Virus record (IMG/VR): IMGVR_UViG_3300030060_005193
Location: 1-56,791 of that record
Source of the DNA: a virus
Strand: one strand, 5' to 3'
DNA: 56,791 bases
Shown: piece by piece, positions 1 to 56,791 of the stretch
Layout of the letters: each line of letters starts with the position of its first letter
Numbering within the stretch: position 1 is the stretch's first letter
Notes under the pieces: generated by a model
The model's database searches: none
What the model was told of the DNA's origin: nothing
The model's input: only the letters and a program-made list of their open reading frames with translations
Program-made: the position numbers and the translations under genes

Positions 1-404
1 AACTAATTATTTAAGTTTATCTGATATACTATTTTTATGTATAAACTGAAAAACTATCTATTAAGTATGCAATCACATTGGATGATTAACCATACAACTT
101 ATCAAGCGGTTCAAGATACCTTGCCGCATATAGTTAAATACAAAGCAGCTATGGGTTTGAAAGATATGGAACAAACGCCAGCGCACGATATAGTAAAAAA
201 AATATATCCAGATATTTATAAAGTGCCTTTGTTTCGCAGACATTTCTGTACGATGTTGTTAAGAGAAATAGAACAAATGAAAAAAGAAATAAAGTTTGCT
301 GGCAATGATGATGAGGACACTTTAAGACAGATACCAGAAATTGTTTTAAAAGAACAAGTGCCTGAACTATATAGGACCATGTGGTTTGTAGTTCAATCTG
401 TTTT
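1..404. repeat. Terminal near-repeat, left copy (matches 56388-56791)
   Basis: Bases 1-404 align without gaps to 56388-56791. I count 11 mismatches (positions 78, 95, 96, 111, 126, 177, 228, 246, 300, 360, 366), about 97% identity. All but one changed codon are silent; 95-96 changes Thr20 to Lys. The first 36 bases, before the ATG, are identical. The simplest reading is that the contig has come back to its start on a slightly different population variant. A true second gene copy is possible but less likely. Confidence 0.9.
22..30 (+). promoter_or_regulatory. Extended -10 promoter, probable leaderless start
   Basis: TGA followed by TATACT (25-30) forms an extended -10 element. It ends six bases before the ATG at 37, so transcription would begin at or next to the start codon. 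No Shine-Dalgarno sequence precedes the ATG. The same arrangement recurs at 56409-56417. Confidence 0.5.
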
Positions 405-750
405 AAATCCTATCTTTAATGCAATATGGCAAAGAGATTGCAGAGACCCTGCGTCTATACAAATAGCAAACTATAATCTTAAAGATAAAAAACAAGGTGC
501 CTGGCATCACGATGAATCAGCAGATATATCTGTTGTAGTCCCATTGAATACTGGTAAGTATGAAGGTGGTGGCACTGCATTTCATAATTACGGTGAGGTC
601 CCGCCTTTACCTACAGGACATGCGCTCATGTTTCCTAGCTTTAATAATCTACATAAAGGCCTACCAGTAGAAAGTGGAGACAGATACTTATTGGTTTTCT
701 GGCTATGCGATAAGCAAAAAACTGTGGATTTATACCATTCCTTAGACTAA
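37..750 (+). CDS. 2OG-Fe(II) dioxygenase family protein
   Basis: A 237-residue protein with the double-stranded beta-helix signature of 2-oxoglutarate/Fe(II) oxygenases. The metal-binding HxD is His157-x-Asp159, the distal histidine is His206, and Arg216 in GDRYLLVFW is the expected 2-oxoglutarate ligand. The N-terminal 130 residues have no recognised domain. Such enzymes hydroxylate nucleic acids, proteins or small molecules; the substrate here is unknown. The gene has its own -10 box and no ribosome binding site, so it may be translated from a leaderless transcript. It is one of four oxygenases of this superfamily in the window and is not closely similar to the others. Confidence 0.8.
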   Translation: MYKLKNYLLSMQSHWMINHTTYQAVQDTLPHIVKYKAAMGLKDMEQTPAHDIVKKIYPDIYKVPLFRRHFCTMLLREIEQMKKEIKFAGNDDEDTLRQIPEIVLKEQVPELYRTMWFVVQSVLNPIFNAIWQRDCRDPASIQIANYNLKDKKQGAWHHDESADISVVVPLNTGKYEGGGTAFHNYGEVPPLPTGHALMFPSFNNLHKGLPVESGDRYLLVFWLCDKQKTVDLYHSLD

Positions 751-770
751 AAAAACTTGTTATTATTGTG

Positions 771-808
771 TGTAAATAGTTGCAATTAGTTGCAACTTAT
801 GGCATTAT
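771..808 (+). promoter_or_regulatory. Sigma70-like promoter with 10-bp TAGTTGCAA ladder
   Basis: TTGCAA (780-785), a 17-base spacer and CATTAT (803-808) form a sigma70-like promoter. TAGTTGCAA occurs at 777-785 and again at 787-795, exactly 10 bp apart. Eight bases after the -10 box the leader TGGGAAATTTAATT (816-829) is identical to that downstream of the promoter at 37280-37308. It should drive the small-gene run starting at 853. Confidence 0.65.
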
Positions 809-852
809 ATCTATGTGGGAAATTTAATTAATAACAAAAAGGAGGGTGAATA

Positions 853-1167
853 ATGAGCAGTATCACAACATATAGCATAGATAAGGCTACTAGATTTTTA
901 ATAAAAGAAGTTGAGTATGACGCCGATACAGTGTGGACAGAAAAAACTGTTATTGAAGATTTGGGTGGCAATCACGATTTGACAAGAATATATATAAAAC
1001 TTGCACTTCAAATATGGAAACCAGAAGAAATAGGTTTTTCTGATTTAATAGAAAAAGAAAAAAACAAGGGTTTTACGGCTTGGGAGGTTTTCTTGAAACA
1101 ACATGTTGAGGGCACATGGCAACCCTCAATAACCAGTGAAATTATTAACGACAAGGCAGGTAAATAA
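853..1167 (+). CDS. Hypothetical protein, first gene of small-gene operon
   Basis: 104 residues, no recognised domain. It has a strong Shine-Dalgarno (AAGGAGGG) seven bases upstream and follows the promoter at 771-808. It is charged and soluble, with a WKPEE motif and no membrane segment. Its stop overlaps the next ATG by one base, indicating coupled translation of 853-2042. Position behind an apparently strong promoter suggests an early host-interaction gene, but function is unknown. Confidence 0.7.
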   Translation: MSSITTYSIDKATRFLIKEVEYDADTVWTEKTVIEDLGGNHDLTRIYIKLALQIWKPEEIGFSDLIEKEKNKGFTAWEVFLKQHVEGTWQPSITSEIINDKAGK

Positions 1168-1376
1168 TGTTTGATGTAATTAGTTATGACGAGCATGGCA
1201 ACGAAGATAAAGCCATGGCAAAGAAACTCAAAAACGGATTTGCAAAGGTGTATGACAACATATGCAAAGACTGTCTAGGTACTGGAAAAAGAAAGATTAC
1301 TTTTGAGGATTGCTTTGGCAATCCAGTGCCAGAGAAAACTGTTTATTTAAAATGCAACTGCAAGGAGGTGGCGTAG
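1167..1376 (+). CDS. Small zinc-finger-like protein (CxxCxGxG)
   Basis: 69 residues with CKDCLGTGK (a DnaJ-type CxxCxGxG knuckle), a single Cys in the middle and a C-terminal CNC, which together could bind one zinc ion. Overlaps its neighbours by one base on each side (TAATG-type junctions). A similar CxxCxGxG mini-protein is at 12046, also near a TTGCAA promoter. Function unknown. Confidence 0.65.
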   Translation: MFDVISYDEHGNEDKAMAKKLKNGFAKVYDNICKDCLGTGKRKITFEDCFGNPVPEKTVYLKCNCKEVA

Positions 1377-1612
1377 TGAGATACTTAAACAAAAAAGTTA
1401 CAGGCTATTGGGGTGCTGGCATCCCATTAGACTTTGGCAAAGTAGACGCGACACATGCTGACGGACATATCACTATTAAGTGGGATGACGGCAGAAGAGT
1501 GAAACATAACCCTGCCAACATACAAGTTGGTAATATTAACGACGGTATTGGTGTTTATTGGGGTGTAGACGAACAAGCCATACCATTTTCAAATTACTGG
1601 AGGGTAACATGA
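1376..1612 (+). CDS. Hypothetical protein, GTG start
   Basis: 78 residues. I place the start at GTG 1376 because it has AAGGAGG (1362-1368) at a suitable distance and overlaps the previous stop (TAGTG). It is rich in Gly, Trp and beta-prone residues (ITIKWDDGRRV), resembling a small SH3-like or Tudor-like barrel; that is an impression, not a match. Confidence 0.6.
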   Translation: MRYLNKKVTGYWGAGIPLDFGKVDATHADGHITIKWDDGRRVKHNPANIQVGNINDGIGVYWGVDEQAIPFSNYWRVT

Positions 1613-1752
1613 AAAAGAAAACTTATAGAGAAATTATTGCTGAGCTTGATGCAATAGCAAATGACGAAAGCAAATCAAAAAAAGAAAGAGACGCTGCGTG
1701 GAAAAAAAGAAACGACATCGTTGCTGAATTAACATTAAAAGCTTACGGCTAG
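1609..1752 (+). CDS. Small charged hypothetical protein
   Basis: 47 residues starting at ATG 1609, which overlaps the previous stop as ATGA and has GGAGGG just upstream. It is helical and lysine/glutamate-rich (KSKKERDAAWKKRND). No recognised domain. Confidence 0.6.
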   Translation: MKKKTYREIIAELDAIANDESKSKKERDAAWKKRNDIVAELTLKAYG

Positions 1753-1763
1753 GAGGTAAGATT

Positions 1764-2042
1764 ATGAATGTTAAAGATAAATTGAAACAAATTGAAAACA
1801 TGGACAAGTCTATTAATACAGAACTAAGTAAACTTGTTGATGAGGTTAATAATTGTTGCTATGTAGATGGCTACGATGCTACAACTGAGGAATGTATTGG
1901 TAAGGTGGTATCAAGGTTTTTAGGTTGGGATGGCAATGCAATTATGAAGATAGCATTTAACGCTCTTGAAGATGCAAACTTTCACGGTTTAAATGTTGAA
2001 TTACAAAAAACCTACAACGATTGGTTGAAGACAGTCAGCTAA
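1764..2042 (+). CDS. Hypothetical protein, last gene of early operon
   Basis: 92 residues, acidic, predicted mostly helical, with paired cysteines (NNCCYVDGYD). A strong AGGAGG ribosome site lies at 1752-1757. It converges with the leftward exonuclease gene, overlapping it by four bases, with no hairpin terminator between them. Function unknown. Confidence 0.65.
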   Translation: MNVKDKLKQIENMDKSINTELSKLVDEVNNCCYVDGYDATTEECIGKVVSRFLGWDGNAIMKIAFNALEDANFHGLNVELQKTYNDWLKTVS

Positions 2043-2806
2043 TATAAATCTGAAATTTCTACAACCTGGACACCATCTAGGTTGTAGGGTTTAAAATCAT
2101 CTTGTTCTTTACATCTTAACAACAGCTCTAGTGCTTGTTCGTTTCTTGCTCTGGCATATTCCAATGCCTCATCGGATAAAGTATAAACACCAAATGGATA
2201 TGGATGTGCTTTTTCTTGTGCTAAGAAATTAAAACCATCTGCTCTTAATCCAGAGGCTCTACAACCGTCAACATATAGTGCTGCTTGCATGTGATAGTTA
2301 AAGTTATTAATAGCCGCTCTAAAACCTCTAGGTGAGGCATCACGGCATGTTTTAAGGTCCCAAACTCTTTCATTATCATACCAGTCCAATCTACATTTGA
2401 AAGGGTGGCCATGCCACTCAAACACAAGCGTTAGTTCTGCTCGGTCATTTTTTTTTGGCACATAGTCTTTTACAACATCACGTCTTTCAATACAGGTATC
2501 AAACATATCTTGTGTAACGGCTGTTCTATTACCTATGCTGGCCATAAAATCTTCATACTCTTCTTTGCCTGCTTTTGTTCTGCGGTCAATCTTTGGTTGT
2601 ATTACAAACTCATCATCAAACTTATGCAGCTCTAAAAAAACAGTGTGTTGCACTCGCCCTTCCAGCAGAGCTGGGGTCTGGACCATTTCTTTTTGATGTT
2701 TCCAGCTGTATGGGCATTTAATGACCGCTGTTAGGTCGTGAGACCTAAAGGCTGGTATCTCTGCATATTGTTCATAGGGTATGTCTTCATATATTCCTGG
2801 TTTCAT
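2039..2806 (-). CDS. PD-(D/E)XK exonuclease-like protein (exodeoxyribonuclease VIII-like)
   Basis: 255 residues from the ATG at 2806, chosen over an ATG 21 bases upstream because GAGGAG lies at the right distance from it. The opening GIYEDIPYEQYAEIPA is typical of the phage RecE/exodeoxyribonuclease VIII-like family. RLDWYD and WDLKT provide the Asp and D-x-K of a PD-(D/E)XK active site, and QAALY is the usual following helix. It probably resects double-stranded DNA ends for phage recombination or repair. It shares an operon with an SSB-like protein (3852), supporting a DNA recombination role. No recombinase partner was recognised. Confidence 0.75.
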   Translation of the reverse strand: MKPGIYEDIPYEQYAEIPAFRSHDLTAVIKCPYSWKHQKEMVQTPALLEGRVQHTVFLELHKFDDEFVIQPKIDRRTKAGKEEYEDFMASIGNRTAVTQDMFDTCIERRDVVKDYVPKKNDRAELTLVFEWHGHPFKCRLDWYDNERVWDLKTCRDASPRGFRAAINNFNYHMQAALYVDGCRASGLRADGFNFLAQEKAHPYPFGVYTLSDEALEYARARNEQALELLLRCKEQDDFKPYNLDGVQVVEISDLY

Positions 2807-3509
2807 TTTGTATCTCCTCAAATTCATTTTTGGTTATGCTGTGGCAATTAAGATTGCCAGCAACGGTTCTTCTTTCACCCTCACCCTTAAACGGATAGAC
2901 GCAGTGTTGCATCCAAGAGGGAAATAATAATAGTTTGCCTACCCCTGGTTTAATCATAACTTGTTGAGGTGGTCTTAATCGCTCTGGGTCCTTGCTTTGG
3001 TTTAAACCATAGGTAAAATTTATAAAGCCGTCTATGGCTCCAGAGCTGTCGTATAAACTTATATTTGTGTCATCATCTAGCTCGCCGATTTGTGGTGGCA
3101 CTTTGGTCCAGCAAGTAAAAGATATGCCCATCGGTGATGTCGTTAAGTGGTCGTGAATTGGATTGTAGTCGCCTGCAAAACTATGAACGGACCATAACTT
3201 ATCCACGTCAATTTTCTTGGAGACTAGAGGAGTTTTAGTTTGTTCCACAAAATGTCGTAGATAAGCAAGGCCCAAGCTTTCTACTATACTAACAAAAGGT
3301 TTGAGTATAGGCGATTGATAATCCATTATTATTTGTTCGCCTTGGTGTATTTGGCCTACCAAGTCAGGACCAGCCGATGTTCTGGAAGTATCATTTCTTA
3401 ATACATCTAAGTAGTTGTTTAGTCGCAGCACAGTATCATCATCAAGAATGTGTTGCATCATTAGTGCTGCTGGCAAAACCTGTAGTTCATATTCTATTTC
3501 GTTAGTCAT
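2787..3509 (-). CDS. 2OG-Fe(II) oxygenase, paralogue of 20439
   Basis: 240 residues. YNPIHDH supplies His119 and His121 as iron ligand candidates, His202 in PSWMQHCVYPF is the distal ligand, and Arg213/Arg214 in GERRTVAGNLN bind 2-oxoglutarate. This matches the 2OG-FeII_Oxy_5-type family common in marine phages. The gene at 20439 is a clear paralogue with the same residue numbering for these sites and identical stretches such as WTKVPPQIG and VYPFKG. It overlaps the exonuclease gene downstream by 20 bases and sits in the DNA-recombination operon, which hints at a nucleic-acid substrate; this is inference. Confidence 0.8.
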   Translation of the reverse strand: MTNEIEYELQVLPAALMMQHILDDDTVLRLNNYLDVLRNDTSRTSAGPDLVGQIHQGEQIIMDYQSPILKPFVSIVESLGLAYLRHFVEQTKTPLVSKKIDVDKLWSVHSFAGDYNPIHDHLTTSPMGISFTCWTKVPPQIGELDDDTNISLYDSSGAIDGFINFTYGLNQSKDPERLRPPQQVMIKPGVGKLLLFPSWMQHCVYPFKGEGERRTVAGNLNCHSITKNEFEEIQNETRNI

Positions 3510-3771
3510 GCTTTTGTGTTTTTACTAGCTCAGTTAGTATCAAACTATATCCTACCATGTCATCAGCTGAGTCTTGATGGTTTGGATTGTTGACTATCCT
3601 GCAAGCTTTAAAAGCCAACATCATGGCGCAACATTGGCTTGGTGTAAGGTTGGCACCAAGCATGCTGTTCCAGGTGTTTGCTAATTGTTCAAAGAAAACA
3701 TCTGGACTTGCATAAGCCTCGCCCTTAATGTCTAAGAGTTCTGCTATTTCTATTGCTTTATCTTTATACAT
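3502..3771 (-). CDS. DUF6378-type protein
   Basis: 89 residues. The pattern EAYASPDVFFEQLANTW, LTPSQCCAMMLAFKACRI and NPNHQDSADDMVGY follows the DUF6378 family, small helical proteins frequent in phage replication regions and thought to resemble MazG-like folds. The biochemical role is not known. It overlaps the downstream oxygenase by eight bases. Upstream, between it and the SSB-like gene, lies a conspicuous structured element (3783-3844). Confidence 0.75.
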   Translation of the reverse strand: MYKDKAIEIAELLDIKGEAYASPDVFFEQLANTWNSMLGANLTPSQCCAMMLAFKACRIVNNPNHQDSADDMVGYSLILTELVKTQKHD

Positions 3772-3782
3772 AGTATTGGGTT

Positions 3783-3844
3783 GGTAAGCGACGCTTGTTC
3801 TCTTGGAGTAAGAAGAGAATTTGTGCGGAGGGTCGTCGCCTACC
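3783..3844. other. Nested inverted repeat between leftward genes (possible structured RNA)
   Basis: An 11-base arm at 3783-3793 pairs with 3834-3844 with one mismatch. Inside it, TTCTCTT (3798-3804) pairs perfectly with AAGAGAA (3813-3819) around an 8-base loop. The element would lie in the leftward transcript between the SSB-like gene and the DUF6378 gene. It has no U-tract, so it is not a classical terminator; it could be an mRNA processing or stability element, or a protein-binding site. Confidence 0.5.
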
Positions 3845-3851
3845 TGTAAAC

Positions 3852-4604
3852 CTAAAAAGGGATGTCGTCGTCCGTTAAACCTTTTTTATTTTCGCTCTCG
3901 TCAAAATCAGGACTGTTCATCTTTGCAGCATCATCTGTCAATTTAGATAAGTCCTCTGACATAGACGGTTCATCTGATTCACCCACAGCTGATTTGTATT
4001 CATAACTAGATTCAATATCTTCTTGTTGCCAGGGTGGTAGTGAATCAAAAATATCACACATAGCTTTGCTATCGGCTGATTGCTTACCTCTAAAATCATC
4101 TAGGTAAACATCTAAGTCAAACGATTGTTTTTCATTATGTGTTTCTACAACTTGGATGCCGCCATCTGGTCTTTGCAGATTTAGTATCTTTGGATTACCG
4201 CCAACTGAATTTTCTGTCGGTGCAGTATGACCCACTTCTATTCTTGCGGTACAACCAAGTAATTTACTAATATCAAAGCCACCGAGTTCTTCTTCGGTAA
4301 AACTTTTACCACGCCAGCTCTCTAAATCTTTACGCAATGCCGCTGCCTCAAATAAAGATGCAGTGTACGTTTTGGAAACTGCGAAAGGTCTACCGTCTTC
4401 CATTTTGGAAGTATTACTATCTGGGTCCAACGCCTCTGTTACTTCAAAGGTTATGTGTACTCTAGTCTTTTTACTTTTTACGCCTTTGTATTCTTGGTCT
4501 GTAGTGCCCAAGTCAATTATGCGGAAACAAGTTCCAAGATAGATTCCCTTTTGTAATTTTGGTAGACTTTCGCCGCTACCGTCGCTACTTATTGTTAAGC
4601 TCAT
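3852..4604 (-). CDS. Single-stranded DNA-binding-like protein with SSB tail
   Basis: 250 residues. The first ~150 residues are beta-rich with no sequence I can equate to E. coli SSB. The last ~60 residues are acidic and end in DDDIPF, the exact C-terminal tip by which bacterial SSBs recruit partner proteins. The family is common next to exonuclease and VapE-type genes in phages. It likely coats single-stranded DNA during replication or recombination. It is the first gene of the leftward operon, with GAGGAG before the ATG and a TATAAT (forward 4631-4636) about 27 bases upstream. Confidence 0.65.
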   Translation of the reverse strand: MSLTISSDGSGESLPKLQKGIYLGTCFRIIDLGTTDQEYKGVKSKKTRVHITFEVTEALDPDSNTSKMEDGRPFAVSKTYTASLFEAAALRKDLESWRGKSFTEEELGGFDISKLLGCTARIEVGHTAPTENSVGGNPKILNLQRPDGGIQVVETHNEKQSFDLDVYLDDFRGKQSADSKAMCDIFDSLPPWQQEDIESSYEYKSAVGESDEPSMSEDLSKLTDDAAKMNSPDFDESENKKGLTDDDIPF

Positions 4605-4624
4605 AAATATCTCCTCTAATGTGT

Positions 4625-4653
4625 TTGCAAATTATAATAAACTTGGGTATTAT
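4625..4653. promoter_or_regulatory. Overlapping divergent promoters
   Basis: Rightward: TTGCAA (4625-4630), 17 bases, TATTAT (4648-4653), leading to the VapE-type gene. Leftward: TATAAT on the minus strand at 4636-4631, with a weaker -35 (TTATAG) 18 bases further upstream, leading to the SSB-like gene. The two -10/-35 regions interleave, so the promoters should compete for polymerase. Confidence 0.55.
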
Positions 4654-4702
4654 TCTATAACCTTTTACAAAAGAAGTAAACACATAAAAAAGCGATGGAT
4701 TG

Positions 4703-6859
4703 ATGTCATTAAAAATAAAACGACCTAACAAGAATTTTAACACACCCTTTACCAAAGATTACGTTTCACAATTTCAAGATTTCTTAGCCACCAATGGCTA
4801 TGAACCAGACCCTAAGAAGGGTTTGATTACTGATGGCTCAATAGGTCGGGCCTACATCAATATTGGTAATCAAAGGAAGCTGGTAGGTTGGTATCAAGCC
4901 TGGCTAGACCAATCCTCCCCCTACGGTCGTATTGGCGATTATCGTGTCAGCACGGACCAACCTACAGCAACCTGGAAACCTGAGAATAGTAAAAGATACC
5001 GCATGACTAAAGAACAGAAGGCGGAGATTGCAGAGCTACGACGCCAGGCAGAGGTCAAGACAGCAGAAAAATATACGCAGGCCGCACAGCGAGCACAGTC
5101 CATTTGGGATAAATGTGAGGATTGTGTTAAGCATGAATATTTAGAAAAGAAACAGGTCTTATCCTATGGATTAAAAAAAGATAACAATAATAATTTGGTT
5201 ATCTGTATGAAGGATGGTCAGGGCACTATCGTTGGCCTACAGTATATCGGTCCCGATGGCACCAAGCGTTTTCTTACTGGTTCTAAAAAAAGCGGTAGCT
5301 TTTTTCTTCTCGGCAGAGAAATATTTAATAGCTCAGATACCCTTAATTACGCAGAGGGTTATGCAACAGCTGCCTCTATATACGCTGACCGCTCCCAGCC
5401 AGTTGTCGTCGCCTTTGATGCTTACAATCTGATTAAAGTAGCAGAGGTTATGTATCAATACTTCCCAAGTCATAAGCACGTCTTTGTCGCCGATAATGAC
5501 GAAAGTCAGACAGGCGAAAAAGAGGCAAAGAAAGCGGCAGCTTGGGTCAATAAAGCAGGCGGTTACGCCGAAGTACAAATGCCAGAAACGACAGGCGATT
5601 ACAACGACCATAAGAACGAAGTTACGGTAGCCGAAGGCGAGGTGGTCTTGCAGAAAATAGATGTGCCTGTTGAATACGATTTTGTGCGTTCAGCAAGCGG
5701 ACGCTTCTTAAATACTAAAGACAATATTGACGGTGTATTAAAGACGCACAATGTTGATGTGCGCTACAACGTGATTAAGAAGAAGATGGAGATAGACATA
5801 CCCAACATGACTTTTATTGCAGACATGCATGAGGAGGCTAGCCTAATTGAAATAGAGCATCGTTGTATTAACATGGGCATACCTCATTCAAAGGTACGCG
5901 ACTATCTCAAAGTATTGGCGCGCGAATATAATCCTGTAAAAGAATGGATAGATAGTGAGCCGTGGGATGGACAGGACCGATTGCCAGACTTTCTCAATTC
6001 GCTGACTACAGAGGAATCCGCACAGCTTAGAGATATGTTACTAAAGAAGTGGTTAATCAGTTGTGTGGCCGCCGCTTACGAAGTTAAGGGTGTTGAATTA
6101 GAAGGCATACTGGTATTACAAGGAGCACAAGGACTCGGTAAAACCTTATGGTTTAAACGCCTATGTGATTACAATAATGGCTGGCTCTTGGAGGGTGCAA
6201 CGCTTAACCCTTCTGACAAGGACTCTGTAAAGCGAGCCGTTAGTCATTGGATTGTAGAATTAGGCGAAATAGAGTCTACCTTTAAAAAATCGGATATAGA
6301 CCAGCTGAAAGCCTTTGTAACATCACGCACGGATGAGCTAAGGCTACCCTATGACCGTGCTTTTACGACTTATCAGCGCCGTACGGCGTTTTATGCATCG
6401 GTCAACGCACGCGAGTTCTTGACGGACACAAGTGGCAATCGTAGATTCTGGGTACTCGCGGTTAAAGACATCAATGTCAATCACGGCATCAATATGCAAC
6501 AGCTTTGGGCCCAGGTAAAAGAAACTATGTATGTGCAGGGACAAAAGAACTGGTTTTTATCACCAGATGAGCGTGAATTACTGCAAGATAGCAACGAATT
6601 GTATAGAACTCAGTCTAGTGTTGAAGATTTGATACTAGAACACGTTAATTTTGACAGTGAAGATGGAAAGCCAGTGCAAATGACCAAATTGTTGCGCGAT
6701 TTGGGAATTAAATCCCCCAGGATGCCTGATTTCAAAGAGGCAAGTCGTGTTTTACACGAAAAGGGCATCATGCCGCGCAGAAGTAATGGTAAGAAGATAT
6801 TTGACTTAGATTATTCGGCGATAGACGAAGAATTTAGTAACTATACGGATAAATTTTAG
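4703..6859 (+). CDS. TOPRIM/VapE-type primase-helicase
   Basis: 718 residues from ATG 4703 (a TTG one codon earlier is less likely). The N-terminal third contains a charged linker and a TOPRIM-like domain around residues 210-275 (YAEGYATAASIY, then VVVAFDAYN and HVFVADND, whose acidic residues would bind metal). The C-terminal half is a VirE/VapE AAA+ domain: EWIDSEPWDGQDRL is the family's entry motif, GAQGLGKT (about 473-480) is Walker A and HWIVELGEIE the Walker B region, followed by an RRTAFYASVN sensor-like segment and NRRFWVL. Such proteins prime and unwind phage DNA. With no polymerase gene in the window, this enzyme probably loads the host replisome. Confidence 0.85.
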   Translation: MSLKIKRPNKNFNTPFTKDYVSQFQDFLATNGYEPDPKKGLITDGSIGRAYINIGNQRKLVGWYQAWLDQSSPYGRIGDYRVSTDQPTATWKPENSKRYRMTKEQKAEIAELRRQAEVKTAEKYTQAAQRAQSIWDKCEDCVKHEYLEKKQVLSYGLKKDNNNNLVICMKDGQGTIVGLQYIGPDGTKRFLTGSKKSGSFFLLGREIFNSSDTLNYAEGYATAASIYADRSQPVVVAFDAYNLIKVAEVMYQYFPSHKHVFVADNDESQTGEKEAKKAAAWVNKAGGYAEVQMPETTGDYNDHKNEVTVAEGEVVLQKIDVPVEYDFVRSASGRFLNTKDNIDGVLKTHNVDVRYNVIKKKMEIDIPNMTFIADMHEEASLIEIEHRCINMGIPHSKVRDYLKVLAREYNPVKEWIDSEPWDGQDRLPDFLNSLTTEESAQLRDMLLKKWLISCVAAAYEVKGVELEGILVLQGAQGLGKTLWFKRLCDYNNGWLLEGATLNPSDKDSVKRAVSHWIVELGEIESTFKKSDIDQLKAFVTSRTDELRLPYDRAFTTYQRRTAFYASVNAREFLTDTSGNRRFWVLAVKDINVNHGINMQQLWAQVKETMYVQGQKNWFLSPDERELLQDSNELYRTQSSVEDLILEHVNFDSEDGKPVQMTKLLRDLGIKSPRMPDFKEASRVLHEKGIMPRRSNGKKIFDLDYSAIDEEFSNYTDKF

Positions 6860-6861
6860 AC

Positions 6862-7965
6862 ATGATTAAGCAAATGAAAAAAATAGGCAACGCAACCCTA
6901 TATTGTGCTGATTGCAAAGACGTTTTGCCTTTATTAAAAGATATAGACGCTTGTGTAACAGACCCGCCCTATGGTCTATCGTTTATGGGCAAGAAATGGG
7001 ATTATGATGTGCCTGACGTGGATATTTGGACGCAAGTACATGATGTATTAAAGCCTGGTGCACATCTTTTATCATTTTTTGGCTCTCGCACTTATCACAG
7101 AGGAACTATACCGATTGAGGACGCAGGATTTGAAATCCGCGACCAAATTATGTGGCTTTATGGTAGTGGTTTTCCAAAGTCCTATAACATAGCTAAAGGC
7201 ATTGAGGGCAAGTTAAAACACGGAACAGCAAATTGGAAAGATTGGAATAAATTAGACGGAGATTTGGTAGATAGCAAAATAGGCTACAGTAAAATGCAAC
7301 ATAAACAAGGTTACAGAGATAAAGACTATTCTGAAAAAAAACATATTCAGAATGTAAAATTTCACACCAAAGAAGCACAACAATACGAGGGTTGGGGTAC
7401 GGCTTTAAAGCCAGCACATGAGCCGATTGTTATGGCGAGGAAACAATTTAAAGGCAGTGTTGCTGAGAACGTGTTAGAGCATGGTACTGGTGGAATTAAT
7501 ATAGATGAGTGTCGGGTTGGCACAGATGATAATTTATCTGGTGGTAGTGGTAGGATTGGTGGTTTTGCAGGTAAAACGCAAGGCGGTGAGTTATCAGATT
7601 ATAAAGTATCAGGTAACGAGCAAGGCAGATTCCCAGCCAATGTCATGCACGATGGTTCTGAGGAAGTGCAGGAGATATTTGAGGACAAAGCACGATATTT
7701 TTATTGTGCGAAAGCAAACAAAAAAGATAGAGATGAGGGTAATGAACACCCTACAGTTAAGCCAACGGAGTTGATGAAATATTTATGTCGCCTGGTAACA
7801 CCGAAAGGTGGTGTTGTGCTTGACCCATTTATGGGTAGTGGTAGCACAGGTAAGGCGGCGGTTATGTCGGGTTTTAAATTTGTAGGTATAGAAATGGACG
7901 AGGAATATTTTGAGATAGCATGTGCTAGGATTAAGAAAGCACAAGAACAGAGAAAATTATTCTGA
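6862..7965 (+). CDS. DNA N6-adenine/N4-cytosine methyltransferase
   Basis: 367 residues. DPPY at 34-37 is catalytic motif IV and comes before the SAM-binding DPFMGSGSTG (from 321), so this is a beta-class (N4/N6) DNA methylase of the N6_N4_Mtase family. HPTVKP before motif I is typical. A central variable region (about 115-275) should contain the target recognition segment. It lies two bases after the primase-helicase, so it is probably co-expressed with replication. No restriction endonuclease partner is adjacent, so it is likely an orphan that protects or marks phage DNA. Confidence 0.85.
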   Translation: MIKQMKKIGNATLYCADCKDVLPLLKDIDACVTDPPYGLSFMGKKWDYDVPDVDIWTQVHDVLKPGAHLLSFFGSRTYHRGTIPIEDAGFEIRDQIMWLYGSGFPKSYNIAKGIEGKLKHGTANWKDWNKLDGDLVDSKIGYSKMQHKQGYRDKDYSEKKHIQNVKFHTKEAQQYEGWGTALKPAHEPIVMARKQFKGSVAENVLEHGTGGINIDECRVGTDDNLSGGSGRIGGFAGKTQGGELSDYKVSGNEQGRFPANVMHDGSEEVQEIFEDKARYFYCAKANKKDRDEGNEHPTVKPTELMKYLCRLVTPKGGVVLDPFMGSGSTGKAAVMSGFKFVGIEMDEEYFEIACARIKKAQEQRKLF

Positions 7966-8090
7966 TGATTGAGCTGCTAAAAGAGATAATTTGCATATCA
8001 GCTGTTACCTTTCTCTCAGTGCTGGCCGCATCAATATTATTAGTCGGCTTGGCTGTCTTAATTGCGGATAGGAACATAAATGACAAATAA
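7965..8090 (+). CDS. Small single-span membrane protein
   Basis: 41 residues. The ATG overlaps the methyltransferase stop (TGATGA), indicating coupled translation. Residues 9-34 form one hydrophobic helix, and the tail ADRNINDK is polar. No family recognised. The overlap and clean hydrophobic profile support a real gene, but length limits certainty. Confidence 0.5.
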   Translation: MIELLKEIICISAVTFLSVLAASILLVGLAVLIADRNINDK

Positions 8091-8287
8091 GGCGTTAAAA
8101 GGGTATAGCACAGGGTATAGTAAAAAAAGCTGTACCCTTGCTGAAAGCCTTACTAATACTGGGTTAATACTATATAAGGGTATAGTGTATTATATATATA
8201 TATATTACTTAACTAGCGTAAGATTACATTCTTACGGGTTACATAATAGGTATAATAGAAGTGCTATGCACTCTACACTGTGCACTT
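8091..8287. other. AT-rich intergenic region with repeats and a TATAAT
   Basis: GGGTATAG occurs at 8101, 8113 and 8178, followed by an alternating TA tract (8189-8204). CGTAAG and CTTACG (8217-8236) form an inverted repeat around an 8-base loop, and TATAAT lies at 8251-8256, 31 bases before the next ATG. It looks like a control region for the 8288 and small-terminase genes. Confidence 0.35.
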
Positions 8288-8443
8288 ATGGGTAAGGGTT
8301 CTAAAAGAAGACCAGGTAAGCAATCGGTTTATAATCGTGAGTGGGATAAAATATTTAAACGCAAGAAAGTTAAAGCAAAGTGTGAGAAATGTGGAAAGTA
8401 TATTGCGATACAAGATATTAAGACACATGAGTGCAAGGAATAG
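8288..8443 (+). CDS. Small zinc-finger-like protein
   Basis: 51 residues from ATG 8288. The N-terminus is very basic (GKGSKRRPGK) and the C-terminal half has CEKCGK, then THECKE, giving a C-x2-C ... H-x-C zinc site. It is likely nucleic-acid binding. It sits directly before the small terminase gene with a two-base gap, so a packaging or transcription role is plausible but unproven. Confidence 0.55.
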   Translation: MGKGSKRRPGKQSVYNREWDKIFKRKKVKAKCEKCGKYIAIQDIKTHECKE

Positions 8444-8445
8444 AT

Positions 8446-8952
8446 ATGCCAAAGAAGATTAAGAAACAACCAATCGCCGATGCGCCATTGCAATTTGATA
8501 AAGACAAGGAGCATGGCTTAACCGAAATGCAGGCCAGCTTTGTTTGGCATTACACCGAAGGTGCATGCGGTATGACCGAGGCAGCCAGAAAAGCTGGTTA
8601 TGAATTTCCAAGTCAGTCGGCGAATAAACTATTGAACGGCAAGACATATCCAAATGTGGTTAAAGCAATAAGAATAAAACAAGATGAGCTAGCAGAAAAG
8701 TATGCAATCACACCACAGAAGACTGGCACTATGTTGTGGAAAGTAATGGAGAGTGCATTTGAAAAAGGACAATACAATGCTGCGGTATCAGCAATCAAAG
8801 AGCTTAATCAACTCGCTGGTTTATCTATCAATCGGTCGCAGAATATAAACATCAACGCTAACCTAGAGAAGATGAGCAGGGAGCAAATCAAGGAGCGATT
8901 AGGAAGATTACTCGGCGCAGATGTTGAGGATTATTCGCCTAAAGATAAATAG
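8446..8952 (+). CDS. terS: Terminase small subunit
   Basis: 168 residues from ATG 8446, preferred over GTG 8431 because AAGGAA sits at the right distance. LTEMQASFVWHYTEGACGMTEAARKAGYE is the N-terminal helix-turn-helix region of the Terminase_2 family, which recognises the packaging site; the later helices would oligomerise (SINRSQNININ onward). It is unusual in lying about 20 kb from the large subunit gene at 29186. A terminator follows immediately. Confidence 0.8.
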   Translation: MPKKIKKQPIADAPLQFDKDKEHGLTEMQASFVWHYTEGACGMTEAARKAGYEFPSQSANKLLNGKTYPNVVKAIRIKQDELAEKYAITPQKTGTMLWKVMESAFEKGQYNAAVSAIKELNQLAGLSINRSQNININANLEKMSREQIKERLGRLLGADVEDYSPKDK

Positions 8953-8964
8953 AAATAAAACTAA

Positions 8965-8999
8965 CTCTGGCGCCCGCGCCCAGAGAAAAGTTTTTTTTT
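8965..8999 (+). terminator. Rho-independent terminator
   Basis: CTCTGG (8965-8970) pairs with CCAGAG (8980-8985) around a GC-rich loop. AAAAG and a run of nine T (8991-8999) follow. It closes the rightward transcript that contains the primase-helicase, methyltransferase and small terminase genes. Confidence 0.75.
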
Positions 9000-9000
9000 A

Positions 9001-9321
9001 AGGAAAAAAAGGCATGCTCCAAAAAAGCACGGCATATCAACAACTTACGACAGATATTTAGAGTTATACTTTAGTGCAACTATGTGCAACATGTGAGCAC
9101 AGCAGTAACGCCAGTAATATTGGAGTCCCTAGAGACCGCTTTTTTCTGGGGAAAAACCGATTAAGGGACCCCTACCACCCCAAATATCGGCAAGGCCTTT
9201 GCAGTTGTAGCTATAACTAGGTTTGATACATTGAATCACTAGAAAAACTCAACGCAAAAAAATTTTAAAATAATTTTTATAATCGTTTGCAATTTTTTAT
9301 AAGTTTTGGCAGACTTATACC
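9001..9321. other. Non-coding region, candidate packaging or control site
   Basis: No convincing gene in 321 bases. It contains GTGCAAC at 9074-9080 and 9084-9090 (10-bp spacing, like the promoter ladders elsewhere), GGGG at 9148-9151 facing CCCC at 9169-9172 and 9178-9181, and a near-palindrome at 9203-9218 (AGTTGTAGCTATAACT). The end is extremely AT-rich. Its place directly after the small terminase gene makes a pac or cos site possible; this is inference from position only. Confidence 0.35.
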
Positions 9322-9741
9322 ATGCCGATTAACTCCAGAAATAAAGGCGCACAATTTGAACGCGACATAGCAAAAATTTTAAATAATTTTTTTTCTGAAA
9401 ATAATATTGATTTTAAAACAAAACGTAACTTGGACCAGTACCAAGAAAAAGATTTATGTGATTTAGATATACCCTTTCATGCGGTTGAGTGTAAATTCTA
9501 TAAAGAAGGCGAATGGCTGAAACAAGCCTGGTGGAATCAAGTTTGCAGCTCCAGTAATGGTAGGATTCCAGCCTTGATATTTAAGTTCAACCGCAGACCC
9601 ATCCGAGTTTGCATACCCTTGTATGCTATGAACCTAGACTGGCCACAAGAAGATGACAAAATTTGCGTCATGTCTATTGAGGACTGGTTAGATGTTCTAA
9701 AAAAGAACTGGAGAAACTATGACAGCTACTTTAAAACCTAA
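9322..9741 (+). CDS. PD-(D/E)XK Holliday-junction-resolvase-like nuclease
   Basis: 139 residues. NKGAQFERDIAKIL at the start supplies the conserved Glu of the Hjc/VRR-like endonuclease fold, RNLDQYQEKDLCDLDIP the Asp, and HAVECK the E-x-K of the active site. The family resolves branched DNA before packaging. It overlaps the downstream oxygenase gene by 23 bases. Confidence 0.65.
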   Translation: MPINSRNKGAQFERDIAKILNNFFSENNIDFKTKRNLDQYQEKDLCDLDIPFHAVECKFYKEGEWLKQAWWNQVCSSSNGRIPALIFKFNRRPIRVCIPLYAMNLDWPQEDDKICVMSIEDWLDVLKKNWRNYDSYFKT

Positions 9742-10273
9742 TCACGGCGTAACTGGACTATCTATCACTCAAGATGAAGTAGATTTATTCTTAGATTACC
9801 TGGTTGAATCTGAACCTGTGCAGGCAAAAGTGCACGAAAGCGCTAAGGAAACAGCAAATACTGATATTCGTGATGCTGAAATACATTATATTGATGCTAA
9901 AGAGGACAGATTGTATAGAATCCTCAATAAAATAGCGGTTTCTGCTAACAAATACTTCAATTATGAGATAGATGGCATAGAAACAGCACAAATTATCCAC
10001 TATAAAGCACCGAGTAACGGCTATGGCTATCATATTGACATAGGACCCGACGGTACAGCTGCTACTCGCAAGATAAGTATGACACTTGCCCTTAATAATG
10101 AGTATGATGGCGGCGAATTATGCTTTAGGACTAGCGATAATGCTAGTTGCACGCGACCGCAGATAGGTGAAATAGTTGCTTTTAGCTCTTTTATCTCGCA
10201 CCAGGTCAAGCCTGTAACCAAAGGCGACCGATATGTCGTTGTTGCTTGGTTTACTGGCCCGCCGTTTCGCTAG
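9719..10273 (+). CDS. PKHD-type 2OG-Fe(II) hydroxylase (PiuC-like)
   Basis: 184 residues covering the whole compact catalytic domain. His105-x-Asp107 (GYHIDIG), His161 (ISHQVKPV) and Arg171 (KGDRYVVVAWFTGP) are the expected iron and 2-oxoglutarate ligands; NEYDGGELCF is the usual strand before the distal histidine. PiuC-like hydroxylases are widespread in marine phages. The overlap with the nuclease gene suggests joint expression. The substrate is unknown. Confidence 0.85.
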   Translation: MTATLKPNHGVTGLSITQDEVDLFLDYLVESEPVQAKVHESAKETANTDIRDAEIHYIDAKEDRLYRILNKIAVSANKYFNYEIDGIETAQIIHYKAPSNGYGYHIDIGPDGTAATRKISMTLALNNEYDGGELCFRTSDNASCTRPQIGEIVAFSSFISHQVKPVTKGDRYVVVAWFTGPPFR

Positions 10274-10365
10274 AAAGCAGGCGTAAATAGTTTAATTAAA
10301 TTTTTTAAAGCATTATCGCTTAGATGCCTTAAATGTTCTGGTATTTTTCTTCTATCTACTTTCAT
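10270..10365 (-). CDS. 31-residue small protein
   Basis: Tiny leftward gene with a strong AAGGAG ribosome site before ATG 10365 and an ATGA overlap with the stop of the upstream gene. The peptide is basic and helical (IPEHLRHLSDNALKNLIKLF). It converges on the oxygenase gene with a four-base overlap. Confidence 0.5.
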   Translation of the reverse strand: MKVDRRKIPEHLRHLSDNALKNLIKLFTPAF

Positions 10366-10580
10366 TCCTTCTCCTTATAATATTTTTCTACTATAAAAAC
10401 CGCTTGTCTGTTTGCCTCGTCTGCCATTTCGTGCAAAGCATCAATTTCTTTTAAAATACTATCACGCTCAAAAAGATTTGTAACATTTGGCAAGCTATCC
10501 TCTAGCTTTTCAACCTCGTCGTTACACAAATCACGCAACCTTTGCGCTACCTTTTCTATCTGGACAACCTTATCTGTCAT
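10362..10580 (-). CDS. Hypothetical coiled-coil protein
   Basis: 72 residues, almost entirely helical with heptad-like spacing (VEKLEDSLPNVTNLFERD), no membrane segment. Member of the leftward small-gene block 10270-11928. Function unknown. Confidence 0.6.
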   Translation of the reverse strand: MTDKVVQIEKVAQRLRDLCNDEVEKLEDSLPNVTNLFERDSILKEIDALHEMADEANRQAVFIVEKYYKEKE

Positions 10581-10597
10581 TTTGTTTCTCCAAGTAT

Positions 10598-10897
10598 TTA
10601 TAATCCAGCGTCTTTTAATTTTTTTACAAGTTTTGCCATAATGGTATAACTTAGCTCTTCTTCAAATATAAATTTATACAGGCTGCCCCAAAAAATTTTA
10701 TATTTTTCTGCAACCTTTCTAATAATTTTTATATTTTCTTTTTTGTTATCTATATATTGACGACCATTTTTTTCTTGAACTAAATATGGTTGCATAATTT
10801 TTTGTATTTTATTTTGGTAAATATGTATTTCATCAATAGTTACTGGCACACAATCGTCAATATTAAACTTTTTTTTAGAAAAACAATTAAGCTTCAT
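10598..10897 (-). CDS. Hypothetical protein, related to 10887-11111
   Basis: 99 residues, very lysine-rich. The segment KYKIFWGSLYKF near the C-terminus resembles KYNCYWGALQQL in the gene just upstream, so the two are probably diverged tandem duplicates. Overlaps that gene by 11 bases. The pattern could be a small helix-turn-helix (K-Y-x3-W-G-x-L), but this is tentative. Confidence 0.6.
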   Translation of the reverse strand: MKLNCFSKKKFNIDDCVPVTIDEIHIYQNKIQKIMQPYLVQEKNGRQYIDNKKENIKIIRKVAEKYKIFWGSLYKFIFEEELSYTIMAKLVKKLKDAGL

Positions 10898-11111
10898 TTT
10901 GTTTCTCCAATATTTTTTCTGCTGTTTCTACAGACTTTTTAATACTTTTTAAACTTTGATTTGATAATTGTTGTAATGCTCCCCAATAACAATTATATTT
11001 TTTAGATAAATATCTACAGGTAGCAATTTCACCTATACCTTGACTTGTATAAGATTTTATTTCTTCTGCAATAATCTCTCTTGCTTTTTTTATATCATCA
11101 GCATCAATCAT
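10887..11111 (-). CDS. Hypothetical protein, KYxxxWGxL motif
   Basis: 74 residues from ATG 11111, chosen because the preceding 49 codons have no ribosome site and overlap the neighbouring gene in another frame. The central IATCRYLSKKYNCYWGALQQL resembles a recognition-helix region and matches the downstream gene product in pattern. Function unknown. Confidence 0.55.
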   Translation of the reverse strand: MIDADDIKKAREIIAEEIKSYTSQGIGEIATCRYLSKKYNCYWGALQQLSNQSLKSIKKSVETAEKILEKQNEA

Positions 11112-11322
11112 TTTCTTTCTCCAATATTTCTGCTTTCTTATTTTTAAATGCCTGGATAATTTTTGCATGTAACTTTGCATCGGTACCCTTAATGACATCC
11201 AGCTGCGACTTGTTACGCAAATAATAGCTCTCCAAACATTCAACGCTTTTGTTGCCATCCATAAAAGTTATAAATGCCTCAGTAAGATATTCTGCAAAGT
11301 CTTGTTTCATTTTTTTATTCAT
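11104..11322 (-). CDS. Hypothetical helical protein
   Basis: 72 residues, charged, predicted helical, ending in a basic/acidic coil. Overlaps neighbours by eight bases on both sides, as expected of a compact operon. No recognised domain. Confidence 0.6.
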   Translation of the reverse strand: MNKKMKQDFAEYLTEAFITFMDGNKSVECLESYYLRNKSQLDVIKGTDAKLHAKIIQAFKNKKAEILEKEND

Positions 11323-11725
11323 ATCTAGTTAGAGTAATTTTTGTTTGGCCATCAACTGTTTTAGCAACTCTTAAAACTCTGTACCCGCATCTGCGAGTTG
11401 CCTGGTAAAAATTTGCTGCATCTTTTGGACAAGCAAATATAGCGCTATCACCAACTTTTAATTGTCTTGCCTCATTACCCCATCCTGCATAAAATTTACC
11501 CTTTGTATAATCATAAGCGATAGCACCTTCAATTAATTTACCGAATTGCGCGTTGTATTTTATTTCTTGAGCTATCTGATTTTTGGATGGCTTTGGATTA
11601 GAAAAAGCATCTATCTTCATTTGCAGCAAATCTAGCCTAGCGTTCAGTTCAATAAACTCAACTCGCATATCATGCACAATCGCTGCAATTTCTGTTGCGT
11701 CTTTTATTAATTCTTTTTTATCCAT
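11315..11725 (-). CDS. Hypothetical protein with N-terminal coiled coil
   Basis: 136 residues. Residues 1-40 form an amphipathic coiled coil; the remainder is beta-rich (KLIEGAIAYDYTKGKFYAGW, then a C-terminal TKITLTRYE). Overlaps the upstream stop by one base. No family recognised. Confidence 0.6.
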   Translation of the reverse strand: MDKKELIKDATEIAAIVHDMRVEFIELNARLDLLQMKIDAFSNPKPSKNQIAQEIKYNAQFGKLIEGAIAYDYTKGKFYAGWGNEARQLKVGDSAIFACPKDAANFYQATRRCGYRVLRVAKTVDGQTKITLTRYE

Positions 11726-11928
11726 TAGTGCAACCTGTTCTTAAAACTAATGCCGACTATGTTGCCGTTCATAGCCTCTATCTCTTTCCACAACTCAATC
11801 TCTTTTTCTGTCATATCCTTGGGTGATATATCGCCATAAGGTTTGTTGTGTTTGTTTGCCAGGTATCTCATAAAGATACCTTTCATTAAAGGTCCTACCC
11901 AATTCTTTACATGTTTTGGTTCGCTCAT
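11725..11928 (-). CDS. Hypothetical protein, first gene of leftward block
   Basis: 67 residues with a short GGAG ribosome site seven bases before the ATG. It is the promoter-proximal gene of the leftward operon fed by the shared promoter at 11960-11988. No recognised domain. Confidence 0.65.
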   Translation of the reverse strand: MSEPKHVKNWVGPLMKGIFMRYLANKHNKPYGDISPKDMTEKEIELWKEIEAMNGNIVGISFKNRLH

Positions 11929-11959
11929 AATTTACTCCAATTAATTAATTACAAAAAAG

Positions 11960-12011
11960 ATTATATAATAATGTATAAATAGTTGCAAATATTTATGAAA
12001 CTGTTATTATT
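11960..12011. promoter_or_regulatory. Bidirectional promoter sharing one palindromic TTGCAA -35 box
   Basis: TTGCAA at 11983-11988 reads the same on both strands. Leftward, it is followed after 17 bases by a perfect TATAAT (forward ATTATA, 11960-11965). Rightward, it is followed after 16 bases by TATTAT (12005-12010). The leftward block (67-aa gene at 11928) and rightward block (12046) would thus depend on the same -35 hexamer. Confidence 0.65.
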
Positions 12012-12045
12012 GTATTGTGAGTAACAAATTAAATAAGGAGGAAAT

Positions 12046-12207
12046 ATGGAAGATAACGAATCAGTAAAAATAACTTGCGAAGAATGTCATGGTAGCGGAG
12101 TATCAAGAACTATGAATGGAGATATGGGAGTTGATAGTTGTTGGTGTTGTGATGGTTATGGATATTACAGAGAATACTACACTGTTGAAAAAATAAATAA
12201 GGAGTAA
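12046..12207 (+). CDS. DnaJ-type zinc-knuckle mini-protein
   Basis: 53 residues with two cysteine knuckles: CEECHGSG (from residue 11) and CWCCDGYG (from residue 32). This is the CxxCxGxG repeat of the DnaJ zinc domain without any J domain. An AAGGAGG site lies upstream and the gene is first behind the bidirectional promoter. A related knuckle occurs in the protein at 1167. Probable role: zinc-stabilised protein or nucleic-acid binding; unproven. Confidence 0.65.
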   Translation: MEDNESVKITCEECHGSGVSRTMNGDMGVDSCWCCDGYGYYREYYTVEKINKE

Positions 12208-12209
12208 AT

Positions 12210-12395
12210 ATGGAAAACCTAGAACAATTAAAACAGGAAAGGACCAAATATATCAAAGCATATAGAAACTGCACACCTTATAAAAATCAAACACTGCAAG
12301 AATTTGCAGAAATGAGAAAAGGTTTTGGTAGAAAGCACCAAGAGCTAGATAAGCAAATTAAAAAAATTCAAAGAAACATAAGGAGTAAAGCATGA
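12210..12395 (+). CDS. Small basic coiled-coil protein
   Basis: 61 residues, strongly basic and helical (KQERTKYIKAYRN ... KQIKKIQRNIRSKA). GGAG precedes the ATG. Overlaps the next gene by four bases. No family recognised. Confidence 0.6.
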   Translation: MENLEQLKQERTKYIKAYRNCTPYKNQTLQEFAEMRKGFGRKHQELDKQIKKIQRNIRSKA

Positions 12396-12682
12396 ACAAT
12401 GAAGACAAAGTTTGGTATATAAAAGTTGATGGCAAAGATGTGCCTATTTCTAAAAAGGGGGGTTGGGTAAAAATTGATGGTGAAGATGTATGGACACATA
12501 ACGAATTATTACCAAACGATACATATAATCAAAAAAGAGTAGATAACTTTACTAAAAATATGAACGAAGCGATTGAAAGTTACGAAAAGGAAATAAAAGA
12601 CCTAGAACAACAAAGAGATAGAATAAAAATTATGTATCAGGATTTAATAAGAAAAGAAGAAGCAAAATTAAACAAGGAGTAA
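12392..12682 (+). CDS. Hypothetical protein with C-terminal coiled coil
   Basis: 96 residues. Two short beta repeats at the N-terminus (WYIKVDGKDVPI and WVKIDGEDVWT) look like an internal duplication, followed by a long charged coiled coil. AAGGAG ribosome site. Function unknown. Confidence 0.6.
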   Translation: MNNEDKVWYIKVDGKDVPISKKGGWVKIDGEDVWTHNELLPNDTYNQKRVDNFTKNMNEAIESYEKEIKDLEQQRDRIKIMYQDLIRKEEAKLNKE

Positions 12683-12685
12683 ATA

Positions 12686-12895
12686 ATGGCAATAAATAGA
12701 AACTTTAAAGATATTGAGGAGGCAAGAGATTGCATAAGGCAAATTGCTGCGACACTCAATCCGCATAAAGCTGTGATAAAACAAAAACGCGTTGACATAG
12801 TTGTTGGCAACGATAACGACTATGACCTGTTGACCAAAGGGTTGGTTGGCATGAAGAACGTAAAATGGATTGGCATAGAAAAGGAGGAAATGTGA
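12686..12895 (+). CDS. Hypothetical small protein
   Basis: 69 residues, soluble, alpha/beta pattern (AVIKQKRVDIVVGNDNDYDLL). AAGGAG upstream. Its stop overlaps the GTG start of the methyltransferase-like gene, suggesting coupled expression. Confidence 0.6.
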   Translation: MAINRNFKDIEEARDCIRQIAATLNPHKAVIKQKRVDIVVGNDNDYDLLTKGLVGMKNVKWIGIEKEEM

Positions 12896-13554
12896 AAATA
12901 TTAATAGCCTGTGAAACCAGTGGAATTGTTCGTGAGGCTTTTCTTGCAGCTGGCCACAACGCTTGGTCGTGCGATATATTAAAATCAGACACATCAACAA
13001 ACAGACATATCCAGGACGATGTTAGAAACGTTCTTGTTATGGATGATTGGGATATGTTGATGGTTGCCCACCCGCCGTGCACTAGACTTTGTTTGTCGGG
13101 CGCTAGGTGGTATAAGGTTCCTCCACCAGGTAAAACATTAGAACAAATGGAGCAAGAACTAATAGATGGTTGCAAGTTGCTGTCTGACCTTTGGAACGCA
13201 GATGTGCCCAAAATTGCTATTGAAAATCCAATAATGTTATCCAGAGCAAGAAAAAAAATCCAAGAAATATCTGATAGAGAGTTTCCCTGGAACCCTACAC
13301 AATATGTTCAACCCTACGAATTTGCAGAAAGCATAGATGCAGAAGACAACATAACAAAGAAAACAAGTCTTTGGCTAAAGAACCTGCCGCCACTAATACC
13401 GACAGGAACGCTTACAAAAGAAACAGCTAGGGACGATATACACAAAGCACCTCCAGGACCAGATAGATGGAAAGTAAGAAGTAAGTTTCATCATGGCATG
13501 GCTAAAGCTATGGCAGAACAATGGGGTGGCAATTTAATTAAGGAGGCAGCATGA
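12892..13554 (+). CDS. DNA C5-cytosine methyltransferase-like protein
   Basis: 220 residues from GTG 12892, chosen for the AAGGAGG directly upstream. ILIACETSGIVREAFLAAGH is a motif I-like SAM site; HPPCTRLCLSG contains the Pro-Cys (Cys63) used as the nucleophile in C5 methylases; IAIENPI replaces the usual ENV motif. It is short compared with stand-alone Dcm enzymes (~300-470), and no separate target recognition domain is evident. This compact family is common in phages. It could methylate phage DNA or modify free nucleotides; the chemistry is inferred from motifs. Confidence 0.65.
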   Translation: MKILIACETSGIVREAFLAAGHNAWSCDILKSDTSTNRHIQDDVRNVLVMDDWDMLMVAHPPCTRLCLSGARWYKVPPPGKTLEQMEQELIDGCKLLSDLWNADVPKIAIENPIMLSRARKKIQEISDREFPWNPTQYVQPYEFAESIDAEDNITKKTSLWLKNLPPLIPTGTLTKETARDDIHKAPPGPDRWKVRSKFHHGMAKAMAEQWGGNLIKEAA

Positions 13555-14339
13555 TTGAACCAAGAAAGCAAGTAAACAATATCTATGGCTATATCAGAGT
13601 ATCATCTGAGCAACAGGCCAAAGACGGCTCTTCACTTGAGGAGCAAAAGAAATCTATTGAGCAGTTTGTTGCAAGCAAATACAACGGTCGCAAGGTAGAT
13701 AAGTTTTTTACTGACGCTGGCATTAGCGGCATGAAGCCTTTACTAGAAAGACCAGGCTCCAGAGAGTTGACCGATGTCATGGACAAGCATGATGTAATAA
13801 TAGCAACCAAACTAGACAGACTTGCTAGGTCTTTTTTAGAAATGGTTAATATGATACCAACGCTTGAAGAGTCAGGCATCACACTTTATTTTTGTGATAT
13901 GTTTGGTGATATACCAGTTGTTTTGCCCAAAGAGACAGAAAAGACAGGTCTTGAGGCCAAAATGGATATGACCAGAATTGCAAACCAACAACTGATAACT
14001 AATATGGCTATGTTTGCCGAGATAGAAAGAGAAACGATTATGTCCAGGCTAAACGGTGGCAAGTTAGTTTATGCGGAAAAAGGCTACTCAATCGGTGGTC
14101 AAACACCCTTTGGCTATAAGAAAGAGTATGATAACTCTGGTAGCAGACGCAGAACTAAGCTAGTACCGATACCAGAAGAGCAAGCGGTGTTAAAACATAT
14201 CTATGCTTTACGAGCTAAAGGACTAGGAGCTAGAAAGATAGCGAAACAGATACAAAGCTTACATCCAGGCTATGAGGAGTTTCCGTATCACAAGGTCCAC
14301 AGGATTTTACAAAGAAAATTCCAAGGCCTGCACGAATAG
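13551..14339 (+). CDS. Serine recombinase (resolvase/invertase family)
   Basis: 262 residues. YGYIRVSSEQQ carries the catalytic serine (Ser18) and Arg16; TKLDRLARS is the conserved Arg-containing helix, and MAMFAEIERETIMSRLNGGK the E-helix. Residues ~195-262 form a small recombinase-type DNA-binding region (ARKIAKQIQ, HKVHRILQ). The ATG has AAGGAGG and overlaps the previous gene by four bases. It could integrate the phage, invert a segment or resolve multimers. No repressor or obvious att core is seen, so a temperate lifestyle is not shown. Confidence 0.85.
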   Translation: MIEPRKQVNNIYGYIRVSSEQQAKDGSSLEEQKKSIEQFVASKYNGRKVDKFFTDAGISGMKPLLERPGSRELTDVMDKHDVIIATKLDRLARSFLEMVNMIPTLEESGITLYFCDMFGDIPVVLPKETEKTGLEAKMDMTRIANQQLITNMAMFAEIERETIMSRLNGGKLVYAEKGYSIGGQTPFGYKKEYDNSGSRRRTKLVPIPEEQAVLKHIYALRAKGLGARKIAKQIQSLHPGYEEFPYHKVHRILQRKFQGLHE

Positions 14340-14358
14340 ATTAATCTGACAATTTAGT

Positions 14359-14364
14359 TATAAT
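14359..14364 (+). promoter_or_regulatory. TATAAT -10 box, probable leaderless start
   Basis: A consensus TATAAT ends six bases before ATG 14371, with no ribosome binding site between. This is the same geometry as at the gene starting at 37. No good -35 box is seen at 17 bases. Confidence 0.5.
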
Positions 14365-14370
14365 CAGTTT

Positions 14371-16116
14371 ATGCAATCAATTAGTGGCATAAACATTTTT
14401 GAATCTTTGTCCCCAGAGGACATGCAAGATATTTTATTGCGCCCACAAACCGATATATCACAATACATCAAACCTGATGATAGAGATATTTTAGATAGAG
14501 GTATTGAAGAGTTTGAAGAAAATGTGCCTCTTGTAGCTCAAATAGGCTACGGCTTTACTCCGCCTGGAATGGCCCACGATGTTATCACAGCTGGCAAATA
14601 CGGTCGTGATGCTTTCAGAGACTTTGGCGAGGGACAAGTTAAAGCTGGTTTAATGAACACAGGCATAGCTGGACTATCAGCGCTAGGAGCTATACCGCTT
14701 TTAGGCGACCTAGCAAGAGGACCCAAGTCTGCACTTAAAAAAGGAATAAAATCACTTGATGAAAAACCAATAAAAGTAAACAGAGATATAATTAGGATGC
14801 ATCAAGCAGATTTGAACACAGGCAATCCACTAGCTGATGCTTATAAAATGCGCGCTAGAGCAGAAAGATTAAGTCCAGAGTTTCAAGAGTTTACGCAAAA
14901 TATGGCAAGAAGTTTAAATCTTGAAACAACACTACCAGAACTATCTGGTAAGTTAGGCAGTGTCGGAGAACCTTTCGGTACTTTAAAAGGCATACCAAGA
15001 ATGGTAGAAAAGACTAGAGATAAATACAAAGGCAACATTTCTGGCTTAACCGACCCAATGAGAAAGAGAGTTGTGGTAAATACACCTGCCGAAGAGGAGG
15101 CTTTTGTAAAGCTTTTAGGCGACAGCGGCTATCAATTTTTTGACAAAGGAAGAGTTGTAAAGCCAGAGGGTTTTGTTGACAGAAAAATAAACCTCGCATT
15201 TACTGGCTCAAACGGTGAGCCTCTTGTAGCCGAAATAGGTTTAATAACAGCTCCCATGTGGCGCGCCTCTACAAAACAACACGATTTTTATGAAGAATTT
15301 AGAGCTATATTACCTGACGGTATGCCAACTACAGCAGCACAAAGACGCATGATTAATGATGAAACCTTCGCAAAAGCAAAAGAGCTTGATGATAAAATGA
15401 AACAAATTTTTTCTGATGCTAAAAATCAGATAGACCCAGCTTTTTATGATGTTGTTGGGTCTTCAAAAAAAGGCATAGCGAACTTAGATGTTGCGTCAAA
15501 AGACCTTTTAGAAGAATTTAATTTAAGAGGCGGTGCAAAATTAGATTCACAGAATAACGTCACTCTATATCATAGAACAAACAAAGAGTCAGCTGACAAA
15601 ATCAAAAAAACTGGCAAGATGGTTGGCAAAGAAGACAGAATATATTTTTCAACAAAACCAAGCGGAGCAATTAAAGGATATGGAGACGAGCTAGTAGAAG
15701 TAAAGATACCTATAAAAGATTTGAATATTGAAGACATATTTTCCGATGAAGTGCATGTAACGCTTAAATCTAACTTTAAGCCAACAGATGTGGTTGTTAA
15801 AAAGTTTGCTAGTGGTGGTTATGTTACATCTGGAAGTTCTGGTAAATCTGCACCGATAACACCAAACTTACTTTCAAAGGCTTCTTTTGACATTTTTGAA
15901 CCGTCCAGCAAAAAATCTGCAAATTGTTTTGGCGTAGCCACAGACCAATCTGACTCGTTTTCTGCTATGAAAAAACCATCCCTACCATCATCGTATGATT
16001 CAATGACGGCTGGCCCTTCTTCCCATGTAAAATATAATCTTTCCATCAACCCTAGTTTACAAAAATTTACAAATAATTACAACCTAAACGATGTAAGTAT
16101 TTTTGAGGTAGAATAA
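14371..16116 (+). CDS. Possible RelA/SpoT-like plus ADP-ribosyltransferase-like polyvalent protein
   Basis: 581 residues. Residues 1-130 carry a hydrophobic Gly/Ala segment (about 92-114). Residues ~200-300 resemble a RelA/SpoT-type nucleotidyltransferase fold: GIPRMVEKTRDKYKG, RKRVVV, then DRKINLAF and LVAEIGLITAP in the order expected, though the catalytic Tyr/His are not clearly kept. Residues ~397-475 (LYHRTNKESADKI, RIYFSTKP, KGYGDELVEVKIP) resemble a short ADP-ribosyltransferase-like domain. FASGGYV at 479 resembles a double-glycine motif in virion proteins here. After ~485 the sequence becomes Ser/Pro-rich and lies antisense to a plausible gene (15819-16046), so the natural end is uncertain. 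Possibly an injected effector; domain calls are by eye. Confidence 0.5.
   Translation: MQSISGINIFESLSPEDMQDILLRPQTDISQYIKPDDRDILDRGIEEFEENVPLVAQIGYGFTPPGMAHDVITAGKYGRDAFRDFGEGQVKAGLMNTGIAGLSALGAIPLLGDLARGPKSALKKGIKSLDEKPIKVNRDIIRMHQADLNTGNPLADAYKMRARAERLSPEFQEFTQNMARSLNLETTLPELSGKLGSVGEPFGTLKGIPRMVEKTRDKYKGNISGLTDPMRKRVVVNTPAEEEAFVKLLGDSGYQFFDKGRVVKPEGFVDRKINLAFTGSNGEPLVAEIGLITAPMWRASTKQHDFYEEFRAILPDGMPTTAAQRRMINDETFAKAKELDDKMKQIFSDAKNQIDPAFYDVVGSSKKGIANLDVASKDLLEEFNLRGGAKLDSQNNVTLYHRTNKESADKIKKTGKMVGKEDRIYFSTKPSGAIKGYGDELVEVKIPIKDLNIEDIFSDEVHVTLKSNFKPTDVVVKKFASGGYVTSGSSGKSAPITPNLLSKASFDIFEPSSKKSANCFGVATDQSDSFSAMKKPSLPSSYDSMTAGPSSHVKYNLSINPSLQKFTNNYNLNDVSIFEVE
15819..16046 (-). CDS. Small acidic protein, antisense to the end of the 14371 gene
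   Basis: 75 residues from ATG 16046. The composition is natural (RLYFTWEEGPAVIES, TPKQFADFLLDGSKM, ADLPELPDV), and it resembles small acidic proteins seen in other phages that end in a Leu-Pro-rich tail. The opposite frame in this stretch is Ser/Pro-rich and low in complexity, as expected of an antisense reading. AGGG lies just before the start, and TTGTAA-like sequence lies upstream. It is either a genuine overlapping antisense gene or a gene into which the 14371 frame now reads through. Confidence 0.5.
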   Translation of the reverse strand: MERLYFTWEEGPAVIESYDDGRDGFFIAENESDWSVATPKQFADFLLDGSKMSKEAFESKFGVIGADLPELPDVT

Positions 16117-16120
16117 CACA

Positions 16121-16261
16121 ATGACCGATAAAGAAAAAATAATAAGCGCTATAGCTACGATTGACTCTATGCTTTCGCTTGATTTTATGACGGACCCTGT
16201 GCGAGCAGACCTCACATCAATCAAGACTTTATTAGAGCAAGTTCGCGATAACTTAAGCTAA
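16121..16261 (+). CDS. Small helical protein
   Basis: 46 residues, helical and acidic (KEKIISAIATIDSMLSLDF ... IKTLLEQVRDNLS). Its TAA overlaps the next ATG by one base (TAATG), so it is translationally coupled to the 16261 gene. No ribosome site is obvious. Confidence 0.5.
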   Translation: MTDKEKIISAIATIDSMLSLDFMTDPVRADLTSIKTLLEQVRDNLS

Positions 16262-16848
16262 TGGCTAATATCAACGGCTGGGGTAGAGGTGCCTGGGACG
16301 AAGGTGCGTGGGGAACCGCGCTACCAGTAAACCTTACCACCGTTGGAGCAATCACATCTGGTCTTGGCTCTGTAAGCGTAGTTGCAAAAGCAAACGTAAC
16401 CCCAGCAACACAAGTTATAACATCAGCACTAGGAACTACATCTGTAGTGGCTGGAGCTGTAGTAAGTGTTACAGGTCAAGCAGCCACATCAGCTCTTGGC
16501 ACACCTACCACAGATGCAAAAGCAAATGTAAGCGTTGGAACTTTAGTTACTACCTCAGCATTAGGTTCTGTAATTGTTCACGAAAACGAGGTTATTAACC
16601 TTACTGGTCAAAGTATTACAGCAGGATTAAGCGATGTAACACCACAAGCTGCGGCTATAGTAAGCCTTATTGGAGTAAGCGCTACGGCCTCTCCAGGCTT
16701 TATTATGGTGTATGGTTTGATAGATACCGACCAAACACCAAGTTATTCAGAAGTATCTACGACACAAACTGCTGGCTATTCAGAGGTTGCGACAACGCAA
16801 TCTCCAAACTATACTACAATAGATGCAGGTAGAGACGAGGCAGCATAA
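16261..16848 (+). CDS. Repetitive beta-rich structural protein
   Basis: 195 residues. The start (GWGRGAWDEGAWG) recalls GWG/WG motifs in phage fiber-associated proteins. Residues ~25-150 hold about four imperfect ~28-residue repeats built around TSALG(T/S) and V.VTGQ. The end has three short Tyr repeats (PSYSEVSTTQ, AGYSEVATTQ, PNYTTID). The position before the fiber gene suggests a tail-fiber or virion surface component. Confidence 0.6.
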   Translation: MANINGWGRGAWDEGAWGTALPVNLTTVGAITSGLGSVSVVAKANVTPATQVITSALGTTSVVAGAVVSVTGQAATSALGTPTTDAKANVSVGTLVTTSALGSVIVHENEVINLTGQSITAGLSDVTPQAAAIVSLIGVSATASPGFIMVYGLIDTDQTPSYSEVSTTQTAGYSEVATTQSPNYTTIDAGRDEAA

Positions 16849-16868
16849 AATTATTGAGGAAATAAAAT

Positions 16869-19800
16869 ATGGCAACCTATGTAAACGATTTAAGACTTAA
16901 AGAAATAGGCACAGGTGAGTCTAGCGGTACCTGGGGAACAGAAACCAATACTAACCTAGAGCTTATAGCGGAGGCCTTTAGTTTTGGCACCGAGGCGATT
17001 ACTACCAATGCAGACACTCATACCACAACAATAGCAGACGGGTCTACTGACCCTGGACGTTCACTTTATTTAAAATATACAGGTACTCTTGATAGTGCTT
17101 GTACTATTACTATTGGACCAAACACAGTATCTAAACTTTGGTTTATAGAAAACGGAACATCTGGCTCACAAAACATTATTATTTCACAAGGCAGTGGTGC
17201 AAGCATAACCATACCCGCTGGCCATGTAAAAGCTATATATTCAGACGGAGCTGGTTCTGGTGCAGCTATGGTAGATGCCTTTACTGATTTAAACTTAGCA
17301 GGAACCACTACAGTTGACGCTTTAAATGTAAGCGGAGCATTGACAGGTTCAAGCACCATACAAGGTACAACTATTACTGCAACTACAGCATTTGTTCCAG
17401 ATGCTAGTGACGGAGCTGCTTTAGGTACAACATCATTAGAATTTAGTGATTTATTTTTAGCAGACGGTGCAGTTATAAATTTAGGTGATGACCAAGACAC
17501 CACCCTTACTCATGTTGCAGATACAGGCATACTTTTAAATAGCACAAGACAATTACAGTTTGGTGATTCTGGAACTTATATACATCAATCAGCAGATGGA
17601 GTATTAGACTTAGTATCTGATACTGAAATAGAGATTAACGCTACAACTATTGATATGAATGGTGCAGCAGATGTATCTGGTGCTTTAACTGCTGGAACTA
17701 TAAATGGCGTAGGTATATCTTCTAATATATCTAACTTTTCACAAAGTATTCTTATTAGTCAAGATGCGGGTACGGGTACTTTATCTACAGCCTCTAATAA
17801 TACAGGCTTAGGGTATGAAGTTTTTAATGTGCTTACTTCTGGTGATGATAATACTGGTCTTGGTCGTAAAGCATTTTTAAATTTAACAACTGGTACTGAT
17901 AATGTTGCTATTGGTTCTGGAGCTATGGCAGACACTACAACAGGTTCTTCTAATACTACTGTAGGAAAAAATGCTGGTTCAGGCATAACCACAGCAGATA
18001 ATAATACAGCAGTTGGAGCTAGTGCTTTAGCAGTAAACACCACAGGTGTAAAAAATACAGCCTTCGGTGCTTTTGCGTTAGATGCTAACACCACAGCTGA
18101 AGAAAACACAGCAGTTGGATATAACGCATTAACAGACAACACTACAGGACACTCTAATGTTGCTATAGGTTCAGATACTTTAGCAAATAATACTACTGCC
18201 AACCACAACACAGCAGTTGGTAGAGAAGCTATGATAACTAATACCACAGGTGCTAGTAACACAGCTTTGGGCAGACAGGCTTTACAAGCAAATACAACAG
18301 CAAGTAATAACACAGCAGTTGGTTATCAATCTTTATACGCAAACACTACAGGCACAGAAAATGTTGCAGTTGGTAAAGGTGCTATGGACGCAACAACAAC
18401 TGGTGGTTACAACACAGCCGTAGGAACAGATGCACTAGGAGCTAATACCACAGCAACTTTTAATACAGCCATAGGCAGAAACGCTTTATTAGTTAATACC
18501 ACAGGTGCTTCTAATGTTGCTGTTGGTGGTCAAGCACTAGATGCTAATACGACTGCTTCAAATAACACAGCCGTTGGAACATCTGCTCTCGGTGCAAATA
18601 CCACAGGAGCATCAAATGTAGCTGTTGGAACAGATAGTTTACAACAAAATACTACTGCAGATAACAACACAGCAGTAGGTAAAGATGCTTTAAAAACAAA
18701 CACTACAGGTGCTTCAAACACGGCAGTTGGAGCTGTAGCTTTAGCATCTCACACCACAGCAAACAGTTGTACTGCAGTTGGTTATAATGCTCTAAACGCT
18801 AATACAACTGGTGCTAACAATACCGCTATTGGAGCAGGTGCATTAGATTTAAACACTACGGGAGCAAGAAATGTAGCAGTTGGTACAGCTGCTTTAGATG
18901 CTTTAACAACAGAAAATGACAATACTGCTATTGGTTATAATGCTTTAGGTGCAGAAACAACAGGATTCAGAAATGTTGCGGTTGGTTCAAATGCAGGTGC
19001 TACACAAAATACTGGAACAAATAACACCTTAGTTGGTTATAATTCTGGTACAGCAATTACAACTGCTGATGCAAACACTATTATAGGTTCAGATGCGGGT
19101 GATGCTTTAACAACTGGAGCAGATAATGTAGCTGTAGGACAAAATTCTTTAGGTGCAGCTACAACTTCCTCAAATAATACAGCAATCGGACATGATGCTA
19201 TGACTGCTAATACTGGCGGTTTTGATGGGGTTGCCGTAGGTAGTAATTCTTTATACAGTAATACAGGTGGAGAAAGATGTACTGCTGTTGGTATGTCATC
19301 TTTATATTCAAATTCAACTGCTAGTTATAATACAGCGTTAGGTGCATACTCTGGTTATAGCACAACTACAGGAGCACAAAATGTAGCATTAGGTTATGTT
19401 GCTCACTATGCTAATACTACGGGTGTAAGTAATGTAGCCATTGGTTATGCTGCATTAGACGCAGCGAATTCTAATGATAATGTTTGTGTTGGGCATAATG
19501 CTGGAACTGGTATTACCACAGGAGGTTCAAATACTTGTATAGGTTCTGCAGCAGGAGATGCGATTCAATCAGGAGCTTCTAATATAATTATTGGTGTAAG
19601 TTCAGATTGTCCACATGACGGCACAAATTGTATAGCTTTAGGTATTAATGTTGTAAATACTACTAATGACCAATTTAGCTTCGGTAAAGCCAGTAATGTT
19701 GTTTCTAATGTATTTACCTCTAACGCTAGTTTTTCAAGAAGTTCGGATTTACATAAAAAAACTAATATAAAAGATACAGATTTAGGTTTAAATTTTATTA

Positions 19801-20102
19801 ATGAATTAAAACCTGTCACATTTAATTGGAGACCTAATAGCGAGTTTCCAACACATTACAAAGATTATTCTGAAACAGAAAATCACATGGACACAGAAAC
19901 AAATCTGTATGGAATGATTGCACAAGATGTAGAAAAAGCATTAGATAAAGTAGGACATAAAAACTTTGGAGGTTGGTCAGAGGAAGAAGATGGTTCTCAA
20001 AGACTTTCACAAGAAATGTTTATATATCCTCTTATTAATGCAGTAAAAGAACTTTCTACGCAAGTAGAAGAATTAAAAGCTAAATTAAACAAAGGAGAAT
20101 AA
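16869..20102 (+). CDS. Tail fiber with repeats and S74-type chaperone domain
   Basis: 1077 residues. The N-terminus (YVNDLRLKEIGTGESSGTWG) is a typical virion-attachment region of marine phage fibers. A beta-rich stem (~130-300) follows, then ~33 copies of a 17-residue NTAVG..AL..NTTG repeat resembling YadA/Hia head repeats. The C-terminal ~110 residues are a peptidase S74 intramolecular chaperone: SRSSDLHKKTNI carries the self-cleavage Ser-Asp site, and LKPVTFNWRP, YGMIAQDVEK and a terminal coiled coil complete it. The domain trimerises the fiber and is then cut off. This is the probable receptor-binding protein. Confidence 0.9.
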   Translation: MATYVNDLRLKEIGTGESSGTWGTETNTNLELIAEAFSFGTEAITTNADTHTTTIADGSTDPGRSLYLKYTGTLDSACTITIGPNTVSKLWFIENGTSGSQNIIISQGSGASITIPAGHVKAIYSDGAGSGAAMVDAFTDLNLAGTTTVDALNVSGALTGSSTIQGTTITATTAFVPDASDGAALGTTSLEFSDLFLADGAVINLGDDQDTTLTHVADTGILLNSTRQLQFGDSGTYIHQSADGVLDLVSDTEIEINATTIDMNGAADVSGALTAGTINGVGISSNISNFSQSILISQDAGTGTLSTASNNTGLGYEVFNVLTSGDDNTGLGRKAFLNLTTGTDNVAIGSGAMADTTTGSSNTTVGKNAGSGITTADNNTAVGASALAVNTTGVKNTAFGAFALDANTTAEENTAVGYNALTDNTTGHSNVAIGSDTLANNTTANHNTAVGREAMITNTTGASNTALGRQALQANTTASNNTAVGYQSLYANTTGTENVAVGKGAMDATTTGGYNTAVGTDALGANTTATFNTAIGRNALLVNTTGASNVAVGGQALDANTTASNNTAVGTSALGANTTGASNVAVGTDSLQQNTTADNNTAVGKDALKTNTTGASNTAVGAVALASHTTANSCTAVGYNALNANTTGANNTAIGAGALDLNTTGARNVAVGTAALDALTTENDNTAIGYNALGAETTGFRNVAVGSNAGATQNTGTNNTLVGYNSGTAITTADANTIIGSDAGDALTTGADNVAVGQNSLGAATTSSNNTAIGHDAMTANTGGFDGVAVGSNSLYSNTGGERCTAVGMSSLYSNSTASYNTALGAYSGYSTTTGAQNVALGYVAHYANTTGVSNVAIGYAALDAANSNDNVCVGHNAGTGITTGGSNTCIGSAAGDAIQSGASNIIIGVSSDCPHDGTNCIALGINVVNTTNDQFSFGKASNVVSNVFTSNASFSRSSDLHKKTNIKDTDLGLNFINELKPVTFNWRPNSEFPTHYKDYSETENHMDTETNLYGMIAQDVEKALDKVGHKNFGGWSEEEDGSQRLSQEMFIYPLINAVKELSTQVEELKAKLNKGE
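17780..19600 (+). repeat. Tandem ~51-bp coding repeats in fiber gene
   Basis: Imperfect units of about 51 bp encode a 17-residue beta-strand repeat with core N(T/V)A(V/I)G and NTTG. Most differences between units are at third codon positions or at exposed residues, so the array is under protein-level selection. It offers many sites for unequal recombination. Confidence 0.8.
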
Positions 20103-20103
20103 T

Positions 20104-20436
20104 ATGGCAGTAACAAAAACAATAACAGCTTGTACACCTTATGAAAACTCATCTAGTAAAGTAGATAAGTGGAATATAGATATGAAGTATGAAAATGATA
20201 GTGAGGGTGATAGCACTTACTATACTTCTACTTTTAATACTACAGTTAATCAACTTGATGATGATGGAAACGCTAATTTTACATTAAAAGCTAAAAGCAG
20301 CTGGTCTAATTCTGACTTAGTGGCAATATGCCCTGTATCACAATGGGATACAGTATTTGCTAGTCAAGTAGATAGCGTTATAACTAACCCACCAGTAGAA
20401 AGCACACCAGACCAAGCATTTAACGTACCTAGTTAA
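20104..20436 (+). CDS. Hypothetical fiber-associated protein
   Basis: 110 residues, beta-rich (KVDKWNIDMKYENDSEGD, NANFTLKAKSSW), starting one base after the fiber stop with AAAGGAG upstream. Possibly a small fiber-tip or assembly factor; no family recognised. Confidence 0.55.
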   Translation: MAVTKTITACTPYENSSSKVDKWNIDMKYENDSEGDSTYYTSTFNTTVNQLDDDGNANFTLKAKSSWSNSDLVAICPVSQWDTVFASQVDSVITNPPVESTPDQAFNVPS

Positions 20437-20438
20437 GT

Positions 20439-21146
20439 ATGAATGAAGGTGAATTTCAAATTCATACTATGCCTGCGGTATATGTGCTAGAAACACAAAT
20501 GCCACAGCAAATGATTGATGATGTTAATGATTATATGGACGAGTATAGAGAAGATAAAAATAAAGAATCATTAGCAAAAACTTTAGTAGGACAAATAGAT
20601 AAAGGAGAACAATTACTGTTAGACCACAATGATAAAAGAATGGTTGAATATAATAATTTTATCTGTCAGCTTGGTGTTGAGTATATTAATCATTTTGGTA
20701 AGTCAGGCAATACTGTTAAAGGACCCAAACAAGTTCAGATAGATGAAACTTGGTCAGTACATAGTTACGATGGTGATTACAACCCCATACATGACCACGG
20801 CACTAAAACATTAATGGGCATATCTACTACAGCCTGGACTAAAGTACCACCACAAATAGGTAATGTTAATGCACAATCACCAACTTACTCTTTATATAAC
20901 GAAAGCGGACACTCAGACGGCTGTATAGCATTTCAATACGGACAAGTATCAGTTATAGACGGTGAAAGATTAAAACCAGCTCAATCATTTGTTATGACCC
21001 CAGAAGTAGGAAAACTATTAGTGTTTCCTTCTTGGTTACAACACATGGTCTATCCCTTTAAAGGTAAAGGAGAAAGACGAACTATAGCGTCAAACCTTAA
21101 TTGTTTTGATATAATAAATGAAAATGCTAGTAGCGAGGTAAACTAA
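20439..21146 (+). CDS. 2OG-Fe(II) oxygenase, paralogue of 2787
   Basis: 235 residues. YNPIHDH gives His118 and His120, PSWLQH gives His202 and KGERRTIA gives Arg213/Arg214. It shares long near-identical segments with the leftward oxygenase at 2787-3509, so one arose by duplication or the two were acquired from related sources. Here it sits between the fiber and the membrane-protein run rather than among DNA metabolism genes, so its target may be different (for example fiber or envelope proteins); this is speculation. Confidence 0.8.
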   Translation: MNEGEFQIHTMPAVYVLETQMPQQMIDDVNDYMDEYREDKNKESLAKTLVGQIDKGEQLLLDHNDKRMVEYNNFICQLGVEYINHFGKSGNTVKGPKQVQIDETWSVHSYDGDYNPIHDHGTKTLMGISTTAWTKVPPQIGNVNAQSPTYSLYNESGHSDGCIAFQYGQVSVIDGERLKPAQSFVMTPEVGKLLVFPSWLQHMVYPFKGKGERRTIASNLNCFDIINENASSEVN

Positions 21147-21362
21147 ATGGCGACGAAAAATAAAGAAACAAAGCCTGTAGAAATTGAATTAACGATTGAA
21201 CAACAGAATATGCAAGCTCATATCAACAGCTTGACAAAAAAAATACAAGCACATCAATTTGAAATTGAAGAACTTGTACCAAGTTTGCGAACTTATGAAC
21301 AAACATTGGCTAATAGTTTGCAAAACAATGCCAATGATAATCCAAAGGAGGATGAAAAATGA
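21147..21362 (+). CDS. Small coiled-coil protein
   Basis: 71 residues, helical with long heptads (NMQAHINSLTKKIQAHQFEI), Gln/Lys/Glu-rich. Starts directly after the oxygenase stop. It overlaps the next small membrane gene by four bases. Function unknown. Confidence 0.6.
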   Translation: MATKNKETKPVEIELTIEQQNMQAHINSLTKKIQAHQFEIEELVPSLRTYEQTLANSLQNNANDNPKEDEK

Positions 21363-21520
21363 TTGTAGATATAATAATGTGGGTAACAGCTATTGTTACA
21401 ATAAGCAGTTTGATAGCTGCTAGTACACCAACGCCAAAGGACGACGTTTGGATTGGTAAATTATACAAATTTATTGACATGTTAGCTTTAAACATAGGCA
21501 AAGCCAAGGATAAATCGTGA
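21359..21520 (+). CDS. Small membrane protein, holin-like
   Basis: 53 residues. Residues 2-21 form one N-terminal hydrophobic helix (DIIMWVTAIVTISSLIAAS), followed by TPKDD and a short helix (LYKFIDMLALNIGKAK). Small proteins of this layout lie near lysis genes in many marine phages. ATGA overlap upstream, GTGA overlap downstream. A holin role is possible. Confidence 0.55.
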   Translation: MIVDIIMWVTAIVTISSLIAASTPTPKDDVWIGKLYKFIDMLALNIGKAKDKS

Positions 21521-21669
21521 GTTGGTGGAAAAAATTAGTAGACAAGGTCACTGGCACTAAAAGAGTTGAAGTAAGAGCTAGAAATAAAAAAGGACATTAT
21601 GTTGCTGATGACAAATCAACACCAGATGTAAATGAGGCTTACACAACCAAAAGAGTTAAAAAATCTTAA
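21517..21669 (+). CDS. Small basic hypothetical protein, GTG start
   Basis: 50 residues starting at GTG 21517, overlapping the previous stop. Sequence such as RARNKKGHYVADDKSTPDVN recalls a conserved small protein found beside the preceding gene type in other phages. Soluble and basic; role unknown. Confidence 0.5.
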   Translation: MSWWKKLVDKVTGTKRVEVRARNKKGHYVADDKSTPDVNEAYTTKRVKKS

Positions 21670-21671
21670 TA

Positions 21672-21854
21672 ATGGCTACAGCAAAAGACGCTTTAAACAA
21701 AATAGAATCTCACGAAAGAGAGTGCAAAGCTTTATACAAAAGCATAGACAAGCGTCTTGAGGATGGCTCAAAAAGATTTGATAAATTAGAAAATATGATT
21801 TGGGCCGTATATCCTTTTATAGTAGCAAGCATAGTTTTAGCCAGGTTTATATAA
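21672..21854 (+). CDS. Tail-anchored small membrane protein
   Basis: 60 residues. A charged coiled coil (1-40) is followed by a C-terminal transmembrane helix (IWAVYPFIVASIVLARFI). This is the topology of some class III holins and of tail-anchored regulators. Its stop shares one base with the next start. Confidence 0.6.
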   Translation: MATAKDALNKIESHERECKALYKSIDKRLEDGSKRFDKLENMIWAVYPFIVASIVLARFI

Positions 21855-22240
21855 TGAACGATACTAGCGGCAGATTTGGTGGCGACATGGATAGAAATGA
21901 AGTAGAAATGGACTTAAATAAGTTTATGGCTATGATTCAAGAAATATCAGAACTTAAAGATAAAATAAGAGATTTAGAAGCAGACGATAAAGTTAATCCT
22001 CACCAAAAATGGATTCACTTAGCAAAAGCAGTAGATTCTTGGAGAATATTCCCAAGAATGTTTTTAACAGTTTATATAGTTCTTCTTTATAAATGCACTA
22101 TATGGTTTATGGCTTTGCCAGAGCCAAGTTTTGAACAATCAGGCCTTATATCTATTGTTGTAGGCGCAGGCGCAGCTTGGTTTGGTTTATATGCAGGAAC
22201 CACAAACTCATCAAAAGGTTTTAAAGGCGAAGATACCTAA
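21854..22240 (+). CDS. Two-span membrane protein, holin candidate
   Basis: 128 residues from ATG 21854 (TAATG overlap). An N-terminal acidic coiled coil is followed by two hydrophobic helices at about 72-88 (MFLTVYIVLLYKCTIWF) and 100-116 (LISIVVGAGAAWFGLYAG). The hairpin topology and its place in the membrane-gene run make it the best holin candidate, but no holin family is recognised. Confidence 0.55.
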   Translation: MNDTSGRFGGDMDRNEVEMDLNKFMAMIQEISELKDKIRDLEADDKVNPHQKWIHLAKAVDSWRIFPRMFLTVYIVLLYKCTIWFMALPEPSFEQSGLISIVVGAGAAWFGLYAGTTNSSKGFKGEDT

Positions 22241-22533
22241 TGGATGCTTTTGACCTTATAGAAAAGGTCGGATTACCAATAGCAAGCGGTTTAATAATGG
22301 GATATTTTATATTCCTAATTATGAAACAAATGATGACAGGCCTTGTCAACAAAATTAAAACAGTAGAAGGAATAGCAAAGATGCTTATTACTAGAGCATC
22401 AATAATGAATAACGATATGATTCGTATAGATACAAGCGTTTCTAGCGCTTTAAATTTAGCACCTGATTTAGATAGAATAGCCAGAGCAGAAAACTTTGTA
22501 GAAGATGGAAAGATAGACGCCAGAAGAGACTAA
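22240..22533 (+). CDS. Single-span membrane protein with cytoplasmic helix
   Basis: 97 residues: DLIEKVGLPIASGLIMGYFIFLIMK is an N-terminal transmembrane segment, followed by a helical tail (NNDMIRIDTSVSSALNL). It resembles the next gene product (same DxxxLIEKxG start, same DMIR segment), so the two are tandem paralogues. The start overlaps the previous stop by one base. Confidence 0.55.
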   Translation: MDAFDLIEKVGLPIASGLIMGYFIFLIMKQMMTGLVNKIKTVEGIAKMLITRASIMNNDMIRIDTSVSSALNLAPDLDRIARAENFVEDGKIDARRD

Positions 22534-22799
22534 TGGATGTAGTGGCGTTAATTGAAAAGTTTGGTTTTGCTACTGTAATGGTAGTAGGCTTAGGATATTT
22601 TGTTTATTACGTATGGGTTACAGTTACTAAAACAGTAGAGCCTGCTGTAAGTGAAATGCAAAAAACCATTATAAGACTTACTGACCAACTTCGCCTGTTA
22701 GACCAAGATATGATACGATTACAACAGAAAGTTAATACTGTATTAGAATTAAATGAAAAGCAAAAAGACAAAAAAAGAACTTCATCAAGAAGAAGCTGA
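22533..22799 (+). CDS. Single-span membrane protein, paralogue of 22240
   Basis: 88 residues. DVVALIEKFGFATVMVVGLGYFVYYV is the membrane segment, followed by a long coiled coil (LLDQDMIRLQQKVNTVLEL) and a basic C-terminus. Its last 47 bases overlap the CsgF gene in another frame, tying expression of the curli module to this membrane-gene run. Confidence 0.6.
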   Translation: MDVVALIEKFGFATVMVVGLGYFVYYVWVTVTKTVEPAVSEMQKTIIRLTDQLRLLDQDMIRLQQKVNTVLELNEKQKDKKRTSSRRS

Positions 22800-23265
22800 A
22801 AAAACTTTAATAATGAGGTTGTTAGTAGTTTTTGGTATTGCTATGTTTTTTGGTATATTTGCACAAAATTTATGGTCTGACCAAATAGTACATAAATTTA
22901 AGTCGCCTAGTTTTAATGGCGTAGGAACATCATCTCATTACTTAACCATAGAAAACCAAGAACACACTCGCAAACTTACTCTTAAAGAAGAGATAAAAGC
23001 ATTACAAGATGAAATAAAAAGAGAGAAAGAAAACTCTACACTTGCAAGATTTATGCGTAACCTTGAATCAAGAGTCTATGCAGAGTTGTCCAGGCAACTG
23101 GTTAATAATCTGTTTGGAGAAACACCGCAAAGCTCAGGTACAATAACACTTGAAGGCAACACCATTGAATACACAAGCGATGGCGTAACATTAACCCTAA
23201 TTATAACCGAGCAAGATGGAACAATTACTCAAATCGTTATCCCTATTGGTACTTTTACTTTCTAG
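22753..23265 (+). CDS. csgF: CsgF-like curli assembly factor
   Basis: 170 residues. FKSPSFNG (49-56) corresponds to the N-terminal FRNPNFGG of CsgF, the peptide that inserts into the CsgG pore neck. The C-terminal half keeps the family pattern (SRQLVNNLFGE, then a three-stranded region with TIEYTSDGVTLTLIITEQDG). It is longer than E. coli CsgF (~138): a lysine-rich cytoplasmic tail and transmembrane anchor (about 19-38) replace a cleavable signal, and a coiled coil (about 74-95) is inserted after the pore-binding peptide. In bacteria CsgF links the CsgG channel to curli nucleation at the surface. The overlap with csgG by 50 bases strongly supports the call. Confidence 0.75.
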   Translation: MKSKKTKKELHQEEAEKTLIMRLLVVFGIAMFFGIFAQNLWSDQIVHKFKSPSFNGVGTSSHYLTIENQEHTRKLTLKEEIKALQDEIKREKENSTLARFMRNLESRVYAELSRQLVNNLFGETPQSSGTITLEGNTIEYTSDGVTLTLIITEQDGTITQIVIPIGTFTF

Positions 23266-24121
23266 TTGCTCTACGTTTGACCAACTTGAAGACACTTATG
23301 AACATAGGTTTTCTGCTCATAATGTTGTAAATATTCAAGATTTACAATCTACAGAACTTCAAAATGTACCAATTCCAGAAGTTAGTCCAGTTGTAGCTGT
23401 ATATCCGACAGCTTTTACCGACCAAACTGGACAAAGAAAAAGCAACAGTGAGTTTGCTTTGTTTAGTACCGCAATAACTCAACAGCCTAATGCTCTACTT
23501 ATCAGAGCTTTAAAACACGCTGGTAATGGCCAGTTTTTTAGAGTAGTAGAGCGAGTAGGACTAGATAACTTAACCAAAGAACGACAGCTTATAAGGTCTG
23601 CAAGAGAGCAAACCGCTAGTGAAGATGAAAAAAAGAAAGCACTTAGACCATTGTTGTTTGCTGGTATTTTGATAGAAGGTGCCGTAATTTCTTATGAATC
23701 TAATTTAGAAAGTGGGGGTTCTGGTGCCAGGTATCTAGGAATAGGTAAGAGCGTTCAATACAGAGAAGACAACATAACTGTAAGTTTGCGCATGGTGTCA
23801 GTAGCCACAGGAGAAGTGTTATTAGAAGTATTAAGCCAAAAAACTATATTTAGCTACGGAAAATCTGAGGATATATTTAGGTTTATTGAGGCTGGGACCG
23901 AGCTAGTGGAAGTAGAAATGGGTAATGCAAGAAATGAATCATCAACCATAGCTTTAATGAAAGCTATAGAAGGAGGTGTGCTAGAAATCGTAAATGATGG
24001 TTATGAAAAGGGTTTCTGGATTTTACAAAACAATAACCAAGGAGTAGAATTAAATGATGAAGAAATTAAAATTGATAAGCCTGATTGTGATGCTGACTGC
24101 GTTGACAACATACGCGGCTGA
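23216..24121 (+). CDS. csgG: CsgG outer-membrane curli secretion channel
   Basis: 301 residues. A lipoprotein signal peptide with lipobox LSSC (Cys18) precedes a full CsgG domain. Diagnostic stretches are DQTGQRK, NLTKERQLIRSARE, AGILIEGAVISYESN, SGGSGARYLGIG, DNITVSLRMVSVATGEVL and IFRFIEAG, all colinear with E. coli CsgG (277 residues). Bacterial CsgG forms a nonameric outer-membrane pore that exports unfolded curli subunits. No CsgE, CsgB or CsgD was found, so the phage channel would work with its own CsgF and the curlin-like protein encoded next, which overlaps by 68 bases. A phage could use it for export, envelope permeabilisation or blocking competitors. Confidence 0.92.
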   Translation: MEQLLKSLSLLVLLLSSCSTFDQLEDTYEHRFSAHNVVNIQDLQSTELQNVPIPEVSPVVAVYPTAFTDQTGQRKSNSEFALFSTAITQQPNALLIRALKHAGNGQFFRVVERVGLDNLTKERQLIRSAREQTASEDEKKKALRPLLFAGILIEGAVISYESNLESGGSGARYLGIGKSVQYREDNITVSLRMVSVATGEVLLEVLSQKTIFSYGKSEDIFRFIEAGTELVEVEMGNARNESSTIALMKAIEGGVLEIVNDGYEKGFWILQNNNQGVELNDEEIKIDKPDCDADCVDNIRG

Positions 24122-24788
24122 TAATGAAATATATGTAGACCAATCTGGTACTGGAGCAAATATAGACCTAGAACAACTAGGTATATCTAATATTATTGGT
24201 GGGTTAAATTCAACGGCTGGTAGTTTAAATGCCTTTGATTTAGATGGTAACAGCATGACACTTGATATAAACATGATAGGTGCAACTAACAAGTTTCTTG
24301 GTGATATATTTGCTGATAATTTTACAGGATTTTATGAATTTGATGGCGGTACAAATTCATTTACTATCCAGGTTGACCCAACAGATACTTACAGCTCAGA
24401 TGGCTCTAATCAAAATGTAGATGTTACAGGAAGCGGAAATACTTTTACTTTAAATCAAGGTACCTCAGCACTTGCATCACAGCTTGATTTAGATTGGATT
24501 ATTCAAGGCTCTAACAACACAATAACTTCAAACATAAACATAGATGGAGCTACAAATTATATGGACATAGACGGGTCCGATAATAATGTTACATATACTG
24601 GAACTGGAGTATCAGCTAGTGCGGGTGGATATTTCTACCTTGACCACACAGGAGGTTCAAGAACGTTTAATATCCAACAACTTAGCACACAAGACAATGA
24701 CTGGCTTAAAATCATATCCATTTCTGGTACTGCTGCTTCTACTGTTTGCGTCGTTCAAAACGACCAAGGTACAAGCACAAGCTGTTGA
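24054..24788 (+). CDS. Secreted curlin-like protein
   Basis: 244 residues with a Sec signal peptide (MKKLKLISLIVMLTALTTYAA). The mature start has QSG and EQLGISN spaced like a curlin repeat (QxG...QxGxxN), followed by Asn/Gly/Thr-rich beta repeats (SNNTITSNINIDG, SDNNVTYTG) to the end. It is larger than CsgA (151) and its repeats are irregular, so it is a curlin-like or beta-solenoid protein rather than a clear CsgA. As the gene directly after csgG it is the obvious export substrate. Overlaps csgG by 68 bases and the FecR gene by 92. Confidence 0.65.
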   Translation: MMKKLKLISLIVMLTALTTYAADNEIYVDQSGTGANIDLEQLGISNIIGGLNSTAGSLNAFDLDGNSMTLDINMIGATNKFLGDIFADNFTGFYEFDGGTNSFTIQVDPTDTYSSDGSNQNVDVTGSGNTFTLNQGTSALASQLDLDWIIQGSNNTITSNINIDGATNYMDIDGSDNNVTYTGTGVSASAGGYFYLDHTGGSRTFNIQQLSTQDNDWLKIISISGTAASTVCVVQNDQGTSTSC

Positions 24789-25815
24789 TATTGGAGACAT
24801 ATCTGAATTAAATGGTACGGCACAAATTGTCAGAGATAAGCCATACGATGCAGATTTAAAGTTTGCGATACAAAGCAATGATGAGGCGATAACCAAAGAT
24901 GGTCGTATGGCTATTACCTTTCTTGATGATTCAACCGTAAAGCTAACTGAGCACTCGCAACTTTTAATAGATGAATACATTTATGACCCCGACCCAAGCA
25001 AATCTAAAATGGCCCTTACCTTTGGTCTTGGTACAGCAAGATTTATTACTGGTAACCTAAACCGTATAGATAAACAAAACATCACACTTAAAACACCTAC
25101 AGCCAACATAGCTATTCGTGGTACTGACTTTACTGCAACCGTTGATGAACTTGGGCGTAGTCTAATTATTCTTTTGCCAGATGCTTTTGGTTTATCTAGT
25201 GGCGAAATAGAAGTAGTTACTGCCATGGGAACTGTTTTGTTAAATAAACCTTATGAAGCTACGACAGTAAGTGTATTTGAGTCAGCTCCCACGAAACCAG
25301 TTATATTAGATTTAACTTTAGATGTTATTGATAACATGCTTATTGTTACACCACCGAAAGAAGAAGCAGTAATTGAAGAAGAGACAACAAGCACGCAAAC
25401 TGAAAGCGTGTTAGATTTTAATGACCTAGATATAGACTATTTAGCAGAAGATTATTTAAAAGATGATAGTTTAGAATTTACAGAGCTTGATATTAATTAC
25501 TTAGATGTAAACTATCTTGAAGATTTGCTAAATGTATTAGATGCTTTGGCTATAGACGAAGATGAAGACGCTTTAGCGCAAGCCACTAGCACACAAATAT
25601 CTGGCACTTTACTAGGACGGGACCCTGATACACAAATAACAACTCTTATAACAGGCAATTTGATTAGTATGCGAAGACAGGTCAATGAAAGCGTAAGGGT
25701 TGACTTAAACGGCTCTAACGCTTATACAGTAATATTAATACAAGATGGTATATCTAATGTTATTAAAATTAATGGAGGCAGCGATAGTATTATTACTATC
25801 ACTCAAAGTGATTAA
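24697..25815 (+). CDS. FecR-domain envelope protein with curlin-like tail
   Basis: 372 residues from ATG 24697, chosen because it begins a clean signal peptide (hydrophobic LVLLLLLFASF, then AQA cleavage). Residues ~30-175 form a FecR domain (NGTAQIVRD, RMAITFLDDSTVKL, TPTANIAIRGTDFTA), typical of periplasmic FecR-like proteins. An acidic linker with DYL/NYL repeats follows. The last ~34 residues contain IQDGISNVIKI and IITITQ, matching a curlin repeat and sharing QxGISN(V/I)I with the preceding curlin-like protein. In bacteria, FecR-domain proteins often sit beside CHASE2 cyclases, as here, suggesting that it senses or binds the exported polymer and passes a signal inward. Confidence 0.75.
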   Translation: MTGLKSYPFLVLLLLLFASFKTTKVQAQAVDIGDISELNGTAQIVRDKPYDADLKFAIQSNDEAITKDGRMAITFLDDSTVKLTEHSQLLIDEYIYDPDPSKSKMALTFGLGTARFITGNLNRIDKQNITLKTPTANIAIRGTDFTATVDELGRSLIILLPDAFGLSSGEIEVVTAMGTVLLNKPYEATTVSVFESAPTKPVILDLTLDVIDNMLIVTPPKEEAVIEEETTSTQTESVLDFNDLDIDYLAEDYLKDDSLEFTELDINYLDVNYLEDLLNVLDALAIDEDEDALAQATSTQISGTLLGRDPDTQITTLITGNLISMRRQVNESVRVDLNGSNAYTVILIQDGISNVIKINGGSDSIITITQSD

Positions 25816-27567
25816 ATGAAACGACTATTATTACCTGTGCTTATAATACTGTCTTTACCATTACTATTTCAAAGCACGCCAACAGAAATATTAAAACTCA
25901 AAACTTTTGATGCTTTAATACAAACACCAGAAGAATCAAGTAACTTTGTCATACTTAACATAACAGAAGAAGATGTAGAACGTGAAGGGGGTTGGCCCTT
26001 ACCTAGACAAAGATTAGCTGAAATACAACTGCAAATATTAGGTAAAGGTGCTGTTGGCGTTGGCTGGGTTATTAGTTTTCCACAAGCGGATAGGATGGGA
26101 GGTGATGAAGATTTTGGAAGGTCTTTAGGCTACGCTCCATCCGTAATAGCTATGTTTGAAGACGGTCAGGGTAAATATCCAGAATCAACTGGCACAGTTG
26201 TCATGGGTAATGATAATGGTGGTATAGTATCAATGGGAGTTAAGGAAAATCTTAACACTCTTAAAAATAATACATTACAAGGTTTAGCCGTTGCTCCCAC
26301 TGACTTAGACCAACTTGTCAGAAGAATACCTTTATTAGTAAAAACCCCTGAAAACGAGTGGATTCCTAGTTTTGGCACACAAATATATAAAGCTTTATTT
26401 AATGTTAAAACTTATATTATAAAAACTAATGATAATGGAATATCAGAAATATCAATAAGAGGAATACCACCTGTTAAAACAGATAGTCTTGGTCGCAAAT
26501 GGATTAGTTGGGTAGATACGCCACAAACAGATTTACAAGAAATGGCAGTAAATGGCAAGTTTGTGTTTGTTGGTGTTACTGCAAATGGCGTGATGCCACA
26601 AGTAGCTACTCCAGTTGGATTGCTAGAGCCACACAAGATTCAAGCAGCACTTGCAGAATCAATATTAATACAAGATAGTCCTTTTATACCTGATTGGGCA
26701 ATAGCGGTAGAGCTTGTTATATTTTTAGTTACAGTAAGTCTTATATGGCTTGTTTTAATACGCTTTGGGATTACATGGGGAATTATATTAGGCTTGGGAA
26801 TTATGGTTTCTACTGGCTATCTTGGATATTATCTTATAAAAACAAATTTGCTTGTTGATGTAACCTGGTCTTTAATTTCACAGTTTATTACAGGAACTAC
26901 AGCATTTTACATAAGATTTAGAGAGCAGTTTAAGTTAAGACTGCAAATTAAAAAACAGTTTGAACATTATCTTGACCCACGACAAGTTAAAAAATTACAA
27001 GATAATCCTGATTTGTTAAAACTTGGCGGCGAAAAAAAATACTGCACGTTCTTGTTCACCGACGTTAGGGGGTTTACAAATTTGTCCGAGAAGTTAGAGC
27101 CTGAACAGGTAACAGACATAATGAATAAAGTATTAACTGCACAAGTCACTTGCATACAGGCACATAAAGGAATGGTAGATAAATTTATAGGTGATTCATG
27201 TATGGCAATATTTGGAGCACCATTAGATTTAGACGAACACGAAAAAAGAGCAGTAGCTTGCGCCCAAGATATGCGTACTGCAATTACACAGCTACAAAAA
27301 GAATTGCCAGAGCCAGTAGCTATTGGTATAGGTGTAAACTCTGGCGAGGCAGTAGTGGGTAACATGGGTTCTAATACAAGGTTTGATTTTTCTGCTATTG
27401 GCGATGCAGTAAATGTTGCTGCAAGACTAGAGTCTGCAACAAAAGAAGCTGGTGTTGACATCTTAATTGGTAAAAATACTGCAAAAAATTGTAAAAATGT
27501 ATTAAAATTACCAAAACCTATTAAAGTAAAAGGTAAAACGAAGGCTTTACAAATATGGACAGTTTAA
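25816..27567 (+). CDS. CHASE2-domain class III adenylate cyclase
   Basis: 583 residues. An N-terminal membrane anchor and a periplasmic CHASE2 sensor domain (about 25-285) are followed by three transmembrane helices (about 297-315, 318-340, 346-366) and a cytoplasmic cyclase domain (about 408-580). Active-site residues are all present: metal ligands Asp416 (FTDVRGF) and Asp460 (GDSCMAIFG), adenine-specifying Lys456 and Asp530, and transition-state Asn533 and Arg537 (VNVAAR). Lys plus Asp predicts ATP to cAMP. The gene starts directly after the FecR stop and ends one base before the spanin gene. A full sensor cyclase is highly unusual on a phage. Confidence 0.92.
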   Translation: MKRLLLPVLIILSLPLLFQSTPTEILKLKTFDALIQTPEESSNFVILNITEEDVEREGGWPLPRQRLAEIQLQILGKGAVGVGWVISFPQADRMGGDEDFGRSLGYAPSVIAMFEDGQGKYPESTGTVVMGNDNGGIVSMGVKENLNTLKNNTLQGLAVAPTDLDQLVRRIPLLVKTPENEWIPSFGTQIYKALFNVKTYIIKTNDNGISEISIRGIPPVKTDSLGRKWISWVDTPQTDLQEMAVNGKFVFVGVTANGVMPQVATPVGLLEPHKIQAALAESILIQDSPFIPDWAIAVELVIFLVTVSLIWLVLIRFGITWGIILGLGIMVSTGYLGYYLIKTNLLVDVTWSLISQFITGTTAFYIRFREQFKLRLQIKKQFEHYLDPRQVKKLQDNPDLLKLGGEKKYCTFLFTDVRGFTNLSEKLEPEQVTDIMNKVLTAQVTCIQAHKGMVDKFIGDSCMAIFGAPLDLDEHEKRAVACAQDMRTAITQLQKELPEPVAIGIGVNSGEAVVGNMGSNTRFDFSAIGDAVNVAARLESATKEAGVDILIGKNTAKNCKNVLKLPKPIKVKGKTKALQIWTV

Positions 27568-27568
27568 A

Positions 27569-27967
27569 ATGATGCAACAAATATTTATAGGCATAATTTT
27601 AGTTTTAGGATTGGGTTGTTATTGGCTGTACCAAGAAAACTCAACTCTTAAAGCTAACAACCAAGCTTTAGAAGGTGCTATAGCTACACAGGAAGCAACA
27701 ATTAAATCAATTCAAGCTGACTTTGAGCTACAAACGAAACAGATGAATGAACTATCAATTAAAAGCCAAGAGGCACAAAGAGAACTTAGTAGATACACAC
27801 AATTTATACAAAACTATGAATTATCTACAAAAATACTGGCAGACCCAGTAGAAATGCAAAGGAAGATAAATAATGGTACAAAACATATCATGGAAAACAT
27901 TGAGGAAATTAGCAGTGATGTTGATGGCCTTGATGATGGTTTACAGTTGCAGCCTGATACCGACTAG
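27569..27967 (+). CDS. Inner-membrane spanin-like protein (Rz-like)
   Basis: 132 residues with an N-terminal transmembrane anchor (IFIGIILVLGLGCYWLY) and a long periplasmic coiled coil (about 25-100). The end overlaps, in another frame, a lipoprotein gene. This membrane-anchored coil plus embedded lipoprotein layout is the hallmark of Rz/Rz1 spanins, which fuse inner and outer membranes at the last step of lysis. Assigned on architecture, not sequence. Confidence 0.6.
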   Translation: MMQQIFIGIILVLGLGCYWLYQENSTLKANNQALEGAIATQEATIKSIQADFELQTKQMNELSIKSQEAQRELSRYTQFIQNYELSTKILADPVEMQRKINNGTKHIMENIEEISSDVDGLDDGLQLQPDTD

Positions 27968-28262
27968 GCAAATAGAAGTATCAGCAAAACCCATAGATAG
28001 GAAAATAGTACAACCTATTATGCCTAGAGAAATAGACTTACAAGAACCTTTATGGATTGTGGTAACTCCTGAAAACTATGAACAACAACTAGCCTTTATA
28101 GAAGAACAAGAAGGAGAGTTAGTATTTCTTGCTATGACAATTCCTGACTACGAAGTTATGGCATATAACATGCAAGAAATTAAAAGGTACATAACTGAAC
28201 TTAAAGATGTGGTGGTGTATTATAGAAAAGTAACAACAACACAGGAGAAAGAAAATGAGTAA
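27873..28262 (+). CDS. Outer-membrane spanin-like lipoprotein
   Basis: 129 residues from ATG 27873. A basic N-region (KTLRK), hydrophobic core and YSC lipobox-like site (Cys26) form a lipoprotein signal; the remainder is a short proline-containing linker and a helical domain (VVTPENYEQQLAFIEEQEGE, MQEIKRYITEL). It overlaps the Rz-like gene by 95 bases. It is longer than lambda Rz1, so the o-spanin role is likely but not certain. Confidence 0.55.
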   Translation: MVQNISWKTLRKLAVMLMALMMVYSCSLIPTRQIEVSAKPIDRKIVQPIMPREIDLQEPLWIVVTPENYEQQLAFIEEQEGELVFLAMTIPDYEVMAYNMQEIKRYITELKDVVVYYRKVTTTQEKENE

Positions 28263-28650
28263 TTCACCAGAGGCATTTGTATATAAATGTAAACTTAAGT
28301 CTGTAACTGACGGCGATACAGTAAGACTACAAACTATTGATTTAGGCTTTTCTGTTCAATTACATAATAAGGCTGTCAGAATAAATGGTATTGACACACC
28401 AGAAAGCCGTATAAATATAAAAAAATACCCAGAACGAACAAAAGAAAAAGAACTAGGCTTATTAGCTAAACAAAAATTGAAAGAATGGCTGGTAGGTGAT
28501 ATAACACTAAAATCTTATGGGACAGATAAATATGGAAGAGTTTTAGGTGACATATTCTGCGATAAAGGAAATATTGCTGAATTGCTTGAAAAAGAGAATC
28601 TTGCCGTACCTTATTTCGGTGGGACAAAAACAAAAAAATGGGGAGAATAA
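28255..28650 (+). CDS. Thermonuclease (SNase-like)
   Basis: 131 residues forming a whole staphylococcal-nuclease fold. Arg42, Asp47 and Glu50 (VRINGIDTPES) keep the Arg-x4-Asp-x2-Glu spacing of the SNase active site; Asp21 (VTDGDTV) and Arg95 (DKYGRVLG) complete it. It degrades DNA or RNA with calcium. There is no signal peptide in this frame, so it would act in the cytoplasm unless released by lysis. It lies between the spanin-like gene (8-base overlap) and the endolysin gene, unusual for a nuclease. Confidence 0.85.
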   Translation: MSNSPEAFVYKCKLKSVTDGDTVRLQTIDLGFSVQLHNKAVRINGIDTPESRINIKKYPERTKEKELGLLAKQKLKEWLVGDITLKSYGTDKYGRVLGDIFCDKGNIAELLEKENLAVPYFGGTKTKKWGE

Positions 28651-28651
28651 T

Positions 28652-29101
28652 ATGAATATTTCACAAGAAGGGTTAGCACTAATTAAAAAATTTGAAGGGT
28701 GTGAACTTGATGCCTACAAATGTGCGGCTGGGGTATGGACAATCGGCTACGGCTCAACTAAAGGAGTCAAAGATGGTGACAGCATCACACAAGAAGAAGC
28801 AGACAACTTATTACTGCACGAAATGGAAGAGTATGAAGGCTACATAAACGACATGGTTGAAAATAAATTAAAACAAAATGAATTTGATGCTTTAGTTTCG
28901 TGGGTTTTTAATCTTGGTCCAGCAAACTTAAAAAGCTCAACTCTATTAAAAGTTTTAAATAGTTCACATCCAGATTGGAATGATATTCCTGCACAAATAA
29001 AAAGATGGAACAAAGCTGGTGGTAAAGTTTTACAAGGTCTTATAAGAAGAAGAGAGGCAGAGGCCTTACTATTTGAAGGTAAAGAATGGCACGACGTTTG
29101 A
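28652..29101 (+). CDS. Endolysin (GH24 lysozyme)
   Basis: 149 residues from ATG 28652, which has GGGGAG upstream. Glu15 (KKFEGC), Cys24 and Thr30 (GVWTIGYGST) form the Glu-Cys-Thr variant of the GH24 catalytic triad with exact T4-lysozyme spacing (9 and 6). FDALVSWVFNLG and the C-terminal RRREAEALLF are typical. No signal or SAR segment is present, so a holin must release it; candidates are encoded at 21359-22799. Confidence 0.92.
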   Translation: MNISQEGLALIKKFEGCELDAYKCAAGVWTIGYGSTKGVKDGDSITQEEADNLLLHEMEEYEGYINDMVENKLKQNEFDALVSWVFNLGPANLKSSTLLKVLNSSHPDWNDIPAQIKRWNKAGGKVLQGLIRRREAEALLFEGKEWHDV

Positions 29102-29185
29102 CGATGTGTAATACTAGCATAAGGCGTTTACGCTTAGAGCTAGGTTGCAAAAGTTATCGTCGCTACCTTGTGACTTAGCTCGTTT

Positions 29186-30670
29186 ATGAAAGATGTCTCA
29201 TTTAAAGATTTTGATATTCTTTCTGAACAGGATAAATCAGAAGCCGTAGCTTTATTACAAAGATACGACCAGCTTGAAAAACAAGACGACTGTCAAAATG
29301 ATTTTATAAGTTTTCTAAATCACATGTGGCCTGATTTTATTGAAGGCAGACATCATAAAATAATTGCAGACAAATTTAATCGTATAGCAGAAGGCAAACT
29401 AAAACGTTTAATTGTATGCTTACCACCCAGACACTCTAAATCTGAATTTGCATCAACATTTTTTCCTGCATGGATGATGGGGAGACGTGGCAACTTAAAA
29501 ATTATACAAACAACACACACAGCTGAATTAGCTGTTAGGTTCGGTCGTAAGGTAAGAAATATTATAGATAGCACAGAGTATCAACACATATTTCCAGATT
29601 TAAAACTACAAGCAGATAACAAATCAGCTGGTCGTTGGACAAGTAACCAAGAGGGTGAGTTTTTCGCAGCTGGTGTTGGTGGTGCAATTACAGGTCGTGG
29701 TGCTGATTTATTAATAATTGATGACCCTCATAGTGAACAAGATGCTTTGTCACCTAAATCTTTGGAATCAGCTTATGAATGGTACACATCTGGTCCTAGA
29801 CAGCGTTTACAGCCTGGAGGCATCATAGTTATAGTTATGACTAGATGGAGTACAAAAGACTTGGTTGGAAAAGTTTTAAAAAAACAAGGCGATGAAAATG
29901 CAGATAAATGGGAGGTAGTAGAGTTTCCTGCAATCATGCCAGAATCAGATAAACCTCTTTGGCCAGAGTTTTGGAAAAAAGAAGAGTTGTTAGGGGTAAA
30001 AGCATCACTGCCCATATCTAAATGGAATAGCCAATGGATGCAAAACCCAACAGCAGAAGAAGGCTCTATAGTAAAAAGGGAGTGGTGGAATAGATGGGAG
30101 GATGAAGATGTACCACCATATAGTTATGTAATACAAAGTTATGATACTGCTTTTTCTAAAAAAGAAACTGCGGACTACTCAGCTATTACAACTTGGGCAA
30201 TTTTTAATCGTGGCGACGAAAACAACGACGAAATAATTTTATTAGATGCAAAAAGACTAAGATGTGATTTTCCTGAATTAAAAAAACTTGCATTAGAAGA
30301 ATATAGATATTGGGAACCAGATTGTGTTTTGATTGAGGCTAAAGCCTCTGGAACACCTCTTACACATGAACTAAGGCGTATGGGCATACCAGTTACATCT
30401 TACTCACCCAGTAGAGGACAGGATAAAATAGCACGTATGAATAGTGTTGCACCTATATTTGAGTCTGGAATGGTTTGGGCACCCGAAGATGATTTTGCAG
30501 ATGATGTTATAGAGGAAATGGCATCTTTTCCATTTGGTGATTATGACGATTTTTGTGATAGTGCTACAATGGCTTTAATGAGATTTCGTCAAGGCGGTTT
30601 TATATCTTTATATGAAGATTATCAAGACGAAGTAAAATTACTAAGTAAAAATAGGACGGTTTACTATTGA
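29186..30670 (+). CDS. terL: Terminase large subunit
   Basis: 494 residues. The ATPase carries a Walker A-like PPRHSKSE (about 80-87), Walker B LLIIDDPHSE (about 175) and a coupling motif VIVMTRWS. The C-terminal RNase H-like nuclease begins with QSYDTAFSKKETADYSA (about 316), whose Asp is the first metal ligand. The protein motors DNA into the procapsid and cuts it. It starts the morphogenesis run. The 84-base gap upstream holds no gene. Confidence 0.92.
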   Translation: MKDVSFKDFDILSEQDKSEAVALLQRYDQLEKQDDCQNDFISFLNHMWPDFIEGRHHKIIADKFNRIAEGKLKRLIVCLPPRHSKSEFASTFFPAWMMGRRGNLKIIQTTHTAELAVRFGRKVRNIIDSTEYQHIFPDLKLQADNKSAGRWTSNQEGEFFAAGVGGAITGRGADLLIIDDPHSEQDALSPKSLESAYEWYTSGPRQRLQPGGIIVIVMTRWSTKDLVGKVLKKQGDENADKWEVVEFPAIMPESDKPLWPEFWKKEELLGVKASLPISKWNSQWMQNPTAEEGSIVKREWWNRWEDEDVPPYSYVIQSYDTAFSKKETADYSAITTWAIFNRGDENNDEIILLDAKRLRCDFPELKKLALEEYRYWEPDCVLIEAKASGTPLTHELRRMGIPVTSYSPSRGQDKIARMNSVAPIFESGMVWAPEDDFADDVIEEMASFPFGDYDDFCDSATMALMRFRQGGFISLYEDYQDEVKLLSKNRTVYY

Positions 30671-30858
30671 AGACTTTTGCAACTACTTTTGAATGGGATG
30701 GCGTTCTACATGCGGGTCCACTAATACATGCAGAAAATTTTGAACAAGCAAAATTAATAGCAGAGTATCATGGCCTTTTGATTGATGGTGAATTAGAGGC
30801 TATCATAGGAAGTGAAATTGGTTTGGAATCAAGAACAAACAAAAGGGTAATACATTAA
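30667..30858 (+). CDS. Small conserved-looking protein, TTG start
   Basis: 63 residues. The only plausible start is TTG 30667, which overlaps the terL stop (TTGA). FEWDGVLHAGPLIHAENFEQAKLIAEYHGL is an alpha/beta pattern seen in small proteins encoded between terminase and portal genes of other marine phages. Function unknown. Confidence 0.55.
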   Translation: MKTFATTFEWDGVLHAGPLIHAENFEQAKLIAEYHGLLIDGELEAIIGSEIGLESRTNKRVIH

Positions 30859-30860
30859 TT

Positions 30861-33350
30861 ATGGCTATAGACAAACAATTAGGAACACAAAACGACCCAG
30901 ATATTAGAAGAACTGGGTCTGCTGTTGAAATAGTACCAGAAACAACTAGAGACGAACAAATTGCTGCTGCCGCACAAATATTGGTTGACGAGGAACAGGT
31001 TTTAATAGACGAAGAAATAGCTCCAGAAGTGCAACCAGAAATGAGCTTTGATGCTAACCTGGTTGATTTTATAGATGAAAATACTTTAGAAAAAATATCA
31101 AGTGATTTATTAGATTCTATTAGCGGAGATAAAGAATCAAGAAGTGAATGGGAAAAGACATACACTGATGGTCTAAAATATTTAGGTATGAAGTTTGACG
31201 AAACCAGGTCGCAACCTTTTGAGGGTAGTTCTGGCGTAGTTCATCCGATTTTGGCAGAGGCGGTTACACAGTTTCAAGCACAAGCTTATAAAGAAATGTT
31301 ACCAGCCAAAGGCCCAGTTAAAACTGAAATAGTAGGCGCTAGAACTATAGAAACAGAAAATCAAGCTGAAAGAGTCCAAGAATTTATGAATTATTATATT
31401 CTTAATAGAATGGAAGAGTACGACCCTGAGCTTGACCAAATGCTTTTTTACTTACCTCTTGCTGGTTCTTGTTTTAAAAAAATATATTTTGATTTTGTTT
31501 TAAACAGAGCAGTTGCTAAATTTATTGCACCAGAAGATTTAATAGTGCCATACGAGGCTACAGACATAAGTTCAGCTGAAAGAATTACACATGTAATAAG
31601 CATGTCATCCAATGAAATTAAAAAACAACAAGTTACTGGTTTTTATGCGAACGTAGACATCGGCTCTGGCAGTTATAGTGAAGATATGTCAGATATATCA
31701 GAGGCTATAGATGAGATACAAGGTGTTTCTTCTTCATATAAAGAAAATAGAAATAGAACCGTATATGAAGTACATACAGTATTGGATGTAGAGGGTTTTG
31801 AAGATACAAACCAAGATGGCTCAGAAACAGGACTAAAGTTACCATATATTGTAACTATTGAAGAAGACTCACAGCAAATACTATCAATTAGAAGAAACTA
31901 CCAACAAAACGACCCACTTAAAAATAAAATAAATTATTTCGTGCAGTACAAGTTTTTACCTGGTCTTGGATTTTATGGTCTTGGGTTATCTCACATGATT
32001 GGTGGACTATCAAAAGCTTCAACATCTATACTAAGACAACTTATTGACGCTGGTACTCTTGCTAATTTACCTGCTGGTTTTAAAGCTAGAGGTATGAGAA
32101 TAAGAGATGAGGACGACCCATTACAACCAGGTGAGTTTAGAGATATTGATACCACTGGCGGCTCTTTAAGAGAAAACCTAATACCACTGCCAATAAAAGA
32201 ACCAAGTAACGTTTTGATGCAACTTTTAGGCATTTTGGTTGACTCTGGTAAGCGTTTTGCAGCAATAGCTGATATGAATGTTGGTGATATGAACCAAGCT
32301 ATGCCAGTTGGAACAACTGTTGCTTTATTAGAGCGTGGCACAAAAGTAATGAGCGCAATCCATAAAAGATTACATTACGCTCAAAGAATTGAGTTTGGGT
32401 TGCTTGCAAAAGTTTTTAGCGAGTACCTACCTCCAGTTTATAACTATCAAGTTGGCTCTGGGCCACAAGAAGTAAAACAAATGGACTTTGATGACAGAGT
32501 TGACATCATACCTATATCTGACCCAAACATATTTTCACAAAGCCAAAGAGTTACATTAGCACAAGAATTATTGCAAATGGTACAGTCTAATCCAGAAATA
32601 CATGGACCTATGGGTGTTTATGAAGCATATAAAAGAATGTACTCAGCTTTAGGTGTTGATAACGTAGATGCTTTGTTACAACCACCTCCAGATATGACAC
32701 CTAAACCAGTTGATGCTGGGCAAGAAAATGCTGGCTTACTTTTAGGTCAACCTGCTCAAGCTTTTCCAGAACAAAACCATGAGGCGCATTTAGAGGCACA
32801 TAAAAGCCTATTTTTAACAGAAATAGTAAAACAAAGTCCACAAGTGCAAGCTTTGATAATAAGTCACTGTATGCAACATTTACAATTTTTAGCAGGACAA
32901 ATGGCACAAGAACAAATGCCTCCAGAAGTCCAACAAAGAATACAAGAAATTCAGGCACAAATGCAGCAAGTAAGTCCAGAAGAGGCCGCACAAATACAGC
33001 AGCAAATACAAATGATTGTTGAACAATATAGTTCATCTATCATGGCTGAATTAACAAGCGAATTTTTACAATCAATAGGCGTAGGTGGCAGCGAAGACCC
33101 ATTAGTTGATATAAGAAAAAGAGAACTTGACCTAAAAGATAAAGAGTTAGATATGGAATCTGACCAATTTGATGTAAAACAAAATCAAAGACAACAAGAA
33201 AAAATGATGGATAGCCAATACCAACAGCAAAGACTAGATGTGCAAAAACAAATAGCAGATGATAAACTTGATGTGGCTATTAATAGACTTAAACAAAATG
33301 CTGACTTAAAATTATTAGAGTTAGAAAATAAAATACGGGGAATACAATGA
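30861..33350 (+). CDS. Portal protein
   Basis: 829 residues, the size of long podoviral portals. The N-terminal ~110 residues are acidic. RSEWEKTYTDGLKYLGMKF, SSGVVHPILAEAVTQFQAQAYKEM and LPLAGSCFKKIYFD are the usual core sequences of marine phage portals. The C-terminal ~200 residues are Gln-rich coiled coil (barrel or crown). It forms the dodecameric DNA entry ring and follows terL as expected. Confidence 0.85.
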   Translation: MAIDKQLGTQNDPDIRRTGSAVEIVPETTRDEQIAAAAQILVDEEQVLIDEEIAPEVQPEMSFDANLVDFIDENTLEKISSDLLDSISGDKESRSEWEKTYTDGLKYLGMKFDETRSQPFEGSSGVVHPILAEAVTQFQAQAYKEMLPAKGPVKTEIVGARTIETENQAERVQEFMNYYILNRMEEYDPELDQMLFYLPLAGSCFKKIYFDFVLNRAVAKFIAPEDLIVPYEATDISSAERITHVISMSSNEIKKQQVTGFYANVDIGSGSYSEDMSDISEAIDEIQGVSSSYKENRNRTVYEVHTVLDVEGFEDTNQDGSETGLKLPYIVTIEEDSQQILSIRRNYQQNDPLKNKINYFVQYKFLPGLGFYGLGLSHMIGGLSKASTSILRQLIDAGTLANLPAGFKARGMRIRDEDDPLQPGEFRDIDTTGGSLRENLIPLPIKEPSNVLMQLLGILVDSGKRFAAIADMNVGDMNQAMPVGTTVALLERGTKVMSAIHKRLHYAQRIEFGLLAKVFSEYLPPVYNYQVGSGPQEVKQMDFDDRVDIIPISDPNIFSQSQRVTLAQELLQMVQSNPEIHGPMGVYEAYKRMYSALGVDNVDALLQPPPDMTPKPVDAGQENAGLLLGQPAQAFPEQNHEAHLEAHKSLFLTEIVKQSPQVQALIISHCMQHLQFLAGQMAQEQMPPEVQQRIQEIQAQMQQVSPEEAAQIQQQIQMIVEQYSSSIMAELTSEFLQSIGVGGSEDPLVDIRKRELDLKDKELDMESDQFDVKQNQRQQEKMMDSQYQQQRLDVQKQIADDKLDVAINRLKQNADLKLLELENKIRGIQ

Positions 33351-33625
33351 CAACATCATATAAATTAGAAGCTATAGCAAAATTAAAAGCTGAAAAAAAA
33401 CAAATGCGCCAGCAAGAAGCTATAGAGTTAAAACAACAACAAGAGGCAGAAGATAAGGCACATCAAGAAAATATGTCTAGGATTGCAAAAAAAATGGCTA
33501 TAATTAATGGTGAACAAGTTGTTGAAGAAAAACCTAAAAAACAGGTTAAAAAATCGCAACCAAAAAAAACTACTGCAAAAAAACCAGCAGCAAAAAAAAG
33601 AGGTAGGCCAAAAAAAAGCAAATAA
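33347..33625 (+). CDS. AT-hook DNA-binding protein
   Basis: 92 residues. A basic coiled coil (1-60) is followed by a lysine/alanine tail and AKKRGRPKKSK, a canonical AT-hook (RGRP core) that binds the minor groove of AT-rich DNA. Overlaps the portal gene by four bases. It may help condense the AT-rich genome or act as a late regulator. Confidence 0.65.
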   Translation: MTTSYKLEAIAKLKAEKKQMRQQEAIELKQQQEAEDKAHQENMSRIAKKMAIINGEQVVEEKPKKQVKKSQPKKTTAKKPAAKKRGRPKKSK

Positions 33626-33808
33626 ATGGACGATATACAACTAATTGAAAAAATAAAAAGAACTATATCTGAAAGAGAAGAGCAAATACAAGAAACATTA
33701 ATGTCTGGTGGATTAAAAGATATTGAACATTATAAGTATTTGCAAGGAGAGCTTTCTGCTTTATACTATATTGCAAACGCAATAAGTGACATAGGCAAAG
33801 ATATATGA
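33626..33808 (+). CDS. Small helical protein
   Basis: 60 residues, a single charged helical hairpin (LIEKIKRTISEREEQIQETL, YLQGELSALYYI). Starts directly after the AT-hook gene and overlaps the GroES-like gene by four bases. Function unknown. Confidence 0.6.
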   Translation: MDDIQLIEKIKRTISEREEQIQETLMSGGLKDIEHYKYLQGELSALYYIANAISDIGKDI

Positions 33809-34245
33809 CAGATGTGCAAAAAAATAACGTAATGGCAAAAAAATTAGCAGAGGCTTACGTTGAACCAGATGCAATAGTGTTGGACCCAGAAAAATTAGAT
33901 AAATCAATTTTAGATAGGATGCCACAACCAACAGGTTGGAGAATGTTAGTTTTACCTTATGCTGGTAAAGCAAAAACAGAAGGTGGTATTTTACTTACAA
34001 AACAAACAACAGACCGTGAAGCGCTAGCTACAGTTGTAGCTTATGTGGTTAAAAAAGGCCCGCTTTGCTACAATAATAAAAACCGTTACGGAGATAGTCC
34101 GTGGTGTGAAGAAAAACAATGGGTTTTAATAGGGCGTTACTCTGGCTCTAGGTTTAAACTTGAAGATGGTGCAGAGGTTAGAATTATCAATGATGATGAG
34201 GTTATAGCCACCATTCTCAATCCAGATGATATAGTGAGCTTATGA
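33805..34245 (+). CDS. GroES-like co-chaperonin
   Basis: 146 residues. PTGWRMLVLPYAGKAKTEGGILL covers the first strands and mobile loop of the GroES/Cpn10 fold (KTEGGILL matches the IVL-type GroEL contact), and FKLEDGAEVRIINDDEVIATI is the C-terminal strand pair. A 40-residue N-terminal extension and a longer roof loop distinguish it from host GroES. Phage co-chaperonins such as T4 gp31 help GroEL fold the capsid protein; the place between portal and capsid genes agrees. Confidence 0.8.
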   Translation: MTDVQKNNVMAKKLAEAYVEPDAIVLDPEKLDKSILDRMPQPTGWRMLVLPYAGKAKTEGGILLTKQTTDREALATVVAYVVKKGPLCYNNKNRYGDSPWCEEKQWVLIGRYSGSRFKLEDGAEVRIINDDEVIATILNPDDIVSL

Positions 34246-35159
34246 CGATAGAAAATGAAAACAAAGAAATTCAACCAGAGGTTGAAGAAATACAGGTAGA
34301 GGTTACTGATTCTGAATCACAGGAGGTATCTCAAAATGCTTCTAGTGAAGATGAACTTGAAAATTACACAAAAGGTGTATCTAAAAGAATTAATAAATTA
34401 AATGCTAGAAAAAGAGCTGCTGAGGAAAAAGCACAAGTTTTAGAGCAAGCATTACAGCAAAAAGAGGCTGAGGTACATAATTATTATCAGCACGCGGTTC
34501 ATGCACAACAAAATTCTCTTGCTAAAGATGAAGAATTAATGTCTATAAAAGAACGTCAGGCAAATGAATTATTTAAAAAAGCACATGAGTCTGGTGATGC
34601 TGAAATGATTTCTAAGGCAGATAGTCTTAAAAATGAAGTTTCTATACAAAAAGAAAAAGTAAGAATAGCAAAACAAAGACAGGAAGAATCATATAATCAA
34701 ACACAAGCACAACCACAAGTACAAGCGCAACCGCGGCCACAAGAACAACCAAGCCCAACACAAGAAGCTTTAGATTGGGCATCTGAAAACAAATGGTTCG
34801 GTGAAAATGCAGAAGCAACACAATATGCGCAATTTACTCATGTAAATTTAGTTAATGAAGGATTTGAACCAGATTCAAATGAGTATTACAATGAATTAAA
34901 CCAAAGAATTAATAAAGTTTATCCCGATTTAAAATCGGATAATGCTGAACAAAGTGAGGGCAGACCCGCTGTGCAAAGAGTCGCCTCAGCCTCCGTAGGA
35001 GGTCGGCAAAAAACACAAGGCAAAAAGAACGGTGTGCAATTTTCAAAAACAGAAGTTGACAGACTCCGTGGATTAAAGCCATACGGCATGACAGAAGACG
35101 TTTGGTTAAAATCCGTTGCTAAAGAAAAACAACGAATTGCATCTAGGGAGGCAAAATGA
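34242..35159 (+). CDS. Probable scaffolding protein
   Basis: 305 residues, acidic N-terminus, long central coiled coil (about 45-150), a PQ-rich stretch (about 150-175) and a basic C-terminal segment (GVQFSKTEVDRLRGLKPYGM). This composition and the location two genes upstream of the capsid protein fit a podoviral scaffold; no direct sequence match. Confidence 0.6.
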   Translation: MTIENENKEIQPEVEEIQVEVTDSESQEVSQNASSEDELENYTKGVSKRINKLNARKRAAEEKAQVLEQALQQKEAEVHNYYQHAVHAQQNSLAKDEELMSIKERQANELFKKAHESGDAEMISKADSLKNEVSIQKEKVRIAKQRQEESYNQTQAQPQVQAQPRPQEQPSPTQEALDWASENKWFGENAEATQYAQFTHVNLVNEGFEPDSNEYYNELNQRINKVYPDLKSDNAEQSEGRPAVQRVASASVGGRQKTQGKKNGVQFSKTEVDRLRGLKPYGMTEDVWLKSVAKEKQRIASREAK

Positions 35160-35638
35160 CAACAGAAGAAAATAATGAAATGACACATTCCAGAAATTCC
35201 CGTGAATCCGAGCAGCACGCTAAAAATACTCGTAGACAACCATGGCGACCAGTAAGAAAACTTGAAACTCCTCCGCCACCAGAAGGGTACGAATATCGTT
35301 GGATAAGAGAATCCATGCTAGGGCAAGAGGACAAAGCAAATGTAAGTAGAAGAATTAGAGAAGGATGGGAACTCGTAAGGGGAACAGACTTACCTAGTGA
35401 ATATGCTTATCCTACTGCTGATGAAGGTGCACATGCTGGTCTTGTTTATAGTGAAGGACTTTTATTAGCAAAAATACCTATTGAAACAAAGGAACAACGT
35501 AACGAATATTACGAGGACCAAACCCGTCTTAAAAAAGAGGCTTTAGATAACAATATGTTTTCTGATGCTAAAAAAGATGGTAGATATGTTAAGTATGATG
35601 CTGATAGAAGGTCTAATGTTACTTTTGGGAAAAAGTAA
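35156..35638 (+). CDS. Hypothetical head-region protein
   Basis: 160 residues with a basic N-terminus and RPVRKLETPPPPEGYEYRWIRESM, a pattern found in small proteins beside capsid genes of marine podoviruses. The remainder is charged and helical. Overlaps the scaffold-like gene by four bases. Confidence 0.6.
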   Translation: MTTEENNEMTHSRNSRESEQHAKNTRRQPWRPVRKLETPPPPEGYEYRWIRESMLGQEDKANVSRRIREGWELVRGTDLPSEYAYPTADEGAHAGLVYSEGLLLAKIPIETKEQRNEYYEDQTRLKKEALDNNMFSDAKKDGRYVKYDADRRSNVTFGKK

Positions 35639-35661
35639 TAATCATATAGGAGAATATAAAA

Positions 35662-36249
35662 ATGGCTAATAAAGATAGCGCATTTGGATGTAAACCTGTT
35701 CGTATGATGGGCGGAGCACCTTATTCTGGCGGTCAAAGCCGATATAGGATTGCTAGTGGAGCTACAACACCTATCTTCCAAGGCGACTTGGTAAATCAGC
35801 TTACAGCTGGGGTTATAGGTAGACACACCGCAACTGGAACCGTTCCGATTGTTGGAGTGTTTAATGGTGTTCAGTACACTGACCCAACCACAGGCGAACA
35901 AGTGTTTAAAAACTATTATCCTGGAAGCATCGCTGCTTCTGATATAATAGCAAGCGTCGTTGATGACCCTAATGTTGTTTTTGAAATACAAGGAGACGCA
36001 GCAATGCCTGTAGCCGACTTGTTTGGAAATTTTGACATTGTTGATGGTTCACCAGTTGGCGATACTTCATCTGGGATTTCTAACATGGAAATTGCAGTCA
36101 GCACTGGTAATACCACTGCTTCTCTGCCTTTGAAAGCGTTAGACATATCTCAGGACCCTGATAACGATGATGTTTCATCATCAAATACTAATGTCCTTTG
36201 TGTCATACAGAATCATATCTGTGGACAAAAAGGTGCTGGTTTAGCATAA
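35662..36249 (+). CDS. Probable capsid decoration or minor head protein
   Basis: 195 residues, beta-rich with a conserved-looking start (FGCKPVRMMGGAPYSGGQSRY). It lies immediately upstream of the major capsid gene with its own AGGAG site. Proteins in this position often decorate or cement the capsid; assignment by context. Confidence 0.6.
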   Translation: MANKDSAFGCKPVRMMGGAPYSGGQSRYRIASGATTPIFQGDLVNQLTAGVIGRHTATGTVPIVGVFNGVQYTDPTTGEQVFKNYYPGSIAASDIIASVVDDPNVVFEIQGDAAMPVADLFGNFDIVDGSPVGDTSSGISNMEIAVSTGNTTASLPLKALDISQDPDNDDVSSSNTNVLCVIQNHICGQKGAGLA

Positions 36250-36260
36250 GGAGATAAATA

Positions 36261-37178
36261 ATGGCAATTTCAAGAGCACAATTAGCGAAAGAGCTAGAGC
36301 CTGGTCTAAACGCACTTTTTGGGATGTCCTATGATGAATATAACGAGGAATATAAAGATATTTTCGTTATTGAAGATTCTAATAGAGCATTTGAAGAAGA
36401 GGTCTTGGTAACAGGGTTTGGTTCCGCACCACTTAAGTCCGAAGGACAAGGGGTTCAATTTGACAACGCATCTGAAAGTTACAGTGCACGTTATACACAC
36501 GATACAGTGGCGTTAGCGTTTGCTTTAACAGAAGAAAGTGTTGAAGATAACCTCTATGACTCACTCGGAAAAAGATATGTTAAAGCATTAGCAAAATCAA
36601 TGGCTAACACTAAGGAAGTCAAAGGTGCTGATGTTTTAAATAATGCTTTCTCATCTAGCTTCACAGGAGGCGATGGTGTATCACTTATTAACACTGCACA
36701 CCCACTTTCAGGTGGTGGTACAGCTGCGAACAGAGCTACTACTATGGCTGACTTAAATGAGGCTTCATTAGAAGACGCATTAATAGATATTTCAACCTTT
36801 ACAGATGATAGAGGTTTAACAATTTCTGTGCAGGCGGACAAACTTGTGGTTCCACCACAATTAGTGTTTGTAGCTGACAGAATTTTAAACTCTCAGCAAA
36901 GGTCTGGAACAGCTGATAATGACATTAACGCAATTAAAAACACAGGTGTATTACCTGGTGGTTATGCAGTTAATCATTATCTTTCTGACCCAGATGCTTT
37001 CTTCATCCTTACATCTGTTAATAGCTCAGGCGAAGGTCTAAAAATGTTCCAAAGGTCTCCAATGGAAACCTCTATGGAACCAGACTTTTCTACTGGCAAT
37101 ATCAGATATAAAGCAAGGGAAAGATATAGCTTCGGTTTCTCTGATTGGAGAGGAATCTACGGCTCACAAGGTGCATAG
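36261..37178 (+). CDS. Major capsid protein
   Basis: 305 residues. RAQLAKELEPGLNALFGMSYDEY, the Phe/Ala-rich ESVEDNLYDSLGKRYVKALAKSMANTKE helix and the C-terminal RYKARERYSFGFSDWRGIYG are typical of HK97-fold capsid proteins of marine podo- and siphoviruses. AAGGAG precedes the ATG, and a strong terminator follows within 45 bases, as usual for a highly expressed capsid gene. Confidence 0.88.
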   Translation: MAISRAQLAKELEPGLNALFGMSYDEYNEEYKDIFVIEDSNRAFEEEVLVTGFGSAPLKSEGQGVQFDNASESYSARYTHDTVALAFALTEESVEDNLYDSLGKRYVKALAKSMANTKEVKGADVLNNAFSSSFTGGDGVSLINTAHPLSGGGTAANRATTMADLNEASLEDALIDISTFTDDRGLTISVQADKLVVPPQLVFVADRILNSQQRSGTADNDINAIKNTGVLPGGYAVNHYLSDPDAFFILTSVNSSGEGLKMFQRSPMETSMEPDFSTGNIRYKARERYSFGFSDWRGIYGSQGA

Positions 37179-37219
37179 TTAGAAGTTCGTAATACACTTT
37201 TTTACTCAGTATTACAATA

Positions 37220-37245
37220 AAAGGGCCAGTTAGGCCCTTTTTTTT
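37220..37245 (+). terminator. Strong rho-independent terminator after capsid gene
   Basis: AAAGGGCC (37220-37227) pairs perfectly with GGCCCTTT (37233-37240) around AGTTA, followed by an uninterrupted T run to 37245. It ends the late transcript after the capsid gene. Confidence 0.92.
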
Positions 37246-37268
37246 GTCCAAAAAAAGTTAAATTAATT

Positions 37269-37308
37269 GTTGTAAATAGTTGTAAATAGTTGCAAATAAG
37301 TGTAATAT
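37269..37308 (+). promoter_or_regulatory. Sigma70-like promoter with three 10-bp repeats
   Basis: GTTGTAAATA is repeated at 37269 and 37279 and appears as GTTGCAAATA at 37289. TTGTAA (37280-37285), 17 bases and TAATAT (37303-37308) form the promoter. The leader TGGGAAATTTAATT (37316-37329) is identical, and at the same distance from the -10 box, as at 816-829. It should start transcription of the 37351-38746 cassette. Confidence 0.7.
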
Positions 37309-37350
37309 AAAGATATGGGAAATTTAATTGTTAATGAAAAAGGAGGCAGT

Positions 37351-37662
37351 ATGAAATTAATAACTAAAAAAATTATGGATAAGCTTAAAGCAAATCCTAG
37401 AGGGCATGATAATAACAAACCATGGCTTAAGTTATTTAATCCAGTTGGTGCAGCAACTTGGTTAATATCAGAAATTGGAGACGATGGAGATACTTTATTT
37501 GGACTATGTGATTTAGGATTTGGTCATCCTGAGCTGGGTTCTGTAAGTTTGAGTGAAATAAAAAATGTTGATTTACCTTTTGGTATGAAGATTGAAAGAG
37601 ATACCAGTTGGGAACCAACTAAAACAGTGGTTGAATATGCAAATGAATGGAGGGCAATATGA
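37351..37662 (+). CDS. DUF2958-like protein
   Basis: 103 residues from ATG 37351, which has AAGGAGG upstream. KLITKKIMDKLKANP, AATWLISEIGDDGDTLFGLCDLG and LGSVSLSEI...KIERDTSWEP follow the DUF2958 pattern, small proteins on plasmids and phages of unknown function. First gene of a cassette with an early-type promoter inside the structural region. Confidence 0.65.
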   Translation: MKLITKKIMDKLKANPRGHDNNKPWLKLFNPVGAATWLISEIGDDGDTLFGLCDLGFGHPELGSVSLSEIKNVDLPFGMKIERDTSWEPTKTVVEYANEWRAI

Positions 37663-37856
37663 CATTTGATAATAGAGAATATCTAAACAACGAACTTAAA
37701 AAAGCAAGAGCGGTATTAAGAGGTTTGGTGGCTGATACAGTAGCTAATGATGGTGATTTAAAGTCTGCTATGATTGTTAGACAGGAAGAAACTGTAATTA
37801 GATTTGCTGATGCTGTAAATAAAATTGATGAAGAAAGAAAATATGGGGGTGAGTAA
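37659..37856 (+). CDS. Small helical protein
   Basis: 65 residues from ATG 37659, with GGAGGG upstream and an ATGA overlap with the previous stop. Helical, charged, no recognised domain (LNNELKKARAVLRGLVADTV). Confidence 0.6.
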   Translation: MTFDNREYLNNELKKARAVLRGLVADTVANDGDLKSAMIVRQEETVIRFADAVNKIDEERKYGGE

Positions 37857-38240
37857 ATGGATTTAGAAAAAATGATAAATGAGGCATCTACAGCTGCACA
37901 AAAAGCGCACGACGAATGTGTGCCTTGTCCTGTTAATTTTCAAAGCTGTGATACTTTAGATGGCGGTTTTGATGAAAACAAACCTTTTAATACTGAGTTA
38001 GAGGGTAATTGTGGAGGTGCTTATATTAAAGTGCCAGGTCCAGGTAAAAACAAAATAAGTAGAGCGCTTAAAAAAGTAGGACTTATAGATGGCGATACAA
38101 GACTTGGATATAGAATAAAAATTAATTTAGATAGAAAAGGGAGCCAAAGCGCCGACAGAGCAGAGGCAGCTATGGATGCAGCTAGCAATGTTTTAGAAAT
38201 GCATGGCTTACCCAACTATGTGCATACTTATTTAACATGA
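37857..38240 (+). CDS. Hypothetical protein with Cys cluster
   Basis: 127 residues. ECVPCPVNFQSC carries three cysteines that could bind metal; the C-terminal half is alpha/beta (GYRIKINLDRKG, AEAAMDAASNVLEMHG). Abuts the previous stop and overlaps the nucleotidase gene by four bases. Confidence 0.6.
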   Translation: MDLEKMINEASTAAQKAHDECVPCPVNFQSCDTLDGGFDENKPFNTELEGNCGGAYIKVPGPGKNKISRALKKVGLIDGDTRLGYRIKINLDRKGSQSADRAEAAMDAASNVLEMHGLPNYVHTYLT

Positions 38241-38746
38241 AAACAATAACTAAAATATTTGTAGACATGGATGGTGTTCTCGCTGACTTTGTAAGAGGAG
38301 TGCAAGGGCCTAAATACTTAAATGGTCCCTTAGTCAACGAGAATACTTATGATGATAGAAAGGTTGAGCTATCTAATAAAGGTCTTTTTGCAGATTTACC
38401 ACCTATGGCAGATATGTATTCTTTAATTAAATATGTAAAAAACTTTGGAGTAGATTGGGAAATACTTACCGCATCTGGTGTACTTAACAGAACCAAAGTA
38501 GTGCAAGACAAAATCTATTGGATTAGAAAATATGTAGATAAAGATGTTTTTATTACAGCAACATTAAAAGGTAAGCATAAAGCTGTTTATGCTAGGCCTG
38601 ATTATGTGTTAATTGACGATAGAAAGGATAACATAGAGGCCTGGACCAATGCAGGCGGTATAGGAATATTGCATACCAGCGCAGCTGATACTATAAAACA
38701 ACTTAGAAATTACCAAGACACTTTGGTTGCACAAAATACAGCCTAG
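38237..38746 (+). CDS. HAD-family 5'(3')-deoxyribonucleotidase-like protein
   Basis: 169 residues. FVDMDGVLADF is HAD motif I with both catalytic aspartates; WEILTASG supplies motif II and DYVLIDDRKDNIEAW motif IV. The size and motif spacing fit NT5C-type nucleotidases that dephosphorylate dNMPs. In a phage this would adjust nucleotide pools or repurpose host DNA breakdown products. Last gene of the separately promoted cassette. Confidence 0.75.
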   Translation: MKTITKIFVDMDGVLADFVRGVQGPKYLNGPLVNENTYDDRKVELSNKGLFADLPPMADMYSLIKYVKNFGVDWEILTASGVLNRTKVVQDKIYWIRKYVDKDVFITATLKGKHKAVYARPDYVLIDDRKDNIEAWTNAGGIGILHTSAADTIKQLRNYQDTLVAQNTA

Positions 38747-38820
38747 TAGTATTATTTAAGATGTTGAACTAATTGTTGCGGGCATGGTGCTCGTAATGGC
38801 TAAATTATAGGAGGCTGATT

Positions 38821-39531
38821 ATGACAACGCATTTTACTTCGGGTGTTACCAATGTTTCTGGAGACGGTACATTAGGTAAATTAAAATCTCCCGCACCACA
38901 TAAGTATCATTCATATTTTAACGATTTTGATACTTACCTAGCGTCCGATTGGACAATAACTACAACTGAGGATGGGACTGGTTCCGCAACAGAGGCATTA
39001 GCCGATGGTGATGGCGGACTTTTATTAGTAACAAACGCCGCTGGCGATAACGACCATGACTTTTTTCAACTTGTAAAAGAAGGTTTTAAATATGAATCTG
39101 GCAAACAATTAGGGTTTCACATTAGATTTAAAACTAATGATGCAACACAATCTGATATTGTTGCTGGTTTGCAGCTAACTGATACTTCACCGTTAGATGT
39201 AACAGATGGTATTTTCTTTTTAAAATCAGATGGAGCTGCAACAATAAGCTTTATCGTTGAAAAAGACAGCACACAATCTACATTGACTTTGCCTAATTCA
39301 TTGGCAGATGATACTTTTATGACTTTAGGTTTTATTTATGACCCTAAAGACCAAAAGTTTCATGTGTTTCAAAACAATGTATTAGCAGGCACAGTGGTTA
39401 GCACAAATGTTCCAGATAACGAAGAACTTACAGTTTCTTTTGGTATTCAAAATGGCGCTGCTGCTGCAAAAACCATGAGCGTTGATTACATTGGTGCTTA
39501 CAAAGAACGTACAGCTGTAACTGAGCTGTAA
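38821..39531 (+). CDS. Probable structural protein with lectin-like beta sandwich
   Basis: 236 residues, nearly all beta strand (FDTYLASDWTITTTEDGTGS, GKQLGFHIRFKTNDATQSD, VDYIGAYKERTAV), like concanavalin-type jelly rolls found on phage surfaces. A strong AGGAGG site lies upstream. Likely head fiber or decoration; no exact family recognised. Confidence 0.55.
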   Translation: MTTHFTSGVTNVSGDGTLGKLKSPAPHKYHSYFNDFDTYLASDWTITTTEDGTGSATEALADGDGGLLLVTNAAGDNDHDFFQLVKEGFKYESGKQLGFHIRFKTNDATQSDIVAGLQLTDTSPLDVTDGIFFLKSDGAATISFIVEKDSTQSTLTLPNSLADDTFMTLGFIYDPKDQKFHVFQNNVLAGTVVSTNVPDNEELTVSFGIQNGAAAAKTMSVDYIGAYKERTAVTEL

Positions 39532-39541
39532 GGAGTAAATA

Positions 39542-39943
39542 ATGGCTGATGCAGTAACTTCACAAACCATACAAGATGGTGAAAAGACCGCAATCTTAAA
39601 ATTTACCAACGTGTCAGATGGCACTGGTGAGTCAGCTGTAAAAAAAGTAGATGTCTCTGCGCTAGCAACAAATAGCGCAGGACAAACTTGTACTTCTGTT
39701 GCTGTGTCAAGAATTTATTGGGCAACATTTGGTATGAGCGTTAAACTTGAGTTTGATGCAACTTCAAATGTGCTTTTGGTTCATTTACCAGCAGACAGCA
39801 CAGGCGATGAGTATTACGATTTATTTACAGGTATTCCAAACAACGCAGGCAGCGGTGTTACAGGTGATATTGACTTAACCACAGTTGGGCATAGTAGCGG
39901 AGACGCTTATACGATAATTTTAGTTTTAACTAAAAATTATTAA
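39542..39943 (+). CDS. Hypothetical structural protein
   Basis: 133 residues, beta-rich with a conserved-looking SQTIQDGEKTAILKFTNVSD start. Similar small proteins accompany the preceding gene type in marine phages. AAGGAG upstream. Probable virion component. Confidence 0.55.
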   Translation: MADAVTSQTIQDGEKTAILKFTNVSDGTGESAVKKVDVSALATNSAGQTCTSVAVSRIYWATFGMSVKLEFDATSNVLLVHLPADSTGDEYYDLFTGIPNNAGSGVTGDIDLTTVGHSSGDAYTIILVLTKNY

Positions 39944-39948
39944 TACTG

Positions 39949-40257
39949 ATGGCGGTAAAAAAGCCTAAAAGAAAAGCTAAAACAATAGCTAAGACAGTAG
40001 GCAAAGGCGGTAATTACCGCTCCACCAAAAGTGGAGCGGGCATGACCAAAAAAGGTGTTGCTGCTTATCGCAAAAAAAATCCAGGCTCAAAACTAAAAAC
40101 TGCTGTAACAGGTAAAGTAAAAAAAGGTAGCAAAGCTGCAAAAAGGCGTAAGTCTTATTGTGCAAGGTCGCTTGGACAATTAAAGAAAAGCTCTGCTAAA
40201 ACAAGAAACAATCCTAATTCAAGAATTAGGCAAGCAAGAAGAAGGTGGAAATGTTAA
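39949..40257 (+). CDS. Small highly basic protein (first of four)
   Basis: 102 residues, roughly a third Lys/Arg. GAGMTKKGVAAYRKKNPGSKL, SKAAKRRKSYCARSLGQL and the end RIRQARRRWKC form a pattern recurrent in marine phage genomes. Likely binds DNA within the capsid or core. It heads a run of four consecutive basic genes. Confidence 0.6.
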   Translation: MAVKKPKRKAKTIAKTVGKGGNYRSTKSGAGMTKKGVAAYRKKNPGSKLKTAVTGKVKKGSKAAKRRKSYCARSLGQLKKSSAKTRNNPNSRIRQARRRWKC

Positions 40258-40722
40258 ATGGCAAAAAAGAAATTAAATAAAGTTATTAAAGGATTGAAAA
40301 AAGCAAGCAAAACTCATGCAAGTCAAGCTAAAACGCTTGCATCAATCAAGATGAAAAAAGGTGGTGGTGCTAAATCAAAAACACCAGCTAACGTAGCAAA
40401 TCCATCTATCTATGCAAGAGCTAAATCTAAAGCAAAAGCAAAGTTTGACGTATATCCGTCGGCTTATGCAAATGCCTACATGGTTTCTGAATACAAAAAA
40501 ATGGGTGGTAAATACAAAGGTGCTAAGAAAAAAGCAGCTGGTGGTGAAATGAGTTTGAAACCTATCCCATCTGCAAACAAAGGTTTACCCAAACTACCAA
40601 AAAAAGTAAGAAACAAAATGGGTTTCATGCAAGCTGGTGGTGCTGTTAAAATGGTTCAAGGCAGAGGTTGTGGAGCTATGATGCAAAGTAAACGTAAAAA
40701 AACTAGAGTGCCTAGCAGTTAA
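40258..40722 (+). CDS. Basic protein with double-glycine motifs
   Basis: 154 residues, Lys-rich. AAGGEM and QAGGAV resemble the Gly-Gly motifs in the neighbouring and large virion proteins. Starts directly after the previous stop. Probably DNA-binding and virion-associated, by composition and context. Confidence 0.55.
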   Translation: MAKKKLNKVIKGLKKASKTHASQAKTLASIKMKKGGGAKSKTPANVANPSIYARAKSKAKAKFDVYPSAYANAYMVSEYKKMGGKYKGAKKKAAGGEMSLKPIPSANKGLPKLPKKVRNKMGFMQAGGAVKMVQGRGCGAMMQSKRKKTRVPSS

Positions 40723-40724
40723 AA

Positions 40725-41024
40725 ATGAGTTTGACCAAATGGTTTAAAGAAGATTGGGTTGATATTGGCTCGCCAAAAAAAGGTGGCGGCTTTAATAAAT
40801 GTGGCAGGTCAAAACAAAAAAAAGACGCTAAAAGAAAATACCCAAAGTGTGTGCCAGCTGCCAAAGCTGCACGCATGACTAAATCAGAAAAAAAATCAGC
40901 AGTAAGTCGTAAACGAGCTAAAAAACAAGGCGTTGGTGGCAAGCCTACTAACGTTAAAACATTTGCAAAAAAAGGTGGTATGATAACTAAAAATTCAAAC
41001 ATGGGATTGTTTGGAAGGAGATAA
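40725..41024 (+). CDS. Basic protein with WxxEDWVDIG start
   Basis: 99 residues. TKWFKEDWVDIGSPKKGGGFNKCGR is a recurrent start among marine phage proteins; KYPKCVPAAKAARM and FAKKGGMI follow. Highly basic. Probably a minor virion or DNA-organising protein. Confidence 0.6.
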   Translation: MSLTKWFKEDWVDIGSPKKGGGFNKCGRSKQKKDAKRKYPKCVPAAKAARMTKSEKKSAVSRKRAKKQGVGGKPTNVKTFAKKGGMITKNSNMGLFGRR

Positions 41025-41025
41025 T

Positions 41026-41331
41026 ATGAAAGGAACTAAATATATGGCGAATGGTGGTGCTATGAAAGGCACTAAGTATATGTCTAAAGGCGGTGCAGCA
41101 AAATCAGAAATGAAAGCTAATCCAGGCATGGGTAAAATGCCTAAATCAGTTGTTAAGGCGCTTGAAAGAACAGGTAAAGTTGCTTTGACGTTTGCAGGCG
41201 GGCCTATAGGTATGGCAGCAAAAGGCGTGCTTATGAGAGACAAACTTAAACCAAAAGGACCAGTAAGCGGTAGAGCTGGCGGTGGTGGTATGAAAGGCAC
41301 CAAGTACAAAGCAAAAGGTGGAAAAAGGTAA
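41026..41331 (+). CDS. Basic protein with MKGTKY-GG repeats
   Basis: 101 residues from ATG 41026 (AAGGAG upstream). MKGTKYMANGG, MKGTKYMSKGG and a C-terminal MKGTKYKAKGG are three copies of the same motif; the middle is a short helical region. Fourth of the basic run. Function unknown. Confidence 0.6.
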   Translation: MKGTKYMANGGAMKGTKYMSKGGAAKSEMKANPGMGKMPKSVVKALERTGKVALTFAGGPIGMAAKGVLMRDKLKPKGPVSGRAGGGGMKGTKYKAKGGKR

Positions 41332-41349
41332 AATTTTTTATTAAATAAA

Positions 41350-42039
41350 GTGGCGTATTTAATATCAAATATCCCGCAGTTTAAATGCTGGGTAAGAAAA
41401 GAGTTTACAACTAATCATCAACACGGACACGGTGAATATCTGCATGCTTTAGCATTTGCAGTAAATACAATTCCAGATAGGTCTCTTTCCTTTCAAGTGG
41501 TCTTTACAGGCTGCGAGACCGACTTTGAAAATTATCCAGATAAAAACGTGCATGGTGGCGCTATGTGGGCCCGTATGCCCATACAGGCTTTAATAGCAGA
41601 TGTTCCTTTACAAGAGTGGCCAAACCCAATGCAAGACCATTTAGCACAACCTTGGGATTGTCTAAGTCATCATCATAGTGTGGTTACTTTAGATAGGGTC
41701 AGTTCAAGTCCTTGGTATTGTAAAATTGATGGTGAGTTTTATTTAGGTAAATATATGTTTACTGTAGATTATACCGAACATTCAATAGCTGACGACTCAG
41801 CTCAACACAAACAATCACACGTGCTATACTTAACTGACGCTGGTGACTATACTGGTAATTTTGTTGCTTTGCCAAATAACAGAGTAAGAGCAACAAATCC
41901 AGCTTTATGGAGAACAGGTGAAGGTGCTCCAGATTTTGCGCCATCACAATGGGTACATTCAGCCGAGGCACATGAAAGCTACACAGACCCAGTGATTACA
42001 TTTGACAATTTGTATGCCTCAGACGAAGATAGAGAGTAA
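41350..42039 (+). CDS. Hypothetical structural-region protein, GTG start
   Basis: 229 residues from GTG 41350. QHGHGEYLHALAFAVNTIPDRSLSFQVVFTG and WARMPIQALIADVPL recur in marine podoviral genomes at this point. Rich in His, Trp and acidic residues. Encoded just before the head-tail adaptor genes; likely a virion or assembly protein. Confidence 0.6.
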   Translation: MAYLISNIPQFKCWVRKEFTTNHQHGHGEYLHALAFAVNTIPDRSLSFQVVFTGCETDFENYPDKNVHGGAMWARMPIQALIADVPLQEWPNPMQDHLAQPWDCLSHHHSVVTLDRVSSSPWYCKIDGEFYLGKYMFTVDYTEHSIADDSAQHKQSHVLYLTDAGDYTGNFVALPNNRVRATNPALWRTGEGAPDFAPSQWVHSAEAHESYTDPVITFDNLYASDEDRE

Positions 42040-42041
42040 TT

Positions 42042-42737
42042 ATGGCATTATCTGGAAGCAAAGACTTTGAATTAGACGTAGCAGACTACGTTGAAGAAGC
42101 GTTTGAGCGTTGTGGTTTAGAGCTTCGCACTGGTTACGATTTAAAAAGTGCTACAAGAAGCCTTAATTTAATGCTTGCAGAGTGGGCCAACAGAGGTTTA
42201 AACCAATGGACAGTCAAAGAAAAAACTGTTGCTATGGTTAAAGATACAGGCACATATAACATTGATAGCACCAATGCCACAGCACCAATAGATGTGCTTG
42301 ATGTCTATATTAGAGAAACAGAAGGCACTGAAACTACTGACTTACCTATGACAAGGTTAAGCAGAGCTGAATATTCACACATAACAACCAAATCAAGTAC
42401 AGGTAAGCCAAATCAGTTTCTTATTGATAAACAATCTACTCCAACTATTACTGTTTGGCCAGTGCCAGATAAGTCAAGCACTTACACTGTTTATATGAAT
42501 GTTTTAACAAGAATGGATGATGCCGATGCTGGCGCAAATACTTTGGATATGCCTTTTAGGTTCTATCCTTGTTTGGCAGCAGGATTAGCTTACTACATGT
42601 CTTTAAAAAGAGCTCCAGACAGAACACAAATGTTGAAAGCTTTGTACGAGGAAGAGTTCCAAAGAGCCTTGTCTACAGATGAAGACCGAGCCTCTTTTAA
42701 AATATCACCTAATTTAAGGAGTTACAACAACGCATAA
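42042..42737 (+). CDS. Head-tail adaptor-like protein (P22 gp4-like)
   Basis: 231 residues. DVADYVEEAFERCGLELRTGYD, LNLMLAEWANRGLNQW and RAPDRTQMLKALYEEEFQRA are characteristic of the adaptor that binds below the portal in podoviruses. The order adaptor, small gene, second adaptor supports the call. Confidence 0.7.
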   Translation: MALSGSKDFELDVADYVEEAFERCGLELRTGYDLKSATRSLNLMLAEWANRGLNQWTVKEKTVAMVKDTGTYNIDSTNATAPIDVLDVYIRETEGTETTDLPMTRLSRAEYSHITTKSSTGKPNQFLIDKQSTPTITVWPVPDKSSTYTVYMNVLTRMDDADAGANTLDMPFRFYPCLAAGLAYYMSLKRAPDRTQMLKALYEEEFQRALSTDEDRASFKISPNLRSYNNA

Positions 42738-43048
42738 TGTCTTTTGCATCAGGTAAACATTCATACGGAATCTGTGATATATCTGGTTTTAGATATAAGT
42801 TACATGATATGCGTAAAACATGGGATGGTTTATTGGTTGGACCAGACATGTGGGATGCAAAACATCCACAATTAGAGCCAAAACCAGCTCCAGAAGACCC
42901 ACAAGCTGTTAAAAATGCAAGACCAGATAAAGCAGACGATAATAGAAAATTTTTAGTCTATACGAATGTTGGTGATGGTAAGTTAGGTAGTGTATTATCT
43001 ACATTTGAGGTTTCATCAGGTGTTGGTGAGGTAACGGTGACAACATGA
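42737..43048 (+). CDS. Hypothetical protein between adaptor genes
   Basis: 103 residues. YGICDISGFRYKLHDMRKTWDGLLVGPD is a recurrent phage pattern in this position (two cysteine/aspartate-containing strands). Overlaps both neighbours by one to four bases. Likely minor virion protein. Confidence 0.65.
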   Translation: MSFASGKHSYGICDISGFRYKLHDMRKTWDGLLVGPDMWDAKHPQLEPKPAPEDPQAVKNARPDKADDNRKFLVYTNVGDGKLGSVLSTFEVSSGVGEVTVTT

Positions 43049-43689
43049 GTTTTACATACAGTACATTAAAAACAGCCATACAAGATTACTTACAGGTTTC
43101 TGAATCTACATTTACAACACAACTTCCAACATTTATAACAGAAGCAGAAGACCGTATATTTTCTTTTGTGCAGTTGCCAGAACAACGTAAAAATGTTCAA
43201 GGAACTGTAACAACAGGTAATAGATTTTTAGCAACACCTACAGATTTTTATGCACCTATGAGTTTGGCTGTCATAAGCTCAAGCACATACGACTATTTAG
43301 ATTTCAAACATCCATCATTCATAAAGGAATATTCATCTGGAACTACACGTTCTAAACCGAAATATTACTCTTTGTTTGATGATGCGGCATTTGAAGTATC
43401 GCCTATACCTGATTCGGATTATACGGTTGAGCTTCATTATTTACATAAACCAGTCTCTTTGACTGCTGGTAGCGACTCTGGCACAACATTTTTGTCAACT
43501 GATTATTCAGATGCTTTGTTGTATGGCTCTTTAATAGAAGGAGCAATATTTTTAAAAGAACCGCCTGACGTTATCGCTCAACTAGAGGGACGTTTTAAGG
43601 AGGCGGTAGCCAGAATGAAAAACACATCAGAAGGTCGTGGAACACGCGACGAATACAGGTATGATTCAGTCCGCTCTAGCGTGAGCTGA
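43045..43689 (+). CDS. Phage adaptor/tail connector-like protein
   Basis: 214 residues. YSTLKTAIQDYLQVSESTFTTQLPTFITEAEDRIF, LLYGSLIEGAIFLKEP and RFKEAVARM match podoviral connector proteins that follow the first adaptor. It probably forms the next ring of the short tail. Confidence 0.7.
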   Translation: MSFTYSTLKTAIQDYLQVSESTFTTQLPTFITEAEDRIFSFVQLPEQRKNVQGTVTTGNRFLATPTDFYAPMSLAVISSSTYDYLDFKHPSFIKEYSSGTTRSKPKYYSLFDDAAFEVSPIPDSDYTVELHYLHKPVSLTAGSDSGTTFLSTDYSDALLYGSLIEGAIFLKEPPDVIAQLEGRFKEAVARMKNTSEGRGTRDEYRYDSVRSSVS

Positions 43690-44408
43690 TGGACAGAATA
43701 GAAAATTTAGAAGGCAAAAAAATTGCCCTAGTGGGACTTGGTATATCACAAGTTGATTTTGCAATAGGGTTACAAAACGGCAGAGAGTGGGATGAGGTTT
43801 GGTGTATAAACTCAACTGCCTCTACTTATCCATGCGACCGTATTTTTATGTTAGACCCTGCAAGTAGGTTTTTTGATACTGACGATGCAGGTAAACAAAC
43901 ATCGGTTATGTGTCGTGTTTTAGAACAAACAGAAACACCTGTTTATACCTGTGAGTTAGACCATAGAATTAAAAATCCTGTTATGTACCCAATAGAAGAG
44001 GTTTGTAACGCAACAAAATGTGCTTATCTTAACAATACTGTTGCTTACGCTATAGCTTTTGCTTTGTGGAACAAGGTTGGTAGACTAGATTTATTCGGCA
44101 TAGATTTTTCATACAAAGAAAATATGCACTTTGCAGAGGCAGGTAGAGCCTGTGTTGAGTTTTGGATAAGCAAATGTATGAGTGAAGATATATTAATTGG
44201 TATAAGCGGCAGGTCAACAGTTTTAGATTCTAATGTGCCAGCTACAGAAAAACTTTATGGTTTTCACAGATTGAACAAACCATTAGTAGCAGTTCCACAT
44301 GAGGGTAAGTTTATTATTGGACCTTATCAAGATATAAACAAACAATTAGAACAGCATGGTTTAAAAATAGATGAGGATGTAGTTCCGCCAGAACCATACA
44401 AAGGATGA
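43689..44408 (+). CDS. Rossmann-fold MptE/DUF115-like protein
   Basis: 239 residues. KKIALVGLGISQVDFAI is a Rossmann-type nucleotide loop; WCINSTASTYPCDRIFMLD, NTVAYAIAFALW and LDLFGIDFSYKE resemble the 6-hydroxymethylpterin pyrophosphokinase MptE-like/DUF115 fold also seen near glycosyltransferases. An enzyme in the middle of connector genes is unexpected. The role is unknown; modification of virion or host surface glycans is one possibility. Confidence 0.55.
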   Translation: MDRIENLEGKKIALVGLGISQVDFAIGLQNGREWDEVWCINSTASTYPCDRIFMLDPASRFFDTDDAGKQTSVMCRVLEQTETPVYTCELDHRIKNPVMYPIEEVCNATKCAYLNNTVAYAIAFALWNKVGRLDLFGIDFSYKENMHFAEAGRACVEFWISKCMSEDILIGISGRSTVLDSNVPATEKLYGFHRLNKPLVAVPHEGKFIIGPYQDINKQLEQHGLKIDEDVVPPEPYKG

Positions 44409-44692
44409 GCGTAGGAAGCGATTTTGTTTTAGGTCAAGTTGGTATTACAACAACAGATGGCAAAGGACATGACCCAGAATTTTGGGCAGCACAGGCAACG
44501 AAAAAAATTTGCGACATTTCTAACGATGCACCTGAGCATATAAAACAGCAGGCTTTGGCTTTTCAAAATCAAGTTTATACTGTAATCTTACATAGTATGA
44601 AAAATGCAATAAAGTCACAGAACACGACTTATGCAAATTTATTAAAAAAACAGGGCCACAGCGACATGGCTAAAATATTGAAGGAGCTATAA
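44405..44692 (+). CDS. Hypothetical helical protein
   Basis: 95 residues, helical (HIKQQALAFQNQVYTVILHSM), overlapping both neighbours by one to four bases. Probable assembly or minor virion protein by position only. Confidence 0.6.
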   Translation: MSVGSDFVLGQVGITTTDGKGHDPEFWAAQATKKICDISNDAPEHIKQQALAFQNQVYTVILHSMKNAIKSQNTTYANLLKKQGHSDMAKILKEL

Positions 44693-45120
44693 TGGCAATA
44701 ACATCAGCGATATGTACGAGTTTCAAGCAAGAGTTGCTTGTTGGCACGCATAATTTTACAGCAACAAGTGGTAACAGTTTTAAATTAGCCTTGTATAGCA
44801 GTTCTGCAACACTAGGAGCTGGCACAACTGCTTACGTAACAACAGGTGAGGCTACAGGCACAAACTATACTACTGCTGGCTCTGCACTTACGTCAGTAAC
44901 ACCAACAACATCTGGCACTACTGCTATTTGTGATTTTGCAGACTTAACATTTAGTAACGCTACGGTAACAGCTAGAGGTTGTTTAATTTACAATGACACA
45001 CAATCTGACAAGGCTGTTGCTGCAATAGATTTTGGTGGAGACAAAACTTCTACTGCTGGAGATTTTACTATTGTTTTTCCAAGCGCTACTGCAACAGGCG
45101 CGATAATTAGGTTAGCGTAA
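44692..45120 (+). CDS. Probable structural protein
   Basis: 142 residues, beta-rich and Thr/Ala-rich. ICTSFKQELLVGTHNF, FKLALYSSSATLGAGTTAY and CLIYNDT match a widespread small virion protein type in marine phages. Likely a tail-associated or capsid-surface protein. Confidence 0.65.
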   Translation: MAITSAICTSFKQELLVGTHNFTATSGNSFKLALYSSSATLGAGTTAYVTTGEATGTNYTTAGSALTSVTPTTSGTTAICDFADLTFSNATVTARGCLIYNDTQSDKAVAAIDFGGDKTSTAGDFTIVFPSATATGAIIRLA

Positions 45121-45130
45121 ATGTCGTGTT

Positions 45131-47023
45131 ATGCCGCTATCAAAACTTAATTTTAAGCCTGGAATAAACAAAGAGGAAACCGACTATTCAAATGAAGGTG
45201 GTTGGGTTGACGGCGATAAAATTCGTTTCAGAAAAGGTCGCGTAGAAAAAATCGGCGGTTGGGAAAAGCTTAATACAAATTCAATTATAGGCTCTGCTAG
45301 AGCTTTGCACTCATGGATTTCATTAGGTGGTAATAAATATTTAGGTGTAGGCACAACTAATAAATATTACATAGAAGAGGGCAACACTTATAACGATATA
45401 ACGCCTATAAGAAAAAACACCACAAACGCCGCTACTTTTGCTGCTACTAATGGTTCTGCTACGCTTACTGTAACCGATAGTAGTCATGGTGCTGTAACTG
45501 GAGATTTTGTTACTTTTTCAAGCGCTGTTAGTTTAGGTGGTAATGTTACTGCTGCTGTTATAAACCAGGAATACCAAATTAGTTTAGTTACTGGCACAAA
45601 CACTTATGAAATTTCAGCTAAAGATACAAGCGGCGCAACAGTTACCGCAAATGCAAGTGATAGTGGCAATGGAGGCTCTGCTACCGATGCAGCTTATCAA
45701 GTAAACTCAGGGTTAGAGTTTTATGTTGAATCAACAGGATGGGGTGTTGGCACTTGGGGTGCTGGCGCTTGGGGTTCGTCTACTGCATTAAGCGACACTA
45801 ACCAACTAAGATTATGGACACATGATAATTATGGCGAAGATTTAATGATAAATCCTCGCGGCGGTAGTATTTATAGGTGGGTAGAAAATAACGGCCTTAC
45901 AACAAGAGCAGTACAGCTTTCTGCCGTATCTGGCGCAAACTTAGTGCCAACCCGTGGCTTACAAGTATTAACGTCAGAAACCGATAGGCATTTGATAGTT
46001 TTAGGCGCAGACCCAATAAGTAGTGGTTCAAGGACAGGAACTTTAGACCCTATGTTGATTGCATTTAGCGACCAAGAAAATCCTTTAGAGTTTGAGCCAC
46101 TTGCAACAAATACCGCAGGTTCTTTGAGATTATCTTCTGGCTCTTCTATTGTAGGCGGCTTAAAAGCAAGACAAGAGGTTTTAATATGGACAGACACATC
46201 TTTGTATTCAATGAATTTTATTGGACCACCTCTTACATTTGCTGTAAACCTAATTAATGAGGGTGCAGGACTAATTGGCCCTAAAGCTGCTGCAAATTCA
46301 CCAAAAGGTGTTTTTTATATGTCCAAGAAAGGTTTTTATTTTTACAATGGCGCTGTGCAAAAGTTACCATGCTCAGTGCAGGACTATGTTTTTTCTGACT
46401 TAGATGAAAGCCAAGCGTTTAAATGTTTTGCTGGCCTAAACGAAGAGTTTAGCGAAGTTTGGTTTTTCTACCCTTCAACGACTGATAATGAAACAGAAAT
46501 ATCTAGGTATGTAATTTACAACTATGAGGAAAACTCTTGGAGCATAGGCTCATTAGAAAGGTATAGCTGGTTAGCAGCTGGTGTACTAAACAAGCCTCTA
46601 GCAGCAGGTGAGGCAAGCTCAACCAAATACGTTTATGAGCATGAGAAAGGTTTTAACAATGATAGCGATTCAATGGATGGTGTTTTTATAGAATCAGCTG
46701 ACATAGATATTGCAGATGGTGAAAATTTTGTATTTCTTAAAAAAATACTTCCAGATATATTGTTTGTAAATCAAGTAGGGACAAGTCAAAACCCTTGTAT
46801 AAATGTGGTTGTTAAAAGACGTGATTTTGCAAATCAAACCTTAACCACTGATTCTACAACACAGATTACATCAAGCTCTACTTTTGGCTCATTACGTTCG
46901 CGTGCTAGACAATTTGTTTTAAGGTTTGAGTCCGATGATGACACCTCTGAAACAGATAGAAAAAATTATAAGTGGAGGCTAGGAAGCACAAGAGTAGAAG
47001 TTCAACCGTCAGGACGTAGATAA
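45131..47023 (+). CDS. Tail hub or stabilisation-like protein (P22 gp10-like)
   Basis: 630 residues. LNFKPGINKEETDYSNEGGWVDGDKIRFRKG is the conserved start of a large podoviral tail protein. The remainder is beta-propeller-like with repeated WG and LxV strands (GLKARQEVLIWTDTSLYSM, GVFYMSKKGFYFYNG). Position after the adaptors fits the P22 gp10/nozzle role. Confidence 0.7.
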   Translation: MPLSKLNFKPGINKEETDYSNEGGWVDGDKIRFRKGRVEKIGGWEKLNTNSIIGSARALHSWISLGGNKYLGVGTTNKYYIEEGNTYNDITPIRKNTTNAATFAATNGSATLTVTDSSHGAVTGDFVTFSSAVSLGGNVTAAVINQEYQISLVTGTNTYEISAKDTSGATVTANASDSGNGGSATDAAYQVNSGLEFYVESTGWGVGTWGAGAWGSSTALSDTNQLRLWTHDNYGEDLMINPRGGSIYRWVENNGLTTRAVQLSAVSGANLVPTRGLQVLTSETDRHLIVLGADPISSGSRTGTLDPMLIAFSDQENPLEFEPLATNTAGSLRLSSGSSIVGGLKARQEVLIWTDTSLYSMNFIGPPLTFAVNLINEGAGLIGPKAAANSPKGVFYMSKKGFYFYNGAVQKLPCSVQDYVFSDLDESQAFKCFAGLNEEFSEVWFFYPSTTDNETEISRYVIYNYEENSWSIGSLERYSWLAAGVLNKPLAAGEASSTKYVYEHEKGFNNDSDSMDGVFIESADIDIADGENFVFLKKILPDILFVNQVGTSQNPCINVVVKRRDFANQTLTTDSTTQITSSSTFGSLRSRARQFVLRFESDDDTSETDRKNYKWRLGSTRVEVQPSGRR

Positions 47024-47334
47024 TGAGTAAATTACTACCAACTCAGTTGCCTTTTGCTCAGGGTGAAACAGTTTCAGCAGATACTTTTAACAGATTAATT
47101 AGAATATTAGAAATTAACCTTAGTTCTGTAGACCCAGACGCAATTAAATCATATAACTCCACAGACATTAGCGAGTTGCAATTTGCTACAGGTGCTATTA
47201 TATTTAACTCAACGACAGAGGTTCATCAAGCCTTTGATGGCACACAGTTTAGAAACCTGTATGAACATCAAACTTATTTGACTGGACTTTCTGCTACAAT
47301 GAGTTTAGGAACAGTAACAGTGAGTACGCCATAA
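47023..47334 (+). CDS. Hypothetical tail-region protein
   Basis: 103 residues. QLPFAQGETVSADTFNRLIRILEINLSSVDPD is a recurrent start in marine phages. The C-terminus is beta-rich. Overlaps its neighbours by one base. Likely a short tail or needle-associated protein. Confidence 0.6.
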   Translation: MSKLLPTQLPFAQGETVSADTFNRLIRILEINLSSVDPDAIKSYNSTDISELQFATGAIIFNSTTEVHQAFDGTQFRNLYEHQTYLTGLSATMSLGTVTVSTP

Positions 47335-49580
47335 TGATAAATGAACTATTAAGACAAAGAATACTAGGACTAACAGGCGACGCTTCTATGTTGCCTCCAG
47401 AGCGTTTAGAAGGTGATGGCGACGCTTTTGGGCCTGGTGTCTTGTCTGACCAAGACAAAGCAATAGCAGAGCAATTAGGCATAAATCCTGATACGGCTCA
47501 GGTGGTGGGTGACCAGCAACTTCAAGAACAAATAGAAATGGCTAAAAGAATGTTAAATCGGCAATATCAAGAGGAAATGAAAATGCTTGAAAGCACTATG
47601 CCTATAAAAACGATGCCGTCACCTGCGGTAGAGGCACCAACGAATCCACGCGATTTAATTACAAATCTACCTGCTTCAGCAGTGCCGATGGCTGAGAATC
47701 CACGCGATTTAATTCAAAATCTGCCTGCTCCAGCGAGGCCGATGGCTGAGAATCCACGCGATTTAATACAGTTGTTTAAAGGTGCAGAAAACATGTCGCC
47801 AGAAGAACAAGCATCTATACAAAACCTCATGCAGCGTGGTCTAGTGCAAGAGCAAGCGCCAATGATGGGTATAGCACAAGAAATTGCTGCTCAAGGCGAA
47901 GGTGAAGATACTCAACTTGCTCATTTAAAACCAGGTGAAGTAGTTTTACCACCAGAGTTTTTTGAAGATGATAGATTTGAGGCGATGGTTGAGAGTAAAT
48001 TTAAAGAAATTGGAGTAAACCCAGAAGAGGCTGTTGTTGGCACAGGTATAGCTACACTAAACCCAATCACAGGATTAGAACAATTTGGATTTTTCAAAAA
48101 GATAGGCAAAAGTCTTAAAAAAGTAGTTAAAAAAGTAGCGCCTATCGCTGCATTTATACCTGGAGTTGGTACAGCTTTAGGAGGAGTATTGGGTGGTATT
48201 GGTGGCTTGGCCTCAAAGATACCTGTCATTGGAGGCACCTTGGGTAAAATTGGAAGCACTGTTGCAGGAGGTATTGCTAAAGCAGGCATACCTGGTCTTT
48301 CATCTATTGCAGGTGGGACAGCTGGTGGTTTTAGCGGTATTGTACCTGGTTTAACAAATCCTTTAGCTGGCGGTATGTTTGGAAAAACAGGCTCTACTTT
48401 CGCAGGTGGTCCAGCAGCAGGACAAGGTTTAGCAAATAAATTTGGTTTAGGTAGCGGTACACCAAGTCAAGTTGCGTCTTCAAACTTAGCAACAAATGCA
48501 CAAAATGCTTTAAATAGCATGACACCAACACAATTAGCTTCAATGCCACCTGCACAGCTACAACAGTTACAACAATTAGCTGCTGGAGGCAGTGGCGGTT
48601 TTCTCAGTAATCTAACAGGCGGCGGTGGCGGTAGCGGTGGAGGCGGAGGCTTTTTGGGAGGTCTTGGTAATTTTGCAAAGACAGCTGGTATCGGAGCCTT
48701 AGCTGCTGGTTTGGGTAAACTAGCTTATGAAGACGCTAAAAAACAAACAGGAGTTCCTTTAACCCCATTAACAACCATGAGTCCAACTGGTAGATACAAT
48801 ATTGAAGCTGAAATAGCTAGAAGAATGGGACAAGAGACACCAAACCCAGTTGAGTTTGGTTTATTACCCGCAAACACTTTTCCAGAGTTATCTGGTGGCA
48901 AGCCAGCAGGTATGATGTATGGCGGTGCTGTAGAAGATTTAACAGGCGGTATGGCTATGGGCATGCAAGAAGGTGGGGGTATTATGGCCTTTGCTCAGGG
49001 CGGAGCAGTACAAATGCAAGATGGTGGTGGCATTGATAGTTTGTCTCAAGATAAAATTAATAAATATTTAGATGAATTAAGCCAAAAAAAACAAGATATG
49101 TTTTTTCATAATAAATTTCCTACAACCTTAGTAAGTAAACAAAAATTTAAAACAGCAAAAGAAAACTATGACAACGCGGCAAGATATGTAACGCCAGAAA
49201 ACCTTGCTAAATATGAGGAAGGTGGTATGGATGCAATTTCATCAAAAGCAGCAAAAAAAAGTTTGAAAAAATATTTAAACTCTATAAATGCAAAAAAAAT
49301 GTCAGAGGGTGGTGGTATGAATCCAGGTGAGTTTCCAAGAATGGATGGCGATATAAATGGTCCAGGTACAGAAACCAGTGATGACATACCAGCTATGTTA
49401 AGCGATGGTGAGTTTGTAATGACAGGACAAGCCGTAAGAGGTGCTGGCTCATACGAAATGCAATCAGACCCAAGCGGTATTATTAGTTTAATGCCAACTA
49501 TGGATGAAAACAGAGAAAGAGGCATGGATAATATGTATGCAATGATGGACACTTTTGCAAGCAAAGCTAAGGAATCATAA
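47334..49580 (+). CDS. Large virion protein with internal repeats and GG motifs
   Basis: 748 residues. Residues ~100-145 hold an 18-residue NPRDLIxNLP repeat. AHLKPGEVVLPPEF (about 198) is a conserved-looking module. Residues ~260-350 are Gly/Ala-rich hydrophobic stretches (KKVAPIAAFIPGVGTALGG) that could insert in membranes. MYGGAV, FAQGGAV, MQDGGG and SEGGGM (~527-660) repeat a double-glycine motif, and ETSDDIPAMLSDGEFVM is near the end. Probably an internal ejection or minor tail protein. Confidence 0.6.
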   Translation: MINELLRQRILGLTGDASMLPPERLEGDGDAFGPGVLSDQDKAIAEQLGINPDTAQVVGDQQLQEQIEMAKRMLNRQYQEEMKMLESTMPIKTMPSPAVEAPTNPRDLITNLPASAVPMAENPRDLIQNLPAPARPMAENPRDLIQLFKGAENMSPEEQASIQNLMQRGLVQEQAPMMGIAQEIAAQGEGEDTQLAHLKPGEVVLPPEFFEDDRFEAMVESKFKEIGVNPEEAVVGTGIATLNPITGLEQFGFFKKIGKSLKKVVKKVAPIAAFIPGVGTALGGVLGGIGGLASKIPVIGGTLGKIGSTVAGGIAKAGIPGLSSIAGGTAGGFSGIVPGLTNPLAGGMFGKTGSTFAGGPAAGQGLANKFGLGSGTPSQVASSNLATNAQNALNSMTPTQLASMPPAQLQQLQQLAAGGSGGFLSNLTGGGGGSGGGGGFLGGLGNFAKTAGIGALAAGLGKLAYEDAKKQTGVPLTPLTTMSPTGRYNIEAEIARRMGQETPNPVEFGLLPANTFPELSGGKPAGMMYGGAVEDLTGGMAMGMQEGGGIMAFAQGGAVQMQDGGGIDSLSQDKINKYLDELSQKKQDMFFHNKFPTTLVSKQKFKTAKENYDNAARYVTPENLAKYEEGGMDAISSKAAKKSLKKYLNSINAKKMSEGGGMNPGEFPRMDGDINGPGTETSDDIPAMLSDGEFVMTGQAVRGAGSYEMQSDPSGIISLMPTMDENRERGMDNMYAMMDTFASKAKES
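47641..47768 (+). repeat. 54-bp tandem coding repeat
   Basis: AATCCACGCGATTTAAT starts at 47643, 47697 and 47751, a 54-bp period giving about 2.3 copies. The encoded unit is NPRDLI(T/Q)NLPA.A.PMAE. Units differ at few bases, so the duplication is recent. Confidence 0.85.
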
Positions 49581-52114
49581 TGGGTTTGTTTAAAAATTTA
49601 ATTAGAGGTGTTAACGACATAAAAGCGCCTACATTCAACCGTGGTTTAAGGCAGCCGATAAGAAATATAAATTTTCCACCTATAAGACGTATGCCAATGC
49701 CTCAACCTATGCCTGTTGTTCCACCAAGTCCATTGGTGCCGCCGCGAACTATTGGTGATATAAACAGATTAATACCTTCATTAGATGGATTGCCTCCTAC
49801 AATAGCACCACCTCCAACCAATGTGCCTGGTGCACCAATTCCAAGTAGTGGTAGAGGAGGATTAAAAGGAGCATTTGATAATTTTCAAAAATTTATTGCA
49901 CAAAATCCTGACAAAACAAGACAAGGTGGAGGTATTTTAGGTGGAGTAGATTTAACTGGTGAAAGCCTTAGAAATGCTTTGCCTCCAGTAGTAGGTGGTC
50001 CACCTTTAGATACATCTTTAATACCTGAAAGAGAAATATTACAAAGACCTATTATTCCACCAAAACGTAATGATTTTATGTCTATAGAAAGAATAGATAA
50101 GCCAATAAATGAACTTATACCTCGTATGCCTAATGAAGCATCTATACCTTTTGTACCCCCTGTGCCAGCACCTTTGCAAAGACAACCACAGCCAAATCTT
50201 GCAACAGGAATTATAGACCCTGTAAGTCAACCAATACAGCAGTTGCCACAAGGTCCTCAACCAATACCGCAGGTACCTAATCCATTTGAAAAACCAATCA
50301 TGCCTCCCAAGCGTGATGATTTCATGTCTATAGATAGAATTGGTAATTATGATTTAGAGAGACAGAATCGTGGCATCGTTGCAAACCCAGCACCAGTACC
50401 AGTTACATCGCCTGTAATACCTCAACAACCTACTTTTACTCCAATATCAGAAAGAACAGATATATATGGTGCAGGTAAAGATTACGACCCAGCAAATTTA
50501 CCAGAAGGGTACACTTTTGACCAATCTCAAGTTCCAGGTAAAGTTATGACCACAGTTATGCCTCAACCTGGTTTTGTGTATGCCTATGGTCCAGATGGCG
50601 ATAGAATAAGTGTGCCAAGTGGAGCACCAGGAGCAGAAGCTCAACGTGAGCAAGGTGCGGCTAGAGACCAAGCATTTCGTGATTTTCAAAAAACTAATCC
50701 TGGAGAGGCTTTTGGTGTAACACCACCTTCACCACCTATATCTACTCCAGTACCAGAGCCAGTTACAACCCCTGCTCCAGTTACACCACCAGAGCCAGTA
50801 ACTCCACCAGCATCTACAACAGTTGCAGCTAATCAACCAGCTCCAGCTCCAGTAGTAGAGCCTACCACCACTGACGACCCTGTTGTGGTAGAACCTCCTG
50901 TAGAGCCAGCTGCTACAACTACTACTACAAACGCAGGACAAGCGGTAAATAATCCTTTTGCTGCATCAGTAACACAAAGACAAACCACATTAGACCCAGT
51001 CACACAACAATTATTATTTGGTCTTGATGGACAAGGCGGTTTTATACCTGGTGCTATGAGAGCTGCTGAAAAAACTTTTTACGATGACCAAGGCAATCCT
51101 ATAGTTATAGATGAACAAGTAGCAGGATTTAGTCCTGACCAGCTTGCAGCAATGCAAATGCAAAGACAATCAGTAGGACAACAAGACCCATACCTAGGAA
51201 CAGCAGCAGACGCTTATGGCGCTGGTACTCAAGCTTTAGAAGAAGGCTTACAAAGAGGTCGTACAGCTGCAATAGGCTCGTTAGCGGCCACTAGAGGCGG
51301 TCTAGGCTCGTTACGTCAAGGACTGGGTGAGTCGGCCGATATTTTACGTGGAACTGTTGGTGGTTATGACCCTAGCATGACTGAAAGATTTTATGACCCA
51401 TACGAAGACAGAGTAGTACAGCAAACCATACAAGATGTTATGGAACAAGGAGCAAAGTCAGATATAGGAGCAAGAGCTGGTGATATTGCAAGAGGTGGTG
51501 AATCTGCTTTTGGTTCCAGAGCTCGTCTCGGCGCCTCTGAGCGTCAAAGAGCTATTGGTAGGGGTTTGGCTGAGGCATTGGGCGGTATTCGCTCTCAAGG
51601 CTTTAGACAGGCACAACAAACTGGTTTAGGTGAGTTTGCTCGTCAAAAAGCAGCAGAAAGAGCTGCAAGCTCTGGGTTAGCTGGGTTAGCTGGTCAAGGA
51701 TTCACAGGACAACAAGCTTTAGCTGGTGCTTTAAGTGGGTTGGGTCAAACAGAACAAAACATAGGACAACAAAGATATAGTGGGCAATTTGGTCTTGGAA
51801 GCAGTTTACAAGGCCTCGGAGCGCAAGCAGCAGGCGCATCCGCATCTGACATAGCTGCACTTTATGGCATGGGCGCACAACAACAAGGACAAACCCAGCA
51901 AATGTTAGATGCACAACGTAGAAACTTACAACAAAGACAAATGACACCGTTGTTACAGTATCAGGCATTACAACCATTTGTAAGCATGGCTCCAGCTGGA
52001 CAGTTCCAAACAGATACACAGTTTGTTCCAGCGCCTAGTCCAGTTCAAGCTGGCATGGGTGTAGGATTATCAGCCTTCGGTGCTTTGGGACAACTATATG
52101 GTGGCAAAGATTAA
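49580..52114 (+). CDS. Large proline- and glutamine-rich virion protein
   Basis: 844 residues. Residues 1-280 are Pro-rich with two copies of PPKR(N/D)DFMSI(E/D)RI. A Pro/Thr/Val linker (about 380-455) follows. The C-terminal ~350 residues are helical and rich in Gln, Ala and Gly (GARAGDIARGGESAFGSRARL, GLGQTEQNIGQQRYSG), like internal core proteins of marine podoviruses. Likely ejected with the DNA or part of the internal core. Confidence 0.6.
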   Translation: MGLFKNLIRGVNDIKAPTFNRGLRQPIRNINFPPIRRMPMPQPMPVVPPSPLVPPRTIGDINRLIPSLDGLPPTIAPPPTNVPGAPIPSSGRGGLKGAFDNFQKFIAQNPDKTRQGGGILGGVDLTGESLRNALPPVVGGPPLDTSLIPEREILQRPIIPPKRNDFMSIERIDKPINELIPRMPNEASIPFVPPVPAPLQRQPQPNLATGIIDPVSQPIQQLPQGPQPIPQVPNPFEKPIMPPKRDDFMSIDRIGNYDLERQNRGIVANPAPVPVTSPVIPQQPTFTPISERTDIYGAGKDYDPANLPEGYTFDQSQVPGKVMTTVMPQPGFVYAYGPDGDRISVPSGAPGAEAQREQGAARDQAFRDFQKTNPGEAFGVTPPSPPISTPVPEPVTTPAPVTPPEPVTPPASTTVAANQPAPAPVVEPTTTDDPVVVEPPVEPAATTTTTNAGQAVNNPFAASVTQRQTTLDPVTQQLLFGLDGQGGFIPGAMRAAEKTFYDDQGNPIVIDEQVAGFSPDQLAAMQMQRQSVGQQDPYLGTAADAYGAGTQALEEGLQRGRTAAIGSLAATRGGLGSLRQGLGESADILRGTVGGYDPSMTERFYDPYEDRVVQQTIQDVMEQGAKSDIGARAGDIARGGESAFGSRARLGASERQRAIGRGLAEALGGIRSQGFRQAQQTGLGEFARQKAAERAASSGLAGLAGQGFTGQQALAGALSGLGQTEQNIGQQRYSGQFGLGSSLQGLGAQAAGASASDIAALYGMGAQQQGQTQQMLDAQRRNLQQRQMTPLLQYQALQPFVSMAPAGQFQTDTQFVPAPSPVQAGMGVGLSAFGALGQLYGGKD

Positions 52115-52116
52115 CT

Positions 52117-53562
52117 ATGGCAATATCAAGAGCGCAAATACCAGAACAAATAGATATATTTAATCAAGGCGGTGCTGCAAGCACTAGCACTATGAATACT
52201 CTATCTCAACAACTTATGGATATGCCAAGTTACGAAGAAAGCTATCAAAAATATTACGACAGACTTTCACAAGTAACTCCACCTAGAAAAAAAATGAACA
52301 TATATGAAGTTGCATCTGAACTAGGCGCAGGTTTGTTGTCTACACCAAACACAGGTGTAGGTTCGGCTTACACAGGTCTTGGAGCTGGTTTTACAAGAGT
52401 GTCTGATAGATTGCGCGCTGCTAAAGAAGAAGATGCAAAAATGCGCCAACAAATTGGTTTTCAAGCCGCACAGATGGCTATGCAAAGTGAAGAAAAAGCA
52501 TTAGATTTTTTGCGTGAATATGAAACCGAAGTTTTAAAATACAAAAACAAACGTGGCGATTTATTAACGTTTCAAAAAGAAATGCCAGATGGAAAGTTTG
52601 ATATTAAAACTATTAGAGATAATTATGCTAATGATACGGCTATAAATGATTTACTAAAAGATGGATATTTTGAAAGAGGTTCTGGCTCAAAAATATCTGT
52701 AAGCACAGGACCCCAGTTTAGTAAAAGGGATGAAGAGGCAGTAAAGGCACAAATTAAAGCAGAAGAAGAAATATTAGAAAAATATAGAGCTGGTAATAGT
52801 TCTGTTGCAAATCTTAACGAAGCAGAGGCTATTGCAAATAGATTAGGACCACAAAATTTTGGTACAGTATCAAAATTTACTTTATTTCCAAGACAAATTT
52901 TGGATGGACTAGGAGTTAATAGTCAAACCGAATCAGATGTTATAGGTGACCAAATACTTTTAAGTCAAATATCTCTCGGCTTTACTATGGATATTGTTAG
53001 CAGAACAAAAGGTGCTATATCTAACCGTGAAATGGAAATGTTTGAAAGAGCCTCACCTGGACTTGGCTCAAACTATAATGGTTTTTTAAAACAAGTAGAG
53101 TATTTGAAAAGAGTAGCGCAAAGAGACGTAGATTTTTTTAATGCTTATACAGCAAAGGCTGATGAGCTTGAGGCTCAAGAATTAAAAGGCGAAATAACAG
53201 CAAGCAAAGTGCGAAGAGAGCTTGCAAAGTTTGAAGGCGATTGGTATGACAAAAACTTACTATTTAGTGATGAAGAGTTTGATGAATTAGAAAAAATAGC
53301 TGCGGGCGATTATACGGATGTAACAGGAAATGTTTACACAACACCAGAAGACTTTAACACAGATGAGTGGAGAAAAAGTTATCGTGAAGGACAAGAAAAA
53401 GGCGATAACTTAAAGTCTACTTATTCAGAGGGTAAACCACCAATAGTGGCTTCATACGAAAGAAAAATACAAGAAATAGAAAATGATGCAAACTTATCCG
53501 ATGACAAAAAAACAGAGTTAATTGCAATAATTAACCAAAAAATAAAAGATGCTACACCATGA
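52117..53562 (+). CDS. Internal virion protein candidate
   Basis: 481 residues, mostly helical. MAISRAQ at the start is identical to the start of the major capsid protein. YEVASELGAGLLSTPNTGVGSAYTGLGAGF and a coiled-coil middle suggest an internal core or ejection protein. Overlaps the next gene by four bases. Confidence 0.6.
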   Translation: MAISRAQIPEQIDIFNQGGAASTSTMNTLSQQLMDMPSYEESYQKYYDRLSQVTPPRKKMNIYEVASELGAGLLSTPNTGVGSAYTGLGAGFTRVSDRLRAAKEEDAKMRQQIGFQAAQMAMQSEEKALDFLREYETEVLKYKNKRGDLLTFQKEMPDGKFDIKTIRDNYANDTAINDLLKDGYFERGSGSKISVSTGPQFSKRDEEAVKAQIKAEEEILEKYRAGNSSVANLNEAEAIANRLGPQNFGTVSKFTLFPRQILDGLGVNSQTESDVIGDQILLSQISLGFTMDIVSRTKGAISNREMEMFERASPGLGSNYNGFLKQVEYLKRVAQRDVDFFNAYTAKADELEAQELKGEITASKVRRELAKFEGDWYDKNLLFSDEEFDELEKIAAGDYTDVTGNVYTTPEDFNTDEWRKSYREGQEKGDNLKSTYSEGKPPIVASYERKIQEIENDANLSDDKKTELIAIINQKIKDATP

Positions 53563-55925
53563 GCAAAGATTACAACGACTATCTTACAGACATAGATAAT
53601 ATTGACAAAGTTGGATTACAGTATCAACAAGAACAAGACAATTACACTATGCGAAAAGCAAAATCATATTTGTTTTTTGATGATGATGTTAGGATTGACT
53701 TTTTAGCATCAGAGCGTTTTCCTAATGACCCACGCGGCTCAGAAAAATATGTCAATATAGATGGAGAGCTTTATTACGAAGACACACGCGGTGAAAAAGT
53801 ATATAACAATAAAAAATATACAAGGGAGTTTCCAGACAACGAATCGGTTGGTTTTTTTGCAGATAAGATAGTGCCTAATTTAGCACCCGCAGCAACCTTT
53901 GCAGCAGATGTTGGTGGTGGTATGGCTGGTGCTAGGTATGGGTTCAAAACGGGTCTAGGACAATTAGCAACAGGAGCCAATCCTCTTGCAAAAGCAGCAC
54001 AAAAAAATGTTTATGCTGCTGGAGCTTATTTATTAGGCTCTACTGCTATTGGAGGTTTTGGCGGTAATCTAGTCGCTGGAGCTGTTCCAAGAACAGGTAG
54101 ACAAATTGCTATTGACCAGTTTTATAGTTTGCCCGCGGAAGAAATAGCGGCTGCATCAAAAGACTTAATGATTTCTTCTTCGTTTTCATTAATACCTTTT
54201 GGGCAAGGTAGTGTTGGTACAGGGAGCGTGGTAAGCCTGTTTCGCAGAGACCCAGATACTTTAACGTATTTGATGAATTTAAGAAAAGATGCAGATACAG
54301 TTATGCGAGAAGCAAAAAAGTTTGGTTTTGATTTAACGCCAGCACAAGCAAAAAATATAAATAAAAGAGCAGCAAACATACAATATTATTTAAGCCAACA
54401 ACCTGATAATAGAGCGGTTATGGAGTTTTATGATAGCCAAGCATCACAAATAGCTGAGGCTATAAACGTCTATGCAGATGCTATTGGTTCACAGACAGGA
54501 AGAGTAACTGGCGATGTAAACCAAAGACTTGTTGATACAAGCAAGGACGTGTTAGAAGAGCTTACAAGAAGAAGAAAAGCAAGAGCTACTAAAATTTACA
54601 ATTCATTAAAAAATACACCAGATGGCATTGAGGTTGGCGGTATGCAAGGTGTAATAGATTTAATTGACAGCAAAATTGCTGGCGAGGTATTAGATGGTTC
54701 TGGCAATCTTATAAGAGTTATTGAGCCTGCGCCAAGCACGGTAAAAAATTTAGAAAAGTTTAAAAAAATATTCTATAAAGAAGATGGAACTCTTGTAACT
54801 GATTTGATGGAGCTAGATGCTAGACGTACTACCGAAATGAAAGCACTTGCTTTTAAGTTGCAAGGTAAAGGCACTGGCGACGCAGGACAAATTTACGGCA
54901 TTATGGATAACATGACAGCCTTAATGGACGAGGCACATCCTGATTATGCCTTAGCAAGAAGGGTTTATGACCCAAACAAACCTGCATTACAAATAATTGA
55001 AAGAAGCGCTATCGGTAGATTTGGCAAAATAATGACAGATAAACAAACGGCTAATGCAATGAAAGAGCTGTTTAATCCCAATGTTTCATTACAATCTCTA
55101 AGAAACTCAAAAAGAATATTGCAAACAGCTGACCCAGAGTTGTTTAAAGATATTAAAAAACAATACATGATTGATGTTTACGATAGGTTTTACAGGGCCC
55201 AAGATTTACAAAAAGGCATGCCACAACTGCAAAAACATTTTATGCAAGAAAAAAACCGAAAGATGATGCAAATTATGTTAGAGCCAGAAGAATTTAAAAA
55301 CTTTTACAATATGAATGAGCTTATGGGAATGGCCTTTAGCATATCACCTGGTGGTTCGCAAACGCAGCCATTGACAGAAATGGCAAGCAAAATGTTAAAT
55401 GAGGCCTTAAGCGGCAATATCAAAGCAATAAATTTTGGACAACTTCTTTTAAACACTCCAGGTAGATTCGTAAGTGGTAGGCTTGGTGATGATATGATTA
55501 ATAGAATATCAAAAGAACAACAATACAAGTATCAAGAAGTTCTTACAGATATATTGCTTGCAGACCCAGATGCAGGAAAAACGTTGGATGAGGTTTATAG
55601 ATTTTTCTCCACCAATGATTTTATAGCAAAGCAGTCTGCTTTGAGAGGCGGTGTTGAGGGTTATCAAAGTATCACAGAGCCTTCGGTTCAAGAGTTTCAA
55701 AGCGAGGATATTAGAAATCAAGAGCCTAGAGAGGGGATTATTTATGACCAGTATTTAGAAGATATTAAGAATATATCACCTGACAGCGGAGCTATGAATA
55801 TACCAGCTCCAAGTGCGCCAACAGATTTAAGTCCACCACAAATGTTATCTCCGACTATATTGCCAGATGAGAAAGATAGAGAGATTGCAATGCGCCGAGT
55901 TGGCGGTTTAGGTTCTTTAGTCTAA
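53559..55925 (+). CDS. Internal virion / ejection protein candidate
   Basis: 788 residues. A charged N-terminus, a Gly/Ala-rich hydrophobic region (about 115-180: MAGARYGFKTGLGQLATGAN, GAYLLGSTAIGGFGGNLVAG) and a long helical C-terminal region (from ~225) are typical of podoviral proteins ejected to build a trans-envelope channel. It is the last rightward structural gene; its end overlaps a leftward gene by nine bases. Confidence 0.6.
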   Translation: MSKDYNDYLTDIDNIDKVGLQYQQEQDNYTMRKAKSYLFFDDDVRIDFLASERFPNDPRGSEKYVNIDGELYYEDTRGEKVYNNKKYTREFPDNESVGFFADKIVPNLAPAATFAADVGGGMAGARYGFKTGLGQLATGANPLAKAAQKNVYAAGAYLLGSTAIGGFGGNLVAGAVPRTGRQIAIDQFYSLPAEEIAAASKDLMISSSFSLIPFGQGSVGTGSVVSLFRRDPDTLTYLMNLRKDADTVMREAKKFGFDLTPAQAKNINKRAANIQYYLSQQPDNRAVMEFYDSQASQIAEAINVYADAIGSQTGRVTGDVNQRLVDTSKDVLEELTRRRKARATKIYNSLKNTPDGIEVGGMQGVIDLIDSKIAGEVLDGSGNLIRVIEPAPSTVKNLEKFKKIFYKEDGTLVTDLMELDARRTTEMKALAFKLQGKGTGDAGQIYGIMDNMTALMDEAHPDYALARRVYDPNKPALQIIERSAIGRFGKIMTDKQTANAMKELFNPNVSLQSLRNSKRILQTADPELFKDIKKQYMIDVYDRFYRAQDLQKGMPQLQKHFMQEKNRKMMQIMLEPEEFKNFYNMNELMGMAFSISPGGSQTQPLTEMASKMLNEALSGNIKAINFGQLLLNTPGRFVSGRLGDDMINRISKEQQYKYQEVLTDILLADPDAGKTLDEVYRFFSTNDFIAKQSALRGGVEGYQSITEPSVQEFQSEDIRNQEPREGIIYDQYLEDIKNISPDSGAMNIPAPSAPTDLSPPQMLSPTILPDEKDREIAMRRVGGLGSLV

Positions 55926-56171
55926 AGAATTGAAAGCTTTGATAACGGCACCAACCACTTCGTAATCTAGTTCATAACCCATAACGGTTTCTCCGTTTAT
56001 ATCAAATTCTAAGTTTCTTGATATAAGACGTATTAGAGCTGCTTGCTGGTGCATAGTTAATCTACTAAACACATCAATAACCTCTTGTGCTTCCATAACA
56101 GGTTTGTAGGATTGTGGTATTGGCTTATTATTTTTTGACATAATATTTTTAAACAACTGCTTCATCTGCAT
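55917..56171 (-). CDS. Hypothetical protein, second gene of leftward pair
   Basis: 84 residues if started at ATG 56171; ATGs at 56165 and 56141 are alternatives and none has a good ribosome site. It overlaps the end of the upstream regulator-like gene by 23 bases, so coupling is likely. Soluble, helical (AQEVIDVFSRLTMHQQAALIRLISRN). No family recognised. Confidence 0.6.
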   Translation of the reverse strand: MQMKQLFKNIMSKNNKPIPQSYKPVMEAQEVIDVFSRLTMHQQAALIRLISRNLEFDINGETVMGYELDYEVVGAVIKAFNSLD

Positions 56172-56322
56172 TGGCCGTAGCTAATCTTTTATGTTCTTTT
56201 TGGATTAAAACTTTTAATTGGTCAATTTTGGAACGATGTTCCATTTGACATATTTCATCCAATAAATTGTATGTAGCTGGGTCTACTGCTAAACTTTTTC
56301 TTATCTCTTTGCCTTCATTCAT
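56149..56322 (-). CDS. Ribbon-helix-helix-like small regulator
   Basis: 57 residues from ATG 56322. A short strand (RKSLAVDPATYNLLDEIC) followed by two helices (RSKIDQLKVLIQKEHKRL) is the Arc/CopG ribbon-helix-helix layout. Encoded divergently from the 2OG oxygenase that follows across the contig join, so it may regulate that gene, its own promoter, or both. The call rests on pattern only. Confidence 0.55.
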   Translation of the reverse strand: MNEGKEIRKSLAVDPATYNLLDEICQMEHRSKIDQLKVLIQKEHKRLATANADEAVV

Positions 56323-56387
56323 ATTGGTTCCATATAATAAATATATTTTTAGTTTGGTATATTCTATAAAAATTTGGACAAATATAC

Positions 56388-56791
56388 AACTAATTATTTA
56401 AGTTTATCTGATATACTATTTTTATGTATAAACTGAAAAACTATCTATTAAGTATGCAATCACACTGGATGATTAACCATAAGACTTATCAAGCGGTCCA
56501 AGATACCTTGCCACATATAGTTAAATACAAAGCAGCTATGGGTTTGAAAGATATGGAACAAACACCAGCGCACGATATAGTAAAAAAAATATATCCAGAT
56601 ATTTATAAAGTGCCCTTGTTTCGCAGACATTTTTGTACGATGTTGTTAAGAGAAATAGAACAAATGAAAAAAGAAATAAAGTTTGCGGGCAATGATGATG
56701 AGGACACTTTAAGACAGATACCAGAAATTGTTTTAAAAGAACAAGTACCTGAGCTATATAGGACCATGTGGTTTGTAGTTCAATCTGTTTT
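56388..56791. repeat. Terminal near-repeat, right copy (matches 1-404)
   Basis: Ungapped match to bases 1-404 with 11 substitutions, nearly all silent, including an unchanged 36-base leader. It is evidence that the window closes on itself, on a slightly different variant. Confidence 0.9.
56424..56791 (+). CDS. 2OG-Fe(II) oxygenase, partial second copy (window end)
   Basis: The first 122 codons of the gene at 37-750, cut by the window end before the catalytic residues. It carries Lys instead of Thr at codon 20, otherwise the same protein. Extended -10 TGA-TATACT at 56409-56417 again ends six bases before the ATG. Most likely the same gene read twice in a circular or permuted genome. Confidence 0.8.
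   Translation, partial: MYKLKNYLLSMQSHWMINHKTYQAVQDTLPHIVKYKAAMGLKDMEQTPAHDIVKKIYPDIYKVPLFRRHFCTMLLREIEQMKKEIKFAGNDDEDTLRQIPEIVLKEQVPELYRTMWFVVQSV

Follow-up and report, generated by a model that had tools for sequence, protein, structure and literature searches.

The known pelagiphage curli module

The closest described system is the gene set CsgF-CsgG-CsgA/B-FecR-(CsgA/B)-adenylate cyclase, found by Wittmers et al. 2022 in HTVC023P-type podoviruses and pelagimyophages, with metatranscriptome expression of the module genes also reported (PMC9599517). A matching csgF-csgG-curlin-fecR-(curlin 2)-cyclase order is carried by the isolates HTVC008M and Melnitz (KC465899, MZ577097; PMC7029224, PMC9004378). 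Alphaproteobacterial curli operons likewise contain CsgF, CsgG and curlin but lack CsgC, CsgD and CsgE (PMC3521004). In Burkholderia, the BiofilmReg operon (response regulator, LysM/FecR protein, CHASE2 histidine kinase) also pairs a periplasmic FecR with a CHASE2 membrane sensor, and its disruption abolishes biofilm (PMC5192318). It signals through a kinase and response regulator rather than a cyclase, and it lacks curli genes. CHASE2 cyclases of S. meliloti respond to a protein signal via an outer-membrane barrel (PMC13001267).

The window, a stretch of 56,791 nucleotides of DNA of an ocean virus (IMG/VR record IMGVR_UViG_3300030060_005193), carries a five-gene module at positions 22753-27567. 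The genes csgF, csgG, a curlin-like gene, fecR and a CHASE2 class III cyclase gene form one tight operon on the plus strand, where all features described below also lie. Best matches of the portal protein (HTVC023P, 47% identity; 023Pt_psg01, 45%; HTVC027P, 47%) identify the carrier as an HTVC023P-type podovirus. Pfam matches to CsgF, CsgG, FecR, CHASE2 and Guanylate_cyc all exceed their curated cut-offs, confirming that the domains are real. The initial annotation of five overlapping or touching phage genes for export, an envelope sensor and a cyclase is borne out, with the cyclase active site intact. Its view that no complete chain of this kind had been described on a phage does not hold, since the same order in the same phage group is already in Wittmers et al. 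2022 (PMC9599517). We identify the window module as the pelagiphage type VIII secretion (curli) module already known. It shares with the published one the phage group, the genes and their order, the short gene or genes before csgF and the final position of the cyclase, but it is missing the second curlin gene that often lies between FecR and the cyclase there. HTVC008M and Melnitz also differ from the window in having a second curlin protein, with a PA14 domain in HTVC008M, and in their adjoining baseplate genes. Two details look new, the curlin-like tail of FecR and the absence of an ordinary cAMP receptor in the likely host or phage.

More than 560 relatives of CsgG or FecR were found in viral contigs. 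A search for the ordered set recovered csgF-csgG-curlin-fecR-cyclase in HTVC008M, Melnitz and many viral contigs, and nearly all loci holding these genes, in podoviruses and myoviruses, keep that order. The chance that assembly joined host and phage DNA into a chimeric segment, a concern raised at the outset, is practically nil, and nothing in favor of it was found. The two phage isolates share the order, and so do scores of independent contigs in which phage genes flank the module on either side, including one whose CsgG is 95% identical to that of the window; these independent contigs rule out a chimeric join. A chromosomal-looking bacterial version, a csgFG operon with FecR and cyclase, was present in two Caulobacteraceae MAGs. 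These fall outside the phage clade in a CsgG tree whose root and key branches are weak. They alone have such neighbors; none of 29 sampled alphaproteobacterial curli loci had FecR or a cyclase within about 8 kb. FecR and the cyclase were placed outside bacterial T8SS operons in PMC9599517, whereas these two bacterial operons contain both.

We put the probability that the module serves surface fiber export monitored by a FecR-CHASE2 sensor at roughly 0.45. This reading draws on the significant domains, the conserved order, the curlin-like tail, the kept catalytic residues and the match of the FecR fold to cell-surface-signaling domains, with the Burkholderia operon and the S. meliloti cyclases as precedents and the reported metatranscriptome expression as a further point in its favor.

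Export genes and upstream membrane proteins

Both the CsgG pore and the CsgF adaptor of the type VIII secretion system are present in the window. The CsgF homologue, a surface adaptor of the pore (22753..23265; PF10614, E 2e-14; phrog_35372, E 2e-42), is 41-42% identical to CsgF of HTVC008M and Melnitz; a search of its profile against the PDB returned no CsgF chain at E 0.1. The CsgG homologue, an outer-membrane lipoprotein pore (23216..24121; PF03783, E 7e-46), has the lipobox LLSSC, and the phage CsgG profile matches the solved E. coli CsgG at E 2e-67.

The next gene (24057..24788, within an open reading frame that begins at 24054) encodes a curlin-like secreted protein that is the likely CsgG substrate and matches HTVC008M 'CsgB' by tblastn at E 1e-5. 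The protein has a signal peptide, β-rich repeats and a conserved C-terminal C..Q..C. It has no match to any Pfam family, Curlin_rpt included; homologues from Melnitz and from Caulobacteraceae score above the Curlin_rpt cut-off. The motif Q-x-G-x-x-N occurs in 117 of 126 distinct homologues. The AlphaFold model is all-β (pLDDT 80). No significant fold match was found for the model in the PDB, a result that we count against the fiber/sensor explanation, and the comparison with CsgA fibrils was likewise not significant.

Two paralogous genes precede csgF, both assigned to phrog_18771. Small membrane protein 1 (22240..22533; 97 aa) has one predicted transmembrane helix and a helical tail, and small membrane protein 2 (22533..22799) has 88 aa. 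At least one such gene lies directly 5′ of csgF in 95/95 loci, both myophages included, and 30 of the 95 have two copies. This conservation makes the small membrane proteins look like module components or accessories rather than proven holins; the initial annotation had listed them as holin candidates. No holin family match was found, and lysis PHROGs gave weak Rz-like coiled-coil scores only. The 'short' histidine kinases of PMC9599517 are probably these same small genes, read there under a different label; at 88 and 97 aa and with no kinase family match, a histidine kinase identity was rejected.

FecR tail and nucleotide cyclase

The FecR-domain periplasmic protein (24697..25815; PF04773, E 4e-9; phrog_37870) is composed of a signal peptide, a FecR fold, an acidic linker and a curlin-like tail. 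Its start is most likely at 24697 (MTGLKSYPFLVLL..., signal peptide) rather than at 24586, giving an overlap of ~92 bp with the curlin-like gene. It is 35-37% identical to its counterparts in HTVC008M and Melnitz, and its structure model matches the anti-sigma periplasmic domains of PupR and BDI_1681 (E about 1e-4). The periplasmic FecR domain is thus common to this protein and to FecA/FecR/FecI cell-surface signaling. The cytoplasmic sigma-regulating N-terminus of that system is not, as the window FecR has a signal peptide at that end. Within the module, no sigma factor, FecI or TonB receptor was found.

The curlin-like C-terminal tail of FecR (NAYTVILIQDGISNVIKINGGSDSIITITQSD) occupies 25717..25812. 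All 108 distinct phage FecR tails have the terminal motif, and Q-x-G-x-x-N is present in 106/120 FecR tails, compared to 1/120 FecR bodies and 1/93 non-curli FecR. The tail motif was found in 0 of 73 FecR proteins away from curli genes, and both bacterial FecR proteins of the csgFG operon also have the tail. Its occurrence in all phage FecR checked, together with its absence from FecR away from curli genes, suggests that FecR is probably tied to the exported fiber. Because Pfam Curlin_rpt matches 1 of 23 FecR tails, and weakly (E 0.016), the case for a curlin-like tail comes from motif statistics and not from a profile. The tail is folded without confidence in the FecR model (pLDDT about 60). 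The Curlin_rpt count and the low-confidence tail model are both set against the fiber/sensor explanation.

The last gene (25816..27567) encodes a CHASE2 class III nucleotide cyclase (PF05226, 8e-27; PF00211, 2e-21), 33-34% identical to those of HTVC008M and Melnitz, with a CHASE2 domain at about 25849-26733 and a cyclase domain at about 27037-27549. The two metal-binding Asp residues, the adenine-specifying Lys with its Ser, and the transition-state Asn and Arg are all kept (D416, K456, D460, S526, N533, R537). The best solved homologues are adenylate cyclases, and from these residues the product is probably cAMP. The metal-binding, adenine-specifying lysine and transition-state residues are kept in 141 of 142 phage cyclase homologues, which indicates selection for catalysis. 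The Melnitz cyclase has changes at active-site positions.

The genes of the proposed chain from export through sensor to cAMP are real, but the chain has no visible end point. A CRP-type cAMP receptor was not found in 75 of 79 SAR11-family genomes, nor in 20 module-bearing phage records, and cyclases themselves are missing from almost all SAR11-family genomes. This near-absence of the receptor counts against the fiber/sensor explanation, with the host being inferred, and it sharpens the question of what the phage cyclase serves.

Candidate functions of the module

By homology, CsgG and CsgF would build a pore in the outer membrane, and the curlin-like protein would leave through it and make fibers on the surface of the infected cell. 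FecR would reside in the periplasm, where its curlin-like tail probably touches curlin subunits or the CsgG vestibule, replacing the missing CsgE gate. FecR would relay the state of export to the cyclase in the inner membrane by way of the CHASE2 domain that this enzyme exposes in the periplasm, and the cyclase would then make a cyclic nucleotide, probably cAMP. The benefit would most likely be a fiber-dependent change of the cell surface, either superinfection exclusion or cell aggregation, and the cyclase would serve as a feedback sensor. That no clumping was seen among cells infected with Melnitz (Buchholz et al., PMC9004378) counts against this explanation, though the Melnitz cyclase has altered active-site positions.

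The fibers may instead work while FecR and the cyclase are separate from export, for example as a general envelope-stress sensor. Many bacterial loci have FecR near a CHASE2 protein without curli genes; one case, in SAR11, is a CHASE2-SpoIIE protein close to FecR. However, the curlin-like tail is limited to FecR of curli modules, and phages of different families keep the five-gene order. We consider a separate sensor unlikely. A role in lysis timing, with the CsgGF pore as a gated secretin or pinholin, has been proposed for CsgGF of Melnitz (PMC9004378), and lysis timing was also raised in the initial annotation. On this reading, FecR and the cyclase would report envelope state to trigger lysis. 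It agrees with the presence of a podovirus endolysin ≤3 kb downstream of the module in 72/88 loci and of a recognized spanin in 34/88. In HTVC008M and Melnitz, however, the module has DNA-replication genes on one side and baseplate genes on the other, and no lysis gene is annotated close by, which weakens a dedicated lysis role. A pore-only role would also make superfluous the curlin subunit that is kept in all lineages seen, and we regard lysis timing as improbable. Uptake of nutrients or cofactors such as iron siderophores and vitamins, in which FecR would be a regulator related to iron, was suggested in PMC9599517 and PMC7029224 and would fit modules without a CsgE gate. Yet the FecR tail resembles curlin, an import pore needs neither curlin nor CsgF, and FecR lacks the sigma-regulating N-terminus and is accompanied in the module by neither FecI nor a TonB receptor. 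This makes uptake very improbable.

Monitored fiber export remains our preferred reading. We also consider, as a speculative proposal, that FecR is a substrate-mimicking export sensor whose tail would bind inside the CsgG channel or on the growing fiber in place of CsgE, coupling amyloid export directly to the CHASE2 cyclase. Given an inferred SAR11-type host and phages without CRP-type receptors, the nucleotide would then act via an unrecognized receptor. If true, the phage would impose a second-messenger system on a host whose family is mostly without one. The conserved curlin-like tail of FecR offers a concrete, testable link that joins the export half of the module to its signaling half.

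The module and its carrier virus

The five genes csgF, csgG, a curlin-like gene, fecR and a CHASE2 cyclase gene lie where the initial annotation had placed them (22753-27567). Doubt about the significance of their domains is removed by profile matches that are all well over the Pfam curated cut-offs used as the threshold (CsgF, 2e-14; CsgG, 7e-46; FecR, 4e-9; CHASE2, 8e-27; Guanylate_cyc, 2e-21). The longest open reading frame for FecR starts at 24586 and carries 37 extra residues ahead of the signal peptide; the start is most likely 24697, which yields that signal peptide. Neighbouring genes of the module touch or overlap, and are therefore probably co-transcribed. The window is a complete IMG/VR virus record. 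Its portal has HTVC023P, 023Pt_psg01 and HTVC027P as nearest relatives, identifying the virus as an HTVC023P-type podovirus, and we infer a SAR11 host.

The claim that no complete chain had been described on a phage does not stand. Wittmers et al. 2022 (PMC9599517) described the whole module, FecR and adenylate cyclase included, in nine HTVC023P-type genomes and in pelagimyophages, and proposed an alphaproteobacterial origin and a role in superinfection defence, sibling capture or import. The csgFG part was also treated by Zaragoza-Solas et al. (PMC7029224) and Buchholz et al. (PMC9004378). The record of the pelagimyophage HTVC008M annotates, in module order, CsgF, CsgG, a CsgB-like protein and an adenylate/guanylyl cyclase, and that of Melnitz annotates the FecR protein too. 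The module in the window is thus a further case of the one described in 2022. It has many relatives (a scan of viral contigs gave at least 562 CsgG and at least 577 FecR stretches), and gene order is nearly invariant across loci, with the cyclase match split or doubled in two.

Elsewhere in the window, a 1077-residue protein (16869-20102) with many degenerate NTTASNNTAVG-type repeats, akin to trimeric adhesin head repeats, is likely a tail fibre. A resolvase-family serine recombinase (13551-14339; 3e-26) is also encoded; the phage group is usually held to be lytic. Three separate 2OG-Fe(II) oxygenase genes (2787-3509, 9719-10273 and 20439-21146) occur on this one 57-kb phage. A Cpn10-like co-chaperonin (33805-34245; 1.2e-6) lies between portal and capsid genes, and no recognised Cpn60 was found among the scanned window ORFs.

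A curlin-like tail on FecR

The last 32 residues of FecR, NAYTVILIQDGISNVIKINGGSDSIITITQSD, look like curlin repeats and like the ends of the curlin-like proteins. The strand motif hydrophobic-x-hydrophobic-x-Q closes all 108 distinct phage FecR tails, and 106 of 120 tails contain the curlin signature Q-x-G-x-x-N, as against one FecR body in 120 (some 40,000 residues), on a test devised after the tails were seen and with many phage sequences being close relatives. The signature was present in one of 93 FecR proteins encoded away from curli genes. Among bacterial genome contigs, the terminal motif was found in seven of eight curli-module FecR proteins, the eighth (contig L215) having ambiguous bases, and in none of 73 FecR proteins from outside curli modules. 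The FecR proteins of HTVC008M, Melnitz and the Caulobacteraceae operon share the same ending though only ~35-39% identical, and so provide independent support. With Pfam, a curlin repeat was called in the tail only once, and weakly.

In the predicted structure, FecR opens with a signal helix, followed by the FecR fold, an acidic linker modelled at low confidence and a tail whose structure is uncertain. The fold matches the periplasmic domains of the anti-sigma regulators PupR and BDI_1681. The second curlin protein of HTVC008M (L002:6583-7905), annotated as hypothetical, combines a PA14 domain (2.7e-6) with curlin repeats, suggesting an adhesive fibre.

Bacterial counterpart and gene neighbourhood

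The ordered set proposed in the initial annotation was found in viral contigs and, as csgF-csgG-curlin-curlin-fecR-CHASE2 cyclase, in two Caulobacteraceae MAGs (L216 and L217), but the bacterial version is rare (2 of 299 Caulobacteraceae genomes). Its flanks are bacterial and unlike each other, with glycosyltransferases, an S9 peptidase and a TonB receptor in one MAG and a metallophosphatase, an amidohydrolase and an acyl-CoA dehydrogenase in the other. None of 29 other alphaproteobacterial csgFG loci had FecR or a cyclase within ~8 kb. Wittmers et al. (PMC9599517) placed FecR and cyclase outside bacterial T8SS operons; the Caulobacteraceae operon, which has both with csgFG, is an exception. 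The CsgG tree sets both MAGs outside the phage clade, with weak rooting and key support. Module contigs also occur in MAGs labelled Flavobacteriaceae, Pirellulales, Neomarinimicrobiota, Maricaulis and Pelagibacter (L211, L212, L213, L214, L215, L218 and L220); most look like misbinned phage contigs.

All 95 loci compared, which span both phage families, have one or more small membrane proteins of the phrog_18771 kind ahead of csgF; 30 of them have two. These genes, which matched no kinase family, are probably both the 'short, diverged' HK of Wittmers et al. and the holin candidates of the initial annotation. In the Caulobacteraceae operons, the stretch just ahead of csgF lacks them. A lysis role for csgFG was put forward by Buchholz et al. 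(PMC9004378), and within 3 kb downstream of the module podovirus loci carry an endolysin in 72 of 88 cases and a recognised spanin in 34 of 88. In both myophages (HTVC008M and Melnitz) the neighbours are baseplate genes; lysis-gene proximity therefore looks like a feature of the podovirus insertion site rather than a conserved functional link.

Cyclase, receptor and proposed mechanism

Among 142 distinct phage cyclases, no substitution occurs at the two metal-binding aspartates, at the lysine that specifies adenine or at the transition-state arginine. The transition-state asparagine is altered in one of them, and 141 have Ser or Thr as the second adenine contact. Because the active-site residues are kept in 141 of 142, their conservation points to selection for catalysis, with ATP as the predicted substrate. 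The single deviating cyclase fits Melnitz, whose sequence (L003:7917-9968) has both changes, Asn to Ser and the adenine contact to Asp. Judged by these substitutions, the Melnitz enzyme may be inactive or altered, which bears on the lack of phenotype reported for that phage.

A cNMP-binding domain was absent from 75 of 79 genomes, many incomplete, of the family of a Pelagibacteraceae single cell, and from all 20 module-bearing phage records, many also incomplete, HTVC008M and Melnitz included; other receptor folds would escape this search. The same 79 genomes held no class I cyclase, and only two had a class III cyclase over the cut-off, one on a module-bearing phage contig and the other 31% identical to the window cyclase. 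SAR11 single-cell genomes have a CHASE2 protein of their own with a SpoIIE phosphatase output (L227:5617-10602), followed by an uncharacterised 438-residue protein and a 191-residue FecR protein; 9 of the family's 79 genomes encode CHASE2 proteins of this size.

Domains, gene order, conservation, the intact active site and the tail resemblance are directly observed. Knowledge of the families suggests a pore, export, a periplasmic FecR and an inner-membrane cyclase. The curlin-like tail would tie FecR to curlin or CsgG, and this tie would let the cyclase read export. The sensor half has precedents in the Burkholderia FecR-CHASE2 biofilm operon (PMC5192318) and in the S. meliloti CHASE2 cyclases (PMC13001267), whose response to a protein signal runs through an outer-membrane barrel. 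What gives the module added interest is its FecR tail, the missing receptor and the existence of a bacterial counterpart, and its chief benefit would be an altered cell surface.
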